DNA of 40,356 nucleotides from a virus, in the IMG/VR virus record IMGVR_UViG_3300036781_000836, positions 1-40,356 of that record; one strand, written 5' to 3'. The notes beneath the pieces are model-generated. The model ran no database searches, was not told the DNA's origin, and saw nothing but the letters and a program-made list of their open reading frames with translations. Made by a program: the position numbers and the translations under genes. Every line of letters begins with the position of its first letter. The first letter of the stretch is position 1. Shown here piece after piece: positions 1 to 40,356 of this stretch.

Positions 1-291
1 AGGGGTTGAAGGGAACATCTTGCGCTTCGGCCAGAACCGGCCGACCTCGGCGCCGAGCTCGAAGCCGTCGACGACGAGATAGACGAGGTGCGCCAGGAGG
101 CGCTCGCCCACCGACGCGCCGCGGACCACCGCGGTGCGCGACCGACCATCTGGGGCCCGGACGAGATAGAGCCCGCGATCGATGCCGCGCCGTGGTGCGC
201 GGATCCGCTCGACCGTGAACCCGGCGCAGGGATTCGGGCGGCTGGTGATCGGCACAGTGGTGCGCACGCGCCATCGGAGGAGTCGCGTCAT
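1..291 (-). CDS. Unknown basic protein, runs off the left edge
   Basis: The ATG at 291 overlaps the TGA of the gene upstream (ATGA at 291-288), the same coupling used by its neighbours, so this is very likely a real gene. It encodes 97 residues with no stop before base 1. The sequence is Arg-rich at the N-terminus (MTRLLRWRVRTT) and ends ...GRFWPKRKMFPSTP at the edge. No family is recognised. If the molecule is circular, the frame continues directly into the gene that starts at 40356, which would give one product of about 255 residues. If the window is a cut-out, the gene is simply truncated. Confidence 0.6.
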   Translation of the reverse strand, partial: MTRLLRWRVRTTVPITSRPNPCAGFTVERIRAPRRGIDRGLYLVRAPDGRSRTAVVRGASVGERLLAHLVYLVVDGFELGAEVGRFWPKRKMFPSTP

Positions 292-629
292 GGCACCACC
301 GCCGGAATCGTGGCGCCCAACAGCGCGAGCTCGGCTTCGAGGAACGCGATCCGCTCGTCGCGCCGCTCGATCTCGATTTCGCGCGCCTCGAGTCGCAGCT
401 GCAGCGCGCCGGCGTCGAGCTTGTGCACGACCAGCTGCGCCGCCGCCTTGCGGAGGAGTTTCGCGTCAGCCTGCTCCCGCTCGGCGTGCACGGCATTCTC
501 CGTGCGCAGCCGGACGTTCTCGTCGATCAGAATCGCATGCGATGTGCGCGAGGCAGCCGCGCCGGCGACGGCGCTGTCCCCGAGTAGCGGGAGCGTGCGA
601 TCGATGGCGTACCTGGCCGCAGCGGTCAT
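288..629 (-). CDS. Small coiled-coil protein
   Basis: This encodes 113 residues. The ATG at 629 overlaps the TGA of the preceding gene (ATGA), and its own TGA overlaps the next ATG at 291, so it is the middle member of a coupled trio. Residues from about 35 to 105 are rich in Glu, Arg, Ala and Leu with heptad-like spacing (LRLEAREIEIERRDERIAF), predicting a long coiled coil. There are no cysteines, membrane segments or catalytic motifs. Its position after a probable recombination protein suggests an accessory role in DNA metabolism, but this is inference from location only. Confidence 0.7.
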   Translation of the reverse strand: MTAAARYAIDRTLPLLGDSAVAGAAASRTSHAILIDENVRLRTENAVHAEREQADAKLLRKAAAQLVVHKLDAGALQLRLEAREIEIERRDERIAFLEAELALLGATIPAVVP

Positions 630-1540
630 GCGGTCACCCCGATGCCGAGGCCAGGGCCTTCCTCTGCCAGGGCCTCCGGCATTTCATCGAAGCTGGTGTC
701 GCGCATCGCCGACGCGGCCGATGTGGGGGCGTCGCCCGTCTTCTTCGCCAACGGTTCCCACGCGGCGACCTGGTCGAGCACCCGCTTGACCTCGGCGCCG
801 GTGCCGACTTGCAGGCGACCGAGCGTGTCGACGATCAGTTTCTCGAGCTGCCCGCGGTTCATCCGTCGCGCGAGCGCCGCCGCGACGATGGTCCGCTTCT
901 CGTCGTCGGTCATGCGGGCGAGCTCGTGCCCTTCGTCGGCGCAGGGGATCTGCTCTTCGTTGGTGAAGAACTCGGTGGCGCCCGTTGCTTCCTTCGTGAG
1001 CAACGTGCCGCACCGCTTCTCGGCGGTCGTCAGGCAGCGATGGATCTCCGACCGGGCGTCCTGATAGAGCCAGCCCGCGCCATCGGCGGTGCGGAAGAAT
1101 TCCTCGGTCGTGTCGCAGGCGGCCGCGCGCGTGGCGATCAGCCGGCCGACCGCATCGAAGATCCCCATGTGCACCACGACCGTCACATGTTCGCCCGATT
1201 GCTCGATCGTCGGCGAGCGCTCCATGTGCCGGACCGAGAGCCGCACCACGCCGCGCAGCACCTGGGCGCCGACTTCGTAGAGCATCGGCCGCTTGAACTT
1301 CTTCTGGCCGTTCTCCTCCGGGTTGCCGTAATGCACGCCTTCCTTGAGGACCGTCTCGAACGCCTTCTCCACCCGATCGTGCATGAGTGCCACGCGGCGG
1401 AGCCCTTCCTCGAACTCGTCATCGGAGAGATCCGCCAGCGTCTTCCCGGGCTGACTCATGAAGTCCTGATGCGCCTCGGCTCGTTGCAGCTGGAGCTCGC
1501 GCGAGGTCGAGACGCGCGCATTCATCGCGGCGGCGCTCAC
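626..1540 (-). CDS. Putative phage recombination-associated protein
   Basis: This encodes 304 residues. The start is GTG at 1540, chosen because GAAGGAG lies about 5 bases upstream; the next Met is residue 6. The layout resembles a widespread phage family. An N-terminal segment reads HDRVEKAFETVLKEGVHYGN, a middle part reads LYEVGAQVLRGVVRLSV, and a later part reads TAEKRCGTLLTKEATGATEF. These parallel the family's 'pGAEKL...' and 'kMAkKRAxVdAxLxatGASDlFT' blocks. Such proteins are usually unannotated and are sometimes suspected of single-strand annealing or DNA-end handling. That role is an inference here. The 3' end is coupled (ATGA) to a coiled-coil protein. Confidence 0.55.
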   Translation of the reverse strand: MSAAAMNARVSTSRELQLQRAEAHQDFMSQPGKTLADLSDDEFEEGLRRVALMHDRVEKAFETVLKEGVHYGNPEENGQKKFKRPMLYEVGAQVLRGVVRLSVRHMERSPTIEQSGEHVTVVVHMGIFDAVGRLIATRAAACDTTEEFFRTADGAGWLYQDARSEIHRCLTTAEKRCGTLLTKEATGATEFFTNEEQIPCADEGHELARMTDDEKRTIVAAALARRMNRGQLEKLIVDTLGRLQVGTGAEVKRVLDQVAAWEPLAKKTGDAPTSAASAMRDTSFDEMPEALAEEGPGLGIGVTA

Positions 1541-1639
1541 ACGGGCTCCTTCGCTGCGACCGACGGCGCAACGCTACGGTGCTGTGATTCCGGCACTTGA
1601 CCCTCGAAATGGTTATGGTGATCGTTGAGGGGTCCACGC

Positions 1640-1680
1640 AGGACACCCGTCCTACCAGAGCCCGGTTCGCGCCGGGCTTT
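1640..1680. terminator. Tandem hairpins between two minus-strand operons
   Basis: Two hairpins lie just beyond the stop of the gene ending at 1687. One is AGCCCGG-ttcgcg-CCGGGCT (1659-1678), the other AGGAC-accc-GTCCT (1640-1653). On the minus strand neither is followed by a T tract; on the plus strand the first is followed by TTTG. They may act as a weak or factor-dependent terminator separating the 2926-1687 operon from the one starting at 1540. The remainder of 1541-1686 contains no convincing gene or promoter. Confidence 0.4.
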
Positions 1681-1686
1681 GTCGTG

Positions 1687-1881
1687 CTACCAGTCCTGTC
1701 GCCCCATCCGTCCCACCGCATCCAGGTGCGCCCGCTGCAGACGCGCCCAGTCGACCTGCTCCAACCGCACCAGCACGCGCCACGCGATGACCACCGCCGG
1801 CAAGAGCAGGCCGACGATCACCCGCGAGAGAATCACGGCCGGCGCCGGGTGATCGAGGAACGCGACGACGTCCGGCCTCAT
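1687..1881 (-). CDS. Tiny membrane protein, fourth in a coupled chain
   Basis: This encodes 64 residues. The ATG at 1881 overlaps the TGA of the preceding tiny gene (ATGA at 1881-1878). After a short cytoplasmic-looking start (MRPDVVAFLDHPAP) there is one hydrophobic segment, about residues 15-34 (AVILSRVIVGLLLPAVVIAW). An amphipathic tail, RVLVRLEQVDWARLQRAHLD, follows. No family is recognised. It ends the operon; two hairpins follow. The length and single helix resemble small phage membrane proteins such as holin-like, antiholin-like or exclusion proteins, but nothing in the sequence decides among these. Confidence 0.65.
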   Translation of the reverse strand: MRPDVVAFLDHPAPAVILSRVIVGLLLPAVVIAWRVLVRLEQVDWARLQRAHLDAVGRMGRQDW

Positions 1882-2063
1882 CCGTCACCGCCCGGGATCA
1901 TCGCGCCTGGCACGCTGCGCCAGTCATCGTGATAGAAGGGGAGACAGAGCAGCGCCGCGATCGCGACGGCGAGAATGCCGAGCACCGCGACCAGCAGAGC
2001 CAGCACGCCGCATCCGACCAGGACGAAGCCGATCGCGTTGATCACCGCGAGCACGGGATTCAT
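1878..2063 (-). CDS. Tiny membrane protein, third in a coupled chain
   Basis: This encodes 61 residues starting at ATG 2063, which overlaps the previous gene's TGA (ATGA at 2063-2060). It begins MNPVLAVINAIGFV and is almost entirely hydrophobic to about residue 44 (VGCGVLALLVAVLGILAVAI). The tail is short and polar and ends PGAMIPGGDG. The segment is long enough for two short membrane helices or one long one. It shares the MNP start with the two preceding tiny genes. Function is unknown. Confidence 0.65.
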   Translation of the reverse strand: MNPVLAVINAIGFVLVGCGVLALLVAVLGILAVAIAALLCLPFYHDDWRSVPGAMIPGGDG

Positions 2064-2191
2064 GATTTCTCGTGCCCCATCGGCTTGAGCATCCGGTCGA
2101 GCAGCGCGCGGATGAGCTGCACCGCGCCGCCGAGCAGGAGGATCGTGGCGCCGAACGCGACGACGCCTTCGAGGAATTCGCGCGGGTTCAC
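2060..2191 (-). CDS. Tiny membrane protein, second in a coupled chain
   Basis: This encodes 43 residues, below usual gene-calling thresholds. The start is GTG at 2191 overlapping the TGA of the gene upstream (GTGA at 2191-2188). Its stop overlaps the next ATG (2063-2060). The product begins (M)NPREFLEGVVAFGATILL, has one membrane helix at about residues 9-26, and ends in a charged tail, LDRMLKPMGHEKS. Support comes from unbroken coupling on both sides and from the shared NPxxxL N-terminus with its neighbours. No family is recognised. Confidence 0.6.
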   Translation of the reverse strand: MNPREFLEGVVAFGATILLLGGAVQLIRALLDRMLKPMGHEKS

Positions 2192-2292
2192 AGATGCCGC
2201 CACGCCGACCGGGCGAGGTCGATGAGGGAGCAGACGACCACGGCCGCCAGGACGACGGCCACACCGCGGCCGAGGAGATCCACGGGATTCAT
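2188..2292 (-). CDS. Tiny membrane protein, first in a coupled chain
   Basis: This encodes 34 residues from ATG 2292, which overlaps the TGA of the upstream gene (ATGA at 2292-2289). GGAG lies about 7-10 bases upstream. The product is essentially one membrane helix (GVAVVLAAVVVCSLIDLA) framed by MNPVDLLGR and ARSAWRHL. The positive C-terminus suggests the C-tail stays in the cytoplasm. It is far shorter than typical annotated genes, and support rests on overlap architecture and composition. Confidence 0.55.
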   Translation of the reverse strand: MNPVDLLGRGVAVVLAAVVVCSLIDLARSAWRHL

Positions 2293-2702
2293 TTCGCCGC
2301 TCCGGTCAGTGCGCCCTTGAGCTGGAGTTCCCGCCCTCGCACCACGTCGACCGCGCGAATCAGCGCGTCGCGATTCGCCGGCGCGCCGTCGGCCAGGAAG
2401 ACCGTGATCGCCTGCTGGACCCTGCACTCCGCCTCGCTGGCCGAGCAGAGCAGGCCAGCATCGAGTGATGATCGGTTCAGGTTCTCGCGGAGGAGATCGA
2501 CTGCGGCGAAGAACCGCTCGAGCCGTACGGGATCGCTTTGATGCGCGTGCACCGCGTCGACCATCGCTTGCTGCAACTTCAAGAGCGCTTGGTGGGCACC
2601 GCCGACGCTGGCGTGGCCGCGGAGCACCTGGAAGCGTTCAGCTACCGCGTCGCGCCGCTGGTACTTGAACGTTGCGCGGTTCGACGCAATGCTCTCGCGC
2701 AT
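2289..2702 (-). CDS. Unknown helical protein
   Basis: This encodes 137 residues from ATG 2702, preferred because GTGGAG sits 5-8 bases upstream. An in-frame GTG at 2756 would add 18 residues but has no ribosome site and would overlap the upstream gene by 34 bases. The product is predicted all-helical (e.g. HQALLKLQQAMVDAVHAH, RLERFFAAVDLLRENL), with two cysteines and no recognisable motif. It sits between a ribbon-helix-helix regulator and four tiny membrane proteins in one operon and is coupled to the latter by ATGA. Function is unknown. Confidence 0.65.
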   Translation of the reverse strand: MRESIASNRATFKYQRRDAVAERFQVLRGHASVGGAHQALLKLQQAMVDAVHAHQSDPVRLERFFAAVDLLRENLNRSSLDAGLLCSASEAECRVQQAITVFLADGAPANRDALIRAVDVVRGRELQLKGALTGAAK

Positions 2703-2722
2703 GACTCCACGTGGAACCGCGG

Positions 2723-2926
2723 TCACGCCGCGCTCGGGATCTGGAGTGTGCCCCACGCGCGCCGGCGCAGAACTTCGGCGGCCGAGACATTCCGTCCCTC
2801 ATCATTCGAGAGATCACCGGCCTGGCGGCGAATTTCAACCGCCTCGGTCTCGGTGAGCCGCACCATGACCGACACGCTGCGCGACTCCCGTTCTGGCTCG
2901 TCGGCTGGCGCTGAAGGTCCCGTCAT
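2723..2926 (-). CDS. Ribbon-helix-helix-like DNA-binding protein
   Basis: This encodes 67 residues. The ATG at 2926 has AGGAG 8 bases upstream. Residues 18-58 fit an Arc/MetJ-type fold: a short strand (VSVMVRLTETE), a helix (AVEIRRQAGDLS), a turn, and a second helix (VSAAEVLRRRAW). Small RHH proteins usually bind operators as dimers and regulate their own operon. This one is the first gene of the 2926-1687 operon and is transcribed from the promoter at 2998-3027, divergent from the XRE repressor. A role as early regulator or second repressor of the switch is likely but inferred. Confidence 0.6.
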   Translation of the reverse strand: MTGPSAPADEPERESRSVSVMVRLTETEAVEIRRQAGDLSNDEGRNVSAAEVLRRRAWGTLQIPSAA

Positions 2927-2944
2927 GTCGCTAGCTCCTGTTAG

Positions 2945-2986
2945 GCGTTACTCTGTTACTCTGGCGGGAGAATGCTTGTCCCGTAA
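2945..2986. promoter_or_regulatory. Operator-like words, left copy
   Basis: GCGTTACTCT (2945-2954), a second GTTACTCT (2955-2962) and TTGTCCCGTAA (2976-2986) lie between the divergent genes at 2926 and 3048. Both 10-11 bp words recur at 3709-3737 on the far side of the repressor, GCGTTACTCT in inverted orientation. This suggests sites for a shared regulator, most simply the repressor encoded between them. Confidence 0.45.
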
Positions 2987-2997
2987 CCAGTGCTTAC

Positions 2998-3027
2998 AGT
3001 CTAACGCCTTGTTAGCAGACCTGTCAA
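2998..3027 (-). promoter_or_regulatory. Minus-strand promoter with internal inverted repeat
   Basis: On the minus strand a perfect -35 TTGACA (3027-3022) is followed after 18 bases by TAGACT (3003-2998). It reads toward the ribbon-helix-helix operon at 2926. The spacer contains the inverted repeat CTAAC-gcctt-GTTAG (3001-3015), well placed as an operator that would block RNA polymerase. Confidence 0.6.
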
Positions 3028-3047
3028 GGGTCGGTTTAGGTGGGGTC

Positions 3048-3497
3048 TTGCCGGAGAAGAACTGGCGGTTTCAGCGGGTTTGGGACGAGGCGAAAGAGCC
3101 GTCGCAGGAAGCGTTCGGCCGCGGCATAGGGATCTCGGGACCGATGGTATCGATGATCGCCACCGGCGCCAGGCAGATGACCCTGGACGTGGCGCGGGCC
3201 ATTAGCAGGAAGTACGGCTATCGCGTGGCATGGCTGCTTGAGGCGGAGGAGCCAGAGAAGCCGAACACCTCACAGGTCGCCGCACTTGAGCAGGCATACC
3301 GGAGAGGGGTCAGGGAGACGCTCGCGGCCTTCAGGCGCTTCGCGGACGAGCGGGAGGAACTGTTTACCGGACTAGGCGAAGGCCGCGCCGCGCGGGCGAA
3401 GGGGGCGGCTCGTCAGGTGAAGAAGGCGGAAGGGAACAAGCATGGCCCGCAATCGCCGCCAGAAGCGAGTCCGCCAGACCGGGCCCGGGAAGGATGA
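3048..3497 (+). CDS. XRE-family HTH transcriptional repressor (cI-like)
   Basis: This encodes 149 residues from TTG 3048, chosen because AGGTGGGG precedes it and it is the first start near the HTH; longer in-frame extension would run through the operator region. Residues 12-65 form an HTH_3/Cro-like domain (EAFGRGIGISGPMVSMIATG then TLDVARAISRKYGYRVAWLL). The C-terminus is helical and basic, with no LexA-type S24 peptidase domain, so RecA-dependent cleavage is not expected. It is divergent from the ribbon-helix-helix operon and flanked by repeated operator-like words, as expected for the main switch. Its 3' end overlaps the convergent gene at 3364-3678 by 134 bases. Confidence 0.7.
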   Translation: MPEKNWRFQRVWDEAKEPSQEAFGRGIGISGPMVSMIATGARQMTLDVARAISRKYGYRVAWLLEAEEPEKPNTSQVAALEQAYRRGVRETLAAFRRFADEREELFTGLGEGRAARAKGAARQVKKAEGNKHGPQSPPEASPPDRAREG

Positions 3498-3678
3498 CCT
3501 CCCCGTCGCCAGATTCGAGCCGGTTCATGATGACGCCATGGTCGTACCCGCATTCCCGGTAATGCGCCCATTTGCGGCGGAACGGCCACCACAGCACAAC
3601 CGAATCCGGCGGGACGCCAAGCTCAGGAATCCCGGCATCGAAATAGGCAACAATGGGATCGTCAGGTGAGTCGGACAT
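3364..3678 (-). CDS. Unknown small protein opposing the repressor
   Basis: This encodes 104 residues from ATG 3678, with AAAGGG about 6 bases upstream and a promoter-like pair at 3709-3737. The N-terminal two thirds look protein-like (YFDAGIPELGVPPDS, VLWWPFRRKWAHYRECG). The last 45 residues are Pro/Ser-rich and lie antisense to the end of the repressor gene. The convergent overlap could let each transcript dampen the other. No family is recognised; an antirepressor or accessory switch role is speculation. Confidence 0.5.
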   Translation of the reverse strand: MSDSPDDPIVAYFDAGIPELGVPPDSVVLWWPFRRKWAHYRECGYDHGVIMNRLESGDGEVILPGPGLADSLLAAIAGHACSLPPSSPDEPPPSPARRGLRLVR

Positions 3679-3708
3679 GCAGGCCCTTTTTCCCGTAGCG
3701 CACCCGAA

Positions 3709-3737
3709 AGAGTAACGCTGTAACGGTTGTCCCGTAA
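3709..3737 (-). promoter_or_regulatory. Promoter with operator-like words, right copy
   Basis: On the minus strand TTACGG (3737-3732), 17 bases and TACTCT (3714-3709) form a moderate promoter for the gene starting at 3678. The -10 lies inside GCGTTACTCT (3718-3709 on the minus strand) and the -35 inside the complement of TTGTCCCGTAA (3727-3737). Both words also occur at 2945-2986. The lipoprotein gene at 3772 diverges from the same gap. Confidence 0.45.
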
Positions 3738-3771
3738 GTGCCTTTGATAACCCATTGTGAGGTCAAGACTT

Positions 3772-4191
3772 ATGCGCCTCATTCTGTTTGCGGCCCTATT
3801 CCTTGTGGCGTGCAGCTCTGGCGAAACGATGACCGCCCCACCGGCCGCACACGGCGCCGTCGTCGGCAACTACCGCGCGATCTACAGCTTCACGATTCCG
3901 GCCGCGCCGTTCCCGGACCTTCACGAGACCGACACGGTATCGATCGCCGTGCAGACCGTCTCCGACGATTCGATCACCGGCACGGCGTCGGGCTCGCATG
4001 TGACGACCGGGTCGTTTTCTCTCGGCTTCTGGAACGTCGACGCCTTCCTAGTCTACGTGCAGTTGAACTACACGCCGATGCTCGAACTTCGGATGCAATT
4101 CTCTCCGACCGCGTGCGGCGCGACGACGGGCGTTCTCTATCCAGACTTCCGGCATTACTACATGGATAGCTGTTCGCTCACGAAGCAATGA
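3772..4191 (+). CDS. Small lipoprotein
   Basis: This encodes 139 residues from ATG 3772 (GAGG about 10 bases upstream; an in-frame GTG at 3757 is the alternative). The N-terminus MRLILFAALFLVAC is a short lipoprotein signal with lipobox LVAC, so Cys14 would be lipidated after cleavage. The mature part starts SSGETMTAPPAAHG and is predicted mainly beta, with two later cysteines that could pair. Exported lipoproteins at the edge of phage switches are often expressed in lysogens and alter superinfection or host surface properties. That role is inference here. The stop overlaps the next ATG (ATGA at 4188-4191). Confidence 0.7.
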   Translation: MRLILFAALFLVACSSGETMTAPPAAHGAVVGNYRAIYSFTIPAAPFPDLHETDTVSIAVQTVSDDSITGTASGSHVTTGSFSLGFWNVDAFLVYVQLNYTPMLELRMQFSPTACGATTGVLYPDFRHYYMDSCSLTKQ

Positions 4192-4883
4192 CAATAGCAA
4201 GCAAAGGCGATGAGTTTGCTCGTTCCGGCGGCTACGGCGGCGAATATCTCACCGCTCGGCTGGCGGACGAACTTGTCTCGCTCTGCCGTGGCATCCTCAT
4301 CGACGGTGCGGTCGATCGGAACGAGGCGCGCGGACTGTGGGACTGGTGCGCCGCGAATCCGGGGGTGTCCCGGAGTTGGCCGGGAAGGGTCGTCATCGAC
4401 CGCCTGAGCCGGCTACTTGCAGACGGCGCGATAGGCGATGCCGAGCTAGCCGACCTCAAATCAGTGTTCGAGGAAATCAGCGGGTTCCGTAACGGCTTTC
4501 AGGAACCGCTTGCCGCGTGCTTCACCGACCCCACACCCGAGATCACATTCGGCGGGAAACTCTTCGCAGTGACGGGCGGCTTTCTCTTCGGAACTCGGCA
4601 GGCTGTGATGCAGGCGATCGTCGATCGCCGCGGTCGGGCGCGCGACGAGGTAGTCGCGACGATTGACTATCTCCTCGTCGGCTCGCGCGCCTCACCCGCA
4701 TGGAAAGAGACCAACTACGGGTCGAAGATCGAACGGGTGATGGAGATGAATCGAAAGCAGTCCCGGAGGCCGGTACACGGCCGTCCGCAGATCGGAGTCA
4801 TAGCTGAGCGTGATTGGGTGAAATGCCTCGGCGTAATTCCCTCGACGCCGCCCGCGATCCACGATTCTGCGGAGACGCCGTGA
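4188..4883 (+). CDS. BRCT-domain protein
   Basis: This encodes 231 residues, with its ATG overlapping the previous stop. Residues about 116-215 match a bacterial BRCT domain as in NAD-dependent DNA ligase. The visible blocks are FGGKLFAVTGGFLFG, the IVDRRGRARDEV region, DYLLVGSRASPAW and NYGSKIERVMEM, with a final strand and helix IGVIAERDWVKCL. The N-terminal 110 residues are helical (ELVSLCRGILIDGAVDRNEA), a layout seen in stand-alone bacterial BRCT proteins. BRCT domains bind DNA ends or phosphorylated partners. No ligase or nuclease domain accompanies it. It lies in a plus-strand cassette with secreted and membrane proteins, an odd context. Confidence 0.75.
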   Translation: MTIASKGDEFARSGGYGGEYLTARLADELVSLCRGILIDGAVDRNEARGLWDWCAANPGVSRSWPGRVVIDRLSRLLADGAIGDAELADLKSVFEEISGFRNGFQEPLAACFTDPTPEITFGGKLFAVTGGFLFGTRQAVMQAIVDRRGRARDEVVATIDYLLVGSRASPAWKETNYGSKIERVMEMNRKQSRRPVHGRPQIGVIAERDWVKCLGVIPSTPPAIHDSAETP

Positions 4884-5242
4884 AGCGATACCTCTTCCTT
4901 TTGGCGTTGCCGATCGCCGCGCGCACGGCGCCCCTGTCCGCTCAAGCCAGGCATTGCGTGAAGGGCATTCCGTGCGGCGGGGCATGCATCTCGGCGCGCT
5001 ATACCTGCCACGTCGGCGTCGACACCACGCGCGCCGTGAAGGTGCAGTCGCCCGCGATGGCTGCGAAGGACACCTTTCGCGGAAGCGATTCCGTCTGGGT
5101 GGCCTCGGCGGCGGATAGCGTCTACTTCTTCGCCGTTTGCGATGCGGCCAAGGACGTCGCCCCGGCGAATCGCCGATACTTCAAGACTGAGCAGCTCGCC
5201 AAGGATGCCGGTTTCCGGCGGTCGCGGGTGAAAGGGTGTTGA
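4880..5242 (+). CDS. Secreted Cys-rich protein with Ada-like zinc-binding half
   Basis: This encodes 120 residues from GTG 4880, overlapping the previous stop (GTGA). The N-terminus MKRYLFLLALPIAARTAPLSAQA is a signal peptide, probably cut after AQA. The mature protein has two cysteine modules. HCVKGIPCGGACISARYTC resembles the 'C-x-KGKPCGxxCI' module of small exported bacterial proteins. VYFFAVCDAAKDVAPANRRYF...AGFRRSRVKGC resembles the metal-binding domain of Ada. The second module may bind zinc; in the periplasm disulfides are an alternative. No enzymatic motif is seen. Confidence 0.6.
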   Translation: MKRYLFLLALPIAARTAPLSAQARHCVKGIPCGGACISARYTCHVGVDTTRAVKVQSPAMAAKDTFRGSDSVWVASAADSVYFFAVCDAAKDVAPANRRYFKTEQLAKDAGFRRSRVKGC

Positions 5243-5481
5243 GCGACGACGCGGTCCGGTGCCCGAAATGCTCCTCGCCGCAGATTCATGCGGGGAAGCG
5301 CGGATGGTCATGGACGACGGGCTTCATCGGGAGCGGCCGCGTTGTGATCACATGCCTGCACTGCGGCCACGGCTTTCGGCCGGGCCGACCGACGCGCCGA
5401 TCGAAGCCAGAGCGGGTTCTACTGACAATGCTCTTCGCGGCCATGATCATCGTCTTGATCATGACGCTCGTCTCGAAGTGA
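5236..5481 (+). CDS. Membrane-anchored zinc-ribbon protein
   Basis: This encodes 81 residues from GTG 5236 (TTG 5239 is equally possible; both overlap the previous stop and follow AAAGG). A zinc ribbon is formed by CPKCSS (near residue 9) and CLHCGHGF (near residue 40), separated by a KRGW-containing stretch. A single C-terminal membrane helix follows (VLLTMLFAAMIIVLIMTLVS). Short proteins with this ribbon are common in phages and bacteria and have no assigned function. It is coupled downstream by GTGA. Confidence 0.65.
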   Translation: MLSDDAVRCPKCSSPQIHAGKRGWSWTTGFIGSGRVVITCLHCGHGFRPGRPTRRSKPERVLLTMLFAAMIIVLIMTLVSK

Positions 5482-5918
5482 CCCGTCGCCCGTGGCCCTG
5501 GTCGGATCCCGTGAAGGCCGGCGATCCCCGCACCGGTAACGTCCGCTATGAGACAACGTACGACAACACGCGTGTCTCGCTGATGCAGGGCCCCGACGTG
5601 CTGCACGCCGAGATCCTGCGCAAGGCGCGGCCGGACATTCACGTCGGCGTGCCGCGCGGCGCGGCGGTGGTGCTGGCGGCGAAGCAGGCGAGCGACGAGC
5701 TGCAGATCGTCTGGACGGTGGCGAAGGGGATCGCGTCGGCGGTGATCGACGGCGAGCAGGTCGCGGCCGTCTACCTCACCGGCAAGCGGGGCGATCCGTA
5801 CGCCATCCAGATGGACCGGCAGCCGGCATCAGCCAAGCTGCAGCTGGCGATCCTGCACGGGATGACGGTACTGGGCGGGAAGCCGAGAGGGTCGAAACCG
5901 ACCCCCTTGACTATATAA
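5478..5918 (+). CDS. Unknown protein ending the lipoprotein-BRCT cassette
   Basis: This encodes 146 residues from GTG 5478 (GTGA overlap with the previous stop; no clear ribosome site, consistent with coupling). The sequence is mixed alpha/beta (VRYETTYDNTRVSLMQGPD, AAVVLAAKQASDELQIVWTV, AVYLTGKRGDPYAIQMDRQ) without recognisable motifs, cysteines or membrane segments. The last codons overlap the -35 region of the next promoter. Confidence 0.6.
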   Translation: MTRRPWPWSDPVKAGDPRTGNVRYETTYDNTRVSLMQGPDVLHAEILRKARPDIHVGVPRGAAVVLAAKQASDELQIVWTVAKGIASAVIDGEQVAAVYLTGKRGDPYAIQMDRQPASAKLQLAILHGMTVLGGKPRGSKPTPLTI

Positions 5919-5935
5919 ACGATAGCGTTTATATT
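5907..5935 (+). promoter_or_regulatory. Strong palindrome-spanning promoter of the toxin-antitoxin pair
   Basis: TTGACT (5907-5912), 17 bases and TATATT (5930-5935) form a near-consensus sigma70-type promoter. The perfect palindrome TATAAACGATAGCGTTTATA (5914-5933) fills the spacer and part of the -10, an ideal autorepression site for a dimeric regulator. The expected transcript start is about 5942, the A of the ATG of the next gene, so the mRNA is probably leaderless. Confidence 0.8.
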
Positions 5936-5941
5936 CCTTGC

Positions 5942-6220
5942 ATGACGATACGGAAGCTGGTTCTCTCGGTGCACGCGGTCGATGACCTCACCGACCATAA
6001 TGTGAAGCGGTGGCAGGTTCGGGTCACGATGGAAGCGGGTCGCGAATGTGAAGCGGTGACCCATACTGGCGCTGAGACCCGGTTCTCCCGGTGCGCGATG
6101 TTCGGCCGGAAGACGCTCAAAGTGGTCTTCCTACGCCGTCCAGACCACGACCTCATAATCTCAAACCATTGGATCAATCGCCCCACGAAACGGCGGCGGT
6201 TGGAAGGGAAGAAGAAATGA
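5942..6220 (+). CDS. DUF4258-like toxin of a toxin-antitoxin pair
   Basis: This encodes 92 residues. The pattern SVHAVDDLTDHNVKRWQV, MEAGRECE, FSRCAMFGRKTLKVVFLR and HDLIISNHW follows the DUF4258 layout: a His near the N-terminus, a helix, a glycine turn and two closing strands. The fold is related to RelE/BrnT-type toxins, which are ribosome-dependent or free RNases. A basic tail, RPTKRRRLEGKKK, ends the protein. No ribosome site fits between the promoter and the ATG, so translation is probably leaderless. The stop overlaps the antitoxin start (ATGA at 6217-6220), the usual arrangement when toxin and antitoxin must be balanced. Confidence 0.65.
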   Translation: MTIRKLVLSVHAVDDLTDHNVKRWQVRVTMEAGRECEAVTHTGAETRFSRCAMFGRKTLKVVFLRRPDHDLIISNHWINRPTKRRRLEGKKK

Positions 6221-6663
6221 AGGCGACCTACTCTCGCGATGCGGACACGTTCCGCATCGCCCTCGACCTCCGGCCCGGTCCGCTGACGACCGAAGAGAAC
6301 ATTCCGGGAATCCTTGTCGACCGGAACCGGGCAGGGCAGGTCGTCTCGTTCACCGTGCTCAGTGCCTCGGTCACGCTGCCGAAGGGGGTCCTCGATGAAG
6401 TGCCCGAGCCCGAGGACAAGTGGCTCTCCCTCGTCGAGGCGGCGGCATATGCCTCGGCCGAGGGGGAGGAGCTGGCGGCGGCGACCCTGCGCGTTCAGAT
6501 CCACCAGGGCCGAATCCCGGCTGGCGTCCTTCGGAAGGTCGGGAGGGCGACGCAGATCAGTCGGACGGGGCTCGTGAACTATCTGGAGTCGCGCGCGCCG
6601 TCTGGGCGACGGACAAAGCCAGCGCGCAAGCGGGATTCGCGGAGGATTTCTAGCGCGGCATAA
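6217..6663 (+). CDS. DUF2283 antitoxin fused to a helix-turn-helix
   Basis: This encodes 148 residues. Residues 1-50 match DUF2283, usually partnered with DUF4258 toxins: TYSRDADTFRIALD, then ENIPGILVDRNRAGQVVSF and a final strand. Residues 65-125 (KWLSLVEAAAYASAEGEE... IHQGRIPAGVLRKVGRATQISRTGLVNYLES) look like an HTH_17/MerR-type excisionase-like DNA-binding domain. A basic Arg/Lys tail ends the protein. Most DUF2283 proteins are short, so the DNA-binding extension is unusual. It would allow direct autoregulation through the palindrome at 5914-5933. An excisionase role is an alternative, but no integrase is present. Confidence 0.65.
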   Translation: MKATYSRDADTFRIALDLRPGPLTTEENIPGILVDRNRAGQVVSFTVLSASVTLPKGVLDEVPEPEDKWLSLVEAAAYASAEGEELAAATLRVQIHQGRIPAGVLRKVGRATQISRTGLVNYLESRAPSGRRTKPARKRDSRRISSAA

Positions 6664-6975
6664 TGGCGACAGGTGTTCAATGTTTGGACGGTTGATTACG
6701 AGAACTGGCGGCTGGAAGTAGCTCGGCGGCTGTAGTAACCGTTGCGTCAGATAGAAATCTTCCGTACGATTCGTCGTTGCCCGCGGGGCATTGTCCCCGC
6801 GTCCGGGGAGGCAATCTCGACTTGCGCAACGGTCATCCGAGCGGAAGTGTCGACGAAGGACCGTCCTCCCTGGGCCCACCGGGCTCCCTGATGATGTCTG
6901 CCACGGAACTCCCATGCGTTTCTTCTCGTTGTGCGGTCGTGATGGCCGCCGGCGATCGGGCGCGATTGCGCTTCA
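6664..6975 (+). promoter_or_regulatory. Gene-poor leader region with candidate promoter and hairpin
   Basis: These 312 bases contain no convincing gene on either strand. TTGCGT (6742-6747), 17 bases and TACGAT (6765-6770) make a fair plus-strand promoter for the membrane-protein pair at 6976. It would give a leader of about 200 bases. That leader holds the hairpin CGCGGGG-cattgt-CCCCGCG (6782-6801), which has no T tract. A structured untranslated leader is possible; nothing matches a known riboswitch to my eye. Confidence 0.35.
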
Positions 6976-7323
6976 TTGAGCAAGCGCGTCGCCAAGAAAG
7001 TCCATCAGCTGCCCGAGCCCAAGAGGCCCCGGCAGCTGGCGAGCGAATTGGGAGAGATCGGGCAACATCTACTTCTGACCGTTGCATACAGCTACGGCGC
7101 CATTCTCGCCGGTCGCGCGATTGCGCAGATCCCCGAGCCTGTCGTTCGGGCATCATTGTATCTGGTGGACGGCGTCACGATGGGGACCTATGTCCTCAAG
7201 CGGCTGAGCGTGTTCGTCATTAAGGCAATGGATTTCGGCTTCAACTGCTACTACCGATACCTCTGGCACAAGCAGCGAATCGCACGACTCCAAAAGGGTG
7301 AGCTCGATGCCGAAGAAAATTGA
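6976..7323 (+). CDS. Small membrane protein
   Basis: This encodes 115 residues from TTG 6976 (no ribosome site seen; the start is the least certain part). After a basic N-terminus (MSKRVAKKVHQLPEPKRP) there is a hydrophobic helix LLLTVAYSYGAILAGRAIA. A second, more amphipathic region (VVRASLYLVDGVTMGTYVL...FVIKAMDFGFNCYYRYL) follows, with a basic C-tail. It overlaps the next membrane-protein gene by 17 bases. No family is recognised. Its plus-strand position at the end of an otherwise minus-strand lysis region suggests an accessory (moron) gene. Confidence 0.55.
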   Translation: MSKRVAKKVHQLPEPKRPRQLASELGEIGQHLLLTVAYSYGAILAGRAIAQIPEPVVRASLYLVDGVTMGTYVLKRLSVFVIKAMDFGFNCYYRYLWHKQRIARLQKGELDAEEN

Positions 7324-7873
7324 ACCACTGGACTCCTGGCAGGGCTTCATCGACTCGCTAGTAGCGGGGCTGTTGGCAGCGCCGCTCGGCATGTTGATGG
7401 GCTCGGGACTGATCCAAGCTGCCGGGTTTGCCTACTTGATCTGGTACACGGTGGCAATGGTACCGGGAGCGATCGTCGCGGCGATCTTCCTCATGGACAT
7501 CGCGCGCGCCGCCATCGGCAAGCCGATGGCATGGGCTCCCGCGTTCATCGAGATCGTCCTTCGCTCGGATCCCGACGGACTGCGAACAGGTGCCCGTGCC
7601 CCACTCATCGTCGGAAATGCTCCGATGGTGATCTTGACGCACATCAGCGTGCTCGCTCTGATCGTTTCGAAGCGCGCAAGGAAGGCATACTTCGTCGCGC
7701 ATACCGAGGCCGTCGAGCGATTCCAGCGGTCCAAGGCACAGGCCTCGCTCGATGACGTTCGCTCTCGCGCGCCTGGCTGGGTCGCAGATCAATGCTTCAC
7801 CAAGACGATCAAGCTTACGCGATCGGAGCCGCACACTGGCGAGTTTGCAGTGGCGGGGCGCATGCGCGACTGA
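7307..7873 (+). CDS. Multi-pass membrane protein
   Basis: This encodes 188 residues from ATG 7307 (AAAAGGG about 9 bases upstream; an in-frame GTG at 7298 is the alternative). Predicted membrane helices are at about 13-35 (IDSLVAGLLAAPLGMLMGSG), 38-70 (AGFAYLIWYTVAMVPGAIVA) and 103-122 (APMVILTHISVLALIV). A long soluble C-terminus follows. It is co-transcribed with the preceding membrane protein and followed by the strong terminator at 7900. Function is unknown; superinfection exclusion is a plausible guess without direct support. Confidence 0.65.
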   Translation: MPKKIEPLDSWQGFIDSLVAGLLAAPLGMLMGSGLIQAAGFAYLIWYTVAMVPGAIVAAIFLMDIARAAIGKPMAWAPAFIEIVLRSDPDGLRTGARAPLIVGNAPMVILTHISVLALIVSKRARKAYFVAHTEAVERFQRSKAQASLDDVRSRAPGWVADQCFTKTIKLTRSEPHTGEFAVAGRMRD

Positions 7874-7899
7874 TCAGGGTCGATTACCCTGCACGATCG

Positions 7900-7935
7900 A
7901 ACGCCTCGGAGATCCTCCGGGGCGTTTTCTTTTCC
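7900..7935 (+). terminator. Strong Rho-independent terminator
   Basis: AACGCCTCGGAG (7900-7911), loop ATC and CTCCGGGGCGTT (7915-7926) form a 12-bp stem with one G-U pair, followed by TTTTCTTTT. It closes the plus-strand membrane operon and protects the convergent late genes from read-through. Confidence 0.9.
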
Positions 7936-8090
7936 GCCACAGAACTAGCCAAATGCTTGATGCATCATGGGACGGCGTGCAAATGTTGCAACGTTTGCGA
8001 TTCTGCTAGTCGTCGACGGCGAGACGGCCCCTCTCGGGGCCGTTGAAGTTGAGCGCGGGGTGCACCGGGCCGACGGCCCGGCGGTAGGGT
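7936..8090. other. Convergent gap packed with palindromes
   Basis: This gap between convergent operons has no credible gene but holds four symmetric elements. TGATGCATCA (7958-7967) is a perfect palindrome. GCAAATGTTGCAACGTTTGC (7979-7998) has one mismatched pair. ACGGCCCC-tctc-GGGGCCGT (8024-8043) is a strong hairpin, and CCGGGCC-gac-GGCCCGG follows near 8064-8081. The two GC hairpins probably end minus-strand late transcription. The two AT-richer palindromes look like protein-binding sites. Confidence 0.5.
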
Positions 8091-8786
8091 TCATGGGTGC
8101 AGGATACGCTTCACGACTTCGGCGGCCCCGGCAATGCATCCCACAGAGAAGACCTTATTCACGCACGCGCCGGTCGTCGCGGCACCAATCGCGCCGGTCT
8201 CGGCCGCGGATTCCAGCTTCGACCAGGGCGCCGGGACCTTGGCGGCTGCCTTCGCATCGGCGAGCAGCTGCGCCCGCTGGGAGAGTATCAGCGTGGAATC
8301 GGACGAGATGATCGCGCCCAGCTTCACGTTCGCCGCGATCTCCTGCACGTAAGCATCCCGGTAGCTCTGTCTGGCTGAGTCGACCGTCACGAGCTGGCGG
8401 CCGAGCGCGCCGATCTCAGTCCCGAGCGCCGGCACGAGCGAATCCCGATAGATCGCGAACGAATCGAGGGCGCTGCGCGCGGAGTCGAGCAACGCAAACG
8501 CCTTGCGCGCTCGAGCGGCCGCGCCGTCTTTCCCGGCGGAGGCGATCGCGGCCCGTCGATCGAGATCCGCCACTCGCACCGAATCCGCTCGCGCGGCCGA
8601 GTCGCGCTGCGCCAGCTGGAACCGCAGCACGGCGACGGTGCTGTCGTGCGATCGCTGCATGACAGCGAGACTGTCGGCGGATCGCCGCGCCGCCGCGGCC
8701 GCGGCGGAATGACAGATGGCGTAGCCACCCGCGAGTGCAGCGACGACGAGTCCGACGACTGCGAGCGCCTTCTGCCAGGTCGTCAC
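8091..8786 (-). CDS. Spanin-like (Rz-type) membrane coiled-coil protein
   Basis: This encodes 231 residues from GTG 8786, overlapping the stop of the preceding gene. One N-terminal membrane helix (ALAVVGLVVAALAGGYAI) is followed by a long Ala/Asp/Arg/Ser-rich coiled coil (SADSLAVMQRSHDSTVAVL through VDSARQSYRDAY). This is the topology of inner-membrane spanins, which link inner and outer membranes to finish lysis. The C-terminus (GAIGAATTGACVNKVFSVGC) is weakly hydrophobic, unlike typical Rz. No outer-membrane partner is seen nested in another frame. It lies last in the late operon, away from the endolysin. Confidence 0.5.
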   Translation of the reverse strand: MTTWQKALAVVGLVVAALAGGYAICHSAAAAAARRSADSLAVMQRSHDSTVAVLRFQLAQRDSAARADSVRVADLDRRAAIASAGKDGAAARARKAFALLDSARSALDSFAIYRDSLVPALGTEIGALGRQLVTVDSARQSYRDAYVQEIAANVKLGAIISSDSTLILSQRAQLLADAKAAAKVPAPWSKLESAAETGAIGAATTGACVNKVFSVGCIAGAAEVVKRILHP

Positions 8787-9127
8787 CGCGGCTCGCCGGA
8801 CTTGACGAAGATCACGCGTTCATGGGTGATCCGGTCGCCGTCGACGTCGAACACCTGATAGCCGAGCGTGCCGGTGAGCCCGCTGAGGGCCGCGGTCATC
8901 GCCGCGGCATCGCAGATCCCGGAGTATCGCCCCTGCGTGTTGGCGCGCTCATTAAGCGTGACTTGTGTCGACCCGAGCGGCGAATCTCCGATCTGCCGCA
9001 CGAAGTAGCCCGAGACGCCCGACAGCCCGGTCGCGACTTCAGCGTTTCCCGTCGCTGCGTTCTTTCGTCGGGCATCGAACTCAAACTCCCAATCGCTATC
9101 GACCGGCACTTCCTTGCATGCGTTCAT
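8783..9127 (-). CDS. Probable small virion or tail-accessory protein
   Basis: This encodes 114 residues from ATG 9127, overlapping the stop of the LamG/repeat protein (ATGA). The sequence is predicted mostly beta (DWEFEFDARRKNAA, GVSGYFVRQIGDSP, LGYQVFDVDGDRITHERVIFV). The alternation resembles small phage baseplate/tail-fibre accessory proteins of the immunoglobulin-like type. No firm family is recognised. Confidence 0.5.
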   Translation of the reverse strand: MNACKEVPVDSDWEFEFDARRKNAATGNAEVATGLSGVSGYFVRQIGDSPLGSTQVTLNERANTQGRYSGICDAAAMTAALSGLTGTLGYQVFDVDGDRITHERVIFVKSGEPR

Positions 9128-10590
9128 GAGTCTCTCGCAATCAGACGAAGGGACGGGGCGCTCCGGGAGGTCAAGGCGAGCGCCGGCGCCCCGCGATCAA
9201 ACAAGGTGAGTGCGCTCGCTACAGACGGATGGGTCACGGCCGCGGCGCCCATGGTGAGCAGCAGGTCGAGCCCTGCCGGTGCGGCGACTGCCGCGATCCG
9301 GACCGGGCCGAAACTGAGCGCGAGGTCGAGCCCGACGGGATCGAGGATGGTGCCAGATTGCGCCGCGGCGTCCCCAAACCCGAGCAGCAGGTCGAGCCCG
9401 CCGACGTCGATCGTGAACGCGGGCGCCGGCGCGCCGAAGGCGATCGCGAGATCGAGCCCGACGGCATCCTGATCCGTCGCTGCCCTCGCGCCTCCCATTG
9501 CCAGGCCGAGATCCAGGCCGCCGGCGTCGATCACCGCTCCGATCGTCGGTGGTCCGAGACCGAGCGACAGGTCCAATCCCGCGGGATTTGAATGCGCCGA
9601 CACGCTGGGCGCGCCGAGCACCAGGCCAAGATCGAGTCCCGCCGGATCGATTGCCGCCTTGTCCGACGGCGTGCCGAACGCGAGCGCAAGATCGAGCCCA
9701 GCGGGATCGATCGATGCCGCGGCCTTGGTCGTGCCGAACGCCAAGCCGAGATCGAGACCGACAGGGTCTGACGAGTCGGCGACTTTCGGTGTGCCGAGCG
9801 TGAGCGCGAGATCGAGACCGGTGGGCGTGAGGATGAGCGCCGATTTCTTGACCGCCGCGAAGAAGTAGCTGCGCGGTCGCCGCCAGCGATACATCGCCAG
9901 CGGGTCCTTACTGATGCGCTGGATCTGCGCAGGCGTCAGCGCATTGCGCCAGATGGACACCGCGCTGTGGATAGAACCGCCTGTTGATCCAGCCACCTGG
10001 AAGAACGACGTCGACGAATAGCCGTTCGTCGCTCCACTGTTGGTGGCGCTCGTATTGGCGAGCGTGCCATCCACCCAGACGCGATCGGTCGAGGCGTCGG
10101 TGACGCCGACAATCACATGCGATCCGGCCGAGGATGGGAAACTCCCACCGCTATTGACCTGGCGGAACGCGCCCTTGGCATTGTCGAAGGCCCAAATGCC
10201 GCCGGCGGCCCCAAGCGTGGAAACCCAGTAGGACGTGAAGGGGCTGGTGTTTGTGTTGTTGAAGAGGACGCCGGCCCCGCCTGTGGCGTCGCTGACGAAC
10301 GCCCTGAGTCGGACGGCCCAGAGCAGGGTGATATTGACCGGAATGCGTAGAATCGAGGCCGTCGGCAGCGCATTGCTGCTGATGAGATCGGTGCTCGACG
10401 GCGTATAGAGGCCGCCGGGGCCGATCACTGGCGAACCGACTCGAGTGAGTGTGAGCCCCGATGCGCCAGGCCCAACCATCGCTTGCGACTCGGAGACGGC
10501 GAACGGCGTGCCGAGATACAGGCCGTCCCACATCCACCGGTACCGCAGGTCGCAGTCGTCGCGGTGCTGTGCGAAGGGCCTGTTCGCCAT
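9124..10590 (-). CDS. LamG-domain tail-fibre-like protein with ten 20-residue repeats
   Basis: This encodes 488 residues. Residues 1-245 form a concanavalin/LamG-like jelly roll as found in phage tail and surface proteins (VLFNNTNTSPFTSYWVS, HVIVGVTDASTDRVWVDG). It ends in the familiar 'WRNALTPAQIQRISKDPLAMYRWRRPRSYF' type block. Residues about 250-455 consist of ten consecutive 20-residue repeats with consensus DPAGLDLxLxFGxPxxxAxI (one copy is 22 residues). Such strand-turn periodicity suggests an elongated beta-solenoid or stalk. The order, with the LamG head first and the repeats last, points to a carbohydrate-binding virion protein, probably a side fibre or receptor-binding accessory. 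Confidence 0.65.
   Translation of the reverse strand: MANRPFAQHRDDCDLRYRWMWDGLYLGTPFAVSESQAMVGPGASGLTLTRVGSPVIGPGGLYTPSSTDLISSNALPTASILRIPVNITLLWAVRLRAFVSDATGGAGVLFNNTNTSPFTSYWVSTLGAAGGIWAFDNAKGAFRQVNSGGSFPSSAGSHVIVGVTDASTDRVWVDGTLANTSATNSGATNGYSSTSFFQVAGSTGGSIHSAVSIWRNALTPAQIQRISKDPLAMYRWRRPRSYFFAAVKKSALILTPTGLDLALTLGTPKVADSSDPVGLDLGLAFGTTKAAASIDPAGLDLALAFGTPSDKAAIDPAGLDLGLVLGAPSVSAHSNPAGLDLSLGLGPPTIGAVIDAGGLDLGLAMGGARAATDQDAVGLDLAIAFGAPAPAFTIDVGGLDLLLGFGDAAAQSGTILDPVGLDLALSFGPVRIAAVAAPAGLDLLLTMGAAAVTHPSVASALTLFDRGAPALALTSRSAPSLRLIARDS
9225..9840 (-). repeat. Ten tandem ~60-bp coding repeats (GLDL repeats)
   Basis: Ten in-frame units of about 60 bp encode variants of DPAGLDLALAFGTP. The Gly-Leu-Asp-Leu core is invariant except DLAIAFG-type changes after the core, whereas the last six to eight residues of each unit vary freely. 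The DNA repeats are diverged, indicating old expansion with selection on the core. Confidence 0.85.
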
Positions 10591-10593
10591 CAG

Positions 10594-11025
10594 TTACGAC
10601 GCTTCGTCGGTATGCGGATCGATGAAGAGGGTGTTCCCGGTGGCGCCCATCGCCTTCCCCGAGCTGTTGATCACCATCAGTTTGAAATCGCGCGCCGGCG
10701 TCAGGAGGTTGCGGAGCCGAAGTACCTGGGCCGTCGAGACCGCGCGCAGCCGGAAGCTGCCGAGATAGCCATCGCGAGGATAGCCGTTCGTCGTGTCGCT
10801 ATCCTCATAGGTCGTCCCGTCCTGCTGCACGACATAGAGATCGACCGGCGCATCAGCGACGACGGTCGCCGCGAACGCCGCCGAGAGGATGGCGTCGAAG
10901 TAGAGCGCCGCCGGCTTCGTAATCACTCCCGACAGCAATCCACTGCCGCTCGCGAGCGCATTCAGCCCGGCCCCCATGACCGAGATCGGCGAGCCGACAA
11001 CGACTGGACTCAGGTCACTCGCCAT
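10594..11025 (-). CDS. Probable virion structural protein
   Basis: This encodes 143 residues from ATG 11025, in a tight run of late genes. It is predicted beta-rich (SPVVVGSPISVMGAG, AALYFDAILSAAFAATVVAD, APVDLYVVQQDGTTYED) and ends with LMVINSSGKAMGATGNTLFI. This pattern resembles small phage structural proteins that decorate tails or baseplates. Placement between the LamG fibre-like protein and another small beta protein supports a virion role. No family name can be assigned with confidence. Confidence 0.5.
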   Translation of the reverse strand: MASDLSPVVVGSPISVMGAGLNALASGSGLLSGVITKPAALYFDAILSAAFAATVVADAPVDLYVVQQDGTTYEDSDTTNGYPRDGYLGSFRLRAVSTAQVLRLRNLLTPARDFKLMVINSSGKAMGATGNTLFIDPHTDEAS

Positions 11026-11026
11026 C

Positions 11027-11428
11027 TCAGAGCTGAATCATCGCGTGGGTTTCATCCGCCGTCGGCTGCGTGACGGTCACGTCCACGGCGGTGACGTTCT
11101 GCGCGCCGAGATCCTGCTCGAGGACGACGGCGTTGGAATCATTCGTGTCGTACAGCACGCCGTAGCGGAAGTCTGCGCAGGTCAGCGCGGGGAACACCGG
11201 ATCCGCGATGTCCGCATAGCTCTTGTTGGTGCCGGTGGCGTTGACCGCACCGCTCACCGCGTTTCCGCCAGCAGAGTAATTCGTGCCGCTCGCCTCGTGC
11301 GTGACCGCATAGGCGGTCTGACCCGGCGTATATGCCGAGGTCATCAGCGCGTACTTCAGGGCGTGGGCCACGACCTGAATCGAGTTGAGTCCTTTGCGGC
11401 GCTGGGCGGCGCTCATCGTCTGCGACAT
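11027..11428 (-). CDS. Phage structural protein of the 'SGTxYxAGG' type
   Basis: This encodes 133 residues from ATG 11428. It contains YAVTHEASGTNYSAGGNAV, SYADIADPVFPALTC, FRYGVLYDTNDSNAVVL and a final strand. These blocks recur in a widely distributed small phage structural protein (often read as '...EvsGtGYtaGGxaL...aryavlYd...'), usually located near tail-fibre genes. The biochemical role is not established. It is immediately upstream of the previous structural gene in transcription order. Confidence 0.6.
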   Translation of the reverse strand: MSQTMSAAQRRKGLNSIQVVAHALKYALMTSAYTPGQTAYAVTHEASGTNYSAGGNAVSGAVNATGTNKSYADIADPVFPALTCADFRYGVLYDTNDSNAVVLEQDLGAQNVTAVDVTVTQPTADETHAMIQL

Positions 11429-11431
11429 GGC

Positions 11432-11674
11432 TCAGCTCTCCTTCGCGGGCGTGATTTGGAGGCCGACGTGCTTGCGATGCGGCCGCTTCGCCGAACGCCC
11501 GATCACGCCCCATCGATTCGGTCCGAGCGGTTCGAGATGCTGGGCGTCGGTCCCTCGGCTGTGGCCGCCGTCGGCGGAGAACTCGATCGTGGTGCCGTCG
11601 ACGGCGGTCACCGCGTGATCCTCGCCGTCCCATACCACGATGTCTCCGACAGCTGGACTGGTTGCGTTGCTCAT
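11432..11674 (-). CDS. Small SH3-like unknown protein
   Basis: This encodes 80 residues from ATG 11674, overlapping the stop of the polysaccharide lyase (ATGA at 11674-11671), which fixes this start over upstream alternatives. The first 55 residues alternate short strands and turns (VGDIVVWDGEDHAVTAV, GTTIEFSAD) like a small SH3-type barrel. A basic tail, GRSAKRPHRKHVG, follows. Coupling to the lyase suggests co-production; function is unknown. Confidence 0.6.
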   Translation of the reverse strand: MSNATSPAVGDIVVWDGEDHAVTAVDGTTIEFSADGGHSRGTDAQHLEPLGPNRWGVIGRSAKRPHRKHVGLQITPAKES

Positions 11675-14247
11675 GGCATCGTGACCTTCGCGGAATCCGC
11701 GTGAGGGATGGTGAGGTGGGTCGATCCAATCGTCACCGTCGTGGCCGCTGGTCCATCGGCGGCGGTCACCGTGGCTGGCGCGCCCGCGCGGCACTGCAGG
11801 ACCGTCACGAGCAGATCCGTCGCGCGTCCCGCCGGCGGCGAGACCGTCACGGCGTAGCTACTCTGCGTGAAGCCCGGCCCGATGCTGTCAGGCGCGATCG
11901 CAAGCGCCGGCGAGCCGAGCGCGATCGTGCCGAGACACTTCCCGGTGCCGCCATCGTTCGACAGCGTGAAGGTGTTGCCGGCGATCGTCGGTTGGTGATG
12001 CATCTGCCAGCGCCACACCTTCTGCATCGACGGCGTCACCGCGGTCGCCTGGTCGACGACCACGAAGGCGCTGAGCGCGGGCAGGAACGCGACGGTGCGC
12101 GCATACCCGATCGCGATGTTGCGGCCGTTGCCAACGCCCCACGGATGGCCGTACGCATTGCCCGCTTCACCGCGGAGCACCATCAGCGTGTCGGTGAATT
12201 GCTTCTCGGTGATCGCGCCGTCGTTGCCGCCGAAGAAGACCTGGCCGCTGTCGCCGATCGTCAGGGTGTTGTAGTGGCGGCTCGCCTGCTCGATGCCGCT
12301 CGCCGAGTAGAGGTTCGCCGACGCCGTGATCCAGTCGCCGCCGCCCCAGATCATCAGCCCGTTCGCCTGCAGCGAGTTGTGGCCATCACCGACCGCGCCG
12401 GCTTGGAAGGTGAAGGCGAGCGCGTTCGGGTCCGTCCAGCTGGTGCGGCAGACGGCGTAGCCCGGTCCCGCGGCGAGGAAGCACTTCGGCTGCGCCGAGA
12501 GATCCGTCGCCGCCGGCGCGGCCGGATTGAAGTGGATCAGCTCGTCGGTGGCGACCGCAGTGCCGGCATCACTCGAGGGGACGTTGCCGATCAGACCGAG
12601 GAAGGTCTGTACCTGGGCGGCGAGCGTCGGATCGCTGATCGCGGCGAGGACATCGAGCGCGGCGACGCGATCATACGCGTACTCCGCGGCATCGCTCTCG
12701 CGCGCCTGGTCACCGAACGGCGCTTTGAAGCGACCGCCCGGCATCATCGACGCGAAACCCCATCGGAGCGCGTCACCCAACCAGCTGCTCGCGATGGGCG
12801 TCCCGCTGGTGGCGTACGCGTCCGCGAAGCGGCCGAGATACCACTGGCTGCCGGATCCGTAGTTCGTGCCTTCGTCCCACGCGCCACCAGCGCCCTCGCC
12901 CGCGAGATACGGCACGGCGACGAGGTTCCAGTGCTGCATCGCCAGTGCGCGATGATATGCCGGCCGATCGGGACCGCTTACCGCGGTCGTGGTGATGGTG
13001 TCGTCGCCGGCAGCCGCGATCGCCGCCGGGCCCGACATCATGAAGCCCCAGTAGTAATTGTTCGACGGCCAGAGCCCCCAGCCGTTGGCGCGCGACGGAT
13101 TGGTTTCGGGCCAGACCCAGTCGGCGCGATTCATCAGCCAGGTCGCGGCCTGATGGCGCTGCGTGACGGTGAGGCCGGCGTAACACCAGTCGAGCCCCAT
13201 GATGAAGTCGGGCAGGTTGAACCGGTACGCATAGCCCGAATCACCCTGCAGATTGTCGTCCTCCACCGCGCCGCCGGCGATGACGACGCCGGCGCGCGTG
13301 GCATACGCCTGGTTGCCGGTGCCGAGATACACGGCGCACAGCGCGGGCAGTGCGAACTCATCGGCGCCGGTGTAGACGGCACCCCTCGCGACCGACGCGT
13401 CGGCATACTGCTTCACCACCTGCCACCGTGAGGTGTTCGCCGCGGCCTGCGCCTTCAGCTGCACGAGGCGCGCCGGCGTCATCCAGACGCGCGGGTGCGC
13501 CGGCAGCGCCGACGTCAGGAACGGTGGCGGAGGAGGGGGAGCGGGCGGTGGCGATGCCGGCGAGGATCCACCGCTTGAGCTCGATGAGGGTGGGGGAGCT
13601 GGCGGAACGATCGGCGCGGTACCAGCTGGGACGACGTGCTCGGTGTCGATGACGATCGGATGCGTGCCATCGGTCAGCGCGATCGCGATCGTGTCGACGT
13701 AGAACCCGAGCGGCTTGCTGCTGAGATCGATCTGCCAGCGAAGGATCCCGGAGTCATACCCGCCGACATACCCGTTGTACGAGTTGAGCAGCGTCACCCA
13801 GGGCGTCGCCGTGGACGCGACCCATTTATTCGCGAGCGTCTGCGCCTTCGTGAGTCCGAAGCTGTCGACGCTCACCGGCTGGTCGATCGAGACCTGGTGG
13901 AAGGCGTGGCCGAGGATCGGGATCACCGGCACCGGCGCCGAGACGACTGGCGCGCTCAGTGCTGAGCAGTCCCACGTCGTCTTCAGGACGCAGTAGTGAT
14001 TCACCGGCACCGTGTCCGGAATGATCTTCAGCACCGCACCGACCGCGCAGAGCACCGTGCCTGGAGCCGTCGATGGACAGGAGATCGTCGGCACCGCGGT
14101 GATGACCGTCCCCTGCGCACTAGCCGGTGCCACGGTGAGGCAGCCGGACATCAGGACCGCGAGGGCGACCGCGATCCGTCGAACGGGCACCGCCGGCCAG
14201 CGCAGCCCTATGCTGTCCAACATTCGGTAAGCTGACCGGCGATGCAT
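11671..14247 (-). CDS. Exported polysaccharide lyase, heparinase II/III-like
   Basis: This encodes 858 residues from ATG 14247, one base after the holin-like gene's stop. ATG 14223 and ATG 14286 are possible alternatives. A signal peptide is visible (RRIAVALAVLMSGC then APASAQG), with either lipidation at Cys36 or cleavage after ASA. Residues 47-210 are a beta-rich module, followed by a Pro/Ser linker at about 211-243. The remainder has lyase features: an alpha/alpha-toroid start (HPRVWMTPARLVQLK), NNYYWGFMMSGPAAIAAAG, and a C-terminal beta-sandwich with HNSLQANGLMIWGG and SRHYNTLTIGDSG. Such enzymes cleave uronic-acid polysaccharides (alginate, heparinoid or capsule). Export with the lysis genes, rather than tail attachment, is the unusual point. 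Confidence 0.75.
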   Translation of the reverse strand: MHRRSAYRMLDSIGLRWPAVPVRRIAVALAVLMSGCLTVAPASAQGTVITAVPTISCPSTAPGTVLCAVGAVLKIIPDTVPVNHYCVLKTTWDCSALSAPVVSAPVPVIPILGHAFHQVSIDQPVSVDSFGLTKAQTLANKWVASTATPWVTLLNSYNGYVGGYDSGILRWQIDLSSKPLGFYVDTIAIALTDGTHPIVIDTEHVVPAGTAPIVPPAPPPSSSSSGGSSPASPPPAPPPPPPFLTSALPAHPRVWMTPARLVQLKAQAAANTSRWQVVKQYADASVARGAVYTGADEFALPALCAVYLGTGNQAYATRAGVVIAGGAVEDDNLQGDSGYAYRFNLPDFIMGLDWCYAGLTVTQRHQAATWLMNRADWVWPETNPSRANGWGLWPSNNYYWGFMMSGPAAIAAAGDDTITTTAVSGPDRPAYHRALAMQHWNLVAVPYLAGEGAGGAWDEGTNYGSGSQWYLGRFADAYATSGTPIASSWLGDALRWGFASMMPGGRFKAPFGDQARESDAAEYAYDRVAALDVLAAISDPTLAAQVQTFLGLIGNVPSSDAGTAVATDELIHFNPAAPAATDLSAQPKCFLAAGPGYAVCRTSWTDPNALAFTFQAGAVGDGHNSLQANGLMIWGGGDWITASANLYSASGIEQASRHYNTLTIGDSGQVFFGGNDGAITEKQFTDTLMVLRGEAGNAYGHPWGVGNGRNIAIGYARTVAFLPALSAFVVVDQATAVTPSMQKVWRWQMHHQPTIAGNTFTLSNDGGTGKCLGTIALGSPALAIAPDSIGPGFTQSSYAVTVSPPAGRATDLLVTVLQCRAGAPATVTAADGPAATTVTIGSTHLTIPHADSAKVTMP

Positions 14248-14248
14248 A

Positions 14249-14695
14249 TCAGGTCGCGTGCGCCACGACGGCCGGCGTCGAGGCATGGGAGTGGAGTGTC
14301 GAGATCACATGGACGATGAGCGCCACGATCCCCCCGAAGAGCACCTGGACGTCGCCCTTGCCGAGTATCCCCGGATCGCTTGTCTGGATGGTCACATGCA
14401 GCGCCGCGGCGATGGCGGTGAACACCGCGCCGCCCACCGTCGAGATGATGGCGTGCAGCGGACTGGTCGTGATCCATGCCTGCGCTTTGACGAACGCTGG
14501 CCAGACGGCGCCGACGATCGCGGCGATGATGGCGGGGATGATCAGCGAGACGAGACTGCCGGGGTCGGCGCTGCTGCCGCTCGAGGCCGCGGTGTCGGCC
14601 AGCGCGCGGATCCCGTGCGCGATCGGCGCCGCGTGCAGCGGAATGGCGATGAGCACGGCGAGGACGCCGAGCAACAGCGATCGGAGCAACTTCAT
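14249..14695 (-). CDS. Holin-like membrane protein
   Basis: This encodes 148 residues, with an ideal AGGAG 5-6 bases before ATG 14695. An N-terminal hydrophobic segment (LLLGVLAVLIAIPLHAAPI) could be a signal peptide or first helix. Further helices follow at about 48-66 (LVSLIIPAIIAAIVGAVWP), 78-100 (LHAIISTVGGAVFTAIAAAL) and 118-135 (VLFGGIVALIVHVIST). The location directly after the amidase gene and the multi-helix topology support a holin that times lysis by permeabilising the inner membrane. The sequence family is not recognised. Confidence 0.65.
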   Translation of the reverse strand: MKLLRSLLLGVLAVLIAIPLHAAPIAHGIRALADTAASSGSSADPGSLVSLIIPAIIAAIVGAVWPAFVKAQAWITTSPLHAIISTVGGAVFTAIAAALHVTIQTSDPGILGKGDVQVLFGGIVALIVHVISTLHSHASTPAVVAHAT

Positions 14696-14707
14696 GACAA
14701 CTCCTGG

Positions 14708-15250
14708 TTACGCCGCCGCGTTGAACGGCGGACTGGTGAATGCGGCGCGCACAGCCTCGAGCGAGAGCACCGGGCGCAACGGGTTCGAGCCGGTCGGGTC
14801 GATCTTGCGGCCGCGGGGCCACGCCTCGTCGGCGTGGCCGGTGATGCGCCACGGTTCCTTCGCGAGATCCCACGCATGCTGCGCCGCGAGCTGACGGCAG
14901 AGCTCCACCACGGACCGGAACTGCAAGAGCTTGGCGGTCTCGCCATCCTTTGCCGCGATCGCGATCCCATAAAACGCCGAGTTGGCGTCCTGATAGCTGA
15001 GCCGGGCCGAGTCGCTCGGATGGCACACGCCGGCGTGCCACGCCCGCTGCTCGAGCGGCGCGATCTCGTATGCTTGACCATCGTCCAGGACCAGCACGTT
15101 ATAGGAGACTTCGCAGCGCGGATCCTTCGTCAACCACTCGAGGGCGCCGGCGTCGGATCCGCTGTCGTCGTAATGCAGCATGATCCCGACCCGCCGCTGA
15201 CGGAGCGTGTCCCAGCTGTGCGTGACTGGCGCGGTGGGGGCAATGATCAC
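14708..15250 (-). CDS. Endolysin, N-acetylmuramoyl-L-alanine amidase (Amidase_2 type)
   Basis: This encodes 180 residues from GTG 15250, overlapping the previous stop (GTGA) and preceded by GGAG. The Amidase_2/PGRP zinc site is visible: His26 in MLHYDD, His72 in RAWHAG and the C-terminal KIDP of RGRKIDPTG. The substrate-site GHADE precedes that last motif. The enzyme cuts the amide bond between N-acetylmuramic acid and L-Ala of peptidoglycan. The start lacks a signal peptide, so release through a holin is expected, and the holin-like gene follows after 12 bases. Length is typical for a single-domain amidase. Confidence 0.85.
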   Translation of the reverse strand: MIIAPTAPVTHSWDTLRQRRVGIMLHYDDSGSDAGALEWLTKDPRCEVSYNVLVLDDGQAYEIAPLEQRAWHAGVCHPSDSARLSYQDANSAFYGIAIAAKDGETAKLLQFRSVVELCRQLAAQHAWDLAKEPWRITGHADEAWPRGRKIDPTGSNPLRPVLSLEAVRAAFTSPPFNAAA

Positions 15251-15615
15251 GGAAGGTTCTCCGCAGCCTTGCACCGGCTGAGTAGCCCAAGGTCCTTCAA
15301 TCGTTGCGCGGGGCGCCCGTCGCAGACCAGCATGAGGACCGCCCGCTTCCATTCGGCGTCGTCCCGATCGTTGGCGGATTTGTTCATTTCATCGATGTGC
15401 ACGGCGGTCACGGCCGAGTCGATGCGCCAGTTGAGATGATCGGTCTTGATTTCGAGGACCTTGGTGCGATCGCCAGGCGAGATCCAGGTGGCGCCGACGG
15501 CCGACGCGGCCTGCAGTCCGCCGAAGAGGAGCGTGACGCACACGCCGAGCGTCAGCGCGTTGCGCTTTCCTCCGAGAGTTGAAACCAGCTCGCCGACCAT
15601 TTGAGCGGCGCTCAC
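15247..15615 (-). CDS. Single-pass membrane protein upstream of the endolysin
   Basis: This encodes 122 residues from GTG 15615 (ATG 15600 is an equally weak alternative). One membrane helix lies at about residues 19-38 (ALTLGVCVTLLFGGLQAASA), followed by an extracytoplasmic-looking region with two cysteines (MLVCDGRPAQRL, LLSRCKAAENL). It is translationally coupled to the amidase. The position suggests a lysis accessory such as an antiholin, pinholin or spanin-related protein; the sequence does not decide. Confidence 0.6.
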   Translation of the reverse strand: MSAAQMVGELVSTLGGKRNALTLGVCVTLLFGGLQAASAVGATWISPGDRTKVLEIKTDHLNWRIDSAVTAVHIDEMNKSANDRDDAEWKRAVLMLVCDGRPAQRLKDLGLLSRCKAAENLP

Positions 15616-15695
15616 TCAAGCGGTTCCGTCGACGGCCGCGGGATCTTCGGATTGCGCGGGGTTCGCATGGCGGCAAGGTCGCCGCCGGGAGGGAG

Positions 15696-15711
15696 GGGAA
15701 ACAATAAACGC
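15696..15711 (-). repeat. 16-bp element, copy B (after the tail genes)
   Basis: GCGTTTATTGTTTCCC on the minus strand begins 2 bases after the stop of the tail-hub gene, at the head of the lysis module. An identical copy follows the large-terminase stop at 32040-32055. The T-rich word is conspicuous in this GC-rich sequence. The gap 15616-15713 holds nothing else recognisable. Confidence 0.7.
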
Positions 15712-15713
15712 CG

Positions 15714-18452
15714 TCAGCCGCCGACGATCGGAATCCTCCAGTGCGATCCGACGTAGCGCATCAGGTCGCGGATCTGGTCGTCGCGGAGCGCCTGCTGGTA
15801 GATGCCGACTTGGCGAATTGCGCAGGGCGTGAACTCGCGGCGGCTCGAACCATCGAAGCCCGACCCGACGAAGAGCCAGGTGTATGAAAACGCCGGCAGC
15901 GAGGAGCCCAGGTCGTAGCTCACCGACAGCCCATTATTGAAGAGCGTCACCAATCCCCGACCGTCGATCATCTTCCAGCGGGCCGCGAAGATGGACCAGA
16001 CGCCAACGCCGCCCGACACCGGGGAGGTGCCGGACGGCGTGCCGCCGGGGAGATCCACACCGTATTCGATGCCGTCCCGTCGAGTCCGCATGCCCGATGG
16101 TGTATCCGCCGGCAACTTGGCCACCGAAGGGCCGGAGGTGTCGTTGTGGCTCGGGTCGCCGAGCGAAAGGATCGTCCGCGTCCCGGTCCCGATCGCGGCG
16201 CGCGCCACGATGAAGGCGGTGAGCTCCGTCCCGGTGTACGCCGTCATGCCGGTGACGCCCATCCCCATCGCCGAGCCATCGAACTTGACGTACGGCAATC
16301 CATCGCCGTCGTCGGAGAAGAACGTCGGCCGCGCGGATCCGGACGCGGTCAGATCGAGCCCGTTGCCGGACTGATCCGCCCACAGCGGGACGGGGTTGTT
16401 GTTCGCGAGCCCGATCCCCGCATCCGCCGAATAGAGCTGTGACAGCGCGATCGTCGTTCCCGGACCCTTCACCCCGAATCCCGGCAGGACCGGTGTGTTA
16501 TCCGTGGCGGTCGTTGAATTGACCACCGGCACGGTGCCGATCGTGCCGCCCGTGCCGGTCAGCGAGGATACGGAGCCGCCGCCGCTCGACTGCGTCGTGA
16601 ACCGCGGCACCTCCGAGGAGAGCTGCACCTTCGTTTGCGTCGGGTGCAGTTCGTCGGTGTCGACCTGGAGAATGGGGAGGGACTGATCCAGCGTCCCCAT
16701 GATCGGCCGCAGCCTCCGACCGGGCAGGATGACGTCGTTCGGGTATCGGGCCAGATTCTGCCGGGCGCGATCGATGACGTTGATTGAATAGCTGCTGGCC
16801 GCGTCCCGAGTTGCCTGCAGTTCTAGATTGGCCGCGTGAATCAGCCGATTCGGCCCGCAGCCGAAGGTCACATCGATGCTATCGGTGCCGTCGCCGTCGA
16901 CGAATTCACACCGTTCGATATAGAGAGGAAGACCTGCATTGCCGCCGTTGAATCCGCAGATCCTGACGCCGGCAGTCCACGCACCGAGCGTTTCGGCGGA
17001 TTCATCGACCGTCAGCGTGAACCATTGATAGTTAGTCAGCGGAACGTCGCTGATCGAGAAGATCTGCCAACTCCATCCGCGCGCCGTCTGAATCCCGAGA
17101 TAGAGGCTGTACGGGTAGCCGGTCGGAAAGAAGACCCGAACCCTCACCGTCCATACATGATTCCGCACGGCCCACGGCATTGGCCATGTCTGCTGGATTG
17201 CGGCATCTGGCTTGCCCTGTGCCGACGCGAGCTGCTTGACGGCGAAGACGCCTGGCGGCTGCTCGATGTTTGTGGTGTTCGTTTCCTGCGTGATCGTGCC
17301 GGCGGTTCCCCATCCGACGTCGGCATGAGTCCAGTCATCCGGCAATCCGGCGGTCCAGTTGTCGAACTTGGCGTTCCGGATCCAATTGATCCGGCTCACC
17401 GAATCGGTCACGGTGAGATAGTCGGCCGAGGTGAAGACGTTGCCGGGATCAGTCCAGACGACCTTACGCTTTCCGCTGCTATCGCGGGCCAGCCCCACGC
17501 GATCGCCGACCGAAAGGCCGGTGGCGCTCGACACCGTCACCGTCTGGGTTGCTGCCACCGATGCCGTGATCGCGTGACAGGTCACACCGTCCGCTTCGAC
17601 GATGTAGTCGCCGTCGAGCTGGTCGTCGAAGCCGATCGGTACGCCATCAGCCGCATCGTCCCACGATGCGAGCGTGACATCGCTGCCGCTGATCGCGGTA
17701 ATCACGAACCAGCAGCTCGCCGTGGTGAGGCCGTTGCCATCAGTCGGGAGCAATTGCGTGATGCGGTTGATTTGGCTTTGTCCGACGAGGATCGAGCCCA
17801 TGTTCTTCGCGAGGCCAGCGGTAATCGGAGTGTCGCTGAACGAATACCGGATGCTCAACGCCCACTGCGTACTACTCTGCCGCTCGAAGAAGAAATACGA
17901 CAACGGATCGGAGGGACCGATGCGCGACCCGTTGATCGCGTCGACCAGGGCGAGAATCGCCTGCAGCCCGTTGCCGCCGCTCACCGTCCATTGGGGAATC
18001 GGCCACGTCGGTTCCACCGTTCCCCGAACCACCCAACTCGGCATCCGCGGCAGGAGATAGGTGTCGATGATCTGGGCGGCGGTGAGGCCGATCGCCGTCG
18101 CGGTGAGCAGGACGTCGTCGCCGGCCTCCACGACAATCAGGGACTGGCGCTTGAGTAGTATCCTGGGAGGTGCCGCAGTGAGCGTGATTACACCGCTGGG
18201 ACGCGTCCGATCCCACGTCAGAATCGGCCACTCCTCGATCGCACCGTTTTCCCGGCGCAGCTGCAGACACTGGGACAGCGGCAACCAGGTCTCGGCATCG
18301 AAGGTCGACGGGAGCGTCGCATCGAGGCTGTCGTCGCCGTCCTGACGTTCCGTGGTATTGAGGGCGATCCACCGAGGGATGCCCCGCAACACCGTTCCAC
18401 CGTCTGCGATGAGCTTGTCGGAGAGATATCCACCAACCGTCAACGCGGGCAT
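15714..18452 (-). CDS. Tail hub / tail-tip protein with carbohydrate-binding modules
   Basis: This encodes 912 residues, overlapping the distal tail gene by one base. The N-terminal 340 residues resemble the hub-type first domain of siphovirus tail-tip proteins (PRWIALNTTERQDGDDSL, PLSYFFFERQSSTQWALSI). Residues about 355-515 look like a CBM4/9-type jelly roll (NAKFDNWTAGLPDDWTH ... GNAGLPLYIERCEFVDG). After a Ser/Thr/Gly linker, residues about 690-912 form a LamG/concanavalin domain (WADQSGNGLDLTASG ... AIRQVGIYQQALRDDQI). By position it follows the distal tail gene, as the hub usually does, and probably also contacts host glycans. No peptidoglycan hydrolase motif is evident. Confidence 0.7.
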   Translation of the reverse strand: MPALTVGGYLSDKLIADGGTVLRGIPRWIALNTTERQDGDDSLDATLPSTFDAETWLPLSQCLQLRRENGAIEEWPILTWDRTRPSGVITLTAAPPRILLKRQSLIVVEAGDDVLLTATAIGLTAAQIIDTYLLPRMPSWVVRGTVEPTWPIPQWTVSGGNGLQAILALVDAINGSRIGPSDPLSYFFFERQSSTQWALSIRYSFSDTPITAGLAKNMGSILVGQSQINRITQLLPTDGNGLTTASCWFVITAISGSDVTLASWDDAADGVPIGFDDQLDGDYIVEADGVTCHAITASVAATQTVTVSSATGLSVGDRVGLARDSSGKRKVVWTDPGNVFTSADYLTVTDSVSRINWIRNAKFDNWTAGLPDDWTHADVGWGTAGTITQETNTTNIEQPPGVFAVKQLASAQGKPDAAIQQTWPMPWAVRNHVWTVRVRVFFPTGYPYSLYLGIQTARGWSWQIFSISDVPLTNYQWFTLTVDESAETLGAWTAGVRICGFNGGNAGLPLYIERCEFVDGDGTDSIDVTFGCGPNRLIHAANLELQATRDAASSYSINVIDRARQNLARYPNDVILPGRRLRPIMGTLDQSLPILQVDTDELHPTQTKVQLSSEVPRFTTQSSGGGSVSSLTGTGGTIGTVPVVNSTTATDNTPVLPGFGVKGPGTTIALSQLYSADAGIGLANNNPVPLWADQSGNGLDLTASGSARPTFFSDDGDGLPYVKFDGSAMGMGVTGMTAYTGTELTAFIVARAAIGTGTRTILSLGDPSHNDTSGPSVAKLPADTPSGMRTRRDGIEYGVDLPGGTPSGTSPVSGGVGVWSIFAARWKMIDGRGLVTLFNNGLSVSYDLGSSLPAFSYTWLFVGSGFDGSSRREFTPCAIRQVGIYQQALRDDQIRDLMRYVGSHWRIPIVGG

Positions 18453-19204
18453 TACTCCCAGTCCGCCCGGTTGAAACTGAGATCGAAGGTGCCGCTGTTC
18501 GTTTGCACAGTCGGCGCGTCCTCAGGTTTGAAGATCGGATATTCGCCGTACCACGTCGCCATCGGTGAGAGCGAAACGCCTTTGCGGGTCATCCATTCCG
18601 AGGCGTCGACAGTGAGGGTGTCGGCGAGGAGAAGCGATCCGACCCATCCGAACGTGGCGATCGTGGCGCCGGCACCGTTCTTCACAGTTACGAATTGATC
18701 CGTCGATGCGCCATGGAAGACTCCCTGCCAATCTTCAACCGGAGCGGTGCCGAGCATGATGGCAACGGGTGTTGTGCTGATGCCGGTCTGTGGCGTCGCC
18801 GAGACCTGCCGCCACCGCGGGTCGGGGCATTTCAGCGTGAACGTCAACTCGACCTTCGTCATCAGGTCCCGCGCGCCAGTCTTCTTCTCGACGACCTGCG
18901 TCACGAGCCCGGAGATCTGTCGGTCGCTGCGGATCGACTGCACAATCGTGATCGTGCGCCGGTAGAACGCGGAGAGCGCGTCGACCTGCGACAGGAGGTC
19001 TGTGGGAGAGTCGCCGCGAACGAGTAGACTGAATCCGAGCGACCGAGAGCCGGTCGACGGAAAGCCGAGCACGGTCCCGAGCCCGCTGCCGAGTGCCTGC
19101 TCGTCAACCGTGATGGCCGGCAGGTCCAGCCATTGCGGCTTTGCGCTGACGGCCGCCTTGTAGGTCGAGACGTCGGTGCCATTGATCGTCAGTCCGGAGG
19201 CCAT
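18452..19204 (-). CDS. Distal tail protein (Dit-like)
   Basis: This encodes 250 residues between the tape measure and the hub, the standard place for Dit. The N-terminal half (FPSTGSRSLGFSLLVRGDS, LLSQVDALSAFYRRTITIV) matches the barrel domain of phage tail component proteins that form a hexameric ring at the tail tip. The C-terminal half (DASEWMTRKGVSLSPM) fits the galectin-like extension common in these proteins. The start ATG at 19204 overlaps the tape-measure stop. Assignment rests on pattern plus synteny. Confidence 0.7.
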   Translation of the reverse strand: MASGLTINGTDVSTYKAAVSAKPQWLDLPAITVDEQALGSGLGTVLGFPSTGSRSLGFSLLVRGDSPTDLLSQVDALSAFYRRTITIVQSIRSDRQISGLVTQVVEKKTGARDLMTKVELTFTLKCPDPRWRQVSATPQTGISTTPVAIMLGTAPVEDWQGVFHGASTDQFVTVKNGAGATIATFGWVGSLLLADTLTVDASEWMTRKGVSLSPMATWYGEYPIFKPEDAPTVQTNSGTFDLSFNRADWE

Positions 19205-22200
19205 CAGATCACACTCGGGTTATCGCCGCGGTTGATCGCGGAGCGTTGATTGGCGAAGCCGAACTGGCGATTGAGCGCGTCGAGAAACCCCCGACCTGCG
19301 GCGGTTCCCGCGATGTTTCCGAGCGATGCCGGGTCGTCGGACGCGGAGGTCACCGTCACGGTGATCGGTATCGACCCGATCGTGAGCGTGACGGACCCGC
19401 TTCCAAGTGCGCCCGGCGATTGCAGTGAGGCCAGCGACGGCGGCAGCAAGGGGCCACCAGACCGGAGACTCTTCGTGTTCGCGACGATCTCCTGCAAGAG
19501 TGCGTTCGCGGTTTCAGCCAGCCCGACGAGATCCAGCGTTTCGCCGACATTGCTGGTCACCGTGGCCGACGTGGTGTTTCCGGAAGTCCCGGAGACGCCC
19601 TGCGCCGTTGCAGACGCCTGCTGTGCCGCGGTGGCCTGACTCTGCTGCAGCTGCGCGAGTTCCGCCGCCTGAGTCGACTTCAACTGATCGATCGTCGCCT
19701 GGTCGAATCCCTGTGCAATCGCGTCAGAGAGTTCCTTCGCCTGGGACTGCTGCAACGCGAGCAGGTCGGCGGCGTCGCCCTGCCCGGTGGCGCGGAGCAA
19801 CCGCACGGCGAGGGAATCCTGCTCGTCGGCCTGCGCCTGCGCGGCGGCGGCCGCCTTGGTTTGTGCCGCGGCGAGGTCTTCCTGCGCCTGCGTCGCCTTG
19901 ATCGCGGCGATCGTCGAGGCGTCGAATCCCTTGGCGATGGCGTCCGCTATCTCCTGTGTCTCGTCGATCTGGCGTTGCAAGGCGTCGGCAGCGTCGCCGC
20001 TTCCAGCAGCACGGAGCTGGCGGACGATGAGCGATTCGTTCTCGTTGGCCTGGTCGGTGGCCTTCTGAACCGCCGCCGCTTGATCCTCAGCCGCTTGCGT
20101 CGCCTTGATCGCCGCGATCGTGACGTCGTCATATCCGGCGGCGAGCGCTTGGTCGATTTCCGCCTGTTCCTGCTGCTGGCGTTGCAATGCGGCCGCGCCC
20201 GCTGTGTCACCTGCCGCCGTCAGATTGCGGACGGCGAGGCTGTCGGTCTCCGCTTTCGTCTGGGCCGCCGTGGCTGTCGTGACCTGCGGCAGCAGCCCGA
20301 GGAGCGTCTGGATTGTGTTGAGGAAATCGGTTGGATTGAGGCCACCGAAATCGGCAGGGTCGATCTTGCCGTCCTTGAACTGCTGGAAGATCCCCTGCAG
20401 GATCGTCGTCGCCTGCGACGCACCCGATACGGTCGAGACGTCGATCCCCTGCAGGGCATTGAAGATCGCCGGCGCACCGACCTTCGGATCGGTCAGCAGC
20501 GTCAGGAACGGCGCGAATTGGGCCGATCCGGTCGTGTTGAAGACCTTGAAGCCCGCCTGAAGCTCTGCAAGTTGGTCGGTGAAGTCGTTCGCGAATTGGG
20601 CGAACTTTTCCTCCTGTAGTCCCTTCGATATCGCGGTGAGCTCTTCGAGTGTTGGCGCAGTCTTATCGGTCAGCGTAATCCCAAGCTGATTCGCTGCAGC
20701 GTCCACATCAGCAATCGACACTCCGACGGCCGCGAGCGCCTGTTTGACAGAATCGGAGCTGCTAGCGAAGACGGGATTTCCGCTGTCATCCAACACCGGG
20801 CCGCCGGGCCCCTGAACGGGCTGGGATGATCCCGCGACGATCTGTGGAAGTCTGTTCGCGAGGGCGCCAAATGCCGCGCCGGAGAGCGTCTCGTCGCCGA
20901 ACTTATTCACCTTGTCTGCGAGCGCAGCCAGCGCGGCTGCGAGGTCCTGCGTATGCTTGACGGCGTCAGCTTCCGCTTGGGCTCGAGCCGAGTCTTCGGC
21001 TTTCTGTGCTGCGCTTTCACCGAATATCGATCCGAGAACCGGAACAAGCGCTGCCGCTGCCTCAGCGGCAGCCAACACAACGTCGCCGGTAGATGCGGCG
21101 CTGACAACGTTACCTAGCTTGTCGACCGTCTTGATGCTCAACTTTTCAATCGTGTCGGCCAGCGAGCCCGCCTTCTCGGCAAACGTCACGACATTGCCGA
21201 TATCCGTCGCGAGCCCATCGCTAATCAGTCCGGTAGCTTTCAGCATACCGGCGAGCGCATTTACTCCCGCAAGAACAGCATCAACGAACTGACGTTGACG
21301 TTGAATTATCGTCAGCTGCCCATCCGCGATCTTATTTAGAGCGTCCTTCGTCCCTTTCAGCCCGTCGTTGATGCCGGTGGTCGCGATCCCAGCTGCCTTG
21401 AGCAGGTCCCCGAGTTTTTGCGCTTTCTCGGTCAGCGTGATCGTCGAGTCATTGAGGATGTCAAACGCCTGCGACGCGAACGGCGTGTCCTTCAGCTTGC
21501 CATAGGCATCATTGACGGCCTCGAGATCCTTCGTCGTCTGCGCCGCCGTCGCCTGCATTTCCTTCTGGAAGGACTGCTCGAACGACGACTCGGTTGTCGT
21601 GAAATCCGAGGACGCCTTCTTCCAGAAGTCCGCTTGGATCTGGGCAGCTGCCTGAATCGCCGTACCCAGCGCGGGACTCTTCGCGATGAGGCGGTCATAC
21701 ACCGCGTCCAGTTCGGCGGCCGCCTTCGCCGCTGCTGATTCGTTCGGCGCGTTGGCGAGCTTCGCCTGTGCGGCCCCGAGCTGGTTGGTCGGATCGACGA
21801 GCTTGAGCAACTTCTGCAGATGGCCGTCGACTTGATCGTTGAGGTTCTGCCACGCGCCCAGCAGCTTGTCATTGATGGCGGCGGATCCATCGGCGGCAAG
21901 TTTCAGCAGCGCGGAGAGGTTCGCCTGGATCTCGTCAGCGATTTTCTGGCGAGCTGCTTCGGCCGCCGCATCCGCCTTGGGATCGCCGATGGGCGCCGAT
22001 TTCGGCGGCGCGACCGACCCGCCCTTGTCTGGCCGGCTCGCGATCGTCTTCGACAGCAGCAGGAGCGCGTTGTTGTAGGCGGTGACCTGCGCCGTCGGCA
22101 CGTCCTGCCCGAGCGACAGCAGCCCGCGCTCCATCGTCTGCAACGTCGCGGTTGGAAAGCTGCTGATCGAGGTGTTCAGCGCATCGAAGAGTGAGCCGAA

Positions 22201-23301
22201 CCCATTGCGATCGATCTTCCCGAAATTCCCGTCCTGCACGACACCCGCGAGATTCTGGAGATTCGTGAAGATGCGCTGGACGGCGTCGGCTCGTTCCTTC
22301 GACCCCAGCTTGTCGAGGATACCGGAGAGATCGCCGATCGTGGTGACCAGCGAGCCGACCTCCACCGAGCGCGCCTGACCGTCAAACGCCGAGAGCGTCT
22401 GATCGAGGTCCTTGAGCAGGCCGATCACCGACGGCAGGATCTGGTTGCCCAGCTCGATTAGTTCGGCATTCAGGTTCTGCTTGAGGATGTCCCCGAGCTT
22501 GCCCGCGCTCTCCCGGCTCGTCGTTGCAGCGGCTTCGAGTGCGTTCATGTTGTCGGCGCTGCTCTGCGCCGACCCCGCCATATCGTCGAGTGCCTTTTTG
22601 CCGGCGTCTCCTTCCTTCGCGAGCTTGTTGATCTCCGCCGCGACCTGTTTGACGTTGAGGCCCTTTTCGATCAGATCGACGATGACGTTCGTCATTTGCC
22701 CGAGGCTCAGCCCGGTCGCGTCTGCGGCTGGCCCAGTCTTTTCCAGTATCCCGAACACCTCATCGAGCGGCGCGTGGCCCTTCGCCGAGGCGAAAATGTC
22801 GGCCAACGCCTGTGCATCCTGCTCCGCCGTGAGATGAAACTCCTTCCCGACGCGATCGAGGCCGGTCAGGACCGTGGTGAGATCCACACCCGACGCGTCC
22901 GCGGCCGTGACACCGGCAGTGAGCAGCGTCTGGATATCGGAGGCTGATTGGACGCCAAGCCTGGCGAGGAGCGTCGCACCCTGGGCGAGGTCGGTCTGGG
23001 AGCGCCCGCTTTCCGTCGACAGGTCCCGGATCGTGTCGCGGATCTGGCCGAGCTGGGCAATCGTTTGCGGAGCCGACGCCACCATTCCCTGCAGCGCGTT
23101 GTCGACGTCGGCCGCCATCCGGGTCGCATCGGCCGCGATGCCGAGCAGCGCGACCGAGAGACCCGCGAGCGCAACCGTTGGCTTGGACACGATGAAGCTG
23201 ACGGTCTTATCGATCTCGCGTTCGATGTCCTGAAGCCCGCGTTCCAACTCGGTGGAGTCGGCGCGAAAACTCACGAAGACGTCATCGATCTTGTTGCTCA
23301 C
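19204..23301 (-). CDS. Tail tape measure protein
   Basis: This encodes 1365 residues from GTG 23301, chosen for the AGGAGG a few bases upstream and the GTGA overlap with the preceding gene. It begins SNKIDDVFVSFRADSTELE, the usual tape-measure N-terminus, followed by hydrophobic helices (PTVALAGLSVALLGIAAD) and very long Ala/Gln/Asp-rich helical stretches. Three tandem repeats of roughly 60-75 residues lie near the C-terminus. The protein sets tail length and is ejected during DNA entry. Using the known relation of about 0.15 nm per residue, a tail near 200 nm is expected. No lytic transglycosylase or peptidase motif was seen. Confidence 0.92.
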   Translation of the reverse strand: MSNKIDDVFVSFRADSTELERGLQDIEREIDKTVSFIVSKPTVALAGLSVALLGIAADATRMAADVDNALQGMVASAPQTIAQLGQIRDTIRDLSTESGRSQTDLAQGATLLARLGVQSASDIQTLLTAGVTAADASGVDLTTVLTGLDRVGKEFHLTAEQDAQALADIFASAKGHAPLDEVFGILEKTGPAADATGLSLGQMTNVIVDLIEKGLNVKQVAAEINKLAKEGDAGKKALDDMAGSAQSSADNMNALEAAATTSRESAGKLGDILKQNLNAELIELGNQILPSVIGLLKDLDQTLSAFDGQARSVEVGSLVTTIGDLSGILDKLGSKERADAVQRIFTNLQNLAGVVQDGNFGKIDRNGFGSLFDALNTSISSFPTATLQTMERGLLSLGQDVPTAQVTAYNNALLLLSKTIASRPDKGGSVAPPKSAPIGDPKADAAAEAARQKIADEIQANLSALLKLAADGSAAINDKLLGAWQNLNDQVDGHLQKLLKLVDPTNQLGAAQAKLANAPNESAAAKAAAELDAVYDRLIAKSPALGTAIQAAAQIQADFWKKASSDFTTTESSFEQSFQKEMQATAAQTTKDLEAVNDAYGKLKDTPFASQAFDILNDSTITLTEKAQKLGDLLKAAGIATTGINDGLKGTKDALNKIADGQLTIIQRQRQFVDAVLAGVNALAGMLKATGLISDGLATDIGNVVTFAEKAGSLADTIEKLSIKTVDKLGNVVSAASTGDVVLAAAEAAAALVPVLGSIFGESAAQKAEDSARAQAEADAVKHTQDLAAALAALADKVNKFGDETLSGAAFGALANRLPQIVAGSSQPVQGPGGPVLDDSGNPVFASSSDSVKQALAAVGVSIADVDAAANQLGITLTDKTAPTLEELTAISKGLQEEKFAQFANDFTDQLAELQAGFKVFNTTGSAQFAPFLTLLTDPKVGAPAIFNALQGIDVSTVSGASQATTILQGIFQQFKDGKIDPADFGGLNPTDFLNTIQTLLGLLPQVTTATAAQTKAETDSLAVRNLTAAGDTAGAAALQRQQQEQAEIDQALAAGYDDVTIAAIKATQAAEDQAAAVQKATDQANENESLIVRQLRAAGSGDAADALQRQIDETQEIADAIAKGFDASTIAAIKATQAQEDLAAAQTKAAAAAQAQADEQDSLAVRLLRATGQGDAADLLALQQSQAKELSDAIAQGFDQATIDQLKSTQAAELAQLQQSQATAAQQASATAQGVSGTSGNTTSATVTSNVGETLDLVGLAETANALLQEIVANTKSLRSGGPLLPPSLASLQSPGALGSGSVTLTIGSIPITVTVTSASDDPASLGNIAGTAAGRGFLDALNRQFGFANQRSAINRGDNPSVI
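19660..20260 (-). repeat. Three tandem repeats inside the tape measure gene
   Basis: Three in-frame copies share the order 'SLxVRxLxAxGxxxAADxLxxQ', 'EIxxAIxxGFDxxTIxxIKxTQAxE' and a Gln/Ala linker. Copy 1 lies near 20260-20040, copy 2 near 20040-19815 and copy 3 near 19815-19660. Repeat number in a tape measure directly affects tail length. Confidence 0.75.
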
Positions 23302-24158
23302 GCCGCCCCTCCTTCCGCTTCGGCGCGCGCGGCTTGGTCTCGCTGATCGCTGGCGTAGAGTTGCATCCGCAACAGGACCGATTCGAGCGCCCAGTCGCGC
23401 ATCAGCACGCGCGAGGTCTGACCGAGCAGTTCGGCGGCCTTGGCGAAGAAGGGCGACCAATAGAGCTGCTCCCCGGAGGGGTTCGGATCTGGGGTAATCA
23501 GCGGCCGCGCCAGCATGATCCCCTTGTAGTTCACTTCGAGATTCATCGCGAGGATCTGATGCAGCTCGAGCGGCTGCAGCGCCTTGATCGCTTCGGGGAT
23601 CTCCGGCGGCGGCTGTTCGGGCTCAAACGGCATCCCGACGCCGGGAAATGTCGCGATCCACGCACAGATGACGTGCTGCTCGGCAATCGCGTCGATAATC
23701 CGCCGCATGACCTTCGGCGCGAAGTCGGGCCGCTCGAAGAGGGTCTGCACCGTCGGCTGCAACCGGGCGATCGCGAGGTCTCGTCCATGCAGGTGCGCGA
23801 GCGTGACGAATGATTTCCGGTAGACCGTCAGGTACTTGGGTTGGCCGCTCCCATCCTGAACCCGCGAGAGCCGGACCAGCGGTGCCTCGCTGAGGGTCTC
23901 GATCGCTGCGGCGTCGGCTGCCGTTTTCTGGGGATCGACTGCACTGCCGCCGCTTCCACCGACACTACCGACCGCGTGGACCGCGATCAGGCGCCGGAGA
24001 TAGACAAACCACCCCGAGGCACCGCGCTCGGGGTTGTTGGCGCCGCCTGGCGCGAAACTGGCGACCTCCGGTGGAAGGGAACCCTTCGAGCGCAGGGATC
24101 GCTCGAAGAGTTCGCATTCCGCCTTCAACCGCTGCTGACTGATATTCCGATCGGCCAC
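23298..24158 (-). CDS. Tail assembly chaperone-position protein
   Basis: This encodes 286 residues from GTG 24158, five bases after the tail-tube stop. It is predicted helical, with ISQQRLKAECELFERSL, LHGRDLAIARLQPTVQTLF and LHQILAMNLEVNYKGIMLA blocks. Lambda-type phages place two tail chaperones (G and GT, made by frameshifting) here. This phage has one long gene and no overlapping second frame that I could support. The location between tail tube and tape measure is therefore the main argument for a chaperone role, and the family is not recognised. It is coupled to the tape measure by GTGA. Confidence 0.5.
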   Translation of the reverse strand: MADRNISQQRLKAECELFERSLRSKGSLPPEVASFAPGGANNPERGASGWFVYLRRLIAVHAVGSVGGSGGSAVDPQKTAADAAAIETLSEAPLVRLSRVQDGSGQPKYLTVYRKSFVTLAHLHGRDLAIARLQPTVQTLFERPDFAPKVMRRIIDAIAEQHVICAWIATFPGVGMPFEPEQPPPEIPEAIKALQPLELHQILAMNLEVNYKGIMLARPLITPDPNPSGEQLYWSPFFAKAAELLGQTSRVLMRDWALESVLLRMQLYASDQRDQAARAEAEGGAA

Positions 24159-24163
24159 ATGCT

Positions 24164-25615
24164 TCAGGTGTAGACGGTGAGCTGCATGACCGAGCCCGGA
24201 ACGATCTTGAACGGTGCGCCGGCGACACCCTTCTTCTGCAGGTTGAGCATCGTGCCGGAGATCTGCTGCGAGCAGCCGCAGAGCAGGATGAGCACCGTCT
24301 GACCGGCGAGATTCTTCCCCTGGAGGTAGAGGGCCGCGATCGGCGAAGTCCCCATGCCTTCCGTGGTGAACCGGCCAGCCGCCGCATCGGTCTGCGAGGC
24401 GGCCAGGGCATAGGCATGCACCGCCGCCAGCACGTCGACGATCGAGAAGCTGAGGGAGAGCGAGACGTCGCCCGGCTTGTAGCCGATCGTCGCCGAGTTG
24501 TTCTCGAGCTCCATCTTGTCGACCGACCCGCCGGCGTCGAGCTTGACCGATCCCTTCAGGATGCCGCCAAGCGTCGCCTGCTTCAGTCGAACCGCAGCGG
24601 TGTTGATGGGCTGCGCGCGGTAGAGCGGGGTCACCAGTGTCGTGGTGGCCGGGTTGTTGACCCGGTGCACTTCCATCGAGCCACCGACGTTGAGCTGCAG
24701 GAGATCGTCGGCGGCGAGGTTGGTGACCGACGTCAGCGAGACCGTCGTGGCGCCGGCAGAAGCCCCGGCCGACAGCGTCGTGGCCAAGGCGCCGGTCGTG
24801 GCCGGGACCAGTACGCCGATATCGTCGACCGAGTCGAGGAGATCGTTCTGCCCGGAAGTCAGCGACGTGTCGGCCGTGATCGCGACGGCGTTGTAGTCGA
24901 TGCCAGCCGCGGCAGCGGTCCACTTGCAGGGCACCGTGAGCGCGGCGCCGCGCGTGAGCGCCAGCGAGACGCCGGTGTAGTCGGTATCGGCGCCCCAGAG
25001 CTCGATAGTGATCGGCGAGCCGTCGACCGTGGTGCCCTGGATGATGATGACCTGATTGACGATGGTACCGATCTCGGTCCCATCGGTCTGCACCGCCCAC
25101 GGCGCGGAATGCGTCCCGGACCCGGCCACATTCGCCGGCGGGATGCCGAGAGCCGCGGCGAGGGTATGCGCGGTCAGCCCCACCAGCGCCGTCGCGAGTT
25201 CGATGTCCGCCGTCCCGAGCAGGCGATCGTAGACGAGGCGGCGATCTTCGACGGTGACATCGGTGCCGTTGTCGGAGACGCTGAAGGTGCCAGCCGAACC
25301 GATCCGGCCGAGATCGTACACGGTCATTTCGACGACCGGCTGCGCGTTGTCGTGATTGCGCATCAGCGGCCGCGTCGGCGTGATGACGAGCGAGGCGACG
25401 CTCTGGATCGTCACGCGCTCGATGTTCTCGCCTTCACCGATGCGGAAGGTCTTCCCGGCCGTGATGCCGGTGGCCGAGGTGACCGAGAACGTGGTGGCAC
25501 CCTTCGCGGCCGCGGCGGTGAGCGTGGTCGTGGCCGGGGCCGACGCCTTATCGAGGGCGCGGAAGAGTCCGGAGGGGCGGAGGAAGATCTTGTTTTTCGC
25601 GCTGGCGACGGACAT
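24164..25615 (-). CDS. Major tail tube protein with inserted repeated domain
   Basis: This encodes 483 residues, long for a tube protein. The C-terminal 150 residues fit the tube fold (GGILKGSVKLDAGGSVDKM, YKPGDVSLSLSFSIVDVLA, GVAGAPFKIVPGSVMQLTV). The rest includes two copies of a small beta module. One reads ATTTLTAAAAKGATTFSVTS near residue 28, the other ATTLSAGASAGATTVSLTS near residue 282; both end in a valine/threonine strand with an RP or RAQP turn. Such insertions usually decorate the tail surface. The gene lies between the tail terminator and chaperone-position gene, as in lambda (V). Confidence 0.65.
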   Translation of the reverse strand: MSVASAKNKIFLRPSGLFRALDKASAPATTTLTAAAAKGATTFSVTSATGITAGKTFRIGEGENIERVTIQSVASLVITPTRPLMRNHDNAQPVVEMTVYDLGRIGSAGTFSVSDNGTDVTVEDRRLVYDRLLGTADIELATALVGLTAHTLAAALGIPPANVAGSGTHSAPWAVQTDGTEIGTIVNQVIIIQGTTVDGSPITIELWGADTDYTGVSLALTRGAALTVPCKWTAAAAGIDYNAVAITADTSLTSGQNDLLDSVDDIGVLVPATTGALATTLSAGASAGATTVSLTSVTNLAADDLLQLNVGGSMEVHRVNNPATTTLVTPLYRAQPINTAAVRLKQATLGGILKGSVKLDAGGSVDKMELENNSATIGYKPGDVSLSLSFSIVDVLAAVHAYALAASQTDAAAGRFTTEGMGTSPIAALYLQGKNLAGQTVLILLCGCSQQISGTMLNLQKKGVAGAPFKIVPGSVMQLTVYT

Positions 25616-25618
25616 GGC

Positions 25619-26062
25619 CTACTCCGGAGTGATGAGAATGGCCAGCGCCATCGTGCGCTGGACCAGGTAGTCGAACTGCTTGTCCTGTACTTCGACGCGG
25701 TCACGCGGCCACGGCATGTCGGTCGGATCGAGTCCGGCGTTCAGGCTATGTGGGGGCGCCTGCAGCGTGGCGTTGGTGATCTGCCGTTCGGCGGCATCGA
25801 GCATTCCCGCGGCGGCATCGTCGCCATCGGCTCCAGCGGCGATCGCCGACAGGACGAATCGCACCCGCTTGTCGCCTTCAATGGGGCCGATCTCTTCGCT
25901 GGTATCCTCGAGCAGCAGGATCGGCATCGGATCCTCGCCCAACCGGTAGGCTCCCCATGCCATCGCGCAGACCGTTGCCCGACCAACGGCGGTCTGGACG
26001 TCGGTCGATCCATTCAGGATCGCGAGGATCGCGGTCGCGGCGGGGCCGGTGCCGTCAGCCAT
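25619..26062 (-). CDS. Tail terminator / tail completion protein
   Basis: This encodes 147 residues from ATG 26062, overlapping the preceding gene by 8 bases. The start VQTAVGRATVCAMAWGAYRLGEDPMPILLLEDTSE, the EGDKRVRFVLSAIAAG strand and the ATLQAPPHSLNAG loop resemble lambda gpU-type or minor-tail terminator proteins. These form a ring ending the tail tube and joining it to the head. The place directly before the tail-tube gene in transcription order supports this reading. Confidence 0.6.
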   Translation of the reverse strand: MADGTGPAATAILAILNGSTDVQTAVGRATVCAMAWGAYRLGEDPMPILLLEDTSEEIGPIEGDKRVRFVLSAIAAGADGDDAAAGMLDAAERQITNATLQAPPHSLNAGLDPTDMPWPRDRVEVQDKQFDYLVQRTMALAILITPE

Positions 26063-26666
26063 TGAACCCGAGACTCTTTCGGACCACGGTGACGTTCACG
26101 CCGGCGAGCTTGCCGCGCACCTTGTTGAGCGCGTTGATCAGGTACGGCCGCGGGCCAGTGAGGCGCCCACCACCGTCATGCAGCGCCGCCCAGCCCTTCC
26201 AGCCGCCGACGTCGCCGACCCGGCGTTCGCCATCGGTGATACCAGCCTGAATACCCTGGACGATCGTCCCCACGTCCTGCGACGGTGACGCGCCGACGAC
26301 CGAGGCCCGGTGCAACGCGCCCGCATCGACGCCTTTCCGCTTGATCACACGCTGCAGCTTGAGTGTGACGCCGGACAACCGCTGTTTCCGGCTCGCGATG
26401 AACTTCCGGCTGCCGCCGTGTTGCTGCGCATCGCGGATCTGACCGCCCAGGGCGACTGCCTGCACGGTCAGGTCCCGAATGGTCCGAGCTTTCCGGCTCG
26501 GATACTGCTTGCCGGATCCCTCGTACTTGAATTCCTTGCGCACGGCGTTGCGATACATCGACGCCATCGCCTTGACCCCGGCATCCTGCGCGCCGGAGAG
26601 GCGTTCGCGGTAGGCGGTCATCCCGCCGGCGATGTCCGAGACCACCTCGACGCCGAACAGGCTCAT
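26055..26666 (-). CDS. Neck / tail-completion protein (HK97 gp10-like)
   Basis: This encodes 203 residues. It has a helical, basic N-terminus (GGMTAYRERLSGAQDAGVKAM), an Arg/Lys-rich middle (RKFIASRKQRLSGVTLKLQRV) and a C-terminal GPRPYLINALNKVRGKLAG. The 'RPYLxxAL' end is characteristic of gp10/Z-type neck proteins that work between head and tail. The gene follows the head-closure gene and precedes the tail terminator, matching the Z position in lambda. The ATG at 26666 overlaps the previous stop. Confidence 0.6.
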   Translation of the reverse strand: MSLFGVEVVSDIAGGMTAYRERLSGAQDAGVKAMASMYRNAVRKEFKYEGSGKQYPSRKARTIRDLTVQAVALGGQIRDAQQHGGSRKFIASRKQRLSGVTLKLQRVIKRKGVDAGALHRASVVGASPSQDVGTIVQGIQAGITDGERRVGDVGGWKGWAALHDGGGRLTGPRPYLINALNKVRGKLAGVNVTVVRKSLGFNG

Positions 26667-27049
26667 GGCGTCGTGATCCGCTGGAGTGTGGCCAGCAGCG
26701 AGCTGATGCCGTCTTTCTCGCCGTGGACGTTGACCACCTTGAACTGCTGGCCTTCGCGCGATCCGTTGGTAACCGTGATCCGGTCGCGCTCATCGATGTC
26801 CGTCCCGGGCGGAAATGACCCGACGAGGTCGTACTCTTCGCTACCGCCGTAGCCGGCGGCGACCAGCGTTTCCGCCGAGTTGTTGAAGAAGCACCGCACG
26901 TCACTGCATCCGGCGACTGGCGTCCATGTCTCCGTGGCGACACCGCGGGTCGACTGCCCCGTCACGGTGCGCCGTCCGATCTCGACCGTTGCGACAAGTC
27001 CCGCGCAGTCGAGATCGTGAAACACGAACGCCAGATCGCCGGGCAGCAT
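26663..27049 (-). CDS. Head closure / head-tail joining protein
   Basis: This encodes 128 residues from ATG 27049, fixed by the ATGA overlap with the capsid gene's stop. It is predicted beta-rich (MLPGDLAFVFHDLDCAG, LVATVEIGRRTVTGQ, DIDERDRITVTNGSREGQQ) and resembles stopper-type connectors that plug the portal and receive the tail (lambda FII position). The RDRITVTNGSREGQQFKVV segment is the best match to this class. Confidence 0.6.
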   Translation of the reverse strand: MLPGDLAFVFHDLDCAGLVATVEIGRRTVTGQSTRGVATETWTPVAGCSDVRCFFNNSAETLVAAGYGGSEEYDLVGSFPPGTDIDERDRITVTNGSREGQQFKVVNVHGEKDGISSLLATLQRITTP

Positions 27050-28074
27050 CAGAGGACGTTGACGCCGACGGTCGCGTTCGGACGCAGCGGCACCGTGAGC
27101 GGCGCCGACTGCAGGAGCAGGAACCGCACCGACGGATCCTGCTCGAGCCACGACTTCGTGAAGTACGGCACCGAGGCGAGCGAGTCATGGTCCTTGATCG
27201 CGCCATGCGCCTGCAGTCCGTCGACGCGACTGGAGGCCAGGATCACGCGTCCGCTCGTCAGGACGCGCTTCTCGGTGTCGTCGGCCGGATCCACGTACCA
27301 GCCGGTGTAGGTGTAGAAGGTGTAGCCGCGGGCCTGTCCGACCTTCTGCAGCCCTTCGGCGTCCGAGACGTCCGGCGCGATTGAGGCGTTCACGAGGTTG
27401 AACTGGTTGAATTCCGCCTTGAACGTCGTGTCCTGCAGCATCGCGGCCAGCGTTTCGGGATCCACGATCACGTTGCGTGGCACGACGCCGCAGAGCTGCT
27501 GGGCGTTGAGCGCCCAGGTCAGCAGATTGGTGAAGATGTCGGCCGCGGACTGGCCCCAGCGCGCAGTGCCGCTGAGCGCTGCGGGCGATGCCGATGCGTC
27601 GCGACCGAAATCGACGACGACGGTTTCGTAGCCATCGCCCGAGATCGTCACCTTGCCGGTGCTGAGCGTCTCGAGCGCCATGAGTTCCATGCGCCGGCGG
27701 ATCATGTTGAGCTGATCCTGGAGTTCCTGCGCCAGAATCAGTTCCATCCGCTCCTGTGCGGTGAGCGAACCGCCGCCCACCTGTTCACCCATGGCGCGCT
27801 TGAACGGCCGCGTCGGGTCGAAAACGCGCTTGTCCTTGACGTATGCGGGCTTAAACGTCGCCACCTTCCGCCCGCGGCCCTCGACCACTTTCCCCGGCAG
27901 GTACGGGGAAACGAACGGCGCCACCCGACGGCGCGCGTTGTCGATGTCGAAGTGGATCTCCTCGGTGTCATCGGTGACTTGATTGCCGAAGTACGTCTGG
28001 AGCAGGGAATTGCCGGGGACCTTGAGGTCCTCGACGATGCCGAGCATGGTGTCGGTACTGAAGAGGTCCGTCAT
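27049..28074 (-). CDS. Major capsid protein (lambda gpE family)
   Basis: This encodes 341 residues, the same size as lambda gpE. Shared blocks include the 'VSPYLPGKVVEGRG' region after the N-terminal arm and 'ATFKPAYVKDKRVFDP' as in the E family (FTPGYVKPKHEVNP). Next come the spine region 'LILAQELQDQLNMIRRRMELMALETL', 'TYTGWYVDP', and the terminal 'LLLQSAPLTVPLRPNATVGV'. The protein has the HK97 fold and builds the icosahedral shell; no separate cleaved delta domain is evident. The decoration gene lies directly upstream, as in lambda. Confidence 0.92.
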   Translation of the reverse strand: MTDLFSTDTMLGIVEDLKVPGNSLLQTYFGNQVTDDTEEIHFDIDNARRRVAPFVSPYLPGKVVEGRGRKVATFKPAYVKDKRVFDPTRPFKRAMGEQVGGGSLTAQERMELILAQELQDQLNMIRRRMELMALETLSTGKVTISGDGYETVVVDFGRDASASPAALSGTARWGQSAADIFTNLLTWALNAQQLCGVVPRNVIVDPETLAAMLQDTTFKAEFNQFNLVNASIAPDVSDAEGLQKVGQARGYTFYTYTGWYVDPADDTEKRVLTSGRVILASSRVDGLQAHGAIKDHDSLASVPYFTKSWLEQDPSVRFLLLQSAPLTVPLRPNATVGVNVL

Positions 28075-28077
28075 CGA

Positions 28078-28731
28078 TCAAGCCCCCGCGGTCGGAATGA
28101 GGTGGATGCCGAGCTTCCGCAGACCCTCGCGGACGCTGTCGGCGGTGTGACCGGTGCCGTAGATCACGGCGCCGTCGTCGAAGATGCCCGTCGCGTACGC
28201 GACGCCCGTGGCGTCAGCGGCGCTGGCATCGCAGTCATCGGCGAGGATCAGGTCCGGCACTTCGCTCCCGTCCGTCGCGGCCGCCGCGGACTTGAGGTAC
28301 TTGTAGACCGCGGCCGAGACCGCCACCGTGAAGGCGTCCCCAGAGATGAAGTCGGCCGATCCATCTGCGATCGTGAAGTTGATCCCGCCCGTGAACGCGA
28401 CGCCGACCGTCGCGCGGCCGATTTCGATCCCGTTCGGGTTGAAGACGGCGAAGACGCCGGCGTTGGTGCCGGGCTCGACGCAGACGAGGCGGTAGTTCCC
28501 GTTCTTGGCCTCGGCGCCTGCGGTGACCGTGCCGACGGTCCCGTTGCCGGTGTTGCCGGCATCGGCCACGGCCGCGCCGACCGTGGCACTCACGGCGGTC
28601 TTGCCGAGGAGCGTGCCGCGGAGGAGGCTCTGGCCGGACAGGACGGTGATCGTGCGGGGGACGAGCTGCATGTCACCCGCGATCAGCCGATCCGGCGTGA
28701 AAGTGTCCGTGCTGAATTCAGCGGATTCCAT
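28078..28731 (-). CDS. Head decoration protein (lambda gpD / HDPD family)
   Basis: This encodes 217 residues, longer than lambda gpD. The N-terminus (FTPDRLIAGDMQLVPRTITV, LSGQSLLRGTLLGKT) and the central block (NGNYRLVCVEPGTNAGVFAV, FNPNGIEIGRATVGVAF) match the HDPD family. A C-terminal extension carries several Asp/Ala-rich turns (LILADDCDASAADATGVA). The protein trimerises on the expanded capsid and stabilises it. It lies between protease/scaffold and capsid genes, as expected. Confidence 0.85.
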   Translation of the reverse strand: MESAEFSTDTFTPDRLIAGDMQLVPRTITVLSGQSLLRGTLLGKTAVSATVGAAVADAGNTGNGTVGTVTAGAEAKNGNYRLVCVEPGTNAGVFAVFNPNGIEIGRATVGVAFTGGINFTIADGSADFISGDAFTVAVSAAVYKYLKSAAAATDGSEVPDLILADDCDASAADATGVAYATGIFDDGAVIYGTGHTADSVREGLRKLGIHLIPTAGA

Positions 28732-28734
28732 GGG

Positions 28735-29160
28735 TCAGCTCCGTGCGGTGGAAGTGGCGCGTGCGGCATGGAACCGCTGCGCGATGGCGCGACCGTGATC
28801 GCGCGCCGAGGGTGCATCGCCCGATTCATCGCCTGGCGACGCCTTGAGTCCGGTTTTGGCGAGTGCCGCTTCGGCACCCTTGAGTCCTTCGAGCTTCCGA
28901 TTGCGGGTGTCGCGCTCGGCTTCGAGGATGCGCTGCGATGCGATCGCAGCCGTGACGGCCGGATCCTTCTTCGCCTCGGCGATCAGCGCCTCATGGCCCT
29001 TCGACGGCAGACCTTCGAGCGCGAGAATGCGCTCGCGCTCGGCCGTCACGGCCGTTGCGACCGCCGCGGACTGCTCGGCTTCGACCGCCGAGCGTCCTTC
29101 CGCCCGCCAGGCGGCCACCGCGTCCGGATTGGCCGCGGCGAATTCTTCCTTGGTGATCAT
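28735..29160 (-). CDS. Nested scaffold protein, in-frame internal start (Nu3-like)
   Basis: The internal ATG at 29160 (Met295 of the protease) is preceded by CACGGAGCCAGAC, placing GGAG at optimal distance. Translation from it would give 141 residues beginning MITKEEFAAANPDAVA, wholly helical and charged. Lambda uses the same arrangement to make excess scaffold from the C gene. This is inferred from the ribosome site and family precedent; no sequence feature proves expression. Confidence 0.6.
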   Translation of the reverse strand: MITKEEFAAANPDAVAAWRAEGRSAVEAEQSAAVATAVTAERERILALEGLPSKGHEALIAEAKKDPAVTAAIASQRILEAERDTRNRKLEGLKGAEAALAKTGLKASPGDESGDAPSARDHGRAIAQRFHAARATSTARS

Positions 29161-30042
29161 GTCTGGCTCCGTGGTGGGTGTCTCTGCGCGATACCCACCT
29201 GGGCGCGCGCGGGTGGTGCGCGCCGCGAGTTCCGCGTGCACGCTTTCGTAGCTGCCGAGTCGATCGGCGAGCCCTGCTTTGACGGCATCGGCACCGACGA
29301 GGACATCCCCGCCGCCGAAGTTCTGCATGACCTCCTCGGCCGATACACCGCGGTATTCGGCCACCTGCCCGATGAACGACTGTGCCAGCGCATCGACGAG
29401 CGCCTGAATCCGCGCCATGCCCTCGGGAGTGGACGGATCCGATGCCTTGCCGGGGCTCTGGCTGGAGACGACGTCGTAGCGCTTGATACCCTTCGACGTT
29501 TCCTGTGCGCTGCGATCGGTGAACGTGGTGCGCACGCCAATCGAGCCGAGGATCGCCATCTGTGATGCGACGACGTCCGGAGCGGCCGCGGCGAGGAGGT
29601 AGGCGGCCGACGCGCCCATGCCTTCGACGTGCGCCACCACGGGCTTCTTCGCCGACGCCGCGCGGATCTGGGCGGCCGTCTCTTCCATGCCGGTGACTTC
29701 TCCGCCGGGGGAGTCGATCGCCAGCAGAATCGCGTGAACCGCGGGGTTATCGACCGCGCTTTGCAGATCCTGCGCGATGTCATCGTACGACGTCATCCCA
29801 CTCACCTGACTGAAGAGATCGGCCCGTCGAACGAGCGGTCCCTCAATGGGAATCGTCGCCACACCATCGCGCACGGTCGCCGCATGCGTATAGTCGAGCG
29901 GCCGGCCGAGCTTGGCCGCGACGGCCTCGAGGTCGTTCTCGCGCTGGACGATGCCGACGATGGTCTGCAACGACTCCGACGTGATCGCCCACGGCGTGTC
30001 GAGAATGTGCGCGAGCACCCGCTTGGGAATGCGCTTCGTCAC
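28735..30042 (-). CDS. S49-family head maturation protease with scaffold tail (lambda gpC-like)
   Basis: This encodes 435 residues. The first ~270 are an SppA/S49 serine protease: IPIEGPLV, LLAIDSPGGEVTG, the nucleophile Ser145 in GMGASAAY, and a probable general-base Lys199 in SPGKASDP. Residues from about 295 form a Glu/Ala-rich helical scaffold domain (EEFAAANPDAVAAWRAEGR, ERERILALEGLPSKGHE). An in-frame ATG at 29160 has its own ribosome site, so the scaffold is probably also made alone, as lambda Nu3 is made from within C. The protease removes scaffold during prohead maturation. Confidence 0.88.
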   Translation of the reverse strand: MTKRIPKRVLAHILDTPWAITSESLQTIVGIVQRENDLEAVAAKLGRPLDYTHAATVRDGVATIPIEGPLVRRADLFSQVSGMTSYDDIAQDLQSAVDNPAVHAILLAIDSPGGEVTGMEETAAQIRAASAKKPVVAHVEGMGASAAYLLAAAAPDVVASQMAILGSIGVRTTFTDRSAQETSKGIKRYDVVSSQSPGKASDPSTPEGMARIQALVDALAQSFIGQVAEYRGVSAEEVMQNFGGGDVLVGADAVKAGLADRLGSYESVHAELAARTTRARPGGYRAETPTTEPDMITKEEFAAANPDAVAAWRAEGRSAVEAEQSAAVATAVTAERERILALEGLPSKGHEALIAEAKKDPAVTAAIASQRILEAERDTRNRKLEGLKGAEAALAKTGLKASPGDESGDAPSARDHGRAIAQRFHAARATSTARS

Positions 30043-31682
30043 TGATTCTCCGGGGCGGTAACGGGGACGGTTTCGGTATCCCGTGTCGTGACGGTGTTCT
30101 GCGGGGCCGGGATGCCGGCGTCGGTGAGCATCCGGCGCTCCTTCTTGACCTGGCCGAAGTCGGACATCCAGCTCCGGCCGTTGAGCGCCATCTTCTCCTC
30201 TTCGAGCGTCGTGAGCGTCGACGTCATCCGCTCGGTGGCGGCATTGGCCGCCTTGAGCTCATCCACCTGCGGCATCGTGGGACCGGACCACTGGACGCCG
30301 AGCCACGCGGCGCGTCGGAGCGGATCATCGAAGAAGCCCGGTGCCGAGAGGTATTCGCGGGCGACCGCTTCGGTGATGAGCCACTCCCAGATCGGGGCGT
30401 ACCAAAGGCGTACGAAGCGCGCGCGGCGGACGAGATAGACGCGCCACGCCTCGAGGAGCGCTGCGCGGCTCGCCGAATAGCTCGAGGAGAAGTGCTTGAT
30501 CAGCACTTCGTACGGGATCTCGAGCGCAATGCCGATTTGACGCACCATCGCGAGCCAGAACGGGTCGAACTGGGCGTTCGGACGCGACGGATTGGCGATC
30601 GTGATGTCTTCGCCGTCGTCCAATGACGCGATCGCCCCTTCGCCGAGCTTGAGATCGGGCGCTTTGGTCCGGGGATTGTCTGCGCGGCCCTGCGTCGCGA
30701 TCGCGTCGGCACTGAAGAACGGGGTCGGGCTGTCGGGATCTCCGACCGCTTTCCGCTTGACGAAGACCGTGAAGAAGGCGCTGATCACCGCGGCCGTGAG
30801 CTCGGCGTTCGAATAGTTCCCGAGTTTGCGCAGCGGTTCGATGACCGGTGCGAAGGCGGTTACGCCGCGGAGCAGGCCCGGACGCCGACTGCGCATAATC
30901 AGCGTCGCCTGCAACTCGCCGTCGGGGCCCCGCTTTGGGATGTAGCTCCACGACTCGGCGGCATACGGACGTTGGAGCCGGTCCTCGGGGTAGATGCTGC
31001 AGACCCAGTAGCCGAGCGGCTCGCCGGTCGCCACATCGAACTTCACGCCGCCCATGGTGTCCGGAAGGATCTCAAACTGTGGATTGCAGATCCGATCCGC
31101 CTCGATCAGCTGCACCGCCAGGCCGAAGAGTCGCCCTGGTGCATCGACGTAGCGCCGGACGGCCAGGATGTCGCCGTTGACGAACTCGCCCCAGAACGCC
31201 TGCTCGCTCATCTCGTCGATCGAGCCCTGCGCGGCGTAATCGATGCAGCAATTGCCGGCGTGGGCTCGCCAGAGCCGGAGCGCGTTGGCTTCCCACTCGT
31301 CGGCCGCCTCGTCGGTCAATCCGAGCAGATCCGAGTCGATGTTCGGCGCGGGCAGGAGACCGGGACCGATCACGGCGGTGATCGTTGAGTCCGCTGCGCC
31401 CTTCGCGAGCGGTTCGTTGCGCTCGAGGTCGCGCGCGCGGGCCCGTAGACCGCCGCGGCCCGGCAGATCGCCGAGCGTGTCGCTGTTCGGGCTCAACGCG
31501 CGCGGGGTGAAGTCCATCGTTTGCCGGCGGTCCAGCCGAGCACCGATGTATTGGCCCGCGAATCCGTTGAAGAGCCGCGCGTTCATGCGCCGCGCCGCCC
31601 AGGCCGGCGACACGAACTCGATGACGCGCTCGAGCGCGTTCGGCTGCGGCGCGCCCGATCGGACGATCGAGACGCCGCTCAT
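30039..31682 (-). CDS. Portal protein (lambda gpB family)
   Basis: This encodes 547 residues between the connector gpW-like gene and the protease. Recognisable blocks are the early LPGRGGLRARARDLERNEPLAKGAADSTI region, the GLLPAPNIDSDLLG loop and WEANALRLWRAHAGN. Next come WSYIPKRGPDGELQATL and FSSSYSASRAALLEAWRVYLVRRARFV. These follow the lambda-type portal layout. Twelve copies form the DNA channel and tail docking site. Its ATG overlaps the stop of the small connector gene (31682-31679). Confidence 0.88.
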   Translation of the reverse strand: MSGVSIVRSGAPQPNALERVIEFVSPAWAARRMNARLFNGFAGQYIGARLDRRQTMDFTPRALSPNSDTLGDLPGRGGLRARARDLERNEPLAKGAADSTITAVIGPGLLPAPNIDSDLLGLTDEAADEWEANALRLWRAHAGNCCIDYAAQGSIDEMSEQAFWGEFVNGDILAVRRYVDAPGRLFGLAVQLIEADRICNPQFEILPDTMGGVKFDVATGEPLGYWVCSIYPEDRLQRPYAAESWSYIPKRGPDGELQATLIMRSRRPGLLRGVTAFAPVIEPLRKLGNYSNAELTAAVISAFFTVFVKRKAVGDPDSPTPFFSADAIATQGRADNPRTKAPDLKLGEGAIASLDDGEDITIANPSRPNAQFDPFWLAMVRQIGIALEIPYEVLIKHFSSSYSASRAALLEAWRVYLVRRARFVRLWYAPIWEWLITEAVAREYLSAPGFFDDPLRRAAWLGVQWSGPTMPQVDELKAANAATERMTSTLTTLEEEKMALNGRSWMSDFGQVKKERRMLTDAGIPAPQNTVTTRDTETVPVTAPENQ

Positions 31683-32011
31683 CCTGGCCTCGCATAACTG
31701 ATCCCGATGCCGGCGCGGGCCGCCGTGGCGGCGCGCGCCGTGAACTCCTGATCCATTGCGAAGAGATCGCGGAGCATCGCGCGGGTGTACGTCAATCCGT
31801 TGTAGGTGTAGCTCTGCGCGCCCGCCTGGATGGCTTCAATCGCGGCCTTCACGCCCCAGCGCTCGGCCAGCGCGTAGAGTTTCGGCAGATCCGTGGGCGC
31901 GTAGACGATGCCTTCGACCGTCGCGGACGAATACCCGCCGGCGAGATCGGTGATGGCTCGCTGCAGCCCGTTCAGGCGTGCGGCGAAAACGAGAATGGGA
32001 GCGCCACGCAT
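31679..32011 (-). CDS. Small head-tail connector (gpW-like position)
   Basis: This encodes 110 residues between the terminase and portal genes, where lambda has gene W. The C-terminal part AIQAGAQSYTYNGLTYTRAMLRDLFAMDQEF has the strand-turn-strand-helix pattern typical of gpW-like and related small phage proteins. The N-terminal 50 residues are extra. gpW-type proteins are needed for tail attachment. The 45-base gap to the terminase stop contains the 16-bp repeat element, so this gene may have its own transcription or processing signal. Confidence 0.6.
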   Translation of the reverse strand: MRGAPILVFAARLNGLQRAITDLAGGYSSATVEGIVYAPTDLPKLYALAERWGVKAAIEAIQAGAQSYTYNGLTYTRAMLRDLFAMDQEFTARAATAARAGIGISYARPG

Positions 32012-32039
32012 GTCGCGACATTTACGTGCCGCAATGCGC

Positions 32040-32055
32040 GGGAAACAATAAACGC
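32040..32055 (-). repeat. 16-bp element, copy A (after the large terminase)
   Basis: GCGTTTATTGTTTCCC on the minus strand begins 1 base after the terminase stop (32057-32059) and lies 29 bases before the connector start. It is identical to 15696-15711. In both places it sits immediately beyond a stop codon at a module boundary. No third copy was noticed. Confidence 0.7.
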
Positions 32056-32056
32056 G

Positions 32057-33985
32057 CTACACCACGCTGATCCCGGGCGAGATCATGCGGCGGCCGGACC
32101 GGGGCGCACCGGCGCCGCCGTCGCTCGGTGTGAAGGGCGACGACAATTCCGCCGCGAGCGCCTCCATGCCGGTCGTCACGGTCTTCGCGCCGACCGTGAA
32201 ATGGGCCGCGAGCGCGTAGACCGCGAGGTCGAGGTAGTGGTTCGGGCCGAGCACGTTCCAGAACCGGTGCAGCTTGCCGCGGCGCACCTCTTCCGTCAGT
32301 CGCTCGCTCTTCGACAGCTGCTCGAGCAGCTCGATCGTGAACCAATCGGCCTCGGGGACGTGAATGAGGCCCGGTTTCCGCGTTTCGCCCTGGTCGAGCT
32401 CGATGGTGAGCCGGTTGAGGATGTCGAATTTCGCTTGCCAGGTGCCGACGCGGTACGTGGTGATCTTCGCGTGCTTGTGGAAGGTCGGTTTGCCGAGAAT
32501 CGGCGCGTTTTCGTCGCCGGAGCCCATGATGCCGAACGTCCGCTCGTCCGCGCGCGCCTGATTGCGCACCCAGTTGTCGACGTCCGTCGTGTGGTGGCCG
32601 AGCCGGTCGATGAAACAGACGATCGGCCGCAGCAGCCGTCCCGATCGATGGCGGTAGGTGCGTTGCCGCCACTCATTCAGCCGGCGCCAGGGCACCGGCG
32701 TGCCCGGATCCCCTTCGAGGTACTCGTAATCGATCGGCCAGGTCTCGCGCTCGTGGCCGAACCCGAAGACCGCGCCCTCGAGCCGGTCGTCCTGCGTATC
32801 GACCGCCCGCACGAGGAACGACACGCCATCGGGAACCTCCGCCTCGTACCGCTCGGCCCGCCCGAACAGAATGTTCGTCGCCACCCAGTCCGCTGATTCC
32901 TTGTACGGCTCGCAGAGCACGGTGTTAATGAACTGTTTCCGCTTCAGCGGCTTGTCTTTGACCTCGTACCACTCCTTCACGATCGACGCCCAGCGCGCGC
33001 CGGGCACCATCCCGACGAGCGCGTTCATCCAGAAGCCCAGCGCCTCGGTTTCGGCCGGATTCTCCGCGACGAACTGACCGCCGGCGTTCATCTGCCGCTT
33101 GAACTCCTCGCCAAAGGGCCGGAGGCAGTGCTCGCAGATATAGTGCGCGGTCTCCGGCATCCCGTCGGTCCATTTCAGACCCCACGCCACGTCGCGCGAT
33201 CCGAATTTCAGGATCTGCAGCTCGCCGCAGAGCGGGCAGGGCAGATGCAGGCGCGAGCGGTTGGTGGTGGCGAATTCCTCCATGATCGGGGAGTCGTCTT
33301 CGTTGGTGGGCGTGCCGAAGGCTGCCAGGTGCCGGTAGTGGAACCGTTTCATCCGGGTGGCGAGCTGGCGCAGCGGCGTGCCCTGGCGCCCGGCGTCGCG
33401 CGGGACCTGGTCGAGCTCGTCGACGCGGATGACCGCGACCGGCCGCGCCTGCAAATCGGCCGACTGCGTCATCCCGACGATGCCGAGATAGCCGCCGGGG
33501 TACGCCTTCCGCGCGATCGTGTTCATCTTGTCGCGGGTTTCGTCGGACACCAGCCCGCGGAGAACCGGGATGTCGCGGAACATCGGGTCGACGCGGTCCT
33601 TCGACCAGGTGCGGACGTCCTTCGAGTCGCGCGGCACGCCCCAGAGGATCGGCGAGGGTCGCAGATGGATCCGGGCGCCGAGATCCGCCTTCATGATCGT
33701 TGTCTTGCCGCCGACCTGGGCGGGAAGCACGCCGACGACGCGGTGCACACGGAGATCGCCCATCGCCCGCATGATCGGCGCGTGCCACGGCGTGAGATCG
33801 GGATCGTACGGTGCGAGCTGCCCGTCGTTCTCCTCGGGCGACATCATCAGGTGCTCGCGGGCCCATGCCGCGACATCCAGCGGTGAGATCGCCGCGAACG
33901 CGCCGCGACGTTCTTCGCGCTCGAGCTTGTCCCAGCGCGCGAGCTCGTCCTCGTCGATCACCTCGCCGGCGATCGCGAGCGTCAC
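32057..33985 (-). CDS. Terminase large subunit (GpA family)
   Basis: This encodes 642 residues, close to lambda gpA. ATPase motifs are the Walker A-like PAQVGGKTT (88-96) and Walker B VAVIRVDE (183-190). A zinc-binding pair typical of the GpA family appears as CPLCG (from 250) and CEHC (284-287). The nuclease domain follows, with IVCFIDRLGHHTTDV and LDLAVYALAAHF near the end. The enzyme cuts concatemers and drives DNA into the prohead. GpA terminases are usually cos cutters, which predicts defined cohesive ends. The start overlaps the small subunit stop. Confidence 0.95.
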   Translation of the reverse strand: MTLAIAGEVIDEDELARWDKLEREERRGAFAAISPLDVAAWAREHLMMSPEENDGQLAPYDPDLTPWHAPIMRAMGDLRVHRVVGVLPAQVGGKTTIMKADLGARIHLRPSPILWGVPRDSKDVRTWSKDRVDPMFRDIPVLRGLVSDETRDKMNTIARKAYPGGYLGIVGMTQSADLQARPVAVIRVDELDQVPRDAGRQGTPLRQLATRMKRFHYRHLAAFGTPTNEDDSPIMEEFATTNRSRLHLPCPLCGELQILKFGSRDVAWGLKWTDGMPETAHYICEHCLRPFGEEFKRQMNAGGQFVAENPAETEALGFWMNALVGMVPGARWASIVKEWYEVKDKPLKRKQFINTVLCEPYKESADWVATNILFGRAERYEAEVPDGVSFLVRAVDTQDDRLEGAVFGFGHERETWPIDYEYLEGDPGTPVPWRRLNEWRQRTYRHRSGRLLRPIVCFIDRLGHHTTDVDNWVRNQARADERTFGIMGSGDENAPILGKPTFHKHAKITTYRVGTWQAKFDILNRLTIELDQGETRKPGLIHVPEADWFTIELLEQLSKSERLTEEVRRGKLHRFWNVLGPNHYLDLAVYALAAHFTVGAKTVTTGMEALAAELSSPFTPSDGGAGAPRSGRRMISPGISVV

Positions 33986-34506
33986 GCGGCGACCTGCTCG
34001 GGCGCATCCGGCAGCTCCAGCTGCCCCGCGTCCTCACCGCGCAGCATGGCGAGCTGGCGATTGATGATCGCCTCGAGTCGCTCGTCCAGGAGCACCGGGT
34101 CGGTGACGCCGAGCAAGCGGTCGCCGTACTGGGTCAACGTGCGGATCGCGCCGGCCGCCTGGACCGCGAGCGTCCGGTAGCGACGTCGCGCCTCCGTCTC
34201 GGTCACCAGCTGGCGCTTCTTCTCCTGCAGCTCGAGCTCGAGGATCTGGTTCTCGAGCTCGAGCTGCCGTTCCTTGCCGGCTGACTGGCGCCGCGGCCCG
34301 AACTTCTTCGCCTCGGCCGCGGCTTTGTGCTCGCGATGCCACTGCTCGGCATCGGGCCAAGCCTTTGGCATCCCGGCCTTGAGCAGATTCGCGACCTGGC
34401 GTTCTCCCACGCCGAGCTTCTTCGCCAGGACGGCGATCGTGGGCGGCTTGGGCTTCGAACTGGCTGGCAACCGCTGACGTGGTGACGGCTTGCGCCGTTT
34501 ACCCAC
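33982..34506 (-). CDS. Terminase small subunit (Nu1-like)
   Basis: This encodes 174 residues from GTG 34506 (AGGT about 8 bases upstream). Residues 22-52 form the Nu1-type winged HTH (TIAVLAKKLGVGERQVANLLKAGMP). A charged coiled coil follows (KERQLELENQILELELQEKKRQL), then a helical C-terminus that contacts the large subunit. The protein recognises the packaging start site, normally located just upstream of its own gene, which makes 34507-34646 of interest. It is coupled to the large subunit gene. Confidence 0.85.
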   Translation of the reverse strand: MGKRRKPSPRQRLPASSKPKPPTIAVLAKKLGVGERQVANLLKAGMPKAWPDAEQWHREHKAAAEAKKFGPRRQSAGKERQLELENQILELELQEKKRQLVTETEARRRYRTLAVQAAGAIRTLTQYGDRLLGVTDPVLLDERLEAIINRQLAMLRGEDAGQLELPDAPEQVAA

Positions 34507-34646
34507 ATCGCACCTGCACTGTCAATGCTACCACCCGCTGTGTGCAAATCCCCGACAGGTTCGGCGCTCCCGTTGAGACCGCACCCTGCCGGGAGGACCC
34601 GGCGACTCGGCGATCGATCCGAATCCACTGCGACCGGTCGGGAAAA
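34507..34646. other. Non-coding region before terminase, candidate packaging (cos) site
   Basis: These 140 bases contain no supported gene. They hold a hairpin, GCCGGG-agga-CCCGGC (34588-34603). Next to it is a hyphenated inverted repeat, GACTCGG-cgatcgat-CCGAATC (34604-34625, 6 of 7 pairs). GpA/Nu1-type phages keep cos next to the small-subunit gene and cut at sites with rotational symmetry, so this is the most likely place. A TTGACA on the minus strand near 34516-34521 lacks a good -10. Confidence 0.35.
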
Positions 34647-35135
34647 TCACGCAGCATCGGCGAGCCACGATGCGCCACAGTGAGCGCAGGGATGCGTTGG
34701 CGTGACCTGACCGCAGTCGGCGCAGCGATACCACACGGGATCACCTGCAGTGGCCACCTTGGTGGCATACAGCATGGCCCGACGGATGCCGTAGCCGCTG
34801 AGGAAACCGATGCCGAACGTTTCGCACACGGCCTCGAGTCCATCGAGCGGTACGTTCACGATCGCAGTCGCGACGCAGCCGAGGCATGGACGGGCCGCAT
34901 CAGACTTGCCACCGTACCGGTTGCCGCGCGATCCCTGACGCCGGTCGCCGGGCTTCAGCCCCATCGCGCGCCCGAGCTGCAGGATGGCGCGCATTCGGAG
35001 CGATGCGATCCGGGCGATATCGCGAGCGGCGAAGCCGTCGTTGCGCATCGAGATTGCCACGGCGATACGATCGCCGCGCCGCATAGTGATGTCAGCGCGC
35101 AGGATCTTCTCGATCTCCGTATGTGAGCAGCTCAT
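34647..35135 (-). CDS. HTH plus zinc-ribbon protein, candidate late-gene regulator
   Basis: This encodes 162 residues from ATG 35135, chosen because it overlaps the stop of a leader ORF (ATGA at 35135-35132). Residues 25-60 look like a helix-turn-helix (RNDGFAARDIARIASLRMRAILQLG). A basic linker (KPGDRRQGSRGNRYGGK) leads to CLGC and then a C-terminal zinc ribbon, YRCADCGQVTPTHPCAHCGASW. This sits immediately before the terminase and late operon, the place where many phages keep their late transcription activator. The combination of leader, hairpin and HTH/zinc domains supports a regulatory role. No named family was recognised. Confidence 0.55.
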   Translation of the reverse strand: MSCSHTEIEKILRADITMRRGDRIAVAISMRNDGFAARDIARIASLRMRAILQLGRAMGLKPGDRRQGSRGNRYGGKSDAARPCLGCVATAIVNVPLDGLEAVCETFGIGFLSGYGIRRAMLYATKVATAGDPVWYRCADCGQVTPTHPCAHCGASWLADAA

Positions 35136-35176
35136 GGGCTGCCGGTGCGCCGTCGCGGCGCAATTCGTTGCATCAT
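35132..35176 (-). CDS. Leader peptide, 14 residues
   Basis: A short ORF starts at ATG 35176 (or the adjacent ATG 35173) behind a strong GGGGGAG and reads MMQRIAPRRRTGSP. It stops with a TGA that overlaps the ATG of the HTH/zinc-ribbon gene. The main gene lacks a ribosome site of its own, so it should be translated only by coupling through this peptide. The run of arginine codons could respond to tRNA supply. It is too short to judge by composition. Confidence 0.4.
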   Translation of the reverse strand: MMQRIAPRRRTGSP

Positions 35177-35280
35177 TCGCTCCCCCGAGAGAGCGCTTCG
35201 ACACCGCTATCCAGTCGAACGCTGGATCGTCTGTCGAGCGATATTGACCGGCAGCCGCCGCGAGACAGAGCCGGGACGAT
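35177..35280 (-). promoter_or_regulatory. Upstream region of the regulator with nested hairpins
   Basis: On the minus strand an inverted repeat ATCCAG-N7-CTGGAT is followed by GCTCTC-tcgg-GGGAGC. The 3' arm of the second hairpin contains the leader peptide's Shine-Dalgarno, so folding would hide it. A weak promoter may lie upstream (TCGACA, 18 bases, TGGATA). Confidence 0.35.
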
Positions 35281-35463
35281 CTATGCAGTACGCTTGCGCC
35301 GTTTTCCCGTGCGCCGCGGGTGCACCTTCGCCACGCACGCCGTACATACCGCCCGTCGTTTCTTCCAGAATCCCCGGTCCCATCCGCATCCGCCGGGGCA
35401 CGCGTGGTACCAGTCGCACCGGCAGATCTCGCAGATCGCCGTGAACGCATCGAGCGCGATCAC
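35281..35463 (-). CDS. Small Cys-rich (zinc-finger-like) phage protein
   Basis: This encodes 60 residues from GTG 35463, overlapping the nuclease gene's stop (GTGA). Cysteines appear as CEICRCDWYHACPGGCGW and CTACVAK, then a basic tail, HPRRTGKRRKRTA. The 'CxxC...ACPGGCxW...CxxC' order is common in small phage proteins encoded near replication and recombination genes and likely binds zinc. The role is unknown; the basic tail would suit nucleic-acid binding. Confidence 0.65.
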   Translation of the reverse strand: MIALDAFTAICEICRCDWYHACPGGCGWDRGFWKKRRAVCTACVAKVHPRRTGKRRKRTA

Positions 35464-36188
35464 GCGATCGCTCCTGCCGGAACTGATGCTTCGGCTTCTT
35501 TCGCTCGACGTTCTGAGAGAATCGCGGCGTAGGCGGTTGGGTGCTGGTCGGCGAATGGTGGCCGGTGGTCGATGACGTACGTACCCCGCGTCTCCGTCGA
35601 CTTCAGCCAGCCCATCTGAATCCAGCGCCGTTGATCTACACGGAAAGCGCGCATCGTCTGCCGCGTGATCTTCCCGGCCACTTCCAACTCAGCGAGGACG
35701 CGCAACGCGCCAGTTTTCCACTGCGTCAGCGTGATCGGGGACGGCGATCCGGCGACTGAATCGGTGGCGAATTCAGGAACCGTGCAGCGCGTCTCCGGAC
35801 ACCAGTCGACCCACGGCAGGCCATAGGGGTTGTGCGGAGTGAGGTCGGGACCGAACTGTTCGTAGTGCCGTGACCAGTCGGTTCTTCCAGCGAAGACGAC
35901 GAGGCCGCAGTGCCTGGCGAGGCCGATGAAGGCGCCACGTTCCTCGGGGACCAGCACCGCGCGAAACTCCGGGCCATGCTGACTGTGCCAGTCGGACGGC
36001 ACCGCCTGCATGATGACTTCGGCGTTCAATCGGAGCTTCGCCTGTATCCCGAGCTGGACGCCATCGGGGTAGACGACGAGCAGGTCCCACCCGTCGCACT
36101 CGGCGTAACACTTCAGGTCGGGACGACGGGCGGCAACCCAAGCGGTGAATGCCGCGCAGAGCTCGGCTTCGGTCTTGAATTCACTCAT
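35460..36188 (-). CDS. Putative PD-(D/E)XK-type nuclease
   Basis: This encodes 242 residues. The N-terminal half reads TEAELCAAFTAWVAARRPDL, CYAECDGWDLLVVYPDG and LGIQAKLRLN. Asp35 followed by Gln49-Ala50-Lys51 matches the D...(E/Q)xK metal-site pattern of the restriction-endonuclease fold, with Glu7 or Glu9 as the helix acid. Residues 150-215 look like a winged helix (ALRVLAELEVAGKITRQTM, RWIQMGWLKSTETRGTYVI). The GIQAK form is a known variant in phage genes of this type. The coupled position with the RuvC-like and HerA-like genes suggests DNA-end or branch processing. The substrate is unknown. Confidence 0.6.
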   Translation of the reverse strand: MSEFKTEAELCAAFTAWVAARRPDLKCYAECDGWDLLVVYPDGVQLGIQAKLRLNAEVIMQAVPSDWHSQHGPEFRAVLVPEERGAFIGLARHCGLVVFAGRTDWSRHYEQFGPDLTPHNPYGLPWVDWCPETRCTVPEFATDSVAGSPSPITLTQWKTGALRVLAELEVAGKITRQTMRAFRVDQRRWIQMGWLKSTETRGTYVIDHRPPFADQHPTAYAAILSERRAKEAEASVPAGAIA

Positions 36189-36480
36189 CGGCCACCGCCG
36201 GCGGGAAGGTCAACGGCTTCCGCGTCGGGTCTGGCTTCGTCGTCACGCTGGAATGCCTGTGGCCAAGGTTGCATGTGCGGATGCGGCGCCGGACGATGAC
36301 AGGCACGAAGTCGAACCCACGCCACGATTCGTTGCCTGGTCCACCCTGCATTCCCCATTCACGCGCGTGGGTTTCGCCCTCGAAGACGTAGCCGCGCAGC
36401 GTTGAATCGCCGCCGCGATGCGGCCGCAGCTGGTACGACTGGGTCACCTTCACCTCACTCTTTGCCTGACGGGCGCTCAC
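36181..36480 (-). CDS. Unknown small protein in the nuclease operon
   Basis: This encodes 99 residues from GTG 36480, fixed by the GTGA overlap with the RuvC-like gene and by GGAGGG upstream. The sequence is basic and beta-leaning (KVTQSYQLRPHRGGDSTL, GYVFEGETHAREWG, RGFDFVPVIVRRRIR) with one cysteine. No family is recognised. It overlaps the downstream nuclease gene by 8 bases, so it is probably made with both enzymes. Confidence 0.55.
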   Translation of the reverse strand: MSARQAKSEVKVTQSYQLRPHRGGDSTLRGYVFEGETHAREWGMQGGPGNESWRGFDFVPVIVRRRIRTCNLGHRHSSVTTKPDPTRKPLTFPPAVADE

Positions 36481-36989
36481 GACGCCCTCCGCTTCGGCAG
36501 CCGCGGCAGCTCGATGATCGGAGCAGCCCACGCCATGTAAACGGCGTCGCGCTCGTGTTCGGAGGTGCGCTTCGTGAAGTCCGGGAAGACGAGGAGGTTC
36601 CGTTTCGCGCGATCGGGCTTCGAGACCTTCGATGCTCCCACTTCCAGCACCCGCCGGCAGCCATATGCGCAGGTCACGAGGATGGCGCCGCGGGCCAGAT
36701 GGAAGTCCGTCATGACGCGCTCGATTTTCAGCCCAGCCGAGCTGTCGCCATTCTCACGACCGTAGAGGCCGATCGTGCTGGGCTTCTCGATCAGCACGAC
36801 ATCGATCGGGTTGCGCGCGAACAGCGCCTGCAGGTGACTGGCCAGCAGCTGCAGCCGGACGGTGATCGCGTCGTCCGGCGAGGTGGTGATCGAGCCGGAC
36901 TCGAGGAGCCGGAATTTCCCAGGCGCCTCGCGATCGACGACCGCGGCACCCATGTGGGCGAGACCCGGGTCCACGCCGAGGACGATCAC
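36477..36989 (-). CDS. RuvC-like Holliday junction resolvase
   Basis: This encodes 170 residues from GTG 36989 (GTGA overlap with the HerA-like gene). The RNase H-like core is clear: VLGVDPGLAHMG with catalytic Asp7, VVLIEKPS with Glu68, and the closing SEHERDAVYMAW (Asp148 and nearby Glu) matching the RuvC 'HxxDA' end. RuvC cuts four-way junctions; phage versions resolve recombination or packaging intermediates. Cysteines at 107 and 111 are not part of the known active site. Direct coupling to an ATPase gene is notable. Confidence 0.8.
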   Translation of the reverse strand: MIVLGVDPGLAHMGAAVVDREAPGKFRLLESGSITTSPDDAITVRLQLLASHLQALFARNPIDVVLIEKPSTIGLYGRENGDSSAGLKIERVMTDFHLARGAILVTCAYGCRRVLEVGASKVSKPDRAKRNLLVFPDFTKRTSEHERDAVYMAWAAPIIELPRLPKRRAS

Positions 36990-38779
36990 TGCAGCGACTC
37001 GGGGAAGAGCAGTGGACTCGCGGCGATGCGCCCCTTCACCGGCATCACCGCGGCGCCGACGGTGATCAGGTCCGCGACATGCTGAGCACCCGTCCCGCCG
37101 GTGAGGTTGTATCCCACCGCCTGCCCGAGATCCGCGCGAGAGATCGACTCGGGATAGATCCCGATGAGGTGCTCGGCGATGCGACGGGAGCCAGCTGAGG
37201 TCCGGGCGAGAATCCGCTCGTGCAATTCTGTCAGCGTCGTGGGAACGCCGGTCGCGGTCGCGGCAGCTCGCCCCTCGCCCGTCAGGCGGAGCGAGCCCTT
37301 CGCCGGCATCTCAGCCAACCCGAAAGCGATCAAGTCGGCGATGTGCTGTGCGCCGGTACCGCCGGTCAGATTGTACCCGGCGACCATGCCGAGTTGATGC
37401 CGAGTCGTCTCCGGAATGCCGAGCGCCTCGAGTTCCGCCAGCGCGTTCAGGATCTTCACGGCGCCGGCGGACATCTTCCCGGTCGGAGCGCTGTCGGTGC
37501 TCACAGTCGTCACGCGACTTGGCGCGGCCGTGCGGGTCTCAGCTCGTGCGAGGCGCCCGATCTGTGCTTCCATCTGGCGAGCGCGATCGCGGCTATCAGC
37601 GATTCCCCGCCCGGGCGCCGGCTTCGCGTCGTTCACTTTTCGCACCTCAGCAAGCAGCCCGGTCACGCCGTCCACCAACCGGTCCCATCGATCCTTCGAA
37701 CGCTCACTTTCCTCGGAGATGCGCGTGGCGAGTTGCACCAGCTGCGCGACCGCCTCCGGCTTCACAATCGGCTTCTCGACGATCTTCACTTCGACCTTCC
37801 CCGGCGCCGCGGCTGCCGGCTGTACGGTTCCGGACTTCTTTGCCTGGCGCTCGAGCTCGGCGATGCGGGCCCGGAGGCGCCTCGGGTCCTGTGCTTCGGC
37901 CTCGGCGACCGCGTCCCCGATGATCGCCCGAAGCTTCTCGCGGTCGACCGGCGCTGTCTTGATCTCGCGCGTCACGCCGTCGCCGGTGGGGGTCGCGGTG
38001 TTGTCGTACGTGGTGATCATCGGAAAGGCGACGCGCTCGAACTGCCGGGCCTCGCCGGAGCAGATCCAGCCCTCGCCGGTTTTCAGTGAGGCGAGTGAGG
38101 ACGAGACGTCGGCCAGGATCTCCTTCGTGGTGTTCGCCTTGAGCCACTTCACGACCGGTTCCTGATCCGCCGGCGCGGTGAGCCGGTGCGCGATCAGAGT
38201 ATCGCAGCTGCCGAGCAGGGCGTTGTGCAGCGCCTGCGTTCGCTGCGTGGCGAGGATCAGCCGGATCCCCTTCGATCGGCCGGCGGTCGCGATCGTCTTC
38301 GCCCAGTGGATCGAGAGATTCTCCGACCCGATGCCTGAGCGCTCCTTCGGCGCGAAAAGATGCGCCTCCTCGACGACGAGGTAGACGACGCCACGCATCT
38401 TCCGCAGCAAGGCGGGCGCGAATTCGGTGAAGAACCGCGCCTGGCCGCCCGGCTCGAACTCCGCCATATCGATGATCGAGAGTGGCAGCGCGCCGGTGGC
38501 CACGATCTCAGCCACCGCTTTCCCCGACGAGCTGTGGAGCGGGACGTGCCCGTGCGGGCCGCCGAGGATCTGGAAAGCGAGCCCCGCGTGCTTACCATCG
38601 GCACTCGATGTGAGTCCCCACCAGTCCGATTTCAGCGGGTCGAGGATGCAGACTCGCGCTCCCTCGGCGACGACCTGCTCGATCATCAGCTTGGACGTGA
38701 TGGTCTTGCCCGCCCCGGTCTTTCCGAGGACGGCCGTGTGCTGCGACAACATCGCCGGCGAGAAGAGATGGCGCGTCAC
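36986..38779 (-). CDS. HerA/FtsK-like DNA-translocating ATPase with paired winged helices
   Basis: This encodes 597 residues from GTG 38779, chosen over ATG 38809 for the GTGA overlap and upstream GGTGGAG. Walker A is GKTGAGKT (19-26), Walker B VYLVVEEAHLF (132-142), and the sensor motif ATQRT follows (177-181). Together with DPLKSDWWG this matches the HerA/FtsK superfamily of ring ATPases acting on double-stranded DNA. A coiled coil (RRLRARIAELERQAKK) leads to two similar C-terminal winged-helix domains. Each contains GYNLTGGTGAQHxADLI, probably for DNA or partner binding. HerA proteins usually work with a nuclease; a RuvC-like gene follows immediately. Confidence 0.8.
   Translation of the reverse strand: MTRHLFSPAMLSQHTAVLGKTGAGKTITSKLMIEQVVAEGARVCILDPLKSDWWGLTSSADGKHAGLAFQILGGPHGHVPLHSSSGKAVAEIVATGALPLSIIDMAEFEPGGQARFFTEFAPALLRKMRGVVYLVVEEAHLFAPKERSGIGSENLSIHWAKTIATAGRSKGIRLILATQRTQALHNALLGSCDTLIAHRLTAPADQEPVVKWLKANTTKEILADVSSSLASLKTGEGWICSGEARQFERVAFPMITTYDNTATPTGDGVTREIKTAPVDREKLRAIIGDAVAEAEAQDPRRLRARIAELERQAKKSGTVQPAAAAPGKVEVKIVEKPIVKPEAVAQLVQLATRISEESERSKDRWDRLVDGVTGLLAEVRKVNDAKPAPGRGIADSRDRARQMEAQIGRLARAETRTAAPSRVTTVSTDSAPTGKMSAGAVKILNALAELEALGIPETTRHQLGMVAGYNLTGGTGAQHIADLIAFGLAEMPAKGSLRLTGEGRAAATATGVPTTLTELHERILARTSAGSRRIAEHLIGIYPESISRADLGQAVGYNLTGGTGAQHVADLITVGAAVMPVKGRIAASPLLFPESLQ
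37020..37400 (-). repeat. Duplicated winged-helix coding segment in the HerA-like gene
   Basis: The two C-terminal domains align around GYNLTGGTGAQH(I/V)ADLI and a following 'MPxKG' turn. The first copy is near 37290-37400 and the second near 37020-37115. The DNA is diverged at third positions, so the duplication is old. Confidence 0.75.
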
Positions 38780-39024
38780 GCCAGCACTCCACCGGAAACA
38801 GGCGCGCATGGATACGGACGACCGTCGCGACCGATCAGTTCTAGAGTGATCGTCCGCTCAAGTGTTGCGATGTCCATCCGCATCGCGATGCCGTCGGTCG
38901 CGTCGACCTCTGCTACAGGCAATTCAACTTTGCCGCCGAGACGCCGAAGCAGGATGATCAGGAGCTCCCGCTTGAGGAGCTCAATTCTCGCGGCCATTTC
39001 CGGGTCGATCGCGAACTCCTTCAC
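38776..39024 (-). CDS. Unknown small protein upstream of the HerA-like gene
   Basis: This encodes 82 residues from ATG 39024, overlapping the preceding stop (ATGA) and coupled to the HerA-like gene by GTGA. The N-terminus is a charged helix (DPEMAARIELLKRELLIILL) and the C-terminus beta (VDATDGIAMRMDIATLERTITLELI). No family is recognised. The position suggests a partner or regulator of the ATPase. Confidence 0.6.
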   Translation of the reverse strand: MKEFAIDPEMAARIELLKRELLIILLRRLGGKVELPVAEVDATDGIAMRMDIATLERTITLELIGRDGRPYPCAPVSGGVLA

Positions 39025-39716
39025 GTTCCCACTCGCTCGCCACTGCCATCATCCCAGACGAACTCACCATTGTCACCCACCGGCAGGTGCTTGCCGCATC
39101 CGCAGCAGAACGTCGCACCGTAGAATCGAGGATTGCGGGCATACGTCTCGGCGAGCGCCTGACCCATCGTCGTGACGACACCGCACCCAGAGTGAAGCTG
39201 CTGTTCGGTCCAGAACCTGCCCATCGCGGGCGACCTTTCCGGCGGGTATGGCTCGAAGCAGGTGTATCCCTCGTCTCCGAAACGCACGCGCTCTTCAGCT
39301 GTCAGCGGCCTGGTTGGGTATTTCGGGCGAGCGCCGACATGCTGGTAGCTCCTCCGCACAGGTCGAACGAAGCCTTTCGCGCGTTCCTCCTCGCATAGCA
39401 CGCGGTAGTCCTTCTGCTGGCCGTCACCGCGGTCTTGTGACGATTCGTCAGTCCACGGCTTCCCGCTTGTGGTGCAGAGTTTCGGAGTGGCCGGATCCGA
39501 CGACGTGCCGTCATCTCGCAGGGGTTCGTCGCTCATTTGGGACCTCGCCAGGAAGAGACGCCAGAGCATGTAGCACCAGAACGGGAGCCAGCCGATCGAG
39601 ATCGTGAGGTCGACCCACGTGGACACGCCCTCGTGAGTTTCCCGGTACCAGCGGTAGTGCCAGACCGCGACCGGGCAGTAGATGAGCAGCACGATGAGCC
39701 AGATATGCGCGTGCAC
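39021..39716 (-). CDS. Membrane-anchored phage protein with Cys/His C-terminal motif
   Basis: This encodes 231 residues from GTG 39716, with GGAGG 6 bases upstream. Residues 1-58 hold two membrane helices (HIWLIVLLIYCPVAVWHY and ISIGWLPFWCYMLWRLFLA). A soluble part begins at Met61, where an in-frame ATG (39536) also has a ribosome site (GCGAGGT), so a shorter free form may exist. Motifs include CEEERAKGFVRPVRRSYQHVG and the C-terminal FCCGCGKHLPVGDNGEFVW. This last 'CxGCxxHxPVGxxGEFxW' block is common in phage proteins of unknown role and probably binds zinc. The fusion of membrane and Cys/His parts is uncommon. Confidence 0.6.
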   Translation of the reverse strand: MHAHIWLIVLLIYCPVAVWHYRWYRETHEGVSTWVDLTISIGWLPFWCYMLWRLFLARSQMSDEPLRDDGTSSDPATPKLCTTSGKPWTDESSQDRGDGQQKDYRVLCEEERAKGFVRPVRRSYQHVGARPKYPTRPLTAEERVRFGDEGYTCFEPYPPERSPAMGRFWTEQQLHSGCGVVTTMGQALAETYARNPRFYGATFCCGCGKHLPVGDNGEFVWDDGSGERVGT

Positions 39717-39735
39717 CTTCGTCCTCCCTGGGTGA

Positions 39736-39808
39736 AGCTCCCGGCCCGAATCGAACGGGCGACCTGCGCGTTACGAGTGCGCTGCTCTACCGACTGAGCT
39801 ACAGGAGC
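39736..39808 (-). tRNA. tRNA-Thr (anticodon CGT)
   Basis: The minus strand folds into a full cloverleaf of 73 bases. The acceptor is GCTCCTG/CGGGAGC (one G-U), the D arm GCTC/GAGC, the anticodon loop CTCGTAA with anticodon CGT, and the T arm GCCCG-TTCGATT-CGGGC. The base pair next to the anticodon loop is an A-C mismatch. The CCA end is not encoded (TCA follows the discriminator). ACG is a codon typical of GC-rich genes, so the tRNA probably boosts late translation. It lies only 19 bases before a protein start, suggesting processing from a shared transcript. Confidence 0.9.
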
Positions 39809-39879
39809 GAGCGGTGCACCGCGCCATGATCAAGCCCGGCGCACCGTCCTGCGTCTTCACTTCTCTCCGCTTCGCTACT

Positions 39880-40356
39880 TCAGCTGACCGTGATCCCGAT
39901 CGACGCCGAGGTGGACTTCGTCGTCGCCGTGATGGTGGCCGATCCGGTCGCGACCGCCGTGACGACGCCATTGGCATCGACCGTGGCGATCGAGGTGTCG
40001 CTCGAGCTCCAGCTGACGACCGACGAGCCATCGCTGGCGCTGCCGGTGAGCTGACTGGTGTCGCCCGCGTTGAGCGTGGTGTTGCCGCCGAGGGTGAGCG
40101 TCGGCGCCGGCGGAGCCGCCGGGGTTCCTGCCACGATCGCCGCCGCGAACGGCGCCGCATGGTCCCGCATGATCTGGACTTCGGTTCCCATCAGCTGCTT
40201 GAGCGTCGCGAGATCGGTGGCCGCCTGTACGCCGGCGGCGATCCGGTCGGCGAATCCATTGATGAGCGTCGTGCCCGAGTCCTCGAGCCCGACCGTGGCG
40301 TTCACTTCGTCGACCAGATCCTGCGGCGTGCTGTCCTGCGCCTGCGTGTCATCCAT
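39880..40356 (-). CDS. Ig-like (Big_2) domain protein starting at the window edge
   Basis: The 158 residues start at an ATG that is the last codon of the window, so any upstream part is not visible. Residues 1-70 are helical (LINGFADRIAAGVQAATDLATLKQLMG), a type of N-terminus seen in small phage proteins carrying Ig-like domains. After a Pro/Ala hinge, residues 82-158 match Big_2/BID_2: LTLGGNTTLNAGDTSQLTG, VVSWSSSDTSIATVDANGV, VTAVATGSATITATT. Big_2 domains on virions bind cell surfaces or glycans weakly. The distance from structural genes is unusual. If the ends join, the frame is continuous with the gene at 291-1. Confidence 0.75.
   Translation of the reverse strand: MDDTQAQDSTPQDLVDEVNATVGLEDSGTTLINGFADRIAAGVQAATDLATLKQLMGTEVQIMRDHAAPFAAAIVAGTPAAPPAPTLTLGGNTTLNAGDTSQLTGSASDGSSVVSWSSSDTSIATVDANGVVTAVATGSATITATTKSTSASIGITVS

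Follow-up and report, generated by a model that had tools for sequence, protein, structure and literature searches.

A predicted exported lyase of the heparinase II/III clan in the lysis block of a Gemmatimonadota prophage

The stretch of DNA analysed here (the window; 40,356 nucleotides) is most of a prophage integrated in a Gemmatimonadota bacterium. It corresponds to positions 17-40372 of C8, a 150-kb contig of the host genome, on which bacterial genes, including those for ribosomal protein S14 and UvrA, start after about position 41000. At C8:41015-41050, 36 consecutive bases repeat without mismatch a segment from the 3' half of a tRNA-Asn (GTT) on contig C4. Phage-type genes (DNA methylase, HNH) flank this tRNA gene on one side; on its other side a subunit of bacterial DNA polymerase III is encoded. 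On the simplest interpretation, the phage integrated in tRNA-Asn and its prophage is divided between C4 and C8 (G000:C8:41015-41050 and G000:C4:8606-8679, L074). The ORF adjoining the tRNA resembles a tyrosine recombinase by eye and had no match in Pfam. A C-5 cytosine DNA methylase is encoded at L074:1143-2888, in the part of the prophage on C4; the window itself also contains a tRNA-Thr (cgt) at 39736-39808 and a protein with a Big_2 Ig-like domain at 39880-40356.

The genes for Dit, tape-measure, major head, protease, portal and terminase proteins lie upstream of the lysis block on the same strand. The features of the block are given below; L001 denotes the corresponding region of a second phage, which is part of a 60.5-kb IMG/VR contig and of which 22.6 kb were compared with the window.

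15709..15727, minus strand: terminator-like hairpin separating the lysis genes from the tail genes (consensus match only)
14708..15352, minus strand: endolysin, Amidase_2 (family match, E 3.3e-21)
14249..14695, minus strand: holin-like membrane protein, stop one base ahead of the lyase start; 77% identical in L001
11671..14247, minus strand: gene for the predicted exported lyase, 858 aa
11432..11674, minus strand: 80-aa gene, start overlapping the lyase stop (ATGA)
8091..8786, minus strand: putative Rz/spanin-like protein with a single N-terminal hydrophobic helix; 57% identical in L001

The lyase ORF, with its ATG at 14247 and its stop at 11671, is a real gene: its GC3 is 0.85, and comparison with L001 (89% identity) gives a dN/dS of 0.10. 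Purifying selection on it is strong, with the lowest ratio in the lyase domain (0.075). An alternative in-frame ATG upstream, at 14286, would yield a protein of 871 aa; the start at 14247 is kept in L001, likewise one base past the holin-like stop. In the window, this junction reads CTGATATG. At its other end, the lyase gene overlaps the start of the 80-aa gene by four bases. The preliminary description had placed an 858-residue protein with a signal peptide directly after the holin-like gene and coupled it to a small SH3-like gene. Position and coupling are borne out, while 'SH3-like' is unproven, the 80-aa product having only a sub-threshold CHAP match in Pfam.

The holin-like protein has 148 aa and about four hydrophobic stretches by hydropathy. 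A family search returned no match for it, and the label derives from its topology and its position beside the Amidase_2 endolysin; the same type of search gave no match for the spanin-like protein, which is encoded further down the block. A consensus scan, a weak test in Gemmatimonadota, found no sigma-70-like site in 8000-16000. The block after the lyase also encodes a LamG-like protein (9124-10590), with a score just under the Pfam cut-off. The N-terminal half of this protein shares 73% identity with its counterpart in L001, and the C-terminal half is built of successive repeats of the DPAGLDLALAFGTP type.

The lyase itself has a composite layout, with a predicted signal peptide followed by three further segments.

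14140..14247, minus strand: signal peptide with lipobox LMSGC (Cys36), by pattern match and hydropathy
13618..13824, minus strand: BACON-like domain, about aa 142-210
13513..13597, minus strand: Pro/Ser-rich linker, from sequence
11671..13515, minus strand: predicted heparinase II/III-clan lyase domain, aa 245-858 (614 aa), by a chain of profiles

Residues 1-41 are basic and hydrophobic, with an Arg-Arg pair and a hydrophobic stretch at residues 22-41. A PROSITE-style pattern finds the lipobox AVALAVLMSGC at residues 26-36, both in the window lyase and in L001; a possible signal-peptidase-I site (ASA↓Q) follows immediately. The same pattern is found in four of six host relatives and, by eye only, in a fifth (L003, LSGC). 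The window lyase, with signal peptide, lipobox and Cys, fits a predicted bacterial lipoprotein, and the export signal claimed in the preliminary description is present by these sequence measures.

The BACON-like domain matches five repeats of a subtilase (L021, genome G006) that carries BACON_2 (PF19190), with E values from 8.5e-4 to 0.06; a Pfam search with this region of the lyase returned no match. The subtilase, at L021:33-3293, has about five BACON-like repeats. A weak N-terminal match in G006:C13 was set aside, as it is located in a doubtful ORF.

The lyase domain is less easily placed. The protein is not recognised by Pfam, NCBIfam or PHROGs, phmmer yielded nothing usable, and PF07940 matches neither the window protein nor L001 nor the host relatives in Pfam. 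Heparinase II belongs to PL21, and the wider heparinase II/III-type lyases include PL12, PL15, PL17 and PL35, with Pfam family PF07940. A profile built from eight relatives of the domain (A1) retrieved heparinase II/III chains as its only matches in the PDB, and these were weak (E 0.009 to 0.75). It also retrieves proteins from another family of Gemmatimonadota; among ten such intermediates tested, PF07940 was matched by five, by four of them above the cut-off. Aligned with hhalign against an alignment of the retrieved proteins (A3), A1 gave 99.9% probability and E 1.3e-31 over 561 columns. A3 in turn matches HepII structures with E 2.8e-68, as well as PL15, PL12 and PL35 chains. Because of this chain, from A1 through A3 to the HepII structures, the domain is assigned to the heparinase II/III lyase clan in two profile steps, not by one direct match. 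The earlier label of a heparinase-II/III-like lyase is supported in this way, though below all Pfam, NCBIfam and PHROGs thresholds. AlphaFold models from four-row alignments (pLDDT 29.5 and 36) were too poor to use; the helix-then-strand order in these models would be compatible with the alpha toroid and beta-sandwich of the clan fold.

Three residues are candidates for a catalytic role.

13057..13059, minus strand: Asn397, candidate active-site neutraliser, invariant in A1
12859..12861, minus strand: Tyr463, candidate catalytic base/acid, invariant in A1, in a GGxWxEGTxY motif
12379..12381, minus strand: His623, candidate, aligned through A3 with the HepII active-site His

Only His623 is linked to HepII by alignment, namely to the first His of its HQH motif, which we take to be His406 in the published numbering; Asn397 and Tyr463 are put forward by conservation and motif only. 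All three are retained in both phage lyases. The equivalent of His623 is missing in one relative (L019), and the position of the zinc-binding His of HepII is unconserved in A1.

The two phages in question are the only known carriers of the gene. The order of holin-like and lyase genes is kept in L001. Within its 22.6 kb, matches to the window are limited to the products of these two genes, to three proteins encoded downstream and to one from the opposite strand. No match to the window was found for the other genes of L001 in this stretch, tail genes included. That the holin-like protein and the lyase are common to both phages and the tail genes are not argues against a tail component; the lysis block with its lyase appears to move between phages, the lyase not being bound to one tail. 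A plus-strand protein of DUF2283/HTH type (window 6091-6663) is 88% identical in the otherwise different L001.

Relatives were searched for in ten genomes of the host genus and in a sample of 100 genomes from the phylum. Close relatives of the lyase domain are confined to the host genus (four of the ten genomes); elsewhere in the phylum sample only distant ones occur. In all three other genomes with the domain (G001, G004 and palsa_1233/G009), the copy lies within loci for polysaccharide synthesis and export. The neighbours vary among polysaccharide ABC exporters, a Wzx-like flippase, glycosyltransferases, a deacetylase, a UDP-GlcNAc epimerase and a nucleotide-sugar dehydratase. The terminase and the holin-like protein of this phage are absent from these three genomes, and their lyase copies are therefore not in this phage.

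This picture is complicated by the second copy in the host itself (contig C25; 66% identical), which lies between tRNA-Ala and tRNA-Gln, outside any polysaccharide locus. This lyase (L006:9962-12700) is a likely lipoprotein with a different N-terminus. In a tree, the two phage lyases join the C25 copy (89/95) and are nested in the host clade. From this nesting, it is likely that the phage captured the lyase from the host genus and acquired a new N-terminus, a direction that we infer. The preliminary description had suggested descent from a bacterial carbohydrate-utilisation locus. Kinship to a bacterial gene holds; the type of locus does not, as the nearest relatives are found mostly in exopolysaccharide (EPS) or capsule synthesis and export loci. 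Their location there makes the capsule or EPS of the host itself the likely, predicted substrate.

A role in lysis can be outlined from these observations. A temperate Gemmatimonadota phage would have taken a lyase from its host genus and inserted it into the late lysis operon, so that it is made alongside the holin. Before the inner membrane is breached, as holin accumulates, Sec would export the lyase, which, probably lipid-anchored, would cut host capsule or EPS at the envelope. Holin, amidase and spanin-like protein would then act, and the progeny would not be trapped in polymer. Lipidation, late expression, activity, substrate and lysis role are all predictions from sequence and gene order. 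This reading is favoured because holin-like and lyase genes are one base apart, the lyase overlaps the next gene, an Amidase_2 endolysin lies beside them, and the relatives in the host genus adjoin polysaccharide synthesis and export genes. Also in its favour are the profile chain to HepII/III structures, the nesting of the phage lyases in the host clade, the low dN/dS, the lipobox and the differing tail genes of L001. It is weakened by the location of the C25 copy, the candidate His missing in one relative, the unconserved zinc-site His, the poor models and the small number of phages, two, known to carry the gene. That a lipidated lyase co-expressed with the holin cuts the host's own coat before lysis is, on balance, a proposition with as much for it as against it.

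Since the element is an integrated prophage, the protein may instead act in the lysogen: expressed from the prophage, the lipoprotein would trim or remodel the host coat, depriving competing phages of receptors or altering attachment and spread. A lipid anchor fits such a lasting surface role, and other phages, such as lambda with Bor, encode lysis-adjacent outer-membrane lipoproteins active in the lysogen. However, there is no space for a promoter between the holin-like gene and the lyase, the lyase gene is tightly coupled on both sides, and the scan of 8000-16000, weak as it is in this phylum, offers no sigma-70-like site. Lysogenic conversion, the main rival, is regarded as unlikely, if well worth considering.

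Phage lyases are usually tail-borne, and a virion-associated depolymerase for entry, like ordinary tailspike lyases, was also weighed; the LamG-like protein downstream, just below its cut-off, would suit it. This tail-fibre reading was put low and seems improbable: the protein has a signal peptide and lipobox, is placed after the holin, and stays 89% identical in two phages whose tail genes, within the 22.6 kb compared, are unrelated.

The housekeeping lyase AlgL clears periplasmic alginate and is encoded in a synthesis and export locus, the setting in which the host relatives are found. By analogy, the phage enzyme, which if lipidated may face the periplasm, could remove polymer that builds up there as the cell dies, letting endolysin and spanin act. 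The proposed role is set above this one only because the external coat is the larger barrier; periplasmic clearing is considered quite improbable. A catalytically inactive or passenger protein, at most polysaccharide-binding, would agree with the unconserved zinc-site His and the candidate His lost in one relative, but is very improbable in view of the purifying selection, highest in the lyase domain, and because both phages retain the candidate Asn, Tyr and His.

Beyond this prophage, it may be proposed, tentatively, that some phages of capsulated diderms carry a fourth lysis function, in which an exported, host-derived lyase opens the capsule from inside. With similar reserve, such a function would add to the inner-membrane, cell-wall and outer-membrane steps, the lyase coming from the host's polysaccharide locus. 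Phage capsule enzymes are known as tail-borne entry tools. If the lyase is exported before lysis and derives from a coat-making locus of the host, it would be a testable case of the capsule as a recognised barrier to phage exit; it also points to an enzyme for the little-studied coats of Gemmatimonadota.

Phage lyases of the heparinase II/III type look rare in the collections searched. INPHARED held no record matching the window lyase, and no PHROGs family matched it or four HepII/III test members. A different HepII/III protein gave three matches in INPHARED, all short unannotated fecal scaffolds, one of them marked UNVERIFIED; an IMG/VR scan for HepII/III relatives with two patterns only gave none. 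Limited searches of INPHARED, PHROGs and the literature found no exported lyase of this clan coupled to a holin, and no report of a phage HepII/III-type lyase encoded within a lysis region was found in the literature searched.

Several known systems share features with the lyase. It resembles HepII/III-type lyases in its full-length profile match through A3, in the helix-then-strand order of the poor models and in the alignment of His623 with the HepII active-site His. It differs from them in scoring below every library threshold, in the lost zinc-binding His position, in being encoded in the lysis region of a phage, and in carrying a lipobox, a BACON-like domain and a linker. The chromosomal lyases of the host genus (L003, L018, L019, L004 and L005) are 48-65% identical in the lyase domain and mostly have a lipobox; however, they carry other N-terminal domains and lie mostly in polysaccharide synthesis and export loci with no holin neighbour. 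Phage depolymerases of capsule and EPS are virion-associated tailspike lyases (PMC6116005). Like these, the window lyase is phage-encoded and expected to cut host surface polysaccharide; unlike these virion-borne enzymes, it is encoded in the lysis block with a predicted export signal. Secreted phage endolysins are also known, such as Lys44 of fOg44 (PMC6116005). With Lys44 and lambda Bor, the lyase would share the export of a lysis-region phage protein via host Sec; those two act on peptidoglycan or in the lysogen, whereas the protein described here is a predicted polysaccharide lyase.
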